64,000 bases of DNA from Flammulina velutipes (taxonomy: Eukaryota; Basidiomycota; Agaricomycetes; Agaricales; Physalacriaceae): positions 2,108,001-2,172,000 of the forward strand of contig CM022371.1 of the NCBI GenBank assembly GCA_011800155.1. Direction: 5' to 3'. The position numbers were made by a program, and so were the translations under genes. Shown here in pieces: positions 1 through 64,000 of the stretch (positions are counted from its first letter, which is position 1; the number at the start of each line of letters is the position of its first letter). Under the pieces are notes generated by a model. It was not told the DNA's origin, searched no databases, and saw only the letters and a program-made list of their open reading frames with translations.

Positions 1-31
1 ATTTTGTGGCGGCAAAGAAAGAATGCTTCCG

Positions 32-39
32 TGACGTCA
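32..39. promoter_or_regulatory. CRE-like palindrome TGACGTCA
   Basis: A perfect 8-bp TGACGTCA palindrome lies 57 bp before the predicted ATG at 97. This is the classic binding site of ATF/CREB-type bZIP factors. The match is seen directly; a role in expression of the downstream gene is inferred from position only. Confidence 0.35.
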
Positions 40-96
40 CGTTTCTTCTCTAACTATGCTACCACCACTGTCCTTTAGCTCAAACGACTTTGCTTC

Positions 97-1462
97 ATGA
101 CTGCCTTCAACAATGCTTTTGTCGTCCAGTCCATCGTCAATTCACACCGCCAGCATCGTCCTCGTCGTCGAGTCACTTCAGATCCTTGTCTGCTAGAGAG
201 ATTGCCTCCAAATGGTGCGTAGACATCCGACATCGTTATTGTTCGCTCACCCACAAGTAACAGCTTACATAGAGCGCGAAGCAGAGAGATCTGCTCCCTT
301 TGCTGTTCTAAAGCAGCTACGACGCAGTCCATCGCCTCCGAGAGACGACAACGCCGAACGCAGTCCAACTGAGTCACATCGACGACGAGCATCCAGCGCT
401 ACAACCGAAGAGCCAACATCCCCAGTGCTAAAGGTGGCCTCTCCACGCTATGCCGGTCCTTGGCAAGACCCACAGGTAAGCTCCACCCGCGTCGTTTCCC
501 ACTCTTACTGATCGTAACTTCAGCCGTTCGAAGTATTCCGAGCTGTCGAGCGCAAGGATATCGAATACCTCATGCAAATACGGGACAGAGCATTCCATGT
601 ATGTGCTTTTAAACTCGCTACCAAATCATATTAATTCACCTTAGCTCCTTCTTCGCAAAACCGGAGACGCCACACCCCTATTACACGCTATGCGTATTGG
701 ACAGTCACATAGGGACGTTGCAATTATCCTCATAGGCGCATTCTCTCGGTGGATCAACCAGCTCGACGAGACAGAAATCCAGAAACCGAGGACCAAGACC
801 CTCCTCAAAGCTCTTCGCACTAACCTCAAACTTGCCATCGACTACGGCCTCGCAAAATCCCAAAGCGACCTAACCGCATCGTTCATGCAGACGCTGATCA
901 TGAGCGAAGGTGACAAGTGGATTCACAACGTTGTGGCCAGTGTTACTATCGCGCTACGTGCTGGGACAAGAGGCAAGCCAGTGCAGACGGCAGATTCAGC
1001 TGTTAGGAAATTTGCGACGCGCGAGCTCGGGCGGGCGGAGCTTATAGCGTCACTGGAGGACTACGTGGCCAATTCCACTATGGATTTGTTGATGATGGGG
1101 GCGTGGAACCTCGCGTTAGAGACGATAAAGGATGATTCTCCGTTACCAGTGAGTGCAGTTTCCTCTTCTCAGTGCATATGACTAACTTTGAAGTTGGGGA
1201 TGTAGAGCTATTTCTTTGCGCGAGACGACCGAATGTACAAAGCATTAAAGGACAAGCTTGATAAGCATAGTGTTATAGTGCGACAGAAACTTGGCAAGAG
1301 GCTTAGGTGGCAACTGAGGGTGCTCATCAATGTTGTCGAAGGGAGGACGACGACTTATAGGGTTCGTTTTCCTGCTGATGCCCCCTCTAATCAATACTCA
1401 TTCTTGCACAGCGAAAGGTCGAGCTTCTGACCGGGGAGCTCGATGACGGCGACGGACTGTAA
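97..1462 (+). CDS. Conserved hypothetical protein, helical, ankyrin-like N-terminal half
   Basis: I do not recognise a named family. I start the gene at ATG 97 (MTAFNNAFVV) because a donor at 215 and an acceptor ending at 263 keep the frame into YIEREAERSA. An ATG at 212 gives a shorter open frame but reads through this intron. The product is about 370 residues. A basic, Ser/Pro/Arg-rich N-terminus is followed by FEVFRAVERKDIEYLMQIRD and a helical body containing ATPLLHAMRIGQSHRDVAII, which looks like an ankyrin-type helix pair. The C-terminal part is Lys/Arg-rich and ends at the TAA at 1460. There are about five short introns. No signal peptide or membrane segment is visible. Function is unknown; a scaffold role would be a guess. 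Confidence 0.7.
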
Positions 1463-1901
1463 TATATACGACGGTTGCTTTCTTGTATCTTATGATCTCT
1501 CTTATGTTGTGTGTATTAACATCTTTTGCAGTCTCAGTCCCTCGCCCGATCTGCTCATACAAAGGTGCCGCGCTGGTCCAAAATCCCAACCAGCGCTGGC
1601 GTATCGTTGAGCAAATATTGAACGTGTTTCCTTCTTCGAAGGCCGGTAAATTAACCGTCACAGCGCTCGTACAAGGTGCCAGGCAGAGCTCCAAGATCAC
1701 CGCTAGCACGGCGTATTCTCGAGCAGACATTATTTTGGATTTGTTATTGTAATAATGAAATTGACAACTTCTCTTGCACCACATTGCAACTCTCATGACC
1801 TCTGGCTACAAGCAACACATGCATTGGTGGTACAAGATGTATTTCAGTCAACGCGGGAGATAAATGCGCGCGTCAAAGCATGGCATAGAGTCCAAGATGA
1901 A
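1463..1901. other. Intergenic region between convergent genes
   Basis: This stretch separates the 3' ends of the hypothetical gene and the CSN3 gene. Open frames occur on both strands here (about 1483-1752 plus, 1398-1796 minus), but they overlap each other, have no recognisable domain and look like 3' UTR sequence. I see no tRNA, repeat or mobile element. Confidence 0.5.
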
Positions 1902-3430
1902 TCATGACATGGACAAACTGATGTCCTCAGACCAAGCAGCAGCACCCCGGTCACTCAACTGTCCAAACAAATCCTCGTCGACGGCCATGTTAGTAGATGG
2001 CCAATCCGACTGGTTCTTCACAGCCTGTATATCATAAGTGAAGTAATCCCCTTCTCGATATAGATAACGGACCTTGGACAAAAACTCCTTGCTCTTGCTA
2101 ATTTCCATGTCGAGAATTTGGAGTTTCTGGTAGTCCTTTTGAGCGTCAAACAGCACACGATCGACTTGTGCTTTGGTAAACTGCAGAGGTGGGTCTGAGA
2201 AGGTCACGGTTGTCGTAGATAGTACGGCAGAGATATCTTCCAACTCAATCTAAGCACAATCTCAGTAAGGAAAATAAGAAGGAGGGAAAAACCCATACCA
2301 TGCTCAGAACCAAATCTCTAACAGCAACGTCACTCGAAATTCCTACCTGACGACCAATTTCCGCAAAGCTCAAGGTGACATAGGTCTTGGTTAATCTCTT
2401 GACCTGCCATCTTTGAGCGCGCTGGAGAGCCTGCGTAATCAAGCCGATGTTCTTCTCCGTCATGAAGAGGTTCCTCTCCTTTTCCACCAGCTTGGACAAC
2501 GCGTCACCGTGTGTAGGATACAGTTCGACAAAGTTGTAATACGGTGAGCTGCGGAATGCCCTCAACAAACCCGGGCTGGTGTACTTTGGTAGCGGGGGCG
2601 CAGAGCCGGTACGAATGAGCTGCACAAGCTTGAGTTTCTTGAGCGCCTCGAATTGTATCGCGCTTATGGTCTGTCCAGAGGCAGGGGCGGTGATGCAGAT
2701 CTCAAAGTAGTCTTCAGCTAGAGCCCACTTGTTCATGGCGGCAAGTGATACGCCCGCGATGTAATGGTACATGAGGTTGTCGAGATACGTGAGGTCCGGC
2801 GACAACGCCAGAGCGATGTTTGTGATCTGGTTGTTCTCAAGGAGGGGAAGTGTTTGAGGGAAGGAACGCGACTGGGCGCATGCGAGGAGAAAAGTAGTGT
2901 GGATTGACGTTAGATGAGATGGCGTTGGTGGATAACGCATGACGAGTGCGAAGAGGGAAGGAATGGCGAGGCGGAGATTAGATTGGTTAGCGAGCTTGTG
3001 GATTGCCTTGGCGAGCATGATGACTGGACTAATGAGTTATACACGGGCATAACCACGAAGCAATACACACCTCGTTCGGGGGCGCAACGGATCTGGGCAG
3101 GATCACAGGATTCGCAGAACTGGTTTATGTGGGACCATGGCGGTACCGCGTTTTGCATATGCAGTCGGGCAGACCTAGTGATATGATGAGCATTTTGAGG
3201 AGTGTATGAGGCTATTTTGAAGCGTACAGAATGTACAAAAGGCCGAGTGAGTTTTGACGGAAATCCAGGACATAGAGAGGATCCTGTCCAGACGCCAGAG
3301 GGCCTGAGAGGATGAGATCGCGGGTTTCCTTGGGGAGAATGCTCTTTATTGTATGGTTGAGTGCAACGGCGTTGTTTGAGGTTGTAACCTGGTGCACGAT
3401 ATTGTCTATGGAGACCTCTGGCGGTGCCAT
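1902..3430 (-). CDS. CSN3: COP9 signalosome complex subunit 3 (CSN3)
   Basis: This is a subunit of the COP9 signalosome, which removes NEDD8 from cullins and so controls cullin-RING ubiquitin ligases. The start is MAPPEVSIDNIV at 3430. Splicing links that exon to one containing PWSHINQFCESCDPAQIRCA and then to the large exon 2304-3018 (VIMLAKAIHKLANQSNLRLA), a helical repeat followed by a PCI domain. The PCI winged-helix part contains YVTLSFAEIGRQVGISSDVA. The last exon carries ISAVLSTTTVTFSDPPLQFT and an acidic tail. The first intron donor lies just after codons for LGLL, with the acceptor before SARLHM. The start codon is only 61 bp from the divergent PYM gene, so the two probably share a promoter. 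A second signalosome subunit, CSN4, lies at 52.7-54.2 kb. Confidence 0.87.
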
Positions 3431-3459
3431 AATGGTGGTAAGAGACGAAGGACGGTCGA

Positions 3460-3470
3460 CCCTAACCCTA
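3460..3470. promoter_or_regulatory. Telomere-like CCCTAACCCTA element in a divergent promoter
   Basis: The 61-bp gap between the CSN3 and PYM start codons contains CCCTAACCCTA, nearly two units of the TTAGGG telomere repeat. In other eukaryotes such telo-boxes bind Tbf1/TRF-type Myb proteins and mark promoters of housekeeping genes. The motif is seen directly; its regulatory role here is inference. Confidence 0.4.
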
Positions 3471-3491
3471 GCCACCACTTGACTCTGAACC

Positions 3492-4028
3492 ATGTCGCGT
3501 CCGCCAATCAACCCCGATAAATCTGTGGCGGGCATCGCGCTCGATCCCAAAACGCTCGAGCGCGTAATTCCAGAATCTAAACGTCCAGATGGAACGTACG
3601 TCTCTGCGCCACACTTCCGCCAACAAATGCTGTAACTCTCCTCCAGCGTCCGCAAACAAATAAAGATCCGCCCTGGCTACACTCCCCAGGAGGATGTCAA
3701 ACGCTTTCGCGGCACAAAACAGGCTCAGATGGACTCCAACGTGCTGCCGAAAGGCCATATCGTCGGTTGGGCACCACCACCAGCAGCCTCATCATCAGCC
3801 CAACCTCTGAGCAAGAGTGCAAAGAAGAATGCAAAGCGAAGAGAGAAGAAAGACGAGAAGAAGAAGACGGAAGTCGTGCAGGAGAACTGGGACGACGACG
3901 ACGGCGACGCAGAACCGTCCGCGGCGTCGCAAACAGCGGACACGAAGCCATCTGCTGAAGCTAAATCAGCGGCAGACACTTCCGCAGACACGCTTGCGGC
4001 AGACTTGGAGAAGCTAGAGGTGAAGTGA
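3492..4028 (+). CDS. PYM: PYM, partner of Y14 and Mago (exon-junction complex disassembly factor)
   Basis: PYM proteins bind the Mago-Y14 core of the exon junction complex and release it from translated mRNA at the ribosome. The N-terminal Mago/Y14-binding module is clear. After a 5' exon starting MSRPPINPDKSVAGI, one intron (about 3593-3643) is removed between PESKRPDGT and VRKQIKIRPGYTPQEDVKRF, which gives the typical RPDGTxRKxxxxRxGYxPQED signature. The middle is low-complexity, rich in Lys, Asp and Ala, and contains SKSAKKNAKRREKK, the basic coiled stretch that PYM proteins use for ribosome contact. The C-terminus is acidic and helical (DTLAADLEKLEVK). Length is about 162 residues, usual for the family. 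It is transcribed divergently from CSN3. Its presence fits a genome with very many introns. Confidence 0.9.
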
Positions 4029-4304
4029 ACGAAATATCTGTTGTATCAACATGTATACTAGAGGACATCTATCGAGGCGTGACCTGTGGCGCACTGGCCG
4101 GGAGCTGATCGTAATGTCCCTTGCTCTTCTTGTGCATGAGCAATAGATAAGTCGCAGACTACATGATACCAGCCGGCCCGCCCCTTCTTTTTCTAAGGCT
4201 GATGACCATGCTTCCTCCTTCTGGGACGCCGATATCTCTCCAGGCCCTCGGACGATATACCTATAACAATAGGCAGGCGACCACACAGCTCATCTCTCGA
4301 TAAG

Positions 4305-7300
4305 ATGCTGCTCTTTTACGCCCTAATCGCCCTCACTGTCTTCGATGGACGAGCACAGCGCATGTCCGCCAGTTTCTCCTCCATGTCTGCCTTGACCGTT
4401 CTTTAGTTGCACCCAAGAGGTATACGACTCTGCCTTTGGGAGAAATCCGGCCTTCAGGATGGCTGCGCGACCAGGTAGATACTTCTTGACTCTCTAACAT
4501 CCAAATCTCATCCACGCTCGAAGCTTGATGTACAGTCGAACGGCATGGCAGGGCACTTGCACAAGTTCTATGGCTACGTGAAGAACAGTGACTGGATTGG
4601 CGGATCGTCTGCTTACTCTAGTCTCGAGGAAGGTATGATGTCACCGAGTCTATACTTCGATGAACTATAGTCAGGCCTGCAGCTGGAAGCTACTGGTTTA
4701 ATGCTATGGTTCCTCATGCCGTCCTCACTGAACACACCGAAATCAAGGAGAAGACGTATGAGTTCCTTGACTATGTACTAACACATCAGGAAGATTCAGG
4801 GTGGCTAGGACCCGAATCTAACAACAATCGGACACGTTTTCTATGGGGGAGGTGCGCCACACATCCTCATCAAAGTTTATTCTATTTGAACATGTAATAG
4901 GTACCCTTTCTTCTTCGGTGCTATTCAAATGGTCGAATATGATCCATCGCTAACCAGTCGCGTGGTGACTGCCATGCACAAGTTTGTTCCTCTCGCCAAT
5001 GAGATGCTTCGAAAGGGGGAAGGACTCGAAATCTGGACCAACACGCGCTGGGAAGACTTTGTCATCGCTTTGCAATGGTTCGTCCTATTTTCGAGTGAGT
5101 TTCCGATGGATAACTAGTTTTACTAACAGGTTATATGACTATCATCCTAACGGAAAAGAGGACCTGCTTATCGACACCATGAAACGGCTAAAGTGGTCTA
5201 GTGTGCCATGGGAAATGGTCTTCCAAGAAGAGGTGAGTGTCGCGTCGTCGTTGTTTTCCTCAGTCCGCGATTCCAGCCCTTCCCCACCGGCTTTAGTACT
5301 TCCCAAAAGGACCAGGTATGTTTTCTCCCACGCCGCCGCCGGATCTTCCGAGTCCGAATGCTCATTCTTCATACAGTGGAGAACCTCGAGAACCCCACAG
5401 GCTATGAACTCACGGTACGGGCATTGGCACTTATTCAGCGCAGGCTAACGGGCACGACTTAGTGGCATGGTGTGAATATGGCGGAGGGAATGAAAGCCCT
5501 TCCAGCGACCTACCGGTTCACGCAAGATAAAACGGGTAAGGCGAACTCTGCTCTATATCTAATCTCGTCTGTATAATACAATAGATCTGGATCTGGCGAG
5601 CTCAGGTTGGGATCTTGTTTTCAAGTATCACGGTCGACCGTCTGGAATCTTTGGAGCAGATGAGTATCTCGCAGGAAAGGAAGCCACGAGAGGGTAAATT
5701 CCGCGCTGTCATCGTAATACCTTGAAGCTGATTACTATTATCGTTCCACGTAGGACGGAGTTGTGTACCGTTGTGGTACGTGTTGATACGGCTCTCTATA
5801 TCGGTACTAATTCGACACCAATGATAGGAAGCAATGTTCTCGTAAATTTACCATTCTATATTGATGAGCAGTTTCTGATTCACCCATCAGTGGGTCATAC
5901 CTGTACCAAATGACTGGGCAGACCAAGTTTTTGGATCAAGTACGTGTCCGCCTCGGAGACGTTTCGGTCCTAACCGGTCGGTAGGTCGAACGTATCGCAT
6001 ACAATGCATTGCCTGGCACTTTGACTGGGGGTAAGACTCTTAGCATCTTGATGGAAGATTTTTGATATATTTCAGACATGTGGGCGAGACAATACGACCA
6101 GCAGCAAAATCAGATTGCGGCAAAGAATATGACGCCGTGCGTGCATCGCTATCATTGTCTTAGAGCTTCTAATCTTGGCTGGTTTCAACAGAAACCCGTT
6201 TGCGGTTAACAGGTACGTCGAACTGAACCATCGACGTTATATCCTATCTCACTTGACTGTGAACTTTAGTGCCTATTCAAACGTGTTCGGGCTTGAGCCA
6301 TATTATCCGTACGTATCTTGATATCGGTCTATGCATAGCTTGTCAACTAGAGCTGTCTGTGTGCGCAGATGTTGTACTGTGAATCACCCCCAAGGATATC
6401 CGAAATTTATCACAAACTCTTTCGTGACGAATGGAGACAAAACACTCCTCGTTCAGACATACCTTGGGCCTTTGACAGCTTCAACAACGCTGGCAGGCGG
6501 TGCGTGTCTTCGAATAATATAGGCCGCCCAAATGACTCATGTCTCTGCCAGACAATTCGGTGAATGTCCAAGCGGAGACCACATATCCGTTCAGTGACAC
6601 CCTGGTGTATACAGTCACTGCCACAAAGGCATTTACATTCGCGATCAGGATACCGAGCTGGTCTGTCAATGGGAGTGTTACCTCTGTCGGTGGTTCGTCC
6701 GCTTTGGCGCCTATCGACGGACTACACAGTATTGCGATACCCAGCGGAACGACTGTGTTCCAACTTAATCTTCCTGCAGAAATCATCGTAGGCAAGTGAA
6801 ACGAACAATCGTCGTCGTGAGCTTAACAAATACATATGTTTCAGAGGACCGGCTACATGGCGCAGTCGCTATCCATCGTGGAGCGCTAAATTATGCCCTT
6901 GATAGTCAGTCCCTTCTCACGGTATTTCCAAGATAGCATGATTTATCAAGTTTTACAGTCGCTTTCACGAGCAAGGTTATCAAGAATAACACTGCAGAAC
7001 CGAGGGCTTCCGATTATGAATTCACCGCCACGTCAGAATGGAGTTACGCTATTGACCCGGCCAGCGCTGAATTCACGTACACGTCCCCCGACGGCGGATC
7101 GTTGCCTTCCCCTATCTTTGACGAAGGGAAGCCACCTGTGACAATTTCAGTGAAGGCTTGCAAGATCAAATGGGCTCTCGCTGGGGATACTTTTGTGGAA
7201 CCTCCTCCTGAGAGCCCGGTCTGTGTCAGCGATTTCGAAACGATTATCCTTAGTCCTTACGGAGTGAGTGATCTCTATGACCTCTATTGTATTCTGACTC

Positions 7301-7414
7301 ATCCGTTTCGGATAGTCGACGAAGCTTAGGATTAGCGAGTTTCCTGTTGTAAATTCTGGTAGTGTTGATGGCTCTTGGCGTTCATGTCTATATATGGCAA
7401 ACTATCTGGAATGA
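4305..7414 (+). CDS. Secreted GH127-like glycoside hydrolase (beta-L-arabinofuranosidase family, DUF1680)
   Basis: The family includes retaining beta-L-arabinofuranosidases that use a zinc-bound cysteine as nucleophile. A hydrophobic leader (MLLFYALIALTVFDGRAQ) suggests secretion. The body is spread over about 17 exons: an alpha/alpha-barrel with SYWFNAMVPHAV, NTRWEDFVIALQWLYDYHPN and GADEYLAGKEATRGTELCT, then [20 protein letters not shown], then beta-sandwich domains (TVTATKAFTFAIRIPSWSVN). The CCTVN motif matches the Cys-Cys-x-x-Asn site that supplies a zinc ligand and the catalytic cysteine in GH127. The TELC cysteine is placed like the other zinc-site cysteine. A likely role is plant cell wall or glycoprotein arabinose release. 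The first exon boundary is uncertain: the open frame from 4305 reaches a stop near 4405, and I could not find a canonical donor that restores phase. The start or first splice site therefore needs transcript evidence. The downstream frame is well supported. Confidence 0.8.
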
Positions 7415-7629
7415 ACTTCACCTTCTTTACTCCACGTCAGTTCTGTAATACCATGTTGATGACTGGTCTACTATTCATAGTACTGTGGCTGGTGTAAGTG
7501 ATACGGAATGAGTGAAGGATCTGCAGGTGTAGATTAGCTAGAAGGATATCAATAGTAATAAGACAACGTTATTATATGTACAAGGGTGATACAACTGTCA
7601 TGCTTGGGAATGTTATGTCGACCTCGAAC

Positions 7630-8804
7630 CTACGTGACCCAGTCCATCTTTTCTAAACCATCGGCTTGATTGACAGGAGTGGTAGGAGCTGTTGTCGGGG
7701 TATGAGTTGGAGTCGAGAGCGGTAGTGCTACCGGTTTCGGCACAGGCGCAGACTTTGTACGCAGCTCCATGGTGACAATAGTCAGACCAACGAGGGAGAA
7801 AAGGGACACTGCAAGTTGTTAATACACTTGAATGATACGAGGGTATGACCCATACTTATAGCGCGTCTCATGTTATGCCATTTGGCCTCTTCGACTAACG
7901 TTCGGAGTTCGCTAATTTCGACAAGGCCTTTACTGAGCATATCCTGGAGGAACATAAACGTTAGGTCCTGAGAGTGGTGTTGGGAACGAACCTCCATCTT
8001 GATGTCGTAATGCTTAAATTCGTCCTTGACCTCATTCCGTCTGCTGTCGAGTTCCATCTGAATCCTATAAACGGCGTTAGAGTGGTCAGCACATTAACTG
8101 GTCGTTATACCGTACTCATGTTTGAGGGTGCTGATATCTTCCTTCATTTTGACATCGAGTTTGTCAATTTCACGTCGTATTGCAGCAGTTTGTGTGGATA
8201 TAGAAGCAGCGTCGTTCCCGATTTGGGTGGTGATTTCTTGTCGAAGCTCGGAAAGTGCAGCACGGAAGAGATATGCTTGCTGGATGAGAATTAACGCGAC
8301 GCGCAGAAGTAGTGAGAGCACACGTACATTGTCGAGATCTTTAACTGTCAAGCCTTCGCTCCGTACTCTGCCCAAGCGGTCCACGAGAAGCGCACGAGTG
8401 GCGCGCATAAGGCTGCGAGCAGTCGGAGTTGGAAAATTCTTTTCGAGTTCGACAAAGAAGGCATGAGTATTGAATGGAGGATGTGAATAAGTGGGAGCCG
8501 GCGTTGGGGGCGGTATTGTTGAAGGAAGGTTGGACGACGATGAGGCCGACTGTTGCTCGTCGTCCTCTGTCGACGGTGGCGGCGGTGGCGGTGGCGGTGA
8601 CTGGGAATGCGCGTTCCGGACAAGACGGGACGGCGACGGCGGGATCCTTGGATGAGCTAAAGATATCGATCGCGCTCCGGGCGGCAACGGAGAGTCGGGA
8701 ATGGACGGATCACGGTGTACAAGCGGGATTAACGACGTGGACGACGGCGGGAGATGGACCTCGGTCGAGATTGCGCGACACAGACGCGGTATCTGACGAA
8801 GCAT
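7630..8804 (-). CDS. Mitochondrial DUF1640 coiled-coil protein (MCUR1/CCDC90, yeast Fmp32-like)
   Basis: Relatives are mitochondrial inner-membrane coiled-coil proteins (MCUR1, CCDC90B, yeast Fmp32) implicated in cytochrome oxidase assembly and calcium uniporter function. The N-terminus [16 protein letters not shown] is a basic amphipathic presequence. It is followed by a long Pro/Ser-rich linker with a run of eight prolines. The conserved domain begins at [20 protein letters not shown] and continues with [20 protein letters not shown] and [15 protein letters not shown] long heptad-rich coiled coil follows ([20 protein letters not shown]), then a C-terminal transmembrane segment ([14 protein letters not shown]) and a short Pro/Thr tail. 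About four introns are present. The gene is divergent from Dicer and convergent with the glycoside hydrolase gene. Confidence 0.85.
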
Positions 8805-9191
8805 GATGGTGGGAAGTAGGGTTTATGGTGCACGTGGTTGCTTGCGTCAGCATCACAACTGAGCCGCCACATCAAAGTGAACTGATTCGAGCGCTGGAAG
8901 CTCAGTTGAGCCAGTGTCGAACCGATCGTTTGTTTGACTGAAATAGTTGTGCACCTCAGCGCCCATGTAGTTCCATCCACAAGGAACAGCATTCATCATC
9001 GCTGATGATTAACAAGAACCCACATCCCAAATACCGCTAGGCCCAAAACACTCAATTTGCGGAGATTGGTCCCCAACTGTAAATCTCCGGAACCAATCTG
9101 GAACACAACATAAAGTTGGCAATCGCAGCTTTGGCGTTGATTTCCTTTTCCAGACGTCATCATGTGACTTTGCTCCTTGGCTTCCACCATC
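8805..9191. other. Intergenic region between divergent DUF1640 and Dicer genes
   Basis: Only 387 bp separate the two start codons. I looked specifically for upstream exons of Dicer that could encode a DEAD/DEAH ATPase domain and found no open frame or motif for one. The region should hold both promoters. A short imperfect palindrome (CATCATCGCTGATGAT) occurs near 8995-9010; I assign it no function. Confidence 0.5.
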
Positions 9192-12100
9192 ATGCTCAAA
9201 ATCTGGAAAGGCAAATGGAAACAACAAAAGGAAAAGATAGAGAGTGGACGAGCTCAGGACAACGAGAAAGATGACGATACTCGAACTGCGTTTTCCGCAG
9301 ATTCGCAGTTCGCCTCGTCCTCCAAACGCCCTCCGAGCTCCGACCTCTCTTCTGAACCTTTAGAACGACCCTCGAAGCGTCGGAAAAGAAATGCGCAAGA
9401 TGAACCTCCAGGTTAGCTATGAATCGTAGTCAACACCGATCTAATTTTCTTTACAGTCCACGGATTTCCTCGCGAGACCATCGTCCTATACGACACGCCC
9501 TCAAAAGAACCCTCCAACTCGCTGACCCTTCTGGTTCGTAATGCAGTACACAATCACCCGTTTCTACATCCGTTTCTGGTCGCCGCTCAACGAGTCTACG
9601 ACGAACTTGGCGTATGCGCTTCAAATCTGTGGTGGAAGCGCGCAGTAACCGACATAGAGCGAGGCTTGCCTCTTTACTCCGACTCCGACGATAAAAAAGG
9701 GATGGAAACACATGTGAGAATTAAAGCACGCGACAAGATCAACAACTTCGACTTTACCATGCCAAATTTCAATATCTACACTCTTGGTTTCAATGTCTCT
9801 CCAAAGTTGTTGAGATTGGTGCAGATTCTGAAGACGCATGAGCCGATTAGACCCTCTTTTCGGGCGGTGGTTTTTGGTCAGTTGTAGACTTGTTCATTCC
9901 GTGGAGAAATGTCTTGATGAAAGCTTAGTCGATAGTCAACTAGTTGCATCCGCCATCACAGACTTAATTAAAGCGGCCGCAGATCTGGACGCCTTCAAGT
10001 GCCGAGCTTTTACGGGTCAGGAAAGAGTACAAGATCAGGTAGATAGAAAGTATCCCTCTCAGAAGCATGTTCTAACCCTTCATTGCCAGAGAGAGCTATT
10101 TCAAGCCTTTACTAAAGGAGATTTCAATCTACTCATTGCGACAACGTCTTCGGAAGACCTGGACATTCCAAGGGCATCGCTTGTCGTCCGGTATGCCATT
10201 TTTCACCGTAGAAGGCCTTCTAATCTCAGCCTTCTGCCATTTAGGTATTCATTATCGAGCGGGTATCTCTCACACGCTTACACCTATTCACGGACAAACG
10301 GATCGGAAAGCCATGTGGTTTTACTGGCCGAGAGGGAAAACCCCATCCACCGGCGCACGATAGAGCTTCTCTCGGGCATGAGCGAGAGTCTGAAGGCGTG
10401 GGGAACATCCACCGAACCCGCGTTTTTTCCACCTACCACCTTCGACGAATTGAAGCCCTTCATCAAGCCTGCACGCGAGGATTCAGGAGAAGAACACCTG
10501 ATAGAACCGCTGACTGGGAATCGCATCTACCTTACAGACGCCACTCTCCTCGTGTTTCGCTTTGGTGCTCTGCTACGAGAAAGGTCTCCCGCTTTAAGTC
10601 CGAATGACTTCAAAATTGAATTCGAGCCCGACCAGACCGATGATAGCTTGAATGTTCGATGCCGCATATCTTTGGCATCGCATAGTTTCTGTGGCGCAAC
10701 GTCGAGCTCGAAGAGTATTGCTCGACGGCATGCTTGTTACGAGGCATGCTCTCAGCTGATGCGTTTAGGATTAATTGGCTACCAGGTCCCTATTCCTGCA
10801 ATCTCGGTTGACAATGTTCATCCGACGATGCCTCCCTTGTCGGACAAGAACGCTGCTACTCGGGAGTATGGCATAAAGAGACCGAACTTTTGGCAGGGAT
10901 ATAGGTTCAATCCAACCAATGTTCTATACCCAATGGTGATATGCGCCGAGGCGGTGAACGCAGGTGACAAGACTTACGCCCCTTTGGTCCTCCTCACGCG
11001 GGACCCACTGCCAGACATTCCGCAGATCAAACTGTGGTTCTCGGGATCCGACGCCGTCGTTCCACTACTTCGAGCAGCGCCAATGGAAGTGGACGACCAT
11101 CAGTTGAATCTTCTTCGCATGTACACAATCAGGCTCTTTAGGGTGCTTACGAACAGACGCGAGTCGTGCCCACTAGAACAATTTCCCTACTTCTTTGCTC
11201 CTCTGGCCCCCAATTGGCAGGCAGAAAGGCTGGATGGATCCAATTCCCATCGCCTTTCCGATTTGACGCATGATGTCGCTTGGGCCACAATGGATTTCGT
11301 GGTCAATAATTTTTCTGTCCCTCTAAAGTATGGCCACGCGGATGTGGTGCGAGAGGACATCGTGGATGCCCTGATCCAGGACAGGCCGACTGAGTTCACT
11401 CGCCGTTATGAAACCATTACCTTACGACCTGACATGACGCCACTAAGCAAACCGGAGAACCAGAAGGTGCACATGGTTTCTCTTTATCTTTCCATCATTT
11501 GACTGACGGTCTGGATAGCCAGGGGGCGATCCTAACGAAAGCATCCTTGACTATATACGATCACATAGTACCACTTTCCAGGGCCTGAAGGACGAGAACC
11601 AATGTATCATTCAAGCCACCACGAAGTCAACTTGGTTTGACCACCTTATGCCGGCTTTTATTCCTCCACCGGAGAGTCCGTACCCCAAATGTAAGTGGCG
11701 CAGACGCCCACGGGGTGTATAGCTAACTTATTGTCTAGATATCATCCCAGAACTTTCTTCTAAATCGACGATAGCAGCAAGGTATGTTGTATGTCGCAGA
11801 TCGGTTGTATCAAATCTCCTTGTTGATATCTAATATCACAGCGTCTTTCGCACCGGCTCTTTGCTTCATTCTATTATGAGCCGAATTGACGAGCACCTCC
11901 TCGTGAAAGAATTGAATGCGAACTACTTCTCACATTCAATATCAGAGGATCTGTTGCACGTAGCCATTACTGCGCCTTCTGTTGCGTATGAATTCAACTA
12001 CGAGCGCTTGGAGTTGTTAGGTATCTCACTTCCATTTTTCTGACACATTCACTTCATCTGATCTTGACATAACCAGGCGACGCGGTTCTCAAATACATGA

Positions 12101-13715
12101 CATCTATTTATGTGTTTGTGACGGAGCCTCAAGACGCTGGTCTCCATTCCATTCGTAGGGATCTCATCAGTAACGCGTCACTCTTGTCTCGCGCGGTTCA
12201 GATTAATCTGCCGCGGTATATGCGATCTAAACCACCACAAATAAGGAATTGGACCATGCCCAATTTCTACTTGGAGGAGGAGAGCCCCCAGGCTCCCAAG
12301 CCGCCGCCGCCGCCACCTCCTCCAAGCGCTGAAATTGTAACTGACGGCGCTACGCCTACACCGCTCACCGGAAAGCGTAAGAACAAGAAGAAGAAGAAGA
12401 CTGCAGTATTTTATGCCGAAGCCACACAATGGCTTGGCGACAAGGTGTGCTTATGCGCTCTGCTGTCAAACACTGGCTGACGAGTCCGAACAGGCGATTG
12501 CGGACGTTTGCGAGGCAATCATCGGAGCTGCTTACCAGACCGGTGGTATAGAAGTCGCATTACAGACTATCAAAGACTTGAGTATACCGCTGCCTCGCGT
12601 TGAGAGATGGTCAGATCTTGTTAGACTAGCTGTCATGCCCTCCCCACATATTACCGCCCCTCTCAAACCTGGAGCCTTGGAGGCAGTAGAAGGCATTCTG
12701 GGCTACAAATTTAAACGCCCGTACCTTTTAGCGCAAGCTTTGGTGTGTGTCCATCGTCCCCCTTTGATGCCCTTGTCCTTACTTTGACAGACGCATATCT
12801 CTCATGCCGGTCCATCCTACGAGAGACTTGAGTTTTTAGGTGATGCGGTTCTGGAGATATGTAAGTGTAAATTAACCCCAGTTTGGACAACGAACTGAAT
12901 GGAAGGCATGGTTCGCAGTGGCGGTGGATTACATCTTCGAATGGGACGACAAGCTATCTCCTGGAACCTTGACAGAACTCAAGGTAAGGGCAATCTATCC
13001 TGTATGACTTCTGCTTATCCGCCGCGCAGATAGCCATGGTGTCAAACACCACACTGGCGGCGATATCTGTTTATTCTGGGCTGAGCAAATACGTCCTCAC
13101 TGATTCCACTGAACTTGCCAATAATTGCCAGTTATACGAGCAACGGATCCAAGAGAAACTGGCAGAGGAGATCGATAATGCGGAGAAAGAAGGACGATCT
13201 CCTGGCCATTATTGGCTGGCTTTCGAGCCGCCGAAGGTGCGCCACTTAAAGTACTTATTTTTAGTGATTTGATGTAACTTCCAGGCTCTCGCTGATATCG
13301 TGGAATCCATTTTAGCCGCAGCCTTCGTCGCGGAAAACTTTAACATTGGCGGGGCAAAACTGATCTTTGAGCGATTGTTGAAGCCTTTCTTCGAGCGGCA
13401 TATCACTCTGGAGACCATGACTCAGCACCCTACCCAAATTCTCTTTGAGCGAGTGCACGCAATAGGCTGTCGCTCGGTAGGCACCATAAAGAAGGAAGAA
13501 TTCGGGCGTTATGAGTGCGCAGGTATGTCATATGACAAGTAAGAGAAATTTGACACTGACGCTGGCCAGTTTGGGTACACGATACCATGCTAGGTAAAGG
13601 AATAGAGGCGAGTTTTCCGTTAGCGTCGCGGACTGCGTCACTGGCCGGACTAGCACTTTTAGACAGAGATCCGACACTCTTAACTCGGACTTGCAATTGC
13701 GGTATATCCACGTAG
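9192..13715 (+). CDS. Dicer-like ribonuclease III lacking the N-terminal DEAD-box helicase half
   Basis: Dicers cut double-stranded RNA into small RNAs for silencing. In order I see: a charged N-terminus (MLKIWKGKWKQQKEKIESG) with a KRRKR stretch; a linker resembling the region after the DEAD domain (VHGFPRETIVLYDTPSKEPS); a helicase C-terminal domain from about 9.8 kb (PKLLRLVQILKTHEP, FNLLIATTSSEDLDIPRASL); a Dicer dimerisation domain (CRISLASHSFCGATSSSKSI); a PAZ-like region; RNase IIIa (YERLELLGDAVLKY and DVCEAIIGAAY); RNase IIIb (YERLEFLGDAVLEI and DIVESILAAAF); and a degenerate dsRNA-binding tail. Both RNase III centres keep their acidic residues. The ATP-binding half of the helicase (motifs I and II) is absent, and motif VI is degenerate (SRTNG where QxRGRxxR is expected). 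RNase IIIa carries a polyproline/polylysine insertion near 12300-12400. About 14 introns. The start is ATG 9192; an upstream in-frame TTG at 9177 is not used. Confidence 0.85.
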
Positions 13716-13811
13716 CACATTTGGTACCATTATACAGGTGTACTGTAAGACTCTAGACATGAGTGATCCTTTCTCTATGTTCTATAGATGCAGTCTAAGG
13801 TCCCAAGGCGT

Positions 13812-14155
13812 CTATTTCTTCCAGCTGTATTGAAACGACGTCAGGAAGTGTAATTGTGAGGTGTGAAATAAATACTGACAGCTGGTAGCCGGATGCAACG
13901 AGGGGAAGGGCGAGTCCAAAGCCAAAGTAGGATATAACTTTGAAGCCGAAAGCTCCCTTGTTCTTGAAAGAGAATGGTACGGCGTCTGCAGTCTGCTCAG
14001 AGTGAGTAATAGCTTGTACTATTTTTTGGCATTGAACAAACCGTGTAAGCGCCATGGCCAGCCTGCGCAGGCTTGGATGCGTGAATGGATCTGGACCAAG
14101 CCATGGGTCCCGAACGAAGGGCTGGAGCGCGGCGGGCAATTAAGCTGAGGGACAT
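13812..14155 (-). CDS. COX8: Cytochrome c oxidase subunit VIIc (yeast Cox8 family)
   Basis: This is a small nuclear-encoded subunit of respiratory complex IV. The predicted 79-residue product has a basic mitochondrial presequence (MSLSLIARRAPALRS) containing an IHASKPA processing-like region. The conserved core is VPFSFKNKGAFGFKVISYF, followed by the single membrane helix GFGLALPLVASGYQL and the usual basic end WKK. Two introns are needed. The first runs from GTTTGTTC just after the codons for GHGAYT to the acceptor before TADAVPF. The second is inside the Leu codon of GYQL. Without this splicing the frame reads into a longer, unrelated tail, so automatic ORF calls misplace both ends. Confidence 0.85.
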
Positions 14156-14351
14156 GGTGGACGATGATCAAGAGTGCGGTTGCCAGTACTCCGGTTCCGT
14201 CCGTCAACATCCTGTCCGAAGAACCCCGATCACGTGGAAAACCGTATCTTATCTTTGACTTCGCGTCGTACATATGGGTTTACTTTGGCCGTCTTATAGC
14301 AGTCAACTGCTCCGCACCCTTTCCTTCTTATCACCATCATCACGACGTGCA

Positions 14352-16859
14352 ATGTCTCTTTTTACTACAGTTAAAGTCCCATCTTCCCAGAAAGAAATCA
14401 AGGTACCTACGGGCCTCTTCATAAACAATGAATTCGTCGCGTCTTCGGATTCGAAAGACCTTATCGAGTGAGCTGTCTATTGCTGTTTATAACATCTATC
14501 CAACAAAGCATAGGGCTATCAACCCCGCTACTGAACAGGTCATTTGCTCCGTTGTTGCAGGTTAGATGTCTGACACTCCGAGTCGTCATCTACTTACTCA
14601 TCGAACTGCACAAGCATCGGCCAAGGACATAGACCTGGCGGTTGCTGCCGCCAGAGAGGCATTCAATACCACGTGGGGCAAGAATGTCACCGGTTGGGAG
14701 AGATCCAGGTTGATCAACAAGTTGGCCGATCTAATTGAGCGAGACGCGCAGGAACTCGGAGAATTGGAGAGTCTCAACAATGGAAAGCCAGTCAAGATCG
14801 CAAGGTACCGCCAACTCTATAAGACTGAACCACACGTTTTGATCATATCTGTGCCTACAGAGATTTTGACATTGGCGACAGCGTCCAGTGCCTGCGTTAC
14901 TACGCAGGTTTCGCGGACAAGATTGTTGGGCAGGTACGAGCATTATTATGTGATGATTTATACAGCGACTAAAATTATCTCCAGACAATTGAAGTCGACA
15001 ATAGAACAAAGTTCGCATTTACGCGTCATGAGCCTATCGGCGTGTGTGGCCAAATGTAGTGTTCTTACCAATTCCTTCACATGCTCCTCTGACGCCTTAC
15101 CGTAGCATCCCGTGGAACTATCCCATCAATATGTGGTAAGTCGTGTGGCTCAGTTCTATTCTGATTTGCTTATTCTCTCCTCTCAGGGCGTGGAAAGTGG
15201 CTCCTGCGTTGGCGGTTGGTTGCACCATTGTGATGAAGCCATCCGAATTGACTCCTTTGACGGCACTGGTAAGGAACTTTCCGTCCAGTTCAATTACATG
15301 CACCTAATTATTGATCTCAAGAAACTATCGGAACTCGTGGTGGAAGCTGGGTAAGTGATTGTTTGGAGCGTGAAGTCGCATCATGGTTGAACAACCTATA
15401 GGTTCCCCAAAGGTGTCATTAACACTGTGCCATCATTAGGCCATGTGAGCTTGTATTAGCCGACCCACGACGCCATTCATAATTGATCGTCTTCTCACAG
15501 GTCGGAGGAGCCGCGCTTGCAGCTCACCTTGATGTCGACAAAGTTGCATTCACTGGATCAACGGTGACTGGCCGTAAGATCATGGAAGCTGCGGCGAAAT
15601 CAAACATCAAGAAAGTGAGTTTCTTCTTCCAACCCTCCGTCGCGACATAGGACCGTGATGTCCTCTAGGTTTCCTTAGAGCTCGGCGGCAAATCTCCCCA
15701 TCTTGTCTTCGAATCTGCCGATCTGGACCAAGGTAAGATTCTTTGATGTTTCTCACGCCCCATTCGTCAACAACTTGGATTCCAACACACCGAGTCATTC
15801 TTTTCAAGCTATGTTAACAATCAATACATTTTAGCCGCTCGCTGGGCTGCGCTTGGAATAACTTACAACTCTGGGCAAGACTGCACTGCCGGATCTAGAG
15901 TTTACGTCCAAAACAGCATCTATGACAAGTTTTTGGAGCTTCTAGTGGCCAAGGTGAACGAACTTTCTATCGGGGACGGATTTGACGACAAGAACGGTGG
16001 AGGACCTGTGGTAATCATTTTTACCTAGTGTCGCACCATCTTTCATGACGTTCCTGGTAGGTCTCGAAAGGACAATACGACCGCGTGTGGGGTTACATCG
16101 AGTCTGGGAAAGCTGAAGGTGCCAAAGTCGTTACTGGCGGCGTAAAGCGAACTGGAAAAGGATTTTATGTTGATCCGACAAGTAAGTAAAAAGCCCATGT
16201 TCTTGATGGGCGACCTAACCGGTCCTTTTACCAGTTTTCACTGACATCCGAGCGGACATGAAAATTGTACGTGAGTACTCACGGATCCATGATCTTTCAT
16301 TTATACGGTGTTCTCCTTAGGTCAAAGAAGAGGTATGTTTTGCTACTTCCAGACTTGCTGTGGTACCAAGTTTTTTCGAGATCTTCGGACCTGTATTGGC
16401 CGTTGGACGTTTTGATGATGAGACGGAGGCAATCAAGCTCGCCAATTCCACCTCCTACGGCTTGGGCGCCGGACTCCATTCCAGTGCGTGTATCTTGTTT
16501 CTCTTTTCACCTCGCTGATATGCCTCCGCGTGGTAGATGATGCCGGTCAATGTATGAGAGTCTCTGGCGCATTGGAAGCCGGCACTGTAAGCGCGAGCGC
16601 GTCCGGCCTATTGTATTAACAGAGTTCTCACGACCCCCTCATAGGTATGGATCAACCAGTACAACATGTTGTCCAACAACGTGCCATTTGGCGGGAAAAA
16701 GCAGTCCGGAATCGGTAAGTGTTCGCCTCATTCTTCGCCAATGACGGCGCCCATTGTTTATTTTCAGGCCGAGAGCTCGGTAGCTATGCGTTAGAAGAGT
16801 ATACCTCCATTAAGGCTGTTCACTGGAACTTCGGCGAGAAGCTGGATTGGCCTTTGTGA
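14352..16859 (+). CDS. Aldehyde dehydrogenase (NAD(P)+-dependent, ALDH1/2-like)
   Basis: The enzyme oxidises aldehydes to carboxylic acids with NAD(P)+. The protein begins [20 protein letters not shown] with no obvious mitochondrial presequence, so a cytosolic location is likely. Family landmarks in order: [31 protein letters not shown] with the coenzyme-binding WNYP loop; [32 protein letters not shown] (GxTxxG); the general-base glutamate in [13 protein letters not shown]; the catalytic cysteine in [27 protein letters not shown]; and the C-terminal [20 protein letters not shown]. Length is about 500 residues, as expected. The coding sequence is split into roughly 17 exons, several under 50 nt. 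The next gene, a Zn2Cys6 regulator, is convergent with it. Confidence 0.93.
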
Positions 16860-17106
16860 TCGATATAGGATGATGATGAATCAGACGGACATGGTCAACT
16901 TCGAGCACAGCTCGCAATCTTATTACTGTTCCGTTTGTAAAATAAAAGTTAGGATCAATGAAGGAACCCCATATGAAGATAGAACTTGGCAATAAGTAGA
17001 ATGATTAGAATCAGGAAGTCCATTAAATACTAGCTCGCCGGATAAAATGATACTTTGAGGAAGTGATGGTTTGAACAGAGCTCATGAATTTTTGGAGCGT
17101 CGGTGA

Positions 17107-17976
17107 CTAGTATGCGCCGTGTCCATGAACACAGGCGAAGCAGTCTGATCTGCCACAAGCGCACTGTATACTGGAAGAACGATAAAAGTCAACCCAAAGG
17201 AAAAAGAGAACCGCAGGCACTACGTACCTCGCGTAGGAGTGCACCGTGCCAGCTTCATATACTAGTGCCGGATCGTCGTATGAGGACGAGAAAGCTGCGT
17301 TGTCCATATGTTGCGGATGTCCATGGTCTATTCCCGAATGTGAAGATTGCCGCTCATGAGCGTAATATGAGGTAGCGTCGGAAGACTGGGGCATATCACT
17401 CTCCATGAATGGCGTGCTGTGCGCGCTTGAATAACCCGGATGCCAATATTGGTTTCGATGGATAGCCTCCATACGTCGGTAAGTCTCATTGGCCGGCACC
17501 ATGTTGTGTGTCTGGTGAGGATACTCTAGGTCGCATACGTCTTGACTGCGCCTTGTGTGGCTCGATGTGCGATGCGGGAACATGGAGATGTCGGACAGCG
17601 AATGGGAGTAATGGGTGGCGCGAGGGATATGGTGCCTACTATCCTCAGGTGGGGGTGCATGATGAAGCGGATAGCCAGGGGAGGACGGTGGACTGCTTCC
17701 TTCAGCGTCTACGGGGACATACTCGCACTGGTAACCGTTCTTCGTGCAATAGGAACAAGGTTGTGTGCCCGCCGTTTCGTTGCTCTCGCTGTAAGCTTGG
17801 ACGCACTTCCCGTCGAAAGAGAATCAGTGAATATCATTAAAGATGGTAAAGATAAAGCTTACCTTGATCTTGCGCCTGCGACATTTCGTGCACGCAATAA
17901 GAGCCCTGTGCTTACGCTGCAACTGTTCGGGAGCACCATGCGTGGAAGGCGTTTTGGAACGCGAACTGGAGGACAT
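17107..17976 (-). CDS. Zn2Cys6 fungal-type transcription factor with a C-terminal Cys/His cluster
   Basis: This is a probable DNA-binding regulator. The N-terminus MSSSSRSKTPSTHGAPE is followed by a binuclear zinc cluster, ALIACTKCRRRKIK then CVQAYSESNETAGTQPCSYC and TKNGYQC. The third cysteine is created only after splicing out an intron between the AAG Lys codon and TGC. The spacing between cysteines 3 and 4 (15 residues) is longer than the usual 5-12. The rest is His/Ser/Tyr-rich and low in complexity. A last intron joins SYA to SIQCACGRSDCFACVHGHGA, giving CxCx4Cx2CxxH at the extreme C-terminus. I chose ATG 17976 because the upstream codon at 18018 is TTG and is preceded by a stop. No fungal_trans regulatory domain is visible. 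Targets are unknown; the flanking ALDH and GST are candidates by position only. Confidence 0.8.
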
Positions 17977-18694
17977 TTGAGAGGAGGGAAGGTGCTGTTG
18001 GATGGTGTACGTGTCCAAGAAAAGAGTTGAGTTTGGTCAACGATGTGGACGTTTATATAAGAAACAGCTACGACCAAACGCGGTCTATTGATTTAATTGA
18101 TGATGGGCTAACAAACCGAAGTTCCAGAGAAATCACACGTAGTGTAACGCGACAGGCGAAGTCACATCTACGCGGACGAGGAGCGCCATGGATTCACATC
18201 ACCCAGAAAAATGGGGATCTCGCTCAAAATGGCTGTGTGAAGAGCTAGCAATCGACGAGGTGAATGGGCGATCCAGGATTGCAGTACAGATGCTGTGGAA
18301 ACGGTCGCTGTAGCATGAGCTAACAAGAGTTGTAACGCTGTAGTTGTGGCTATTCCGTCAAAAGTTCAAGATACATCAAAGTCCATAAGGAGAAATTACA
18401 TACTCGTGCAGATCGAGCCAGATCGATCCAAACTGCAGTTGGGAATCGACAATAACCAGTGTCGAACTCTGAGAACCCGTTGAGGTCAATTCCGGACACT
18501 TTCGTATGATGACCGCAATTGAGAAATATATCAGAGCCTCGGAAAGAGCTACGATTTGTGGGGGTCGGCGCTCGTCTAAACTGGTGTCCGCCCGAAAACG
18601 TACGAACACTCCCTAATACCATTCCTACGGTACATCTAGGGGAATATAACCGTTTAAGCCGATAAAACGAGCACCGAAATTCGGTTCTGTTCTT
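17977..18694. other. 718-bp intergenic region upstream of the Zn2Cys6 gene
   Basis: This lies between the start of the regulator and the stop of the GST gene, and probably holds the regulator's promoter. A minus-strand open frame at 18350-18622 has no recognisable domain or homology, and I do not call it. I see no repeat, tRNA or transposon end. Confidence 0.45.
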
Positions 18695-19870
18695 CTATGG
18701 GAGGCCTCTGCCAGCGTTGATGGCATCAGCGACTTGACTGGTGTTGGGACGATTGAATGCGTATCTGTGCGAAAGCGTTAATTCTCATCAATGACAAATT
18801 GAATGACGCCCTTTACCTTTCGTAGCTGTCAAGGTATAAACTCTCTGTGCTACACGTCACCTTAAAGTGGGGGTGGTTGAAGAGCCGATGCAAGTATGCA
18901 TCGAAACGAGCACCTGAGGACATTTCGAAGCTGCGATAGTGTTTCAACACGTTTGTTGCGCGGAAAAGCCCTAGATCTAGTTTCACAACGGTAAAATGAT
19001 CCATATGCTGAGATGCTTACAAGGCCCTGCCATGACATCTACCCAGCCTAGGTTGACGTTGTTCTCAATCCAGAGGCCTAAACTTTCAGTGGAACCTCCG
19101 TCAGTAATTTCTCTTTCAGCACGATGTAGTAAAGAGACAAGTGTGTCCAGTGCATCGCGGAAATCTTGTGCTGATTGGATCTGCGCGTCTGGCTCTTGGG
19201 ATTGAAGGAATTTGTAGAATGACGGTACAAATGAACGGTTAACATTGTCCGACACGAGGCGAACGATGGCTCGAGCATCTAGGTGAACGCCGTCAGTCTC
19301 AGATTAAGGATCGTTGGGATCAACCAACATGGATCGGACTTGGGTGGAAGGAGAGATCGCTTCGCTGTTGCCGCAGCCAAACTGATAACAGCGTTAGACA
19401 CGAGGCTAGAGGCTAGAAGCTGTAGCGGAAGCTTACTCTTCGAGATACTCCATGATAACAGTGCTCTCATTCAAGGCCCTGGGCGGTGTGTAATGCTGTA
19501 ATTTGAGCGCTGGAACGAGACCTTTCGGAGAGACTGCGAGTAGATCGTCCGGTTTGGGGGTTTTGTAGATATCAACCTCATCTGATGATCATGAGCGAAG
19601 CGCTGGCTGGTGTGATGGTATGAACTTGCAATACTGTAATTGTGAGGTAACGAGTTAGTGGATGCCCTTGAGTAACGCGCAGCTTACGCTATATGGGATT
19701 CCAAGAGCCTCAAGAACTACCCACACTCGCTGAACAAAGGGGCAGAAGCATGCACCGAAAAGCACGATGTCTTGAGGTAAAGTGATTGGATGCTCGTTGA
19801 TAGTCGTAAGCGCGTCTCCCGTGGCGGCTCTTGCATACGTTTTTCCAGCATCTTTACTGGTCATGGTCAT
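18695..19870 (-). CDS. Omega-like glutathione S-transferase
   Basis: It conjugates or reduces substrates with glutathione. The N-terminal thioredoxin fold carries VLFGACFCPFVQRVWVVLEA, where the CPF cysteine is the omega-type catalytic residue. It continues with the cis-proline segment SPKGLVPALKL and the glutathione-binding NESTVIMEYLEE. The C-terminal helical domain contains FVPSFYKFLQSQEPDAQIQS, then WVDVMAGPW, then AYLHRLFNHPHFKVT, ending ADAINAGRGLP. The ATG at 19870 is the first in frame; a TTG at 19921 is open but sits directly after a stop. Five or so introns are present. This GST shares strand with the upstream Zn2Cys6 gene and lies near an aldehyde dehydrogenase, which suggests a detoxification context (inference). 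Confidence 0.87.
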
Positions 19871-20060
19871 GGTGGTGGTGGTCTGTGGAGGAGTGTTGAA
19901 GCTTCGCTTGACGTCACTCAATTCTCATGCTCATTGGTCATGCGACTCAGTGGCTGATATGTTTTGCGGTTATTTCGTTTTATTAGTGTACAACCCCAAT
20001 TCTTCACTGTACAGAGTCAGTCGTAGACTTTTTCAGAGGAGAAAACACAGCTTACATAGT

Positions 20061-21023
20061 TTACAGGGAAAGATAATCACGGACCTCTTCCTCACTGAGC
20101 TTGCGGAAAGTTGGTTTGGGCCGACCCGTCTCTCCTCCAATTTTGCCCTCTTCTTGCTCTTGTATGGTCGGAACAGTGACAACACCTATCTCTATGGTTT
20201 TCTCGGTCATCTCGCCCTCGAATCCTTCTTTCAGCGTCAATAGGGCGGTGTGAATGGCATCCTCAAGACTTATATCATCATTATACCTATCAACTCCGTC
20301 GATCAATGTTCATCATACGATACCAACAAACCACTCACCGTTTCTCCAAGAAGGTCTTTGCGTTGACCATGTTCTTGCCAATGGCACTTGCCTTCCACGC
20401 CCAGAAGGAGCCCGATGGGTCGACCTGATATAATGATTGTCCACGGTTGACGTCCCATCCAGCGATTAGCAGGGACACGCCGTACGGTCGTACACCACTA
20501 GACGGTGGTAAGCAGAGAGCGTACGGTGTAAAGTAAGACCATACCCGGACTGGGTAGCCTGCTGCATAACGTTGGCAACCTCTTGGACAAGGACACGCGT
20601 CGGGGGATATTCGCCATATATCTTCCAGTATGCCTGTGCGCTCTTACGCGCCTTGGATATCAGGACGCGGGAGTCGGGGCCCATTCCAGAGTAGACGATC
20701 CCAATGTTTGGGCAAATCACGGCAACCTTGTCCAGCATAGAATCATCAATGAGGATCGATGAAGATTTCTTCTCGGTCGCGATTACGATTCCATTAGATG
20801 CTAGATAGTCGTTAGATGGTATGTTAGAGTCCACTGATACACACCTTTGATACCGAGACTCGTAGTGCCTCCCGATACGGCTGCTAATGCATGCTCAATC
20901 TGTACGAGCTTTCCACTCGGTGAGAAGACGGTGAGAGAATAACTGTTGCATTTCTGTTAGCATTCCTGTCGTCGTCAACATCGCGAATGCATGCCTGTAT
21001 GCACCGCCGTCTGCGCTGGCCAT
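20061..21023 (-). CDS. PRE8: 20S proteasome subunit alpha type-2
   Basis: This is an outer-ring subunit of the 20S proteasome core. The start [20 protein letters not shown] assembles only if the first intron (20943-20994, 52 nt) is spliced with a GC donor (AG|GCATGC), followed by a good branch-like GCTAAC and CAG acceptor. Family signature sequence follows: [19 protein letters not shown], then [20 protein letters not shown], then [20 protein letters not shown], then [30 protein letters not shown] and [20 protein letters not shown]. The acidic C-terminal segment ends [10 protein letters not shown]. Length is about 250 residues, typical for the subunit. The gene lies just downstream of SSU72 on the same strand, 127 bp apart. 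Confidence 0.92.
20943..20994 (-). other. Non-canonical GC-AG intron in the proteasome alpha-2 gene
   Basis: The donor reads AG|GCATGC and the acceptor CAACAG. A GT donor a few bases upstream (in GGCGGTGC) would put the next exon in the wrong frame. Only the GC donor yields the conserved [11 protein letters not shown] reading. GC-AG introns are a known minor class in fungi; usage here is deduced from frame and family conservation. Confidence 0.7.
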
Positions 21024-21150
21024 TGTCGTGGAATAAGGATGACTTCAACACGCAAGCCAAGTCCGACGCGTATGCTTGTTTGGTCATGTTGATCACTGCC
21101 TCGATGACGCATCGCGAAATACAACTTGTATTGATAGTGTACAAAGAGCT

Positions 21151-22160
21151 CTAATAGAATGCGACGGCGTGTAGTAGACTATGCGGATGGCGCTGCTGCT
21201 GCGCCTCAAGTATCACGTCAATATCCTCGTCAATATCCTCAGATGCCTCAAGCTGCAAACTGTGAGAATGTGGCGCACTGATATTGAATGAACTCACAGC
21301 AGTAGCCAACTCTAACATGGCTTTGCCAGCAATCAAGGCCTCTTCGTGATTATCCTTGATCTCAATGTTTATAACATGTACTGGTCGATTGAACTCGCCG
21401 CCGCGCGAGAGTAAGTCTAACGTTGTCGTCAATGACTGCTAGAATTAGACAAGATGTACAGTGTATACCATCGCACACAGCATCAAAACATCGTTCTTCG
21501 CAAGTGAATACAATGTCTGCCACAGTCTTGCTGTCCTGCCATCGTTCTGGTGCCAACTTTATGCGCCGATTACGGTCAATCATTTGTAGCACACCGTTCG
21601 CACTATATCTAACCGAACTGAGGTGAGCTGAGTGCATTATGTACGGTGTTTATCAACCTACAGGCGTGCGTCTTGAGAGCTGAGCTCTTCGAATATCTTC
21701 TGGTAAGGAGTTCCGAAGGAATAGATGTTCGGTCTATCAGCTGAAGGGCCAGGAAGCCTGACAGCAGAGCCAGTGCCGTATGATACTACTTTGAATCCAG
21801 CCTTCCTAATCAGTGTCAAATATTGGCTTTACTGATGAAAGGAAAACCGACGCTAGGACGTTATGGCCTTCCATAGACCTATTCTGGCGCAGGATTAGTC
21901 CACTATACAAATAAGATAGCGTCGTCTTGACTTACTTGATTACTAGCACACACTACACAGAACAGTGGACGTGATTTAAATACACCACCTGTAGGTGTTG
22001 GTGTTGGTTGCGGGGTAGCCGTCGAAAATCCGACGGCGGAGGGTGTTGGGGATGGGTAGGGAACGGGTGAGCCGTTTGCTGGTGGTGTCGGTTCATTCTG
22101 GAGATGCTGTAGACGAGGATCTGCTCTTGCAAAGCGTGGGTCTCTTCTCCGGGGGTCCAT
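21151..22160 (-). CDS. SSU72: RNA polymerase II CTD phosphatase Ssu72
   Basis: Ssu72 removes phosphate from Ser5/Ser7 of the RNA polymerase II C-terminal domain and is part of the cleavage and polyadenylation machinery. The start [16 protein letters not shown] opens a Pro/Thr-rich N-terminal extension of about 60 residues not present in short family members. The catalytic loop is [15 protein letters not shown], fitting C-x5-R-S; an intron splits it after SNQ. Then follow [77 protein letters not shown], and [19 protein letters not shown], which holds the family's conserved asparagine-histidine-glutamate segment. It ends with a helix, [20 protein letters not shown]. It shares a 348-bp divergent upstream region with the F-box gene. 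Confidence 0.93.
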
Positions 22161-22508
22161 TTCAGCGCTAAAGGAATTATGTTCAGCCAAAAGACGCAGT
22201 AAGAAGACGCGACAAGAGAAAAGTCAGCAGTATCTAGAACATGAAAAGTCTCCAGCACGACCCAGCGGACATTTTGGTTTGTTGCAGGTCGTTGAAGATT
22301 CCACTCTGAATCATCATTCGAAAATAATAAGAAGGTTGTATTACCTTGATGGTGGTCACAGCACAAGCCTCGGATCCCGGACCGATGGTTGGTTTACATC
22401 CGTCATCGCCTACATCATCAACGACAAGATTTAAAGCTTCAAACTTGGTAAGGAAAATCGTTGAGGATAGCATACACTGTTACGCTAAAATCACAAATTG
22501 TAGCAGCC
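22161..22508. other. Divergent promoter region between SSU72 and the F-box gene
   Basis: A 348-bp gap between two divergent start codons. Open frames here lack ATGs or recognisable domains. I see no transposon end or repeat; both promoters must lie within it. Confidence 0.45.
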
Positions 22509-24122
22509 ATGGATGCGGATGATCTTCCCCGAGATGCCTCAGATGCCACTGTGAAACAGCTCATCACAGTGCATGAAGCAGCTACTGAGCATCTCGATGG
22601 TGAGATATCAGCCTTGCGCCAGCAGATTCGTCGCCTCGAATTCAACAAAAGCCAGCATGCACTTCAGATACATCGTCTTCGTGGTCGTATTACTCTTGCC
22701 AGACGTCTTCCCCACGAAATCCTTGCCAGAATTTTCCAGATTTGTGCGTGCGCTGGATGGACTCGCACTCCCCTCACAGCTTCCCATGTTTGTTCTGACT
22801 GGCGCAACGCTGCTTCCACTCCGTCTATCTGGTCATATCTCTACGTCAACTTGGATGCTATGGATCCAGTTGGCAGGACGGCGCATTGGCTCGACAAAGT
22901 CAAAGCTGGACCTCTGCACATCCACCTCGATATCAAGAACGATGTCTTACATCTTCACCATGTCATGTGCATGCTGATCCCACTAGCCTCGCAATGGCGG
23001 TCCCTCAGGATCACGTCAATCCTTCTGGAACCCGTCAACACTGTCCTCTCACAGCGTTATTCTGGCTCCTTCATGGATTTACGCAGCATCGACATTTCGA
23101 CCCAGGAAGATTTCCCAAATCTTCCCGGTGTTGAAAGCCATCTCCTTGGGTTGACAGAAGCGTTTATAAATGCACCCATCCTCAAGACGATCCAAATATC
23201 CAGAAATGTTATACCCGGCAGAGGCGATATCCCCCCATCTATTACTGAACTCATCCTCAATATCAAGACTCATTCCCTCAACATCTCCACCTTGCTGGAT
23301 CTATTGGAAGACCTCCCACTTCTCGAAAAGCTGTCTTTGACAACTCCTCCCCAGGACGCGTTCTCAGAACGGGAGAACACCATCACCACACGTACTGGCG
23401 ATGAGAGTAGACAAGTGGAATTGTTGAACCTCACGTCACTCACGATCATAACATATCCCCTTGCATTCCTCCTCCTAGGATATCTCTACCTGCCCAGTCT
23501 GCGGCGTATTTCCCTTCGTTCCTCCCTAGATGCACTGCCATACCCCCATACGTCTGTGGGGACATCTTTACACCGACTCATTCAACAAGCAGACATACCT
23601 CTTGAAGCTCTCGACCTTCATGACCTCGACCTATCCGCCTCACATTTTGTCGCATGCGCCAGACACATGCCGTGTCTCAGGGAACTTCGTTTACACGAAA
23701 GCGACATCTCCGACGCGACCCTCCATGCAATTAACGAGCTCTGTCCAAGGCTAGAGCGACTCGATCTCCGCTGGTGCGGTATGATAACCGGACACGCGTT
23801 GGTCGAACTCGCCCAAAACCGCCTCGACGCCAGTGCAGACGCTACCACACCCGTCAAAGCGTTGGAGTCTGTCACTGTTATCAACTGTTCTTACATAGAC
23901 GAAAAGCGCATCTTCGAGCTGGCGAAGATCACCGTATGCCGTCTAGTGGCTAGCTCCGAGGACTATTGTGGTGAGTACTGCTTCTTCTGAACATTAAGAC
24001 GGAGACTAACTGATGTAGTGCCTTTCGGGTGCTGTTTGAATGAACGATATAGAAAACGATTTGAGCTACGGCAACTAGAACAAGGGTTTGGGTTAGGGAC
24101 GAAGGGGATTGTGATCTCCTAG
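22509..24122 (+). CDS. F-box protein with leucine-rich repeats
   Basis: F-box proteins recruit substrates to SCF (Skp1-Cul1) ubiquitin ligases. The protein starts MDADDLPRDASDATVKQLI. A coiled coil follows (EHLDGEISALRQQIRRLEF), then the F-box (LARRLPHEILARIFQICACA and HVCSDWRNAASTPSIWSYLY). The C-terminal two thirds contain leucine-rich repeats such as LPLLEKLSLTTPP, LPSLRRISLRSS, PCLRELRLHESDISDATLHA and CPRLERLDLRWCGMITG. The start is the first ATG in frame; the open frame extends upstream only through a TTG at 22461. One intron near the 3' end adds VPFGCCLNERYRKRFELRQ and a short tail. Agaricomycete genomes hold large families of such proteins; the substrate is not predictable. Confidence 0.88.
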
Positions 24123-24476
24123 TAGCCTTACGGTGCTACATGAACTCAAGGAATGCCCGCGTGGGTGACGATCTTATGCGGTCTTTTTGTGCCCGTCGGG
24201 AGACATAATGGAACCTCTCCCGGATCACGCGCTGCCTTTCAATGAACGATTGTGGCACCGGAGCATACTCACGGAATGTTCTACATGTATACTTACAATC
24301 AGATAATACTGGACATATATACAGAAGAGAATATGTAGGTTCACTTTTCAAACAGACACTACCGTTTCTGATCCTCTTGCCGTTAGACTTGACGTTGAAT
24401 GCCGGCGACTTTCCTTGAACTTGACACCGTGCATTTCATGTGATGAGTCGTTGGACTCCATGTACATTGGCTTCGA
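24123..24476. other. Intergenic region between convergent F-box and DUF6534 genes
   Basis: About 350 bp of probable 3' UTR. A minus open frame at 24136-24351 has no recognisable domain, and I leave it uncalled. No repeats or RNA genes were seen. Confidence 0.4.
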
Positions 24477-26254
24477 CTAAGAAGGACGGATCAGGTCTAT
24501 CCCCAGAGGAATGGGAGGATGGGGACTTACCTGTATGGGGGGATTTGTGTCATTGCCACTACTATGGTTGTGGGAAAGGAAATCTATTGTCGGCCCCATA
24601 GTGAATGATGTACTGCGTCCCTCGCGACGACGTGCATTCAAGCTCGACATGACAGTATTGCCGTATACTTTAGGCTGCATGGGGAGTCAGTCTTCCCTTC
24701 TGTCAACCTGAAGGGTACGTACCAGTATGAAGACGAAGGCTATGTGAAGGCCGCTGTTTGGGAGTCCTAGGAAAGCACCAAGTTCGACGATAGCACAAGC
24801 GCTAGTTACAAGTCCGTTTTGTACGGTGCCTGTCAATGATAACGAATGAATACAATGATTTGCTCAGAAGATGAGATCGTCGACGCGCCAGCTATTATCT
24901 TGTTAATGATGTGGTCTGTCTTACGGAAACCCGTCTTCCTATGTCCCAAGTAGAAAGATAAAGTTGCTAGCATGAGGCTTAGCGAACACACTCAAAGAAA
25001 ATGTCCAACTAGACGTACCAGTAATGAAAACGTCGATGAATGCAGTGACAGACAGCCATATAGCGCCTAAAGTATGTGGAAGCACGTCATAAAATTTGGA
25101 GAGGTCCTTCCTACGTGTGAGCTATGATGTCCGACTCGGAGATGGATCATGGCAGCATACCGTATTGATGCCTAAGCGGAGCTGTTAGGATCCAACGATT
25201 CACTCTCAGAAAGAGATACATACTGATATATGTACTGAGGCCGATGGTACACGCAAGGGAAACAAGACAAAGGAACAGGAGTGGTATGGTTAACCATATC
25301 TTTCCTGTTAGCACCTAATTTCAGGTATGAGCGTGATAAAGGTCGGAACACCGATGGTACCCGACCTTGACTCTCCATATAAAGAACGCTTGGCAGATAA
25401 TGGCCTGGACGCCCTGGACATACGACACAAGGGTCAGAGGAAAGTGCGAAGTGGAGTTGAGGTCGAACACACCACTAGGATAGGATCTGAGGACACACGT
25501 GGTCAGAATTGAAAACATTGCTTCAAGGGCAGATGCACTCACGAACTGCAAGCCCTGCGTCCGATAATTTTCCCTTCGTTCAGTCCCAAATGAGAATAAT
25601 TTGGCCGAAAAACTCACGGAAAGTGACAATTCCCAGTGCACTGAAGTTACCTAGTCGACGACTGGTTAGCTTCCATTATGCACTGCGCCCGAGGGGAGAT
25701 TAAGTACCGAAATTGTCGACAAGAAGGTCATAGATCCACCATAGAGCAAAAACTGTGCTGCGACAGGTTGGTACAAGTCCGGGGAAGACGACAAAAGCAT
25801 CTTACCCAACGACGTCGAGCATGAGCAAAATCCCGACCTAGAAGGCGATAAGAATCCGAAGAGAGCGCACTGGCAGACTCGGAGTCTGAGCGAAAGCGAT
25901 TCGTACATAGCATTTTAACCAGGTTTTGTCCCTGGGTTGTAGTTGAGTCTAACATGAAAACGAAGGCGGGGCGGAGGTAGACGTACTTGGGAAAGCGAGT
26001 GTAATACAATATACACTACGGAAAAGACGTGACATGATCAGTGAACGAAAGGATAGAATGAAACGGACTCACCTGATTCCACATAGATCCAAAGAGCATG
26101 CAGGCTATCGATATCCCTATTAGCGGTGGGCCGAACACTTCAATCGCTCAGCAGTTTACATGGAGGACGGTAAGGCAATGCGTGACTCACTGATACCGAT
26201 GGAAGGTAATGGTGGCGCCACTCCCGGTGCTGTCGAGTTATCTGAGGTGGCCAT
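24477..26254 (-). CDS. DUF6534-type multi-pass membrane protein
   Basis: This family of seven-helix-like membrane proteins is expanded in mushroom-forming fungi, and its function is unknown. The start MATSDNSTAPGVAPPLPSIG leads into the first membrane segment (PPLIGISIACMLFGSMWNQ). Further exons give YYTRFPN, QFLLYGGSMTFLSTI, FVSASALEAMFSILTTC, VQAIICQAFFIWRV, a segment readable as WLTIPLLFLCLVSLACTIGL, then PHTLGAIWLSVTAFIDVFIT. The C-terminal segments are NGLVTSACAIVELGAF, then LPNSGLHIAFVFILV, then PKVYGNTVMSSLNARRREGR. The SLNAR end is typical of the family. The tail after it is polar and probably cytoplasmic. The gene is cut into at least nine small exons; their exact joins are approximate. 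Confidence 0.72.
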
Positions 26255-27132
26255 CGTTTACAGATATATACAGAGGATAAAGGAGTGAGAGACGACGGGG
26301 GATCACCAAGGGAGATCTCCTTCATCGAGGTCATTTAACAAAGGACAGGACCCGGTCGGTACTCGGAGTTAGCTTTTCTGATGCTGGGCTTGCTTGTTGG
26401 GGGTATGTACAATGTTCATCATGAGTTTGAGATGGACTCCATCTGGTGCGCAACTTTCGGAGTGAGTCTAGGGCCTTCATGCCGTGCGGTTGGGAGTGAC
26501 GAGCAAGGTTGATTCGGCAATTGCCGTGCAGGGTGGCGCAATAATCTTATTCACCGGTCGTTCATGGAGCTATGGTATTGAGCGTTGAGTATTTGAGAGT
26601 ATGAGTGTAGTGGAACATCTTTACGTGAATGCCACTGCTAAGCATTGATTACCCATATAATCCACCAAAGATTTGATGAGGAAGGAGATGAGATACCAAG
26701 TCCTCATTGACATCAAAACTCCAATCAGTTCGTGCAGAGTAAGTTACTGTACTCGTCTCCCTAGCCTATAGCTAATTTTGATCACCCGCACGCCGCACGA
26801 AGCACAGATCGATACGATGAAAACGCATAATTACAGCAAGACGGAGACAACATATTATTGTTTCTCAATGAATAAATTTTGCTCGGGCACCTGTGTCACA
26901 TATGTAAGATATTAATGGGACACGCCATCGCGCCGAAGAAATCAATCCTGATAACGAGATAGTCTTCATCTTAGACCTGAGCGCTGAGCGCTGAACGGTG
27001 GTGTATCTGTCTTACGCATCACCTCAACTGGTACGTCGAACGCCACATATTTTCTGATGCTATCGTACAAGGGCTGATCGTCCGTGAGATTTTATCCACG
27101 CTCCTAATAATAGTGGGTATGATACAGGATAA
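26255..27132. other. 878-bp intergenic region
   Basis: This separates the 5' end of the DUF6534 gene and the 3' end of the PDI gene. It is more AT-rich around 26850-26930. A short tandem repeat (GAGCGCT twice) lies near 26983-26996. I found no open frame with a domain, no tRNA and no transposon ends. Confidence 0.45.
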
Positions 27133-28917
27133 TCATAGCTCGTCATGGCCACCTGTCGCATTGACGGTTTCTTGTGCCTCTTCGGTGTCAGCCACAACCT
27201 CTGGCTCAGCAACCTTGACCTCCAAGCTGTTCTTGGCCTTCTCCTCAACGAAGGCAACCAAGCTCTCTAGGGTACGGTCACCATCGTAGTCCAACCATTC
27301 CTTAGAGCCGGCGGGCTTGAACTTGAGGGTAGGGAAACCAGAGATACGGAAGTCAACTGAAGGAGGGAGGTCGTTCTCAGTAGCTTCCATCTTCGCACTG
27401 TGTAGCGTATTAGCAAACGGCAAACGTCGATAGACAGACTGCTTACATGATGACACGATCCTTGACATTGGCAAAGTGTTCACCAAGGCTGTCCCAGATA
27501 GGCTTGAGGCGCTTGCAGTGTCCGCACCTATCGAACAGGATCAACAATCTAGACCTCCTTAATGTTCTGGAATGCGCACCATGTAGCGTAGAATTCAACA
27601 AAGACATCTTTGGAGTCGTCGAGAACGACCTCGTCGAATTGCTTGCCGACAAGCGTGAAGACGGGTTCATCTTGGTTCTCGGGGATAGGTTGGCTCTTGA
27701 GAGAAGGAACGAGCTTGCCGTCGAGATACTGCTTGATCCACTCTTCGGTAGCCTCTTCGGTGTGGTCCTTGGTCTGATCCATGGGATATTTGAGCTGGCT
27801 AACCAAGTCCTGGATGACAAAGCTGGGCCACTTGGGTTCGTTGAGGTTGAGGGCCTTGCCATGGTCACCAAACTTGATAGCGTCAATCCAGACGAAGTTG
27901 AGCTTGGACTTGTACTTGGAAGCGATAGGCTTGAAGGCAGCGATCTTCTCCTCCTTGCCCTCCGCGGTAGGATCCAAGAAGAGATAGGCAAGAGGTTTGG
28001 TGCTGGAAGCGTAGGTAGCATAGTTTTCGCCAGATACCTCGTCGAGGATGGGAACTGAAAGCTCCTGTACCCATGTAGCAATCTCTTCGGGGGTCGCAGC
28101 GGATATCGGGTATGGGTAAGGGACAGCACGATCGTCGAAGCTACGGTAGACGACAATGGTGGGAGTAGTGATGTCTTGTTCGGATGCGAAAGCCTGGTCT
28201 TCGACTTGGCCGAAGAGGTACTCATCGCGGTGTGCTTCAGCAGCGGTAGCAAATATAGCGGTGAGGGGGTCTTCCTTGGCAGCATAGGCCACAACGACGA
28301 CTTTATCAGCGTTAGAGAACTCCTCGAAATTGGAGTTGGAAACAAGGGAAACGGCAGGGAGTGATTGTCTGACAGGTGATGAGCCGAATAGACATGACAA
28401 CTGTAATGCAAACATACTTGACCATGTATGCAACGATCCCGTCTGCTTTACGGGGACCGGTGTAGTCAGTCGGAGTACCGTTTTTGTAGACGTGGAGGGT
28501 ACTGTAATACCATATGAGTACTGTGTTTGCGACAAGATATAGAAAGACGCACGGGTAACCACTAATCCCCTTGGATTGACACAGGTCTGTTTGGTCGACA
28601 CAGTCAACCTTGGAGATCTTGATGTTTTTGGCCTTGAGAGCGGTGGCCGCCTCCTCGTATTCGGGAGCGAGGGCCTTGCAGTGCCCACACCTGGAGGTCA
28701 TTTGAATATATGGAAATGACATTGAAGCTGATATTAATTACCACGGAGCGAAGAACTCTACGAGAATGAGAGGCTCGGGGTTTACGACGGCCTCAAAGTC
28801 GTCGGCAGTGAGAGATATCACGTCCGAAGTATCTTGCGTCAACGGTTGCATATCTGCGTATGTCGAGGAGGCGAGGGCAAGCGCCAGCGCTGGCGGGAGC
28901 AACGAAGAGTAGCGCAT
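27133..28917 (-). CDS. PDI1: Protein disulfide isomerase, ER-retained
   Basis: It forms and rearranges disulfides in the ER lumen. A signal peptide (MRYSSLLPPALALALASSTY) is followed by four thioredoxin folds in a-b-b'-a' order. The first active site is [20 protein letters not shown], with its CGHC split by an intron. The second is [20 protein letters not shown], again split. Between them lie b and b' domains (DITTPTIVVYRSFDD, LAYLFLDPTAEGKEEK, FVIQDLVSQLKYP). The a' domain keeps the cis-proline loop FRISGFPTLKFKP. An acidic tail ends in HDEL, the retention signal. Length is about 505 residues, as expected. A TGACGTGG element 70 bp upstream resembles an unfolded-protein-response site. Confidence 0.95.
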
Positions 28918-29255
28918 CGTTGATGGTGAAAGGGCAAGGTGAAGGCCAAGACTGAACCGTGTCCGCTTTAAATTGGATTCGATAACTGACGTGGAAGTTG
29001 CCTTTTGTGGAAGTCTCATCTCTCGGCCTTTCTCGCGTGGACATGTGTACCAAAGTAGAAGCACCTATGGTTAGTTTCACCATGATTTACCCAGCCTCAA
29101 TGCATGTCAGCCGCACAGAATATCATTCTTCAACGTGGCCCAGTGAAATTTGCACGATACTGTACTACATACTACATGTCCGGTCGCACAAAATATTGCT
29201 AAGCAATGGTGATGGTAAAGCATCACACAAAGGCCATGGCATCTGTAGTCTCAAG
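28918..29255. other. Intergenic region holding the PDI promoter
   Basis: This is 338 bp between the PDI start and the stop of the verprolin gene, both on the minus strand. It contains the UPRE-like element described separately and a minus-strand CCAAT box near 28970-28975. Nine bases after the CCAAT comes ACACG, close to but not matching the CCACG of a mammalian ERSE. No other element was recognised. Confidence 0.45.
28987..28994 (+). promoter_or_regulatory. UPRE-like element TGACGTGG upstream of PDI
   Basis: TGACGTGG matches the TGACGTG(G/A) unfolded-protein-response element bound by Hac1/XBP1-type bZIP factors. It lies about 70 bp before the PDI start codon. PDI is a standard UPR target, so the site is plausible; binding is inferred, not shown. 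Confidence 0.5.
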
Positions 29256-30681
29256 TTACAGTGAGTTGAGATTAAAATCACAGCCACGCCGGCGTCCACT
29301 GGGATACTGCCTAACACCAGCCTGGAAAGGCCGTGGCGGGGGGAAGTCTGTGACCGGGAAGGTATGGGAACCAGCATTAGGTGGTGGAGACGGAACTAGA
29401 CATCAAATGTCAGTAAAGAAAGACGGGAGTCAATATCAGCAACTGACTCTTTCTCTGTGGGCTTGTAGAACCGTTCGTAGGAGGTCTTGGTGGGATTGCA
29501 CTGCCCGCAGAGGCCACGCGCGGCCGCACAGGAGGAGTTGCCAACGGGCTCTGATGCGAAACAATAGGTGCGGCAGGAGGTTCCACTTGAGACAAAGCGC
29601 GCACTCTTGAAGGCGGAGCAGGAGGCGCATTCACAGTCGGTGGTACTTTTCTAGACGGCGGGGGCGGAGGAACTGCGCGTGACGGACCAGTACTCATAGG
29701 CCGTACTGGAGGTGCTGGTGGCGCCACACTACTAGGACGAGCAGGTGGTGCCGGTGGTGCTGCACTGCTAGGACGCGGTGGTGGTGCCACACTGTGAGGA
29801 CGAGTTGGCGGTGGCGGTGGCGCTCTACCAGGAAGAGTAGGTGGCTGAACGCTTGCACGTGCTGGAATAGCTGGAGGTAAACCACGACTTGGAGGTGCAG
29901 GAGCAGCAGAGGCTGGTCTAGGTGGCGGAGAAGTAGTCCGGGGAGGAAAAGCTGGTGAAGGACGTGCCGGAGGTGGCGGCGCTGAGTTTGGAGATGGTAC
30001 TTTTCTGCCAGGAGGAGGCGGTACAAGTCTAGATGGTGTATTAGGAGCAGATGGTGTAGGAACGATGCGAGATGGAAGTGATGGCGGGGCCGGAACTGTT
30101 CGGGACGGAAGGCTAGGAGCAGGTGGAGGTGTCGGGACTGATCGCGCTGGCGGTGCTGGTGGCGCAGGAGTCAAGCGGGAAGGCGCGGGAGGCGGTGCTG
30201 GCGCGACCCTAGCTGGTGGACCACGTGACGGAACACTGGGAGGAGGCGGTGCTCTGGGCGGTGGAGGCGCTCTGCCTGGCGGAGGTGGCGCTTTGGGAGT
30301 AGGAACGGCCCGCGATGGAGTAGCTGGAGGTGCAGGCGATGGCGGTGAATCACGCTTCGGTATCGACGGTGGTTTGCCCAATGTAGGCGCTTTGGCTGAT
30401 GATAATGTTAGAAGAAAGATTTACAGCTTTCAGTGGTACGAACCAAGATTGTTTTGACCTGCAGGCTTCAGTTTTGGCATTCCGCCAGCAAATAGGCCAC
30501 CCAGCTGTGGTGGTCCCCCTGCAGCAGGCATCGCAGACGCCGAGCCAGACGAAACAACATTTCGTCCGCCACCACCACCACCTTTAGCAATCTCTACGGC
30601 AGGCGCGCTGCGGTCATTCGTCTTTGCCTGCTTTAGCCTTTTACCAGCCTGGATCTCTTGTAGTAAAGCACTCGATGCCAT
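29256..30681 (-). CDS. VRP1: Verprolin / WASP-interacting protein (WIP) homolog
   Basis: Verprolins bind G-actin and hold WASP/Las17 to control Arp2/3-driven actin assembly in endocytosis. The N-terminus carries a WH2 actin-binding motif (ALLQEIQAGKRLKQAKTNDR) and then a Gly-rich stretch. An intron leads into a long proline-rich region of about 300 residues (repeated APPPPGRAPPPPRA and PPAPPARPSSVAPP types), suited to SH3 and profilin binding. A last intron joins a C-terminal exon reading SHTFPVTDFPPPRPFQAG and then YPSGRR, followed by CDFNLNSL. That FPPPRxF...YPSGR pattern is the WASP-binding end of WIP/verprolin. The opposite strand shows a long glycine-rich open frame that is only the mirror of the proline repeats. 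Confidence 0.88.
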
Positions 30682-30872
30682 GCCGAGCTCGTCGTGGTTC
30701 TTGGTCAAAAGTAAGGACTCCGGTGTTTGTCTTTGTTGGTTCTCGCAGTAATATATATATGACGCGCACAGTTTCAACCTGTGCGCTTTAATTTCACACA
30801 AACCAAGTCCAACAAGTCCGTAGTCTAGGGCCTACGCATAATGCATAATGAATACCGACCAATCTTGTCCGA

Positions 30873-32916
30873 CTACATCATTCTGGCCACAGGCACTCTC
30901 ACGTCCCGGGGAAATTTAGGCAAAGGAATTGGGTTCTTGAATCCTGCTGCGCGAAATTGGGTAGGCCGGCCATCAGAAGGTCCTCCCACTTGGAGAACCA
31001 TCTCCTCGGGCGACGGCGGGGTAATTGTTACAAGTTGTCCAGATCCTTCTGACACAACGGAATGCTGGTCAGAGAATGCTGCCACTGAGTGTGGCGAATA
31101 AACGACCGGAGAATCGGGCAATGGGGGGTATATGTCTCGATCACCTGTTCCGCCAAGGACGCGTACAACAGACGAAAGTCCTGAGCTGCGTCGACCCAGT
31201 GGCAAGGGAGATGGAGGTAGAGACAACCGGGGACATGTCGACGCAGTTCTGGTAGATACGGAGAAATGTGATTTCGGCTCCAGTGTTGGCTGTTGGAGAT
31301 ACGTGTCTACCGTGGTGGGACTATCGGGCTTCACTTGATCGTTCAAGTATTTCTGTGAAGTGTTCAACATGACCAACCGAGCTCGGACGAGCGATATTGT
31401 CGAATCAAAGTGAGGTATTGCGGGTACCGTGCGATTGTTGTCTTGAGATGATTGTAAAGGTGGTCGAGCGCGGCGCGCCACTTCTACAACGGCCTCTCCG
31501 GCGCTACGTAGGCTTCGCGAGTCTATAGTACGACTACTGCGAGCAGTCCTACGTCCATTATTGATCGTCCATCTGTGAGTATCCGGTTCCACGTCATCTG
31601 GGTACTTGGACGAATACGGATGAGAGATCAAGGCAGGTGTTATCGAGTATGCCACTGATTGTCGCACAGAACGTCGAGGTTGATAGGACGACCGATAGGA
31701 CTGAATAGACGGGGCATACGGGTTTGACTTCAAGTAAAAGTCGCGCACCGCTGTTGCATCGGAAGGTCCATCGTAGCACACGTTGGGAGTAGACGGTGTA
31801 TGATGAAAGGTGACTATAACAGAGCAAGTGTGAGTTTTCTCCGAAGTCAGGATAGCACAGGGGATACGTACGGAGGACGATGATGGTTCCTATGCTGAAA
31901 GGGATGAACTCTCCTAGGATGCCAGTAAAAATGGCAGACGGTACCACAGTCAACAGCTCCAGTATCAAGAGGGAGAACGACTGGAGAACAGGTTGGTCTC
32001 CGAGCCAATTCATAACATGTCGGGATTGAGAGTATGTCAACGAAAGTATCCTGCCAATGGCATAGACCTCCAGAAGGGAATATACAAACGACAAGGTCAG
32101 AGACAACTCAAGAATACTGACAGGGATGAGTAAATGACCGCTATGTTTGGAAATTGTACGCACTGTTGCCGATGGCAAAGGTTGATATCCAGCAACTCAT
32201 AATTGCTAAGACCACAGATAAAGTTTTGGGAGAACCTCGTTGAAACGGACATACCTAATGGATCCCGTTCCAACAGCATAATTCGCAAAGGCAAGGCCTA
32301 ACATTCCATCAGAAACCCCGTAATAATGAAGGAGAATCTACCAATTCTCACCCAAGCCGACCAGCAACCAAGACACATAAGCGAGTGTTTCAACAAGACC
32401 AATCCCAAGGCGTCGCAGAGCAACGAGGACGATTGAGAGCGCGACAAGACGCGCGAATTGTGCAGAGATCCCGCCCCAAGCAACAAGGAATGCTGAGAAG
32501 GATCAGCAGAGATGACATAGCTTGGCGTTGGACAGCGTACCGCAAACAGTGCTCTCTCCCGATGAAAACGAGAGAAGAGAAGAGAACTGGGCGATGCTGG
32601 CGAATACGAAACAGAGGGAAAGAACGAATAAGGCTGGCGGGCTGACCGCCTCGAGCGAGACGCTTGCGTTGTCGTAAGTCGAGGGACCTTTCTCGGAATC
32701 GGATTCAGGCGCCCCTGAGGCAATGGTACGTCGGTAGATGCTCTGGATCCATCCCGAGGATAGCAAACATTGAAGAGAAGTCATACAGGCCCATCCAAGG
32801 AAGAACGTTGCTATCTCACGACTAGAATACTTTAGCGCCTAGCAATGGAGAAAAATGTAATTTACGGACTGGTCATGATGTTCAGCCACTTCCAAGACCG
32901 TTGGACTTGCGCTCAT
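30873..32916 (-). CDS. Multi-pass membrane protein of unknown function with a long cytoplasmic tail
   Basis: I do not recognise the family. The start MSASPTVLEVAEHHDQS is followed by about six or seven hydrophobic segments: REIATFFLGWACMTSLQCLL; ALFVLSLCFVFASIAQFSSL; FLVAWGGISAQFARLVALSI; TLAYVSWLLVGLG; LGLAFANYAVGTGSI; LLIPVSILELSLTLSFVYSL; SFSLLILELLTVVPSAIFTG. The last exon (30873-31781) encodes a hydrophilic tail of about 300 residues, rich in Ser, Arg and Pro, with SP/TP sites (RLSLPPSPLPLGRRSS, LVTITPPSPEEMV). The arrangement resembles fungal plasma-membrane sensors or seven-helix receptors, but no signature supports a specific class. Exon joins in the membrane part are approximate. The gene is divergent from TRA1. 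Confidence 0.7.
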
Positions 32917-33201
32917 TTCGAGCGAATGGAAAAGAAAGAGATAATTAGGCCAGCTTGAACGAAAGAAAGAGAAAGAAGGGAGCCCTGCTCAAAAGAAGAC
33001 GAAGACAAGAGGATATCACGGAACCAAGACAGGATCATTCTTGCTTGTAACTCGGGTGTGACCGTCTTGACGATGGATCACGTGAAATGTGACATGGTAA
33101 AAGCCCGGCATTGCGTTCGGTCAATTGTCCCTTTCCTTTCCCTCGGTTCCTTGGGTGCGCCACACTTGCGGAACCACATCTTTTCATCCTTTCCTCCAGC
33201 A

Positions 33202-36200
33202 ATGTCTGTCCCTAGGGCGTCAGATGGGGGACATATCGCGACAGCTGCGGACATAGAACAACGTGCCGGGCGCATCCTGGATCCAACAACAGGTGCGTAA
33301 CAAAATATGTGCTCCTCGTCCCTCTAACAACAAAGGTATTTATTAGATCTCAAAACGAAAATCCTTGTCGCCACAGAAATAAGAGACACTGTACGAGAGA
33401 TTGACAGTGCTAGAGATGCCGACACCGTCAGAGTGTTGCATTTCATTATTCCATCTCTTCTCGACCTCTTGTCGACTGGAGAAGTCGCGTACCGAAAGGA
33501 CAGCCTCGAGTTCCAGTTCAGGACACTCATCATCACTATCATCAGCAAAATTCCCTACTCCGAGGCAGCCAAGGCTCATTTCCAAACCATATACGATTGC
33601 ATGCTTCATGTCATTCGTAACGACAACGAGGAGAATGCCGTCCTGGCGTCCAAGCAGCTGGTGGAACTGTTTCGTACGAATCGACAAATACCACCCAACA
33701 GCCTGTCCCATCTCACGGACCTATGCAGAGATATCTTCATGAACATGCGTCCACTGGCCGACAGGTTCTTCCAAGACAATTCCCCGATACGCGATGCCAA
33801 TCTAGCTTTGCCCAGCATGCAGAGCTTCAAGGTCGCTGCAGAACTTGGCCTAGTTCTAGCGGTATACACCCAGGTCTTGAAGGACGTTATACGCACGCCT
33901 GTCGTCGTTCCCGCTGCCGTGGACTTTCTTGCCGTCGAGGCCCCGAATCAAAAGGTCGCAAGAGAGGCCTACGAAGCAACCGGAAAATATTGGTCGGGAA
34001 TGTCAAAGACAATCAGAAATCCCATCCTGTATTCAGAGCTTCTTGCTGCTCAAATAAAGGTGCGTATCACACGACAAGGATAAATACGACCTTGACCATT
34101 CGTTCAGGTTCTATCCTATCTTACTCTTGTAATGCGACAGCAGTCGGATTCTACCGACGTTAGTGGGGATGTGCTCGTCACTCAATCCTTGCGCATCCTC
34201 CAGGACTGCCCGACACATGGCATCTCTTTGAGAAAGGTCGGCATCTTTCCTTTGAGCATCAACTTACTAATTAAAGAGGTCTCTAGGATTTAATGGTTGT
34301 TTTCAGACACTTAATGACGACGCAGCATCGAAAGGTCCTGCTTCCACAAATTGATAAACTTTTCGACGAGACAGTCCTGCTTGGAACGGGTTTGGGGAGT
34401 AATGAAATATTACGGTATGGCCACGTCTTTCGACTATGGGCACAGTGAAATTGAATCTCCTCCAGTGCCCCAGTTTTCTCTGCTTTCACCGACCTCTTCC
34501 ATCACATCCGTTCGGACCTGAACACGGCCCAACTTGAGCGGATTGTACATCTTTATTCGAAGCAGATACACAACCCATCCCTCAACATCGGCCTTCATAT
34601 AATATCCGCAAAGGTTATGTTTGGTACAGCAGAAGCAATCATTTCGCGAGAGACTGGGAAGGCGACGGCTGTTATCCTAGAAGGAATGTTCAAGACTTGT
34701 CTTGACAGGTTAGATGCTCTCATCATCACTCATGAGCGAGTATCCGCCCTTGTGGAAAGGACCAAATCCGGGGAAACCCAACCTGTTATGGATGACCTAT
34801 TCATCGAGAAAGCGAGACCCATCGGAGGCGCCTCTTTTGCTTCAGAGAAACTAGACGATGTCATGAACGGTACGGCACATGCAAAGCTCTCCAATAGCTA
34901 CTAATGCGCACTTTCAGACCTCCGGCTCCTCTTCAAGACGCTTCTTCATGGATTCCGCGTGTGCTTAGGTGGTATCCGTAAATGCTCCGACGCGAAAGCA
35001 CCTGACGGCGCTCTGATTTTCCGACTTTTCGAAGGGTGCATCCGTTGTCTTGCCTCGTTCGATTCGGATAACCGCATGGACGGAGATGGTGCCATCGATT
35101 GGTTCTCTCCGATACTACTCGAAGTCAATCTTCACGTCTTCCAAGAGGTATGGACACACAAGATAGGCTTCTTCTTTGACTGTGCGCAAAAGCGGGTGGC
35201 ACTGTTAAGCATATGCCAGTTCCTCTTCTCGAGAGAACAGCAATCCCCCACCCTTCTTGCTATCGTTCTCCAATTTCTAGTAGATCGCTTGCCCATGCTC
35301 GGCGAGAACGAGGATCTGGTTGTTGCCACGACAATCAGGCTCTACAAGATCGCTTTCAACGCTGTGTCTACTCATCCTGGCACCAACGAGAGTATCCTCG
35401 CGCTGCATCTGGGGAAGTTGTTGATGGACTGCTTCCCCTTGGCGGCCAAGGCCACGAAACCGACGCACTACTTCCATCTGCTGCGTGCTCTGTTCCGCTC
35501 GATAGGTGGAGGTGGTGGGCGGTTCGAGCTTCTGTACAAAGAGGTTCTTCCTCTACTGCCCGAGATGCTGGAATGTCTCAATCGTCAGCTCAATTCCTCG
35601 ACAGGCCCAACACAGGACATGATCGTCGAGCTCTGCTTGACGGTGCCGTTAAGGTTGACCCACCTCCTACCTCATCTCTCCTACCTCATGCAGCCGCTTG
35701 CACTTGCTTTGCGTGGAGGTCCCGAGCTTGTCACTCAAGGCCTGAGGACCCTCGAGTTATGCATCGACAACCTGACGCCCGACTTCCTGGACCCTACCCT
35801 AAACCTTGTCTTGCGAGAGCTCATGGAAGCCCTCCATAGTCACTTGAAGCCTCTTCCGGGGAACCATCACATTGCGCATACTACGATTCGCATACTGGGA
35901 AAGCTAGGTGGAAGGAATAGACGGCTGCTGAGTAGAGAGCCGTTATTGAAGTGGAAAGATCAAGCGCCGCCTCCGACGACTGTGATATCTTTCGCAGGAA
36001 AAGAGTGTAAAACAGAGCTTGGCTCTCTTGTCGGACCTGCTGTCAAGACCCTCAAGTCGGGCTCTTCGGTCGATATCGCACACTCTTTCGAGTATCTGCA
36101 GCAGTGTTTGAGTGTCATGTTGCACGATGTAAGGTCCCCCCAATGTATTTACCTTTACGAGAGCTCACAACTCCGACAGGATATCGTTGGGGATAGCGCC

Positions 36201-39200
36201 ACGAAGCTGTTCTTATCAGCTATGGAGGGGGTCTTTGATGCTGTTCATATCGCACAGACAAGCGAAGAAGCAAAGACGTTCATCAGAGGTATGGGTCGAA
36301 CAGTTCTTGAACTGGAGGTACAAACGGCTCGAACTCGCGAGCACGAGGTCCGTAACGCATTTACGTTGCTCCTCACCTCGTTCATCGACGCCATTCCCCA
36401 CGCTCTTACAAAAGACGACGAGGCTGAAGCCGGGGTTGCTTGCGCATTGGTTGCTGACATCATTGGCGATCTCGTCGCTATGATTGGACAAAATGGAGTT
36501 ACGGTGGTGGAGATAACCCCCATCCTTCACCAATTCTCAACTCGTTTCATTGCCCTTTGTTTCGGGGAGACATGGGCGTCCAAGAACGCTGGATGCGGCG
36601 GTATCAAAATCATGACAAACACACCTGTCGTCGGCCATACTTGGACAATCGAACGAGAGGTCGAGGTCCTCCGCGCCCTCCTACATGTTTTGAAAGACTT
36701 GCCACCCGACCTGCCTCGTAATACCGACGAAATCGTTCAGATTCTCGTCAACGTGTTGGGAATCTGTTGCTCTAGCTTGGACTTCACTCTCGAAAACGGA
36801 GCTGTAGCGCGGAAGAAACTCGTAGGCTTTGTAGGCCACTTTTTCCCGGAGTTGCAGAGCTCCAAGAGCATTGTGAGGGATGCAGTGCATACGTCTCTCC
36901 AACTCTTGGTGGATTGCAGTGGGTGCCCAGCCACGGAGCTGCTTATGCCACATCGTGACCGGATGCTAGTCGGGATATATACGAAACCTCTTCGAGCTCT
37001 CCCATTCTCCATCCAGATAGGAATGATTGAAGCCGTGCGCTTCTGTGTCAGTCTTGACCCTCCTCTTGTTGAAGTGAACGACGAGCTTCTCCGCTTACTT
37101 CACGAAACCCTTGCACTAGCAGATGCCGACGATCTCCACGCCAGAGGGAGCGCTCGTCAGAGCAGCATGGAGATTACAAAACTTCACGTCGCTTGTATCA
37201 AGCTTCTCACGGCGTCCATGCCGCTGACCGATTTCTTCAGCAAGCAACATCAAACTCGTCAACGGTTTGTAGATTCCACTTTATCTCATATCAATCTTGT
37301 TAATCCTTCGACAGAGTTACTGGTGTCTACTTCAAGGCGCTATACTCTCCATCTCAGGAAATCAAAGACGTGGCGTACGATGGCTTGAAGATGGTTCTCG
37401 CGCATCAATCACGACTTCCTCGCGAACTTCTTCAGACTGGTCTCAGGCCTATCCTGATGAACCTGGCAGATGCCAAGCGGTTGTCTGTTCCCGGACTCGA
37501 AGGGCTGGCACGTCTATTGGAACTCTTGACCAACTATTTCAAAGTCGAGATTGGCCACAAACTGTTGGATCACTTCCGAGTGGTCGCTGATCCTCAGATG
37601 TTACAAGAATCATCGAAGTTACCCATGCTAGAAAATGAGGGTATCGCCAAGCTGGTCCGCCTGGTCAACATATTCCACCTCCTTCCTTCGACGGCCAATA
37701 TTTTCCTGGAGCATCTTATCAACAACGTCGTCAATACGGAGGCTTCCATGCATTTCTCCGACCGCAGTCCTTTTTCGGAACCCTTGGCGCGTTACTTGAA
37801 CAGATATCCTCAAGAAAGTATCGACTTCTTTCTGCGTCAACTCACTTTCCCCGATCACTTGCGAACGTTGAGGAGTATCATCAAAGCCAAACTAGCTCCC
37901 AGGGTTGAAGCCGAGCTCTCCTCGCGCATGCCTCAACTGGCTACCCAGTACCTCCACGCTAATCATCCAAACCTTTCCCCTGTCCTGCTCCTTGTTCATG
38001 ACCTTGCATCATCTCAGCAAAGCTGGTTACAGCAGCACCCCTACGTTGTCGATTCACTCCTCCGTGTTTGGCATGCTCCTGCTGCTCAACATGGCGTCTC
38101 TGCCGCTGACTTCATCGATCGCCAGTCAGTGATACTCTCCATTCTCAAACTAGCCCTGGAGCAATCTTCCCGAATTGACCTCGTTTTCGATGTTGTCGCC
38201 GTGTATACGCGCGGTCTAGAAATGGACCTCATTCGGACAGCCCATTTCCTTTACAACCATGTCGCCCTTTCAGACGATATCATCTACAGGCGCAACGTGC
38301 TAATGCGCTTCACGACTTGGTTCAAGGATCCTACTATTACATGGCCCCACAAAGCCTTTGTCTTGCGCTACGTCGTCACTCCCACCCTCCTGGTTCAGGC
38401 TTCCAAGTCCAAAAGGGATAGGCTTATTGGAATAGATTTCATGAATGCGATCCAGCGTATGATCTGGTTGGGCCTTGCCGATCCTTCCAAGTTCCCGGAA
38501 ACAGACGACGCATTCAAGATTGAACTCCTCCACTTCACGACCGTCATGGTTCAGCACTACTCCGACTTGATCGGCGACGTCAAAAGCGCCATATGGAAAT
38601 TCTCCCTGAACTACATGCACAACGAGGACCCAGTTGTGAAGCAGACAGTCTATCTGCTTAACGCGCACTTCTACGCTGCTATTCCTGGCTCACCAGCCAA
38701 ATTTATCCTCAAAACATGGTCGGATCTCCTTCGCTCTGCTCAGCCGGAAGGTAGCCGAGGTGCCATTCGCCAGGAAGCGTTAGCAACTCTTGCGCCGTCA
38801 CTACCATCTACGGAAGCTGATGGGCATTCACACTATCCTCAATGGGCTGTCACAGCCAGACGGTTGCTCTACGAGGAAGGATTCTCGCACACCTTCACTG
38901 TCTACAACCTTATCATCAAGGAGCCAGACCTCTTCTATCCAGTCCGTGCAATGTTTGTGACACACATGGTACACTCCCTTTCCCGCCTAGGATTGATCAG
39001 CAGCTCTACTCCCGAGACTCGTAACCTCTCTATCGACATCCTCCATGTGATCTTCAACTGGGAGAGTCGCGCCAAGAAGGAGCAATTGGAAAGAATGGAT
39101 ACTGGGGAACCCCAGAAAGACCTCACGACCCCGCTTCTATACCGCGAAAACATGGTCAGCTACTTGGTACGCTTAGCGTCGCCCCTTCCCGAAGGGCAAA

Positions 39201-42200
39201 GTAAGGTCATTTCCACGGTAGCCATTCCTCGTGCATTGTCTCTTTTGAAGACTATCATTGGACCTACCGGCTGGAAAGATGTCGCGTTCGGACTCGGGTT
39301 TTTCATGCGTGCCCTCGAACGGGTGAGATATTATCTCAACAACAAAGTACTTTCTTTTTACTAAAACTTATACAGAATGAACTGGATAACGAACTCAACG
39401 TCACACAAGCGATTTTGGCAGCGAAGGTTTTGCACGTCATCTCTGCAGAACAGAGCGATCAATGGTACATGTCGAACGCTGAGTATCTGCAGAAACTCGT
39501 CAAAAAGGGACTTCTGACAAACGAGAATGCTTTGCATGACGCCCTTCATCCCATCTTCGATCGCCTCATCGCATTGTTCCCTCTACCCAAGGAGGATGAT
39601 GAACAGCAACAGGGCGAATTATCAGAGTTCCATTCCTTCGTCTATTCTGCCATCAACGACGCTCTCCATAGTGCCAACGCCGTTCGCGGGCCACTCCTCA
39701 TGCTGCAGTCGGTAGTCAAGGTATCTCCGGAGCGCGTGGAGGCCTTTTCCGTTCATCTCTTGAAACTCCTCACGAGGCTCGCTCGGGACCACGTGCAACC
39801 CACCAAAGAGACACCAGTTGTTCCTGGACAAGCCTTGCCAGACATGAACGTTCGGCTCATTTTGTGTATCCTGGACATCTGTCAAGCCTCAATTGCCTAT
39901 CTCGCTGACCAGCGGAAGGTCTTGCTGACGAACCTCGCCATTCTGGCTGAGAACACCAAGTCACGGAATCCGCATATCATGCGTTATATGCTCAACCTTG
40001 CGAGGACATGGGCTCTCAAGCAGGAATCCTACCCAGCCACGAAAGACAAGGCGAATCTTCTGAACAAAATGGGGGCGTTCGAGGGGAAAGGCGGCGAAGT
40101 GTTCAATCTGTACCTCGAGCTCATACTCGACATATTCAACGAACCCAGTCTTCGTCGAAGCGACTTGACTTCTCGTTTGGAGCCTGCATTTCTTCTTGGA
40201 TGTCGTGCATCCGATACCAAGATCAGGGAGCGATTTTTGGACCTGTTGGACACCAATGTTCCTCGATCCCTGTTTTCTCGAGTGACCTACATCTGTGGCG
40301 TACAGAATTGGGAAACCTTGGCCGACCATAATTGGATCTATCTAGCTCTTTATCTCCTGTTGGGCTCCGCAGACAAGACAGAACCATTGAATACTCGAAG
40401 CCTGATTGCTTCCAAAGGGGCTACCATTCCACGAGCGAAGAGCCAAAGCATCATCCGATCTTTCCAACGCCTATCTTACCTCGATCCTCATGCCGCACAC
40501 AACGCGTGGGTCTCAATATTCCCCGCGGCATGGTCGTGTCTTACTCGACGAGAACAGGCCGACGTCACCTACCACACCATTGTCCTTCTTAGCAAAGATT
40601 ACCACAACCGCCAGGCACACGTACGACCCAACGTGATTGAGTCACTGCTCACTGGAATACATTCATGCTCGCCTCCAATGACTCTGCCTCCGCACCTCGT
40701 CAAGTACCTTGCCAAAACCTTCGGCTGTTGGTTCGTGTCACTGGAGATTCTTGGTGCGTCTATCGAAACCGTCAAGGATGACGAGCCAAACATCCGAGAA
40801 TTCGTGTATGATTCTCTCGCCGACGTTTATGCTGAACTAGCCGAAGACGACATGTTTTATGGCGTCTGGCGGAAGCGCAGTCTATACTCTGAAACCAACA
40901 TCGCTCTCGCGTTCGAACAGAATGGCATGTGGGAGCAGGCCGCCACAGTGTACGAGTCTGCACAGAGCAAAGCTCGGACGGGTGCCATTCCTTTCTCAGA
41001 ATCCGAGTACTGTTTGTGGGAAGATCATTGGATTCTTTCAGCAGAGAAATTGCAACATTGGGAAATCCTCGGGGAACTCGGACGCGCAGACTCGAATCCA
41101 GAGATGATGCTAGAGAGTGCATGGCGACTGAAGGACTGGACGCAGGATCGGGCTGCTATCGACGAAATGGTTGCACAACTTCCAGATGTTCCTACTCCAC
41201 GTCGACGCGTGTTTGAAGCCTTCCTAGCACTATTGAAGACGCCAGCTGCCCTGGACAAAAATGTCGAGTTTACTAGGATTCTCGAAGACGCAATGCAGTT
41301 ATCATTACGGAAATGGGTTGGTCTTCCTACGCCGTTGTCGGCGGCTCACGTTCCACTCTTGCAGCACTTCCAACAGTTCGTGGAATTGCAGGAAGCGGTA
41401 CAAATCTTTGGTTCGCTGTCACAAACAACTTCCCAGAACCTCGAAAAGAAGTCTTCCGAGCTGAAGATGGTTCTCCAGGCTTGGAGGGAGCGACTTCCCA
41501 ATCTTCATGACGATATCAGTATCTGGAGCGACTTGGTGGCCTGGCGTCAACGTGTCTTTGACGCCATCAACAATGCCTATATACCTCTAATCAGCGGTAC
41601 CAACCAAACTGGAAATGGTGCCGCAAGCAACGCAAACACCTTCGGCTATCGAGGCTACCACGAGACGGCTTGGATCATCAACCGTTTTGCTCATGTAGCG
41701 CGGAAACACGATCTGCTAGAAGCCTGCTTCACCTCTCTTGCCAAAATCTATACGTTGCCGAATATCGAGATCTCTGAAGCTTTCCTCAAGCTTCGGGAGC
41801 AGGCGCGATGCTATTACCAGAAACCCAATGATCTTCAGGCTGGTCTAGAGGTCATCAACAACACCAATCTTCACTACTTCTCCGCATCTCAGAAAGCAGA
41901 ATTCTTCACTCTGAAGGCCATGTTCCTCGCCCGTGCCAGCCATACCGACGCAAATCCTACGTTCGGGCAGGCGGTGCAAATGGACATGAATCAAGCGAAG
42001 GTTTGGGCAGAATGGGGACGTTTCCATGACCGTCTGTTCCCAGATAACCACGACTATGCGCATGCGAGTCAGGCTGTGAGCTGTTATTTGACGGCAGCCG
42101 GACTGTACAAGAACGGGAAATCGCGCCTACTCCTTGCTCGCGTCTTGTGGTTCTTAAGTATCGACGAAGGGTTGAATGCAGTGCGCGCTTTCGACACTTA

Positions 42201-44702
42201 CAAAGGTGAAGGTGCCTTCTGGTACTGGATCACCCTCATTCCTCAGTTGTGCTCTTCCATCTCTCTGCGGGAGGTCAAGCAGGCGCGCTACATTTTGCTG
42301 AACCTTGCCAAGCATTTCCCTCAGGTAAGAGGTCAAATCTTAGGATGATGGTTCCCCCTAATAAGGTGTCTAGGCGTTGTTTTTCCATATAAGAACGACA
42401 CGAGAGGAGATCCACAACATCAGGAGGATGGCAGCAGCTCGCGCAGCAGCGGCAGCGGCAGCCTCAGGATCGGCAAATCCTATCGATCCGTCGAGGCCGA
42501 TGGAGGGCGTGACTCCCACTAGCTCGTCAATGCAGGAGGGTACGAATGGCGAACCCCGCACAGGTACGGCTTCGTTATATCGTAATGCTTGATATCTTAC
42601 TTTCGTCAGCTTGGGACCACGTTGAGGATATCGTCCAGCTATTGAAGACGGCGTTCCCGCTTCTAATTCTCAGCTTGGAAACCATGCTCGACCAGATGCT
42701 TCAAAGATTCAAGCCATCTCCTGAGGAGGAATGTTATCGTCACGTCTCTATGTTACTCCAGGATGCATCCCAGGTACGTTCTGTTCAAATTGATTTGCAC
42801 AACCGCGCTTAAAACGAATGTAGCACTACCTTTTGAGGATGAATCAACCAGTAGAGGACGTCGAGATGGGCCCGCAACTAACAGCCACAGTGACTCGCTT
42901 CGTGCAGAATATGTCCGGAAAGATGAGGGTATGTCTTCTACATCACTTGTCATGACTTACCAACTAACAGTTCACTAGGTCGACTTTGAAGCTGACTTTA
43001 TCGCGAACAAGCTCAACGTCTACGAGTACATTGTCCGGTTACAACAATGGCGCGATCGTTATGAGAAGATCCTCGATGCACGACCGAAGATGCAAGCGTT
43101 GGACAATCTGAGCCATTACCTGACAGAATTCCAGTACAGTAAAGTCGACGAGATCGAGATTCCTGGGCAGTACACTGAGGTCAGTCTTCATTTCACGTCA
43201 ACTCATCCTACAAGTCTAAATATATACCTCCACACAGGACAAGGACAACAATCAGAATTTTGTTCGCATCCAGAAGTTTGCACCACGCTTCGAGAACTAC
43301 CGTGCGAGTGGTCTTGCGTCGAAACGTATCACCATGTTTGGCAGCGATAACTCTTCTGTTTCCTTCGTCGTTCAGCAACCAGCCAATCGTTTCTACCGAC
43401 GCGAGGAGAAAGTTCAGCAACTCTTCCGTACATTCAATGGGTAAGGACTTTGTCAGAAGCCGTACATTATGAGCTAAACACATTCATAGGACTCTTTCCC
43501 GAAAGAAGGAAACTCGAAAGCGCAATCTCTCTTTCCACGTTCCTGTGGCCGTGTCATGCAGCCCTTCGTTGCGCCTGTTCCAGATGGACGACTCCTACGT
43601 CTCCTTCAGTGATATGTTCGATCTTCATTGCGAAAGCATAGGTCTATCAAGAGAAACTCCCATGCTTTATTCTGGCGAGAAAGTCAACAAGATGCTTCGC
43701 GAAATTCGGGCGAGTGGCGCGACAGGTCAAGTAAGTTTTGTCATCTTTCCCATTGGTTTCGTTCTCAATCCCTGTAGCCTACGAAACCAGAGTACTTGAC
43801 GATGAAGAAGACCATCTACGACGAGGTTCTAGCCAAGATGGTTCCCGAGGATATCATAACCAAGGTAGAAAATCATTTCATTCTGTGAATCTCATCTTTT
43901 TTTCTAATAATGAATGCCATTAGTACATGATGCGCACCATGGAGGGTCCTAGCGAATTATGGAGAATGCGCAAACAGTTCGCCACACAGATCGCGGGGAC
44001 TAGCTTCATGACTTTCATGATGTTTTTGGGTGCTCGACATCCGATACGTTTCTTCATATCTCGGTCGACGGGACATGTCGTCATGACGGACCCACTACCT
44101 TGTCAGTATATGTTATCTTATTCCAGGAGTATTACTGATGTGCTTTGTTCGATAGCTTTCAGCCAGTCAACTCCCCATTTCGCAGTCAACGACGTTGTAC
44201 CGTTCCGTCTGACACCCAATATGCAACACTTCATGACCCCTCTATTCATTGAGGGAATTCTCACCTCGAGTTTGATTGCAATGGGTCGATCGTTAACGGA
44301 GCCATCGGTGTGTTGCGTCGCTTTGTTAAAGATTACGAGTCTAACACACATTATAGTCGGAACTTGAGCACCACCTTACCTTGTTCTGTCGAGAAGAGGT
44401 CCTAGCCTGGATGCGCCCCAAGTCGGTTAACCCAGACGCACCCAACAGCCAATTCCGACATCATGTTACGACCAATATCGACCTTATTGTAAAACGTGCT
44501 GAATCTCTAGCCTGCAAGATGGAGCGCGACCAGGCATGTGCTACCTTGCGCTTCCTTTAACATGTACTCATTTACTTTGAAGGCGCTACAAGGCTTCCCA
44601 CCTACCGTTCCCGTCATGCAAACTGTCATCCATCTCATCTCGTCTGCTAGCAACCCCGTACAGTTGGCGAAAATGGGAGAAATCTACTTCCCGTGGTTCT
44701 AA
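33202..44702 (+). CDS. TRA1: Tra1/TRRAP, activator-binding pseudokinase of SAGA and NuA4
   Basis: This is a giant scaffold that brings SAGA and NuA4 histone acetyltransferase complexes to activators. The start is MSVPRASDGGHIATAADIEQ. The product is about 3,500 residues in roughly 20 exons, with three very long ones (about 34.9-37.3, 37.3-39.3 and 39.4-42.3 kb). HEAT repeats fill most of the length (e.g. LHFIIPSLLDLLSTGEVAYR). The FAT domain is at about 39.5-42.4 kb (CLWEDHWILSAEKLQHWEIL). A PI3K-like domain follows near 43-44.5 kb. Its catalytic loop region reads FLGARHPIRFFISRSTGHVV, without the catalytic Asp and Asn, and no DFG is visible. This is as in all Tra1 proteins, which are pseudokinases. 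The FATC end is QLAKMGEIYFPWF. An in-frame, stop-free 51-nt intron lies at 36129-36179. A poly-Ala run occurs near 42.43-42.47 kb. Confidence 0.95.
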
Positions 44703-44768
44703 TTGTTGTCGTACTCTTGTTGTCTCATGCTTTTATTGTATCACCGCATCATATCGTCTGTATATATA

Positions 44769-46225
44769 TCATATTCTGTGCAATAATGTAGCCTCTGTAT
44801 TCCGAAAATCATTAATGAGCGGGTCACTCTCATCGCGCATCTGGAAGATGTGAGTACGAGGACGGATGGAGAGTAACAGAGACTCACATTCTCCGCCATG
44901 CGATAAACGGATGAGCCGGGTCTGTTGTACATTATAGCGTTGGCAAACATCAAGTAGACGTCCCTACGATACTCTGAAGAGTTCGTTATGATGCCGTCTT
45001 TGACTCTTGCTTTGATGGTACGCAAGTCTATTGGCCGTTTGACAATGTCGTGGTAGTCGGGCGCCTCAGATGCCTTTATAGGACTCTGGAAGATGTTCCC
45101 GTCTTTGAGAGTAGAGATGCGTGAATGAAGAGGGAGGATGATGGACTGGAAGCGTTTGACTTCTGGGTCTGTCTTGCGACGCACACGCGCTGCGGACGAT
45201 GCTGTAAACGAGAATGAGGCTAGAGGAGGTGATGCATTTAACACGACTTACCGGCTTCTTCGTCGTTCGCGGATTCAGAGAAGTCGCGCGCGCGTTTCCT
45301 ATCGCGTACAACTGTTTCTGGGGTGTCTAGTACGGAGGCTTTGCGTTTGCCTTTTGAGAGCGTGAGTGACCTAAATAAGGCTAAGGAAAGGCAAAGGCTC
45401 ACTTCGGCGGGTGGGGCCAGTAGCTTCTGGCGCCGGTGACTCTGTCTCTCGAGTATCGATCCCAGACGTGGCGTCTTCCATTTCAACGTCGACATTGATT
45501 TTCTGTTTACCTTTGATTTTTGATGCTCGCTGGCGTGCCGCTCGAGCTGTTTGGCAGGTCAGTCTATGATCAGGGAAGCACGCGGTATGTATACTTCGTG
45601 TGGCGTGCAGAGGTTCATCGTCGGAAGACTCTGGGGCCTCTTCCTCTTCGGCTTTGGCTGGCTCTTCGGATTCCTGTTTCTGAAAAGGCGTTGGATGGTA
45701 AACATGGTTGTACTAGCCAACATACGATTGATTTTGCGCGTATACGCTCAATGTCTTGCACAACGGACTTGAACTTGTCTTCCTCGGCCAGAATGAGGGT
45801 GCGTAGTTGATCGAAATGGGTGGCGTAGTGTTTCTGAACCAACTGTAGGGCTGATGGACATATGAAACCGAGCGCACTGATGCAGATGTTTTACTGACCA
45901 CCGGTGCTGTCGCTCGTTCAGACATGGCACTCGACATTATTAGTGGCACATACCTTTCCAGTTCAGCGTCGCTCAAAAGATTCGCATACATCGACTGGCA
46001 TGACTGCGCGTTATTCAGTAAAAATGCTATTATTTCCAGATGTAAGAGTACTTGGGCGGTAAAGAAGGCCTTTGGATGTGCAAGTAGAGGATGTTTCGAC
46101 AAGAGTTTTGCTATTGCTGCCCAGTCAGTGCCATGCTTGTAGACGGCCTGAGCGAGAATAAGACGGTCTCGCTGTGTGAGTGATGAAATATCAGGCTCTG
46201 CACGACGACCAAAACGCGTCGCCAT
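44769..46225 (-). CDS. BRD8/Bdc1-like bromodomain protein, probable NuA4 subunit
   Basis: An N-terminal SANT/Myb-like segment (LTQRDRLILAQAVYKHGTDW and AAIAKLLSKHP) is followed by the helix SCQSMYANLLSDAELE and a coiled coil (HFDQLRTLILAEEDKFKSVV). The C-terminus is a bromodomain (ILPLHSRISTLKDGNIFQSP, then IVKRPIDLRTIKARVKDG, then DVYLMFANAIMYNRPGSSVY) in which MYN supplies the acetyl-lysine-binding asparagine. This SANT plus bromodomain order matches BRD8 and S. pombe Bdc1, subunits of NuA4. I place the start at ATG 46225 (MATRFGRRAEPDISSL); an in-frame ATG at 46309 would add 28 residues. Three to five introns separate the domains, with an acidic, Lys-rich middle. It is tail-to-tail with TRA1 and divergent from the PEP4-like protease. 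Confidence 0.77.
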
Positions 46226-46354
46226 CGTCGGCGACAGCGAACACGCCTGAATTGGGTGTTGGCTGTGCGTTTGATGGCTGACGTAACCGGGAAACTGCGG
46301 AGGTGACATCAAGCAGGAGCTGTTGCCCCAGTTCTCCTTCTCTCTTGAACCACC

Positions 46355-47822
<1,468 letters not shown>

Positions 47823-48012
47823 CTTCGTTGTCATTTGGATGGTTTCCGCTCTTTTACTATTAGCATTGGTGGTTGACCGGAAGGTGTATGATAGAGATGT
47901 GGTCCCCTTAGTATAACACTCCTCACAGTATTGCAACCTGACGCTAAATTATGAACACACTGGAAAGATTTGTTCGATCACTCTCACACGCTCTTGAACT
48001 GCAACCTTGATC

Positions 48013-49969
48013 ATGTTTACACACCTCTATCCTCAGAGTCTATTTGAACATCCACCGTCCACCTCGCGTTCTGGAAGACTGAGGACTGAATTGTTATCCA
48101 AGCTATATGCCCACCCACTTGACCGCGTCCAGGTACTGGGAGACGACGAGGAAAGATTTGGCCACACCGGGTGGATCTACATGTCCTAGCTACATATCGA
48201 CGCTACTAAAGTTCATTCAAGATGCGTAAATGCACTTAGCTGGGCTCAAGAAGGACAACTTCTGCTTTCCGGAGGTGACGATAGGACGTGAGTATCAGTG
48301 TATCGTTGTCATTCTATGGTAACGATCCGCTGTATCAGTGTCCGTATTTGGAGGACGGATAGTTCACGTTCAGGATACGAACCCTATCCCTTTAGTTGCT
48401 CAGCAGTCATTCACACTGGGCACACTGCCAACATCTTCAATGTCAAGATGCTTCCGAATTCCAATCGCATGTACGTTGCTCTCCCTCGGTGCTAGTACAG
48501 GGAGCTTAGTGCCCAATGCAGCGCAACAGTTGCGGGCGATCGTCAGGTGCGTGTGTTCGACGTAGGGAATGTCCCAACGGCCGTGGAGAGGGAGATTTCT
48601 CATACACCTACGCATCTCCTTCGATGCCACGAAGACCGTGTAAAGCGGATCGTGACTGAGGACAGTCCAGACGCATTCTTGACGGTCTCAGAAGTGAGTA
48701 ACCTTGCTTAGAATGCATGTCTATGTCTTACTGCTTGAACATAGGATGGCACTGTTCGCCAACACGATCTTAGAAGCTCCCATATATGCAGGAGTGGTTG
48801 CCCGACGCCACTGGTGCAGATGGATCATGAACTTACGTCCTTATCGCTCTCCCCGCTTACGCCATACCAATTCGTAGTGGCGGGCGACTCTCTATACGTG
48901 TGTCGTTTATCTCGCCTCACAGGATGCTGCCAAAACTCTAGGTACTTTCGTAGGGATATCTCTTCGACAGGCGGAATCTGCGCGCTCGCCCATCACTGCA
49001 AAGTTCGAAAGAATTAACGACATGTACACGGCGCTTTGCAAAACAGATTACATCTCCTCAGTCTCCACATCGGAGGGATCATATTACGGGAGTGCGGATG
49101 TGCGCTTCGACTAGTGACGAGGTAGTTATTCTGCTGGGATGGGTCGCGGTAGCCGCTAACAGAATTATTATTCACAGGTTCTCATGGGTAGGTTACGCCC
49201 AGTTGCGTGCAGCGGTTGATAGCTGACTCTGGTGACAGCGTACAGCGGGGATGCGGTTTATCGATTTTCGACGCTCGGCGACGCGGTGGCTCAGGCATCC
49301 ACGCCACCTTCGGTGTTGCCATCCAACGAAGAACTAGAGGATGAATCCGAGTCGGATACAGATCCTCTTATTGACGCCGCTCCTCCCCCGAACGGCCGGT
49401 TAGACGTTCCAACTATACCGCCAGTGCAGCGGTACGTAGGTGCACGAAATGCGGAGACAGTTAAAGATGGTTTGGGACGTTTCTATACTTGTCGTCGACG
49501 CTGCTCAGCCATTTATAGTGAACTTTCTCGGACCCAACGACGAATACGTGACTGTGGGCTCTGATGAAGGGTATTTCTTTATCTGGAAAAAAGAGGATGG
49601 CGCGCTGCATGGGATCTATGAAGGTATGTTCTCCGTGTGGCGTACAGGACGGCTGAACTGGAAGGTATGCTAGGTGATAGCTCGGTGGTGAACGTGATAG
49701 AGGGACACCCCCATGTTCCTCTCATTGCTGTAAGTGGGATCGATACCACGGTAAAGGTATGGTTATGCTTCTTCTGTATAGACCTGTTGTCTAAAAGGAT
49801 CATCCTGGAGGTATTTGCTCCCAACTTTGACCGGCAGACCAGCTTGTTTTCGAAGACGGGGAATGCAGCGAGCATCATGGAGAGAAACAGCCAGCCTCGT
49901 CGAGCGGTGGTACCGAGGCTTGATATGTTCCGGTTGTATCTAGCAGCACATTTGCTGGATCCCGAGTAA
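48013..49969 (+). CDS. WD40-repeat protein, DCAF6/DCAF8-like CUL4 substrate adaptor
   Basis: DCAF proteins bind DDB1 and present substrates to CUL4 ubiquitin ligases. The start MFTHLYPQSLFEHPPSTS leads into RFGHTG, spliced to CVNALSWAQEGQLLLSGGDD, then TVRIWRTD, GHTANIFNVKMLPNSNR, GDRQVRVFDV, LRCHEDRVKRIV and DGTVRQHDLRSSHICRSGCP. An acidic linker (EELEDESESDTDP) separates these from the last blades, VNFLGPNDEYVTVGSDEGYF, IEGHPHVPLIAVSGIDTTVK and VFAPNFDRQTS. The order of blades, the internal acidic linker and the HDLR/WDxR-like motif fit DCAF6/DCAF8. Exon joins around 48.9-49.2 kb are uncertain. I end the gene at the TAA after LLDPE. A possible splice at 49964 could extend it to about 50209, but nothing supports that tail. 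Confidence 0.75.
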
Positions 49970-50243
49970 GTAGTTAGTGTAAATCACATGTGCAGTGTTA
50001 GCGGGGCGCGGGGAACCGGAGCCGGGCCTCCTTATATTGAGGGCAATCGGACTTGGCTTTTTTACTGGGCAAGTGCGGGGAGGCTTCAACAGCTCTCTTC
50101 CACTAACTACGACGACCACGATACATCCATGCTCAAGCTATCCTCAACTCTTGCCAGGTCTTCACGCGTTGTATGTTCTCTTCTGTCTCTCGCGATACTC
50201 AGTCAATGAACGGCTCTCTTAGCACGGCGCTCCTTCGTTAATT

Positions 50244-52427
50244 ATGTCAAAGTCCAACGGCTTCAAATCCTCTGCGTCGACCAGAAATACAGATCCACCA
50301 CCAGGATACGCCATAGATCCCTCAGCTGGCCCAATGCTGCGCTACCAGGCGTCGTTGCCACGGCTTCCAGTGCCTACGCTCTCCTCAACTGCTGCCAAAT
50401 ACCTCGAAACCGTGCGCCCACACGTTACCGACGACGCGTTCAAGCGCACACAGGCCGCAGTCAGCGACTTTCTTGCGTCCCCGCTGTCCGCAGAGCTCCA
50501 GAAACGCCTCGAAGCCAGAGCAGCCGATCCGGACGTCAAGAGCTGGCTCAGCGAGTGGTGGAATGAAGCTGCATACATGGGATACCGCGATCCCGTCGTC
50601 GTCTTTGTTAGCTACTTCTATGTCCACGTCGACGACAGGCTCCGACGCACACCCACGAAGAGGGCTTCAGCGCTGTTGAAGAGTATGCTTACCTTCAGGC
50701 AGATGACGGAAAGGTATGTCTTCATCCTATCTCCTTCCTTATCCCTCTCATCCGCGTCTTCTAGCCAGCAACTCGAGCCCGAAAAGGTCCGCGGTGCTCC
50801 GCTCTGTATGGACTCATACAAGTGGCTCTTCCACTCATCCCGATACCCCACCAAGCCAAACGACACCGCACAGAAATTCGATCCGGCTGCACACAACCAC
50901 GTCGTCTTCGTACGGAAAAACAAGTTCTTCAAAGTCTCTCTTGTAAACAGAGCTGGCATTGAACTCTCCGCCGCCGAGCTCGAAGTGTATGTGCGCCAAG
51001 CTACTTTTCGTCCCGCATCCGCTAATTACCCCCGTCAGACAAATCGAGAAGGTCATAGCAAAAGCTGGGGATACTCCAGCTCTGCCGATTGGTGCTCTTA
51101 CTTCGGATAACCGTGACCTGTGGACGGATGCCCGTGCTGCCCTACTGGCAGCCTCGCCAGACGGTGCCAATGCCGCAGCATTAAAAGATATTGAGAGCGC
51201 CATGGTCGTTGTTTGCCTTGATGATACCAAGCCTGTCACGCGTGAGGATATTTCTTGGGCGTGCTGGGCGGGCAACGGACGGAACCGGTTCTACGACAAA
51301 CATCAATGTACGGAATTCTGCATCGACTGTTCCGTTGGAACTAAACTATTGAACAGTGATTGTCTTTGATAATGGCCGCTCTGGATTCTTGGGAGAACAC
51401 TCTTGTATGGACGGAACTCCAACTTTGCGAATGAATGAGTTCGTCCTCGCCACGCTCGCCCTAGGAAAAGCAGACCTCGGTGCCCCGAGGACGAACGACA
51501 CTGGCGCGGACCTGCCTGAACCTGCTGAGCTCAAGTTCACGACAACACCGCAAGTAGACAGCCTCGTGAAGGCTGCTGAACAACGTTTCGACGAGCTTGT
51601 TGGGCAACATGATTTACGTGTGAGTAATCGAACGCATTTGAGCCTTCTTGTTCTCTAATACCGAACGATGTAGGTGATGCACTACGAAGGCTATGGCAAG
51701 AACTTGATCAAAAAGTTCAAGGCGTCCCCCGATGCTTGGGCGCAGCTGGTGAAACAGCTCGCATTCTACAAAATGTACAACAGGCCCGGTGTCACGTATG
51801 AGAGTGCCCAAACAAGGAAATATCAGCTCGGAAGGACCGAGGTCATTCGTAGTTCGAGTTCCGAGGCCAAAGCATGGGTTGAGTCCATGTTGGATCCTAA
51901 TGCCACTGTAAGTTGTCAAGCTTTTGGTCCATGTGACATTTGAACTGACGATGAAATGTTTGTAGGATAAACAACGCTCCACCCTCTTCCGCTCTGCAGT
52001 TACCAGACATCTACAATACTCGGCCTGGGCGGCTGATGGGCAGGGTGTTGATAGACACTTATTTGGCTTGAAGAAACTGCTAAAGGACGGCGAAGAAGCT
52101 CCAGCCATCTATGCTGATCCGTCTTTCAGCAAGACGAGCCACTGGGAGCTAAGTACTAGCCAGCTTAGCAGTACATACTTTGATGGCTGGGGCTATGGCG
52201 AAGGTTCGTGTTCTCTAAAATGATCCTTTTTTGAGTACTAACATGCAAATGTAGTTGTACCCGACGGGTATGGTCTGTCGTACTCGATAGGTGATGATTA
52301 TATCCGGTGGACGATAACCAGTCTCAAGTCGATGAACACTCCCGAGATGCATCACTACTTGGCAGAGGCCGCGACAGAGACCAAAGTGATGATGGAGCGG
52401 GCACAGTTACTAGAGGCTAAGTTATAG
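50244..52427 (+). CDS. CAT2: Carnitine O-acetyltransferase, peroxisomal/mitochondrial
   Basis: It moves acetyl groups between CoA and carnitine so that acetyl units can leave peroxisomes and enter mitochondria. The N-terminal part has MLRYQASLPRLPVPTLSSTA, typical of the choline/carnitine acyltransferase family. Next come LSEWWNEAAYMGYRDPVVVF and APLCMDSYKWLFHSSRYPTK. The catalytic histidine sits in FLGEHSCMDGTPTLRMNEFV. The substrate motif is SHWELSTSQLSSTYFDGWGY, followed by VVPDGYGLSYSI. The C-terminus ends LEAKL: the tripeptide AKL is a type 1 peroxisomal targeting signal, as in yeast Cat2. Length is about 630 residues. Around seven introns, all short. A strongly hydrophobic mitochondrial leader is not evident, so dual targeting is uncertain. 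Confidence 0.93.
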
Positions 52428-52650
52428 GTACTAATTACGCGCACAAAACTTAGATATCTAGACAGTAGATCATCTCATGTAAGAATATACCATCGATGTA
52501 ATGTTCGTCTTCTTGAAGAATCTCAGAGCCATTCTCAATCTCATTAAAGGGCAAAGATGATTTCTATGCTAAAAGTACATATGCGAGTGAGTCTGTACAA
52601 AGCGCGACTAATAAGTATTTCGGCGTAAATGATAGACGCCACGAGGAACC

Positions 52651-54182
52651 CTAGCTCTGGACTGCGATATCTTTCACGAGTCCCTTCTCAGTTAGATGTT
52701 GTACAATTGCCTCCACCTACATGAGATTAGCAAACGGCCGCAAGAAGGAATGCAACACGTACATTCGCCGCCGTTATCCGTATCTGGTTATCCCATCTTT
52801 TCGTGTATGGCGCACCAGTATCCTCTGCTTCCTCGACATCACCTAAGCCTCCCGCTTTACCTTGAGCATCATCCTCTTCTCGACTACCCGCAAACCAGAT
52901 GAGCTTGTCCACTTGATCAATGGTACCCCGCAGACGACCTTGCTCAATCATCTTCCGTGCCATCGTTTCCGCTGCTCCAGGAGTCAAATCGAGAAGGGCG
53001 CCCAGTCCTTTGAAGGTGATGTTGTTGTAAATATTGGAGCTTGAGAGAAGATTGTGTTCCATGACTGCACGGTCGAGTACAGTAGACGGGCCAGTTCTGG
53101 TGCTGATGGTAGGGTCATTGTCTTCCCCGCCATCGTTGCCAGATGCTAATCTGTCGTTGGAAGAGATGGCGATTTTGGCAAGTTGATGCGGCTTCAGGGT
53201 TCCTTCGAATTCTTTTACTTCTGCGGGACGTAGGATGTGATCTAGGAACATCTTGGAGAGGATATTGAAGGTCGGTAGATCGACGGAACGTTCGTCGCGA
53301 TACAAAGAGGCCAAAACGCGAGAGCGATTGGGACCTGCAGGTGCGAGGACTGCACATGTCACTGCCGCCATCCTGTGAGCCACCACGTTAGTTTAGTTAT
53401 GGATTTGACGCGGAATTACACACAGCATATGCCGTCGTTCATCTTCGTCAATGTCGCCCACATAACTCAGCTCGTGATATCTGCTCGCAGCTTCAAGGAA
53501 CTTGCGGCTGTAATCACTGATTCGTGCTTGGCAGAGCTTGAACTGAAGGAGAACCTCCTTGTCTTGCGTAGAATGAACGAGGAGTTGGGCGCGGTTGAAG
53601 TATGTCTCTGCCTGAACGGAATCCTCTTCTTCTAGCAATAGACGAACAATGCGCACATATCCAGTCATCTTTTCAGACGCAGGGAAAGCTCTGGATAGAG
53701 TTAGAATGCCCGATGGATAGATGGAACAACGTACCGTTGGCTACTCTCGTTGAAGATGCTCATCAGGACACGAGCCGCCTCACTCCATTCCTCCTCTGCC
53801 TCCAAGATGTCGGCCAGTTGAAATCGTAGAGCAATAACCTAGTCGATGAGCAAGAGTTTGACGATGTTACGACGCGAATACACACTTGTTCCTCATAGCT
53901 GATGATCTTTGGTAGGACCGCTGATAGCGTGTCCTGCACAATAGTCTTTTTCAGATCGCCATCCTTTATGCTGCCATCTGCGAGATATTTGACAACTTCA
54001 GAGAGAATCTGCCGACCGACGAGTAGGTTGTCCTGATTGACCACGGCGTCGACGAATGTCTGCAAGTCGGCGGAAACAGTGGACTCGTTGGGCGACGACA
54101 GCGTAGCGCGCAGCAGCGACGAATACGCGGGGCCCTTGTCTTTTTGAGGGAGAGTCCCAATGCTTGCCAATTGTGATTCCAT
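52651..54182 (-). CDS. CSN4: COP9 signalosome complex subunit 4 (CSN4)
   Basis: This is a PCI-domain subunit of the COP9 signalosome, needed for cullin deneddylation. The protein starts MESQLASIGTLPQKDKGPAY. A helical-repeat region follows with ILSEVVKYLADGSIKDGDLK, IISYEEQVIALRFQLADILE, EAARVLMSIFNESSQ, SVQAETYFNRAQLLVHST and KLCQARISDYSRKFLEAASR. The PCI part has AAVTCAVLAPAGPNRSRVLA, LASLYRDERSVDLPTFNILS, SSSNIYNNITFKGLGALLDL and AETMARKMIEQGRLRGTIDQ. The end is VEAIVQHLTEKGLVKDIAVQ. Length is about 440 residues. An insertion of polar residues (SREEDDAQGKAGGLGDVEEA) lies near the C-terminus. About six introns. It pairs functionally with CSN3 at the left end of the window. Confidence 0.93.
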
Positions 54183-54799
54183 GATGAGTGTGGCGGTCAA
54201 AGATGCATAGTGCCGGCCGGCTAACGTTGATTTGAAGCGGAGATTCAAGCTCATTCACTTGCGCCACACTTGCAACACGTTCTTGCTTTACGTCTTTGAT
54301 CCGATCAATCCAACGCCACTTTGCTGCTTGAAACGCCGGGCAAGTATTTCTGGTCTGGCCATGAACGCCTCGTGCAGTGGGTACGGCCTTCTGTTGACGC
54401 ATGCAAGCCGTGCGTTTGAAAGCACTCGGTATTGTGACCTAAATCGCCTTGCAAAACCGCAGCACTATTGCCGCTCCTTCGCAACGGAAGCTTGTTCACA
54501 ACCAAGACGTCTTCTCTAAAGTTTGTAGCCTCCCCACTCCTCTAATGGAAGTCGGCCTTATTGGACGTAACCACACTGCTCGGTATACAAAAAGCATTAC
54601 ATCCGTGCTTTCCGTGGATTGCCCGTGCTGCTCAAGTCTGCCTGCGCCACCCCTCTTTCCTCCTGCGTACATCGCGATTCCGCACTCTCCACCACTGCTC
54701 AGTCCGAGAAGCGTCGAATATTCATTAGGTGTGTATGATACATCCGGACCTCTTTCTCGTCTCTTCTACCATTTACCCTCTTCCTTGCAGCTGCACGCC
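54183..54799. other. Divergent intergenic region between CSN4 and a Ser/Pro-rich gene
   Basis: This 617-bp stretch lies between two divergent starts. An open frame runs through part of it in the same frame as the downstream gene (from 54449), but the upstream part has no family-like sequence and the first credible ATG is at 54800. I see no repeat or RNA gene. Confidence 0.45.
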
Positions 54800-55921
54800 A
54801 TGGACTTCAGTTTTGATAGCCCGTCCAATTCTCCCAGTCTTCTCTTTTCCGAGTTCAAGGCAAAGTTGGATCTTCCACCTACTCGTCGCTCTACCGTCGA
54901 CGTCTCAAGGTTCACCGAAGACGGCTTCAGTGATTTCGATCTCGACTTGGAATGTCTCTCCAGGTCGCCCTCGCCCTCTTCACCTGTCGCAAACTCCATC
55001 TCTTCCAACCCAGAGGATGCGTCGACCCCTTCTTTGAGTCCCCCGTCACCGACGCCTACTTCCCCCAACTCCCATGCCGTTAATATACCGTCCGCAAAGC
55101 TGTCTCCCGCCGCGGCTGCATCGGTTATTCGAGGGTCCTGGCCTCTCTATCGTTACGTTGGACGTGGCACACCAGTAGACCCTACCAGACGATCCCAATG
55201 GGGCGGGTACGAGGCCGCCGAAGACGGCACACTCCAATCAGGACATGTACGCTCAGCAAGCACGGATTCCACAGGCCGTCTTCCGCGTCGCTCAGTCTCC
55301 CCAGACTGGCATCACGTCTCTTCAGACTCTTCTCCCAGCGCACTCACCACCCAGCCGTCGTTCTTACTTCCAGAAGAATCTAAAATCCAGTTTGACGTAC
55401 AACCTACCGACCAATCGGAATGGGATAGCTTCATGAATACAGTTCTAGAGCCAGGGAAGAACGCCACGCCTCCCCCTCCGTCTCCGCCGCGCTCCCCTGT
55501 ACCACGTCGCCACTCTGGCGTCGGCGTAGTGGACTCACCGCTTGGGCCCGTCGATTCCAGTTCGCTGGAAATCGACTTGGGCTTGGATGCGGCGTTGGAC
55601 CTTGGGCTTGGGCTCGGCAGAGGTATGAATTGGTTCGAGTTGGGCATGCTTCCTAGCTCAGGCTTCGACTCTCCTTCAGTTTATTCATCGCCCCCAACAA
55701 CACCACGAAGGTCCCGGCCGGTGTCATTGGATGACTCGATGAACGGAATGATAAACCCAGTTACAGCAGAGAAGAGAAACTCGTTCACCAAAGGTCAATC
55801 TCAAGGCGGCGTTGTTGAGAAGGGGGTGGCGGAGGCCGAGGAACGCAGGGCGGAGGCGTGGTGGCGCAAACTTCTCGGAAAGCTCCGTAAACTGCAGTCC
55901 ATCTTGCGCAGGAAGACTTGA
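54800..55921 (+). CDS. Ser/Pro-rich, probably disordered protein of unknown function
   Basis: This single-exon gene encodes about 373 residues, and I do not recognise it. It opens MDFSFDSPSNSPSLLFSEF with acidic and hydrophobic residues. It then has many SP and TP sites (LSRSPSPSSPVANSISSNPE, LSPPSPTPTSPNS). In the middle is a more ordered piece, AASVIRGSWPLYRYVGRGTP. Further on there is a Leu/Gly/Asp repeat (EIDLGLDAALDLGLGLGRG) and SVYSSPPTTPRRSRPVSLDD. The C-terminus is basic and helical (EAWWRKLLGKLRKLQSIL followed by RRKT). It could bind membrane or nucleic acid through that basic helix, but this is speculation. The lack of introns is unusual among its neighbours. Confidence 0.65.
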   Translation: MDFSFDSPSNSPSLLFSEFKAKLDLPPTRRSTVDVSRFTEDGFSDFDLDLECLSRSPSPSSPVANSISSNPEDASTPSLSPPSPTPTSPNSHAVNIPSAKLSPAAAASVIRGSWPLYRYVGRGTPVDPTRRSQWGGYEAAEDGTLQSGHVRSASTDSTGRLPRRSVSPDWHHVSSDSSPSALTTQPSFLLPEESKIQFDVQPTDQSEWDSFMNTVLEPGKNATPPPPSPPRSPVPRRHSGVGVVDSPLGPVDSSSLEIDLGLDAALDLGLGLGRGMNWFELGMLPSSGFDSPSVYSSPPTTPRRSRPVSLDDSMNGMINPVTAEKRNSFTKGQSQGGVVEKGVAEAEERRAEAWWRKLLGKLRKLQSILRRKT

Positions 55922-56554
55922 GATCTGTATACGATATTGACCCAAATTTTTCTTCTGTCATATTTTATACCTTTGTGTTTTTATTGGAACCCGGATTATA
56001 TTCCCTCATCATCCAACTATATACTTGCAGACGTCTCCCAGTATTACTCACTATCATTTTTGGACACCTTTCCTCTCGTGAAGATTATCTTCTCGCCCAC
56101 CCTCTTTGTCTTCTTTTCCACCTTTCGAATTCGCTGTATGTATAGCTTTGCAACTATTACTATTTCGCACACATTGATCCTGGCAGACACAGGTCTGCGC
56201 AGGTGCTACAATATTCATATTCGGACACTTCAAGACACATACCGCGCTGAAGCTCTCTCCGTTGAAGGCTTCGAAGCACGTTCAAACGTGAGCTACGGGG
56301 ATTGCCGGTAGATCTATTGACGAGATCAATTTCTGTTGATCGTTGCCTATCGTTGCCCTGGTCATCTTTCCAGCGACTGTCGAGTGTTTGCCTTTCGTTT
56401 GCCATTCCTCCACGGAGCTGTGCTTCATTTCTCTGCTTTCTTGCTTTCGTTTACATTCTTTTATTGCTCTCATTCATCTGCTGTCAGTTTCACTTTCATC
56501 AGAATGTTCATCAACATTGGATTGACACTTTTCTTGTAGCTTAGTACTTGGATC
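55922..56554. other. Intergenic region upstream of the YP-repeat gene
   Basis: A 633-bp pyrimidine-rich, AT-leaning stretch that probably holds the 3' UTR of the Ser/Pro-rich gene and the promoter and 5' UTR of the next gene. Several short open frames on both strands here are Phe/Ser-rich translations of T/C tracts with no domain. No repeats or RNA genes were seen. Confidence 0.45.
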
Positions 56555-59500
56555 ATGTCTCGACTCACGGCTTCCCCCTTCACCAAGCCTTCTGCTCTCG
56601 AATTCTCTCGTAGCACAGCGACGCCTGCAGAGACTCTCATGTCTGACCCGTTCGGCCACTCGCAGTCAATGTCCGTTGCTGGTCCTCCTGATCTTCCCCG
56701 TGCTTTCGACAACGACTCTATCTCCTCTGCCCAGGTGGCCGACCCCGGAGCACGTTTTCGTCGTGTCTCTTCCCTCGCGTACCATTCTTCTGGGCTGCGT
56801 GAGACGCGAGAACGCTCCGCTCAACGAAATTTCAAGTCATTCATAATCGTTATTCCGCCGACTTCGCTGGTTCATGAATACGGGCCCCTTGGTCATACCT
56901 TATCGTCGGGGCCACCCCATAGACTCGGGCAAGGGCTGCTCATGCCACTATTCCCAACTGTACGTCCAACTTGCTCGACAAATCATTCTTAGTTTTGACC
57001 ATAATCCTAGATGTATGGACAACTAACTGCAATTGCGCGAGAGTTCAATTTCCCCAGCACCGCCGGGTTATGCATCTATCTTCACCATTCGGATAATGGC
57101 ATCACATTCACTCCCCGAATATCGGACGATACCTGGGGGCAGCTATGGGCACCAATGGCAGAGGGTGCGCATCAGGCACCTGGGGGCTTGAAACCACCAA
57201 TCTGTGGTAGAATAGAGTTCGACATTGACCCGCAGATGGCCCGCTGGTATAGTTCCTGGCTCTCGTCTTCACAGCGGAATCCAGTCGAGTCGATGTCGCA
57301 GCCGATCAATGCTCACGTTCGTGCCAGCAGCCGCACGACTTACGACTCTGCGACAGTTGACGAGCAGCACGAGCGCCCATCCAGGCCACGCCACATTCCT
57401 CGAAAACTATCTCTTGTAGATCGCTTCGACGTTGCTTCCGTATTGACCACTAGACCTCCAGCGGGGAACACTTCTATGACCCCTCCAGAGGGAACATCTA
57501 CAACAGCTCTGTCGCCCATCTATCAGACCGAGGAACCTCTTTCGGCCAAAGTCGATCTCGAGAGCAGAGTTAGGTCATGGCGAGCCAGCGCCAAACTCGA
57601 GCCTACACATTTGGCGGCGATGGGCCAGACCAGTCTTGAGCCTGCTAACATGCCAAATGCTTTACCATTGGAGGAAGTGGAGACCTTTGATGGCTCAGAC
57701 GATGAGGAGCCTCTTCGGTTGGAAGATTTTACGTGGTCCATTTCATCGAAGGGTCCGGGCAGCGAAATTTTGGATTCGCCAACATCCGTCAGCTACATCC
57801 AGTCGGTACACATTGATGCTCGCGCTGCAGGGTCCGTATGCATGACGCCGTCCGTGTGCACCTCCTTCGGACCTTCGGATTACACTCTGTCGCCACTCTC
57901 AGAGCCCAGCTTCCGCATCGCAACCCCAGATCTTGCTCTGCGGTTCTACGAGGACGTGCCATCTACGCCTTCCACAGCCACCAGCTGGGGACCGCGCTCG
58001 GTTGATTCGTACGAATACATGATTGACGAAGACGATATGATTTCTCTGGACATTGGTCAGCGCATGGTTTTGAGCCCGCCTGATAGCCCGTGTACCACGA
58101 CAAGTTGGGGGCCGGGTTCGTGCCCCCCGTCACCCGTTTCGGATATTCGCGCACCGTCTGTTGATCTGGGGGCTCGCGGGGTATTCAGTTGTCCTCCTAC
58201 CCCATCAACTGCAACTTCGTGGGGTGCCCCGCTCTCGTACCCACCAAGTCCATCAACCCCATTTTATGTCTCAACCCCAGACGCGGGGGCTCGTAACTTT
58301 GATATCGACCTCTCTTCCGATGTCCAGCTCAGAGCCATTCATCAAAGCGCTCCTTGGGCGCAGGTAGAATCCCCATCTGAAGAAAGAGGGAGGATGCCTT
58401 GGCCTCATGTCTGGCCATACAGCCCGAAACGAGATGCTTTCGTCAAGGGAGCCGCACAATCTCAGTCGCAAGTCACTACTGTCAACTATCCCAGTCTTGT
58501 CATTTGTGAGTCATTACGTGAACCACTTTTTATGCATCTCACAGATTTGTAGATGCTCCGCTGTACCCACACTTTGATCTATATCCCGCACCGGCTTGCA
58601 TTGACATCGCACAACCAGCTCGGGGAGGCCCAAATACCGTTAGGCTGCCGATTTCGTACAACAACTTCAATTTGTGTACGTTAGCCATGTTACATGAAGT
58701 CCATTCAAAAGCTAATACTTCCCCAGCTGGCGCTGTATATCCATACAACCTGAACGAAATCTATCCGGCATCTAAGGTCGTCAACCGGTCCCCAAAGCTC
58801 TCGTCGCACACATTATCTTCGGCCAGCTACCCCAGCCTCGTTATATGTAAGTCCTTGCGTGCATACTTTGTTGGCTATAGCAATCTAACAGTGTCCAGAT
58901 GCTCCCGTGTATCCGTACCTTGACTTGTATCCTGCACCTGCTTGCGCAAATATCTCGGTCCCGCCAAAGTCTCTCCAGCTTATTCAACGTCAACGCTCGT
59001 CCATCTCTACCAGGCTACCGACCGTGTACCCGAACTTCAACCTGTGTAAGCCCTGCCAATTTCTGTCGCACAAATAACCTAATGCGTACTTACATAGACC
59101 CTGCGTTGTACCCTCACAATCTGGGTGAAATATATGGCGCCTCCCCCGCTACCGAGAGTCACATCATTGATGTTACCGTTGCCTCGCAGTACCCAATCTT
59201 CAACCTCTGTGAGCGTTTCTGAATTCGCAGTAAAGTAATCAACTAACCATCAATAGACCCTGCTGTCTACCCATACGTTACACCGTATCCTTCGTCGCTC
59301 GTAATGGAACCATTGGTGGTGAATCACATTCGTGGTAACTCGGCAGGCTATCCTGATTTCAACCTGTGTAAGTGGAAAAGACTATTTCCCATCTCTATTG
59401 GACTAACTGAATCCCATAGACCCGGCCGTTAACAAGCAAAGTGTTGCTCCCATTAGGAGCTATGGTTATCCGGATTTCGTTCTTTGTGCGTCTCTGAACT

Positions 59501-61780
59501 GCGTTTACCTTATCAAGTGTTGACCAAACAAGCAGACGAGCCAATTGAACGCCAAACCGTTGTGCAGAACGTATGTAGGACCAAGACTTTCAAGCAATCA
59601 CCCGTCAAATATGGTTCTCAATACCCTTCATTCAACCTGTGTACGTTCGACTGCATGGGTGTTGATGTTTATTAACGAACAACTTCTTCAGATCCAGCAG
59701 TATATCCTCACTTCGATCTCTATCCGTCAGTCGACATGAATCTGGAGGAAAAATTGACTGCGCCAGTCCGAATCGAATTGGGAACAATGGTGTACCCAGT
59801 GTTACAAATTTGTAAGCTATCCATCGACATGCACCTACGTCTTCACTAATCCTGTATTTTCAGATCGTCCGGCTTATCCATATCTTGAATTGTATCCTTC
59901 CTTGCCCGAGGACATCTTCCACAAGAAGGAAGCGTCAAAATATAGCTATCGCTCTGCAACTGCGTATCCGACATTCAACCTATGTACGTTCTCCCATCTC
60001 TCCGTATGTCCCATTTCCTGACAAAGCCAAAGATCCTGCTGTATATCCTCACTTCGATCTCTACCCAACGGTTCAACCTGGCAAGGATGTAGTGGATACT
60101 CGCGAATCAAGCTCCCAAATGACAGTTCAATATCCGTATTTCAACCTGTGTAAGTGGATGGAGTCTGTCATACACCCGACCTTCCGACAAACCATTTTTC
60201 TTAGATCCTGCTGTGTATCCCCACTTTGATCTCTATCCAACGGTCCAGGTCTGGAAGGGTACAGTGGACACTAAGGAATCGAGCCTCCAGGCGTCAGTTC
60301 AATATCCATTCTTCAACCTGTGTAAGTGCACGCGGCTTGACCCGTGCTCGACTTTCTAACCCATCTTTCTTCTTGTAATTAGATCCCGCTGTGTATCCTC
60401 ACTTTGATCTCTATCCGACGGTACCGGTTTGGAAGGCTAGAGTGACTACTCAGGATTCGAACTTCCAGGCGTCACTTGCATATCCGTTCTTCAACCTGTG
60501 TAGGTGCCTACATGTATCTCAAACCCGACCTTCTAACGCGTCTTTGCTTTCAGATCCTGCCGTGTACCCTCACTTCGATCTGTATCCTGTCGCTGGGCCA
60601 GTCATAGAGCCCTCCGTGAAATTGCAGTGCACGGTATCAGCTGCGAACGTCGTGTATCCGTACTTGACTATCTGTGAGTGCCCAAAACGCTCGCAATTCT
60701 TTTGAAAAACTGAGTATTGTCGAGATCCCGCTGTATATCCTCATTTCGATCTATGGGCAGCTCCGTCTGCTTCTCGGATGCAGATTCTTGTGCGAAAGCC
60801 CCAACAACTTCAGCCTATGGCCATCCAGAGGAAATCTTCTCTACGCTCCCCAACCAGGGCTACGTCCAAGGCGCACCTCCAACTGCACAACGAAGTGTGG
60901 CTTGCAGAAATGATGAAGGGTACGCAAGTGAAGACCTCTTATCCAGTGGTAGTTCCTCCTGTTGTTCCCGCTGTTGTCCCCCCCGTCGTCATCGCATCAC
61001 CCGTTGCTGCTGCTCCTGTGGTAGCTCCTCCCGCGGTTGTTCCCGTCATTGCATCTCCCGTCGTGGCTCCTGTGGCTCCTTCCAGCGCCCCCGCTCCCGC
61101 TCCCCTTGGACCTTCCCCTGCCGCCATCAGGCCTTCTGTCCAGACCTCCGCACCGTTCCAGCCTGTCACCACTGCTCCCTCTCCCTTACGAGTACGGAGC
61201 AGGACGTCGGTTGCAGGTTTACCAGCTAGCCCTTCCCCTCCGTCGCGAAGTCTGCCTCCCGTGACTGCGCCTCCTCCAAACCGTGCTCTTCCAAGGCGTC
61301 CAGATGGTTCGCCTTCCGAAGCGTCCCCGGTCCTACGCAGGAGTGTTGCATTCGACCCCCGAGGACCTCTTCCATCTCGGCCAGATGTTCATCGAGTTAG
61401 TAGCTTGAACGGCCGTGTGGGATCTATGTATGCTAGTGGGCGACGAGGGGAGCTCCCGTCTCTCCCTGTGGTCGATGAGGCTTTGACGCGGACTAACTCT
61501 CTGAACGTTCCACCGACGCAGCTCGGGCAGCAAAGAGAACTTTCGCGGTCTCAATCTGTATCGTCGCCCAACCGACCTGTGCATGTGCGTAAACGAGACA
61601 GTCTTGTACTTCAACGAGTCAAGGCTATTAATTCTGGATATCCTGCTGCTGGTACGTGCTATTGAACTTATAATATCGGCTGTAATCTGACTATGCAACG
61701 CAGGTGAAGAACGACAACACGGGCGTTCGTTAGACATGTTAGACAACTTTCCTGCACCGCCCGTCCATACACGGCATTAG
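56555..61780 (+). CDS. Large protein with a conserved N-terminal domain and a 14-unit YPxFxL repeat region
   Basis: I do not recognise a described function. My splice model has 17 exons: 56555-56959, 57011-58505, thirteen repeat exons (58553-60673), 60725-61651 and 61704-61780. It gives 1465 residues with phase kept throughout. The N-terminal domain contains RNFKSFIIVIPPTSLVHEYG and LLMPLFPTMYGQLTAIAREF, then NFPSTAGLCIYLHHSDNGIT and ICGRIEFDIDPQMARWYSSW. It looks conserved and globular. A Ser/Thr/Pro region follows with three TSWG repeats. Then comes an array of about 40-residue repeats, most opening YPAVYPHFDLYP and closing YPxFNL. A low-complexity Pro/Val/Ala tract (VVVPPVVPAVVPPVV) leads to a basic Ser/Pro-rich end, LDMLDNFPAPPVHTRH. 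No signal peptide or membrane helix is seen, so it is probably cytoplasmic. The YPxL and YPxFxL motifs resemble ligands of ALIX/Rim20/Bro1 V domains, an inference developed in the findings. Confidence 0.8.
57958..58240 (+). repeat. Three dispersed TPSTATSWG-type peptide repeats
   Basis: Within the large second exon the coding sequence repeats a short block: PSTPSTATSWGPRS near 57958, PDSPCTTTSWGPGSCPPSP near 58078, and PPTPSTATSWGAPLSYPPSP near 58195. The three share T-S-W-G preceded by a Ser/Thr-Pro run. They sit in a presumably disordered region just before the YP-repeat exons and could be recurring phosphorylation or docking sites. Confidence 0.6.
58553..60760 (+). repeat. Tandem array of symmetrical phase 1-1 repeat exons
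   Basis: Thirteen exons in a row: 58553-58675, 58727-58846, 58899-59045, 59098-59208, 59257-59367, 59420-59485, 59536-59640, 59692-59811, 59864-59983, 60033-60149, 60205-60321, 60383-60499, 60554-60673. The head of a fourteenth unit starts at 60725. Every exon length is a multiple of three (66-147 nt), every intron is phase 1, and introns are 47-61 nt. Nearly all junctions split a Tyr codon (T|AT or T|AC); the junction entering 58727 gives Ser. Units 10-12 (117 nt each) are nearly the same and look recently duplicated. Unit 6 (66 nt) is shortened, and unit 7 has lost its YPAVYP head. Confidence 0.85.
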
Positions 61781-61823
61781 TGGGTGCGATAGAGTCCGTA
61801 GCGTAGTACAATAATACAATTTG

Positions 61824-62847
61824 TTAATCTTCGTCATCGCTTATTGGCATAGGTTCGCTCGAGGCGCCTGCGGGGGCACCCAAGATATGACCAGAACCTG
61901 GCATGTTTGCAGTAGGCTCTGGTGAAGGTGACTCCACGACAGCCCTTTCTCGAGCAGCGGCCATGGCGACAGCATGAGCCTCCCTCCGCTCTTTCTCTCG
62001 CCGGTCATGATCCATCTTGCTCTTTCTGTCATCCATGAAGGCCAATTTAACCTGCACAGCCAGCAGTGAGAATGGAGGAGCAACAGAATATCGAAGCCTG
62101 CGTACCCGGTTCGCAGCAGCGAGTCTCGCCTCCTTCTCTGACTCTTTCCCTACCTTCAGTCGTGCTTGCTTTTCCGCCTCCAAGTTTATTGTCTCTTTCA
62201 AGATGGCCTACAGAATGTTGAGCGCATCATAGGAAGAGGGGACCAATGTGGCGTACAGTTCCAATCTTGAGATCTTCAAGGCGTCTTGGATTCCAGCTGT
62301 AGTAAGGCTGGAAGTTGTCGACCTGGATGGTGATATAAGAGGAAACACAATCTGCAAGTGCACTAGACGCACCTCGGGACGGAATCCAAGCTAAGAGATG
62401 AGCACAAACCAAGAGATGAAATGGCAGATATGACTGACCTCGATAGCATACTCCAGCGTCCCCTTCGGCTCGACAAGATTGCGCTTGATGATAGTGTTAG
62501 TTGGCTTGAATTGGTGGTACTTTGGATTCTCGGGTTCACGAAGAATGTTCTCGGAGATGGTCAAGAGCGTCTGAGATTGAGTTTAACGACCTGTAGAAGA
62601 ATCCGCGTATCGATATTACTTTGAGAGACGCGAATGCCTGTTCCTTTGAATTCGGTCTTATTATGCCAGGATCTATCATCCGTCGGAATAGCAGCTGCCT
62701 TTCGCGCTGGCGAGCCATTTCGGCGGCGGATGGCTGTGGCGGCAATGCCCGCGTGCGTCGCTCGACGGCCTCTGCCAATGTTTCCGGTGATACATGCGAC
62801 GAGCTCGCTGTCTCCGGCGCCATCTGTTCGTCGTTCTGCTCAGACAT
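61824..62847 (-). CDS. PUB-domain protein, probable Cdc48/p97 cofactor
   Basis: PUB domains bind the C-terminal tail of the AAA ATPase p97/Cdc48, as in peptide:N-glycanase and UBXD1. The start MSEQNDEQMAPETASSSHVS leads into a charged region (RQRERQLLFRRMIDPGIIRP). The PUB domain follows: TLLTISENILREPENPKYHQ, then FKPTNTIIKRNLVEPKGTLE, then YAIELGFRPEV, and FQPYYSWNPRRLEDLKIG. After it comes a highly charged coiled coil (NLEAEKQARLKVGKESEKEA) and the acidic tail PISDDED. No UBX domain or transglutaminase core is present. Five or so introns. A hAT-type MITE is inserted 51 bp upstream of the start codon, so its promoter or 5' UTR has been altered relative to an empty allele. Confidence 0.78.
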
Positions 62848-62890
62848 GGTGGTGGTAAGAGCGCAAGTGAACAACGTGTCACTCGGTACC

Positions 62891-62898
62891 GTCACATT
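62891..62898 (+). repeat. Target site duplication, left copy (GTCACATT)
   Basis: An 8-bp direct repeat abuts the left TIR of the MITE and is identical to the copy at 63538-63545. The empty site would carry one copy of GTCACATT. Confidence 0.85.
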
Positions 62899-63537
62899 TA
62901 GTGTTGCTACGGCGCGGCTCGAAGTGGCTGCGCCGGTGAAGCCGAGCTGATAACTCGGAGCCGGCTTCGTTTGATGGCTTGGTTTGAGTCAATTGCACAA
63001 GCGGCTTCGTGCCGACTTGGCGTGAGCTTCAAGTCACTCACGCCGCTGGCGCAGATAAAATCTGACTTGCCCGTTCTATCCTATCATTCTGTACAAAAAT
63101 CCATGAAATATCTTACTCTGAGTTGTAGATAACTTCTAGGCATTCCAATAGTCCCTCAGCATAGCAAATCTCGAGTGTCAAGGCTAATTAGAGCTAGGTT
63201 TGTAGGCTTTAATAGTTGAACATCTCTTTGTCAAATTAAGTCTTAAATCATTAATTTTAAATGCAAAAACAGAAGAAAAACATAAAGACATAGTAAATAT
63301 ACATGTATGTGACCATGATACTGAAATACATGCCATGGAGGAAGAAATAGCGCCTCCCGTTATGCCCACTTGTCAAATACGGACAATTTTGGGCGCGCCG
63401 CTGACTACGCGACTTCAAGCGGCGTGAGGCCGGCTTGGCTTGAAAGCCATCAAAACTCAAGTGGCTTCCATCAAATCGGCTTCCCAAGTTGCCTAAAGCC
63501 GCGCCGCGCCGCGCCAAGTCACGCCGTAGCAACACTA
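62899..63537. mobile_element. Non-autonomous hAT-type MITE (639 bp)
   Basis: The ends are perfect 16-bp terminal inverted repeats, TAGTGTTGCTACGGCG at 62899-62914 and its reverse complement at 63522-63537. They are flanked by an exact 8-bp direct repeat GTCACATT at 62891-62898 and 63538-63545. An 8-bp target duplication and ends starting TAGTG fit the hAT superfamily. The inside has GC-rich subterminal zones with repeated GGCTT and AAGCGGC words and an AT-rich core (about 63100-63350). There is no transposase-like frame, so it must be mobilised in trans. Perfect TIRs and TSD suggest a fairly recent insertion. Confidence 0.88.
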
Positions 63538-63545
63538 GTCACATT
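63538..63545 (+). repeat. Target site duplication, right copy (GTCACATT)
   Basis: An 8-bp direct repeat abuts the right TIR of the MITE, identical to 62891-62898. Confidence 0.85.
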
Positions 63546-63605
63546 TGTCAAGAAAGGAGTGGCTTTGAACACAAGTACAATGAATGTCTATATGATGTGA
63601 TATCC

Positions 63606-64000
63606 CTACAATTCAACGTCCGTATCCTCATCAGACCGTGTAGCCTCGTACAAAGTCGGATAAGGCTGCCTCTCGTCACGCTCCAGCGAAACATCGTCTC
63701 CAGATGAGCTATCACTACTCCAGGACTGCTCCATCTGGCCGCTTCCAGACTCCTGCCTCTCCTTTGGATGCTCCCGCAAACCAGATAACCTCAGATTTGG
63801 GAACGAATTCGTACGCAGTCGGCGGAATAGACTACTGCTGTTCGCTGACGTGGGCGTCGGTCGACCGCCATATTCTTCCTCTTGGCCACCGTGATGAAGA
63901 AGATCAGCCACCCATTTCCTTCGTACTGCCGACGAGCGCAGAGGATCTTGCTGCGATCCTATGTCTGGAGATGGCGGTCTCTGGGTATGACTGTGATGAT
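63606..64000 (-). CDS. C-terminal part of an unknown hydrophilic protein (runs off the window)
   Basis: The open frame is continuous on the minus strand from the window edge to a stop at 63606. It reads VRRKWVADLLHHGGQEEEYG, then a basic piece (SLFRRLRTNSFPNLRLSGLR), then a Ser/Asp/Glu-rich end (SWSSDSSSGDDVSLERDERQ and YEATRSDEDTDVEL). The ATG at 63911 is internal; the frame stays open upstream of it, so the true start lies beyond the window. I recognise no domain. The composition suggests a disordered, phosphorylated tail. Confidence 0.55.
   Translation of the reverse strand, partial: HHSHTQRPPSPDIGSQQDPLRSSAVRRKWVADLLHHGGQEEEYGGRPTPTSANSSSLFRRLRTNSFPNLRLSGLREHPKERQESGSGQMEQSWSSDSSSGDDVSLERDERQPYPTLYEATRSDEDTDVEL

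Follow-up and report, generated by a model that had tools for sequence, protein, structure and literature searches.

Gene organization

The analyzed window comprises 64,000 nucleotides of Flammulina velutipes DNA. Gene modeling combined with homology places a gene of 17 exons, encoding 1465 amino acids, at 56555..61780 on its forward (+) strand, the strand that carries all features described here. The joined reading frame contains no stop across 1465 codons, and the gene start matches the family consensus MSxLTxSPF. Exons 1 and 2 (56555-56959 and 57011-58505) encode the N-terminal part, and exons 16 and 17 (60725-61651 and 61704-61780) the C-terminal part. Between them, the gene model and a repeat search delimit an array (58553..60673) in which 13 repeat exons, all symmetrical and of phase 1-1, alternate with introns. 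It consists of exons 3–7 (58553-58675, 58727-58846, 58899-59045, 59098-59208 and 59257-59367), exons 8–11 (59420-59485, 59536-59640, 59692-59811 and 59864-59983) and exons 12–15 (60033-60149, 60205-60321, 60383-60499 and 60554-60673).

The repeat exons measure 66-147 nt, are divisible by three in all 13 cases, and are entered and left in phase 1 throughout. Introns 2-15 are 47-61 nt each, with GT..AG borders. Tyr is the split codon at 13 of the 14 junctions flanking exons 3-15, the exception being intron 3, which yields Ser. The exons are mutually homologous, with ends common to most of them. If phases were independent, 13 equal phases in 13 exons would have a chance probability of 6e-7; because copies of one exon inherit its phase, this figure mainly expresses that the exons are related. 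The repeat-exon gene observed here is real.

The first-pass annotation had described 13 tandem symmetrical exons that are frame-neutral and interchangeable, a Tyr codon split at nearly all junctions, and a motif completed by splicing. The gene model bears out this description, including the last point, as the intron position (^) falls within the block of highest conservation, YPxFNL^YPAVYPHFDLYP. Two details required revision. The repeat region had been extended to 60760: positions 58553-60673 do consist of repeat exons, but 60725-60760 already belongs to the long exon 16, whose first residues form a half unit, YPAVYPHFDLWA, with which the array ends. Each exon had also been equated with one whole repeat; the modular layout stands, but the register is arbitrary, the block is cut by the intron, and exons 8 (22 aa) and 9 are degenerate copies in which the second half of the block is absent.

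Conserved domains and protein family

A conserved domain with a predicted ubiquitin-like beta-grasp fold occupies residues 96-223 (56840..57274) and is interrupted by intron 1 (56960-57010). In the AlphaFold2 model of the homologue P0050, 10-residue pLDDT means range from 54 to 95 over residues 91-230, and from 73 to 95 outside dips at 111-120, 181-190 and 221-230. The order of elements is strand-strand-helix-strand-strand-helix-strand, and a fold search returned the beta-grasp class; a paralogous family has a similar predicted fold. The predicted fold and strand/helix order thus resemble those of PB1, RA/RBD and UBL domains. As for PB1 features, the predicted beta-grasp fold is present, there is no Pfam match, and the OPCA acids are presumably only partly present, as judged by eye. 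A sequence search of the PDB with profile A1 yielded 0 matches at E 0.1. The repeat region of P0050 has 10-residue pLDDT means of 31-52, values that may partly stem from out-of-register alignment among proteins with differing repeat numbers. The AlphaFold model therefore predicts one folded N-terminal domain followed by a disordered repeat tail.

Several shorter stretches outside the array are also conserved. These include the motif RHIPRKLSLVDR (57389..57424; family consensus RHVPRKLSLVDR), short repeats of the (S/T)PSTATSWG type in exon 2 (57968..58234 from first to last copy; several copies in the family consensus), and a PWPHVWPY motif directly before the array (58397..58426; also in the family consensus), which occurs in multiple copies in some relatives. 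Toward the C terminus lie KAHLQLHNEVWL (60868..60903; family consensus KxHxxLHxxVF), where the P0050 model places a helix at 1002-1009, and RKRDSLVLQRVKAIN (61588..61632; family consensus RDSLVLQRxRA).

Homology searches identified 264 relatives (120 listed) from many genera of Agaricomycetes; the best relative among the matches listed is P0001 of Hymenopellis radicata, with 48% identity at 100% query coverage. The gene is a member of a large, uncharacterized and unnamed protein family of mushroom-forming fungi. Neither this membership nor the folded N-terminal domain had been noticed in the first-pass annotation. Its statement that the gene has no described function holds as far as was searched: Pfam gave no match above cut-off for the window protein and four relatives, and four motif strings of the protein had no match in the literature searched. 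A precomputed PF19063 match on P0035 (16 bits) fell below the cut-off of 25 and was rejected. The labels 'Salivary gland secretion 1' and 'proteophosphoglycan ppg4' are automatic names; the available part of one Laccaria study includes the latter in a screen table (PMC5604158). Viral contigs gave 31 pattern matches and 0 relatives. At C9, the N-terminal domain had a weak match (E 0.08), which was set aside; six-frame reading by eye showed no such domain there.

Motif composition of the repeat tail

The tail contains 13.2% Pro and 11.6% Tyr, has 44 YP in its 517 residues, and usually carries two docking-like YPx[FL]x[LI]Y motifs per unit. Of 2270 occurrences of YPx[FLIVM]x[LIV], 2123 have Tyr as the next residue, and the aligned relatives share the order YPxFxLYPAVYPxFDLYP throughout. 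A YPx(1-3)[LI] core is found at 27 of the 47 YP of the Flammulina protein and at 3217 of 5233 YP beyond residue 400 in 121 proteins; about 33% would be expected from the 12.6% Leu+Ile share of the tail. An Atg8-interacting (LIR) reading of YPAV was set aside: Pro stands right after the aromatic residue, a placement disfavored in LIR motifs.

Conservation of the intron position

In 7 of the 120 listed homologues, Tyr is replaced exactly at L^Y by Cys-15/17 aa-Asp, a retained-intron footprint, under a search pattern that itself demanded Asp or Asn at the end. The implied introns of 48 or 54 nt fall inside the 47-61 nt range of the Flammulina gene. Cys occurs at the junction in 14 places; 7 fit the footprint and 7 do not (P0031, P0074, P0086, the first place in P0088 and in P0092, P0095 and P0108). 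When any residues were allowed, 75 matches were obtained, including 58 ordinary repeats with Tyr at the end; the other 17 comprise 7 Cys..Asp pairs and any other pair at most twice. The footprints read as unspliced introns. Their carriers span Agaricales, Boletales and Russulales, and the shared site in at least these three orders therefore points to an old intron position. Annotation errors could account for the footprints; even so, they locate the intron, and they are silent on transcript splicing.

Fifteen of the 120 listed homologues were predicted on contigs of only 3.9-7.9 kb, all from the sources 'lgn' and 'jgi', and measure 951-1617 aa. Such short-contig proteins would fit spliced RNA; one of them, P0108, ends soon after entering L^C, as would be expected of unspliced DNA or RNA.

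Variation in repeat number

Proteins of the family contain 4-23 blocks each (median 12) at a median spacing of 39 aa. The block profile was derived from the very proteins to which it was applied, and some of the low counts may come from truncated proteins. Several hydrophobic and Tyr positions are set by the block regex, leaving the free positions as independent evidence: Pro at +1 (99%), Pro at +7 (83%), Asp/Glu/Asn at +14 (84%) and Tyr at +16 (95%). In the family comparison, spacers are less conserved than blocks. Block numbers range over 12-17 in Suillus, 8-19 in Mycena and 11-15 in Lentinula, and are 11 in all three Sanghuangporus proteins; exon counts in these fungi are inferred from proteins. 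Among 12 chosen protein pairs, whole-unit differences of 40, 42, 43 and 121 aa were found in four of six Suillus pairs and one of 92 aa in a Lentinula pair, the remaining 7 of 12 showing none.

Within the Flammulina gene, exons 12-14 and introns 12-14 (60033..60553) are the youngest copies, with a unit of about 172-178 nt (172-nt array in TRF; spacings of 172 and 178 nt) and exon identities of 73-84%. Introns 13/14 and 12/14 are the two most alike among 91 intron pairs. Introns 12/13 reach only z 1.5, outside the best 12 of the 91, and the unpredicted pair 3/10 scores z 3.8, so intron comparisons at such length are noisy. Exons 13-14 were copied together with their introns, and exon 12 probably was too. 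The signal of intron copying is confined to the youngest copies, older pairs giving no clear signal. An older two-exon block copy is possible at 58506..59208, where introns 2/4 and exons 3/5 are alike and exons 4/6 weakly so; the likeness of introns 2/4 is weak, being reached by 31 of 1000 shuffles for one of 91 pairs. Exons 12-14, and likewise Hymenopellis units H14-H16, have their own neighbors as nearest match. Exons 6, 7, 9 and 15 are closer to a Hymenopellis unit than to any own unit, in a comparison where imperfect cutting of the Hymenopellis units (four 10-aa pieces) lowers scores against exons 10-12.

Because some Suillus proteins differ by whole units, some copies are lineage-specific and exons were copied with introns, repeat number seems to change by exon copying in DNA rather than by splicing. 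The rival view, which extends the first-pass idea of a gene for making repeat-number variants and has cells skip or choose repeat exons to produce stage-specific repeat numbers, appears unlikely. All 13 exons are frame-neutral and interchangeable, as it would need, but such symmetry is what duplication of a single exon produces. Among introns 2-15, five of 14 (3, 4, 7, 12 and 14) lack an in-frame stop, introns 3 and 14 being also 3n long, and an intron is read through in 7 of the 120 listed homologues; intron retention, however, differs from exon skipping. Repeat-number differences were seen between species, although proteins clustered at 90% identity hardly show isoforms. Short introns favor recognition of introns rather than exons, and exon skipping is then uncommon; at 47-61 nt, intron recognition is therefore likelier here, and the array would be spliced constitutively. 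A literature search on exon skipping in Agaricomycetes matched only work on Cordyceps.

Comparison with known systems

Exon-by-exon repeat arrays are best known from animals, and among the titles listed in literature searches none concerned tandem exon arrays in fungi. The closest known parallel to this exon architecture is teleost Piccolo. In the available part of the published account, piccolo b carries 8-16 tandem copies of one zinc-finger exon, for which unequal crossing-over was proposed; the copies resemble one another at their ends, whereas their middles differ in sequence and in length. The main samples contained all adjacent splice products and few that skip exons, and some skipping was seen in other tissues (PMC3484663). 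The Flammulina gene shares the tandem copies of one exon, the similar ends and the diverged middles. In contrast to the folded zinc fingers of one fish gene, as that part of the account presents them, it encodes short motifs in a predicted disordered tail, belongs to a family spread across many genera of a fungal class, and has the motif itself cut by introns.

A second comparison concerns YPx(n)L ligands of the ALIX V domain, exemplified in the accessible text of two papers by EIAV p9 YPDL and HIV-1 p6 (PMC3907061, PMC7923801). Like the ligands of ALIX, Bro1 and PalA, the protein presents Tyr-Pro with Leu/Ile three to five places later in a predicted disordered chain. Fungal PalA reportedly recognizes a YPXL/I motif. 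Known ligands have one to a few motifs each, unlike the Flammulina protein, which has over 20; there the Leu/Ile is almost always followed by Tyr, and position +3 is often Phe.

Proposed function and implications

We consider it rather probable that the protein is a scaffold or adaptor in which a beta-grasp anchor is joined to a disordered, multivalent Tyr-Pro docking array whose unit number evolves in DNA. The N-terminal domain would tether the protein to something, and the long disordered tail would present the short docking motifs. Each exon would supply the close of one block, then a free spacer, then the opening of the following block; because each exon ends and starts mid-block and splicing restores the block, any exon fits beside any other. 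The array may expand and contract by unequal crossing-over between adjacent exon-plus-intron units, and its length would then set the number of docking sites per lineage, a valency that may itself be a selected property.

Docking is suggested by the motif pattern and the predicted disorder, but many proteins with disordered repeats have structural roles or form condensates. The tail could accordingly act through weak aromatic stickers set between spacers, at the septal pore for instance, with no single partner pocket reading the motif, an option we regard as possible but doubtful. Its Pro and Tyr content and predicted disorder would suit this role, and the available part of one study reports that disordered, sometimes proline-rich proteins collect at septal pores (PMC10023807). 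Against it, the strictness of the motif (Tyr in 2123 of 2270 cases) and the conserved block order exceed what stickers require. An array of YxxPhi sorting signals (YPAV, YPHF, YPSL) bound by clathrin adaptor mu subunits is very improbable: such tetrapeptides occur in most units, but YxxPhi signals require neither the Pro at the second place nor the Leu/Ile at the sixth and the Tyr at the seventh, all of which are retained here.

Within the docking-scaffold reading, the V domain of Bro1/Rim20 is a guess at the partner; V-domain genes occur at two loci in the Flammulina genome. The full version, in which mushroom-forming fungi possess a dedicated and highly multivalent Bro1/Rim20-binding scaffold combining the beta-grasp domain with 10-20 late-domain-like YPx3L blocks, its valency evolving through gain or loss of single exons and its sites completed by splicing, has a low probability in our estimation.

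The locus provides a fungal exon-by-exon array in which a sharp short motif is cut at one same codon by every intron. The family forms a natural series of proteins with differing block numbers, which makes the effects of motif number testable, and through this unnamed mushroom family a ubiquitin-like domain may be connected with membrane trafficking or with the structure of hyphae.

Gene model and genomic neighbourhood

The predicted exons of the gene (56555–61780, forward strand; 17 exons) join into a single open frame of 1465 codons, from the ATG at 56555 to the TAG at 61778–61780. Judged by homology, this frame appears strongly backed independently of the exon prediction, because its closest listed relative, a Hymenopellis radicata protein, shares 48% identity at 100% query coverage and because the predicted start codon fits the family consensus. 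Intron 1 is in phase 0, and introns 2–16 are all in phase 1. The 13 tandem repeat exons between phase-1 introns described by the first-pass annotation are exons 3–15 of this model (58553–60673), and its claim that nearly every junction splits a Tyr codon holds for introns 2 and 4–15, with Ser at intron 3.

Exon 16 contains a low-complexity stretch rich in Val, Pro and Ala (60937–61119; PVVVPPVVPAVVPP...). Just upstream of the gene lies a Ser/Pro-rich open frame of 492 residues (54443–55921, forward strand), probably a gene of its own, and near its 3′ end a charged frame on the opposite strand (61824–62207), possibly a piece of a convergent neighbour. Elsewhere, 29711–29813 holds tandem repeats with units of 27 and 36 nt and matches of 79–80%.

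An undescribed protein family

At an E-value threshold of 0.001, 264 relatives were retrieved, the best 120 of which entered the family analysis. These span many genera, including Mycena, Armillaria, Lentinula, Suillus, Amanita, Sanghuangporus, Gloeophyllum, Trametes and Amylostereum. All four species looked up are Agaricomycetes: Guyanagaster necrorhizus (Agaricales), Suillus lakei (Boletales), Amylostereum chailletii (Russulales) and Sanghuangporus baumii (Hymenochaetales). The remaining listed relatives we take to belong to the same class, 15 of the 120 coming from contigs without a species label. Database names are "hypothetical", "uncharacterized protein" or automatic, for example "salivary gland secretion 1". 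Pfam gave no match, and four motif strings of the family were absent from the literature searched.

An alignment of 67 proteins and seven proteins read individually share one order of parts. A conserved N-terminal domain comes first, followed by the RHVPRKLSLVDR motif, then PSTATSWG repeats and PWxHVWPY motifs; after these come the YP array and, towards the C terminus, further short motifs. PWxHxWPY motifs occur in several copies upstream of the YP array in three listed relatives (P0006, P0011 and P0015) and once in the Flammulina protein, constituting a second short-motif array that varies separately. A paralogous gene (G000:C2:685.0–687.5 kb) carries the same beta-grasp domain without YP repeats; it belongs to another family that is common across Agaricomycetes and in which some proteins are named "proteophosphoglycan ppg4".

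A conserved motif split by an intron

A profile was derived from 736 blocks, which 120 of the 121 proteins supplied; applied with a lenient score limit to those same proteins, it gave 4–23 blocks per protein (median 12) at a median spacing of 39 aa, and 12 blocks in the Flammulina protein. The block consensus is YPx[FL][ND][LI]-YPAVYPH[FL][DE][LI]YP, and blocks are more conserved than the spacers between them. The intron falls within a Tyr codon after the block's first Leu/Ile, confirming the earlier proposal that splicing completes the motif; each exon therefore comprises a block's second part, a spacer and the next block's first part. Exon 8 (59420–59485) is the shortest repeat exon, with 22 aa and a degenerate block, and exon 9 also lacks the second half; the two are perhaps a decaying pair in mid-array.

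Reading through a phase-1 intron, T|GT...AG|A(T/C), whose length is a multiple of three would turn the junction Tyr into Cys, intron-coded residues and Asp. This mark was present in 7 of the 120 listed relatives (Guyanagaster, Favolaschia, Arthromyces, Lentinula, two Suillus and Amylostereum), with Asp immediately preceding P-x-[VLA]-YP in each. The marks measure 17 or 19 residues including Cys and Asp, and therefore correspond to introns of 48 or 54 nt. With a wider pattern, 17 of 75 matches lacked the junction Tyr; seven of these were Cys..Asp, and any other pair occurred at most twice. Seven other junctions with Cys did not fit the mark; two of them terminate no more than 20 residues on, as expected if the intron were left in. 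The marks probably reflect annotation errors, or possibly genuine intron retention; in both cases they locate the intron. The intron thus splits the same codon in three orders, and its site at the Tyr codon is old.

Gain and loss of repeat units

Exons 12–14 share 73–84% identity and are the youngest copies. When introns were compared with splice sites trimmed off (91 pairs, 1000 shuffles), the most alike were 13/14 (score reached in 0 of 1000 shuffles) and 12/14 (4 of 1000), and introns 12/13 fell outside the best 12 pairs. An earlier global comparison ranked 2/4 (z 4.2), 3/10 (3.8), 12/14 (3.1) and 13/14 (2.6). Because the unpredicted pair 3/10 ranked second, single intron pairs are noisy; the weight rests on intron–exon agreement. 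The likeness of introns 2/4 and exons 3/5, and weakly of exons 4/6, suggests an older duplication of two exons together.

For exons 6, 7, 9 and 15, the closest match is a unit of the Hymenopellis protein and not one of their own gene (exon 6 by a small margin), and exons 3, 4, 5, 8 and 10–14 match units of their own gene better (exon 4 by a small margin). Among 12 selected protein pairs that were aligned, six of them Suillus, four of the six Suillus pairs differ by 40, 42, 43 or 121 aa, equal to one or three units; a Lentinula pair differs by 92 aa, and seven of the 12 show no difference of whole units. Repeat units are thus gained and lost at the genomic level, some of them staying in place. 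No isoforms were found among proteins clustered at 90% identity, where clustering could mask them. The first-pass annotation, which read the exon layout as a modular design for repeat-number variants, was right in its observation and half right in that interpretation.

A possible docking function

Many copies of a strict short motif on a predicted disordered tail, behind a predicted folded head, would fit the layout of a multivalent docking scaffold. In YPx(n)L motifs n ranges from 1 to 3, fungal PalA reportedly reads YPXL/I, and two V-domain loci are present in this genome, as expected of a fungus. In the Flammulina protein, 27 of 47 YP have Leu/Ile at +3, +4 or +5 (22 of the 27 at +5), where composition predicts about one third. 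ALIX V domains read YPx(n)L, according to two reports (PMC3907061, PMC7923801). Unlike known ALIX/PalA ligands, however, the YP array has a nearly fixed second Tyr and frequent Phe at +3, and a V domain is therefore an improbable candidate partner.

Parallels and novelty

Teleost piccolo b has a very similar exon layout: an exon is repeated with conserved ends and a variable middle, unequal crossing-over is proposed, and skipping products were few in the main samples (PMC3484663). In the yeast Yarrowia, another report describes alternative splicing as mostly intron retention (76 genes), with exon skipping in four (PMC2911113). New relative to piccolo b are the family of proteins, its occurrence in fungi and the intron that splits the motif. 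The gene is real, well built and of a known architectural kind, and its family, found in several orders, is undescribed.
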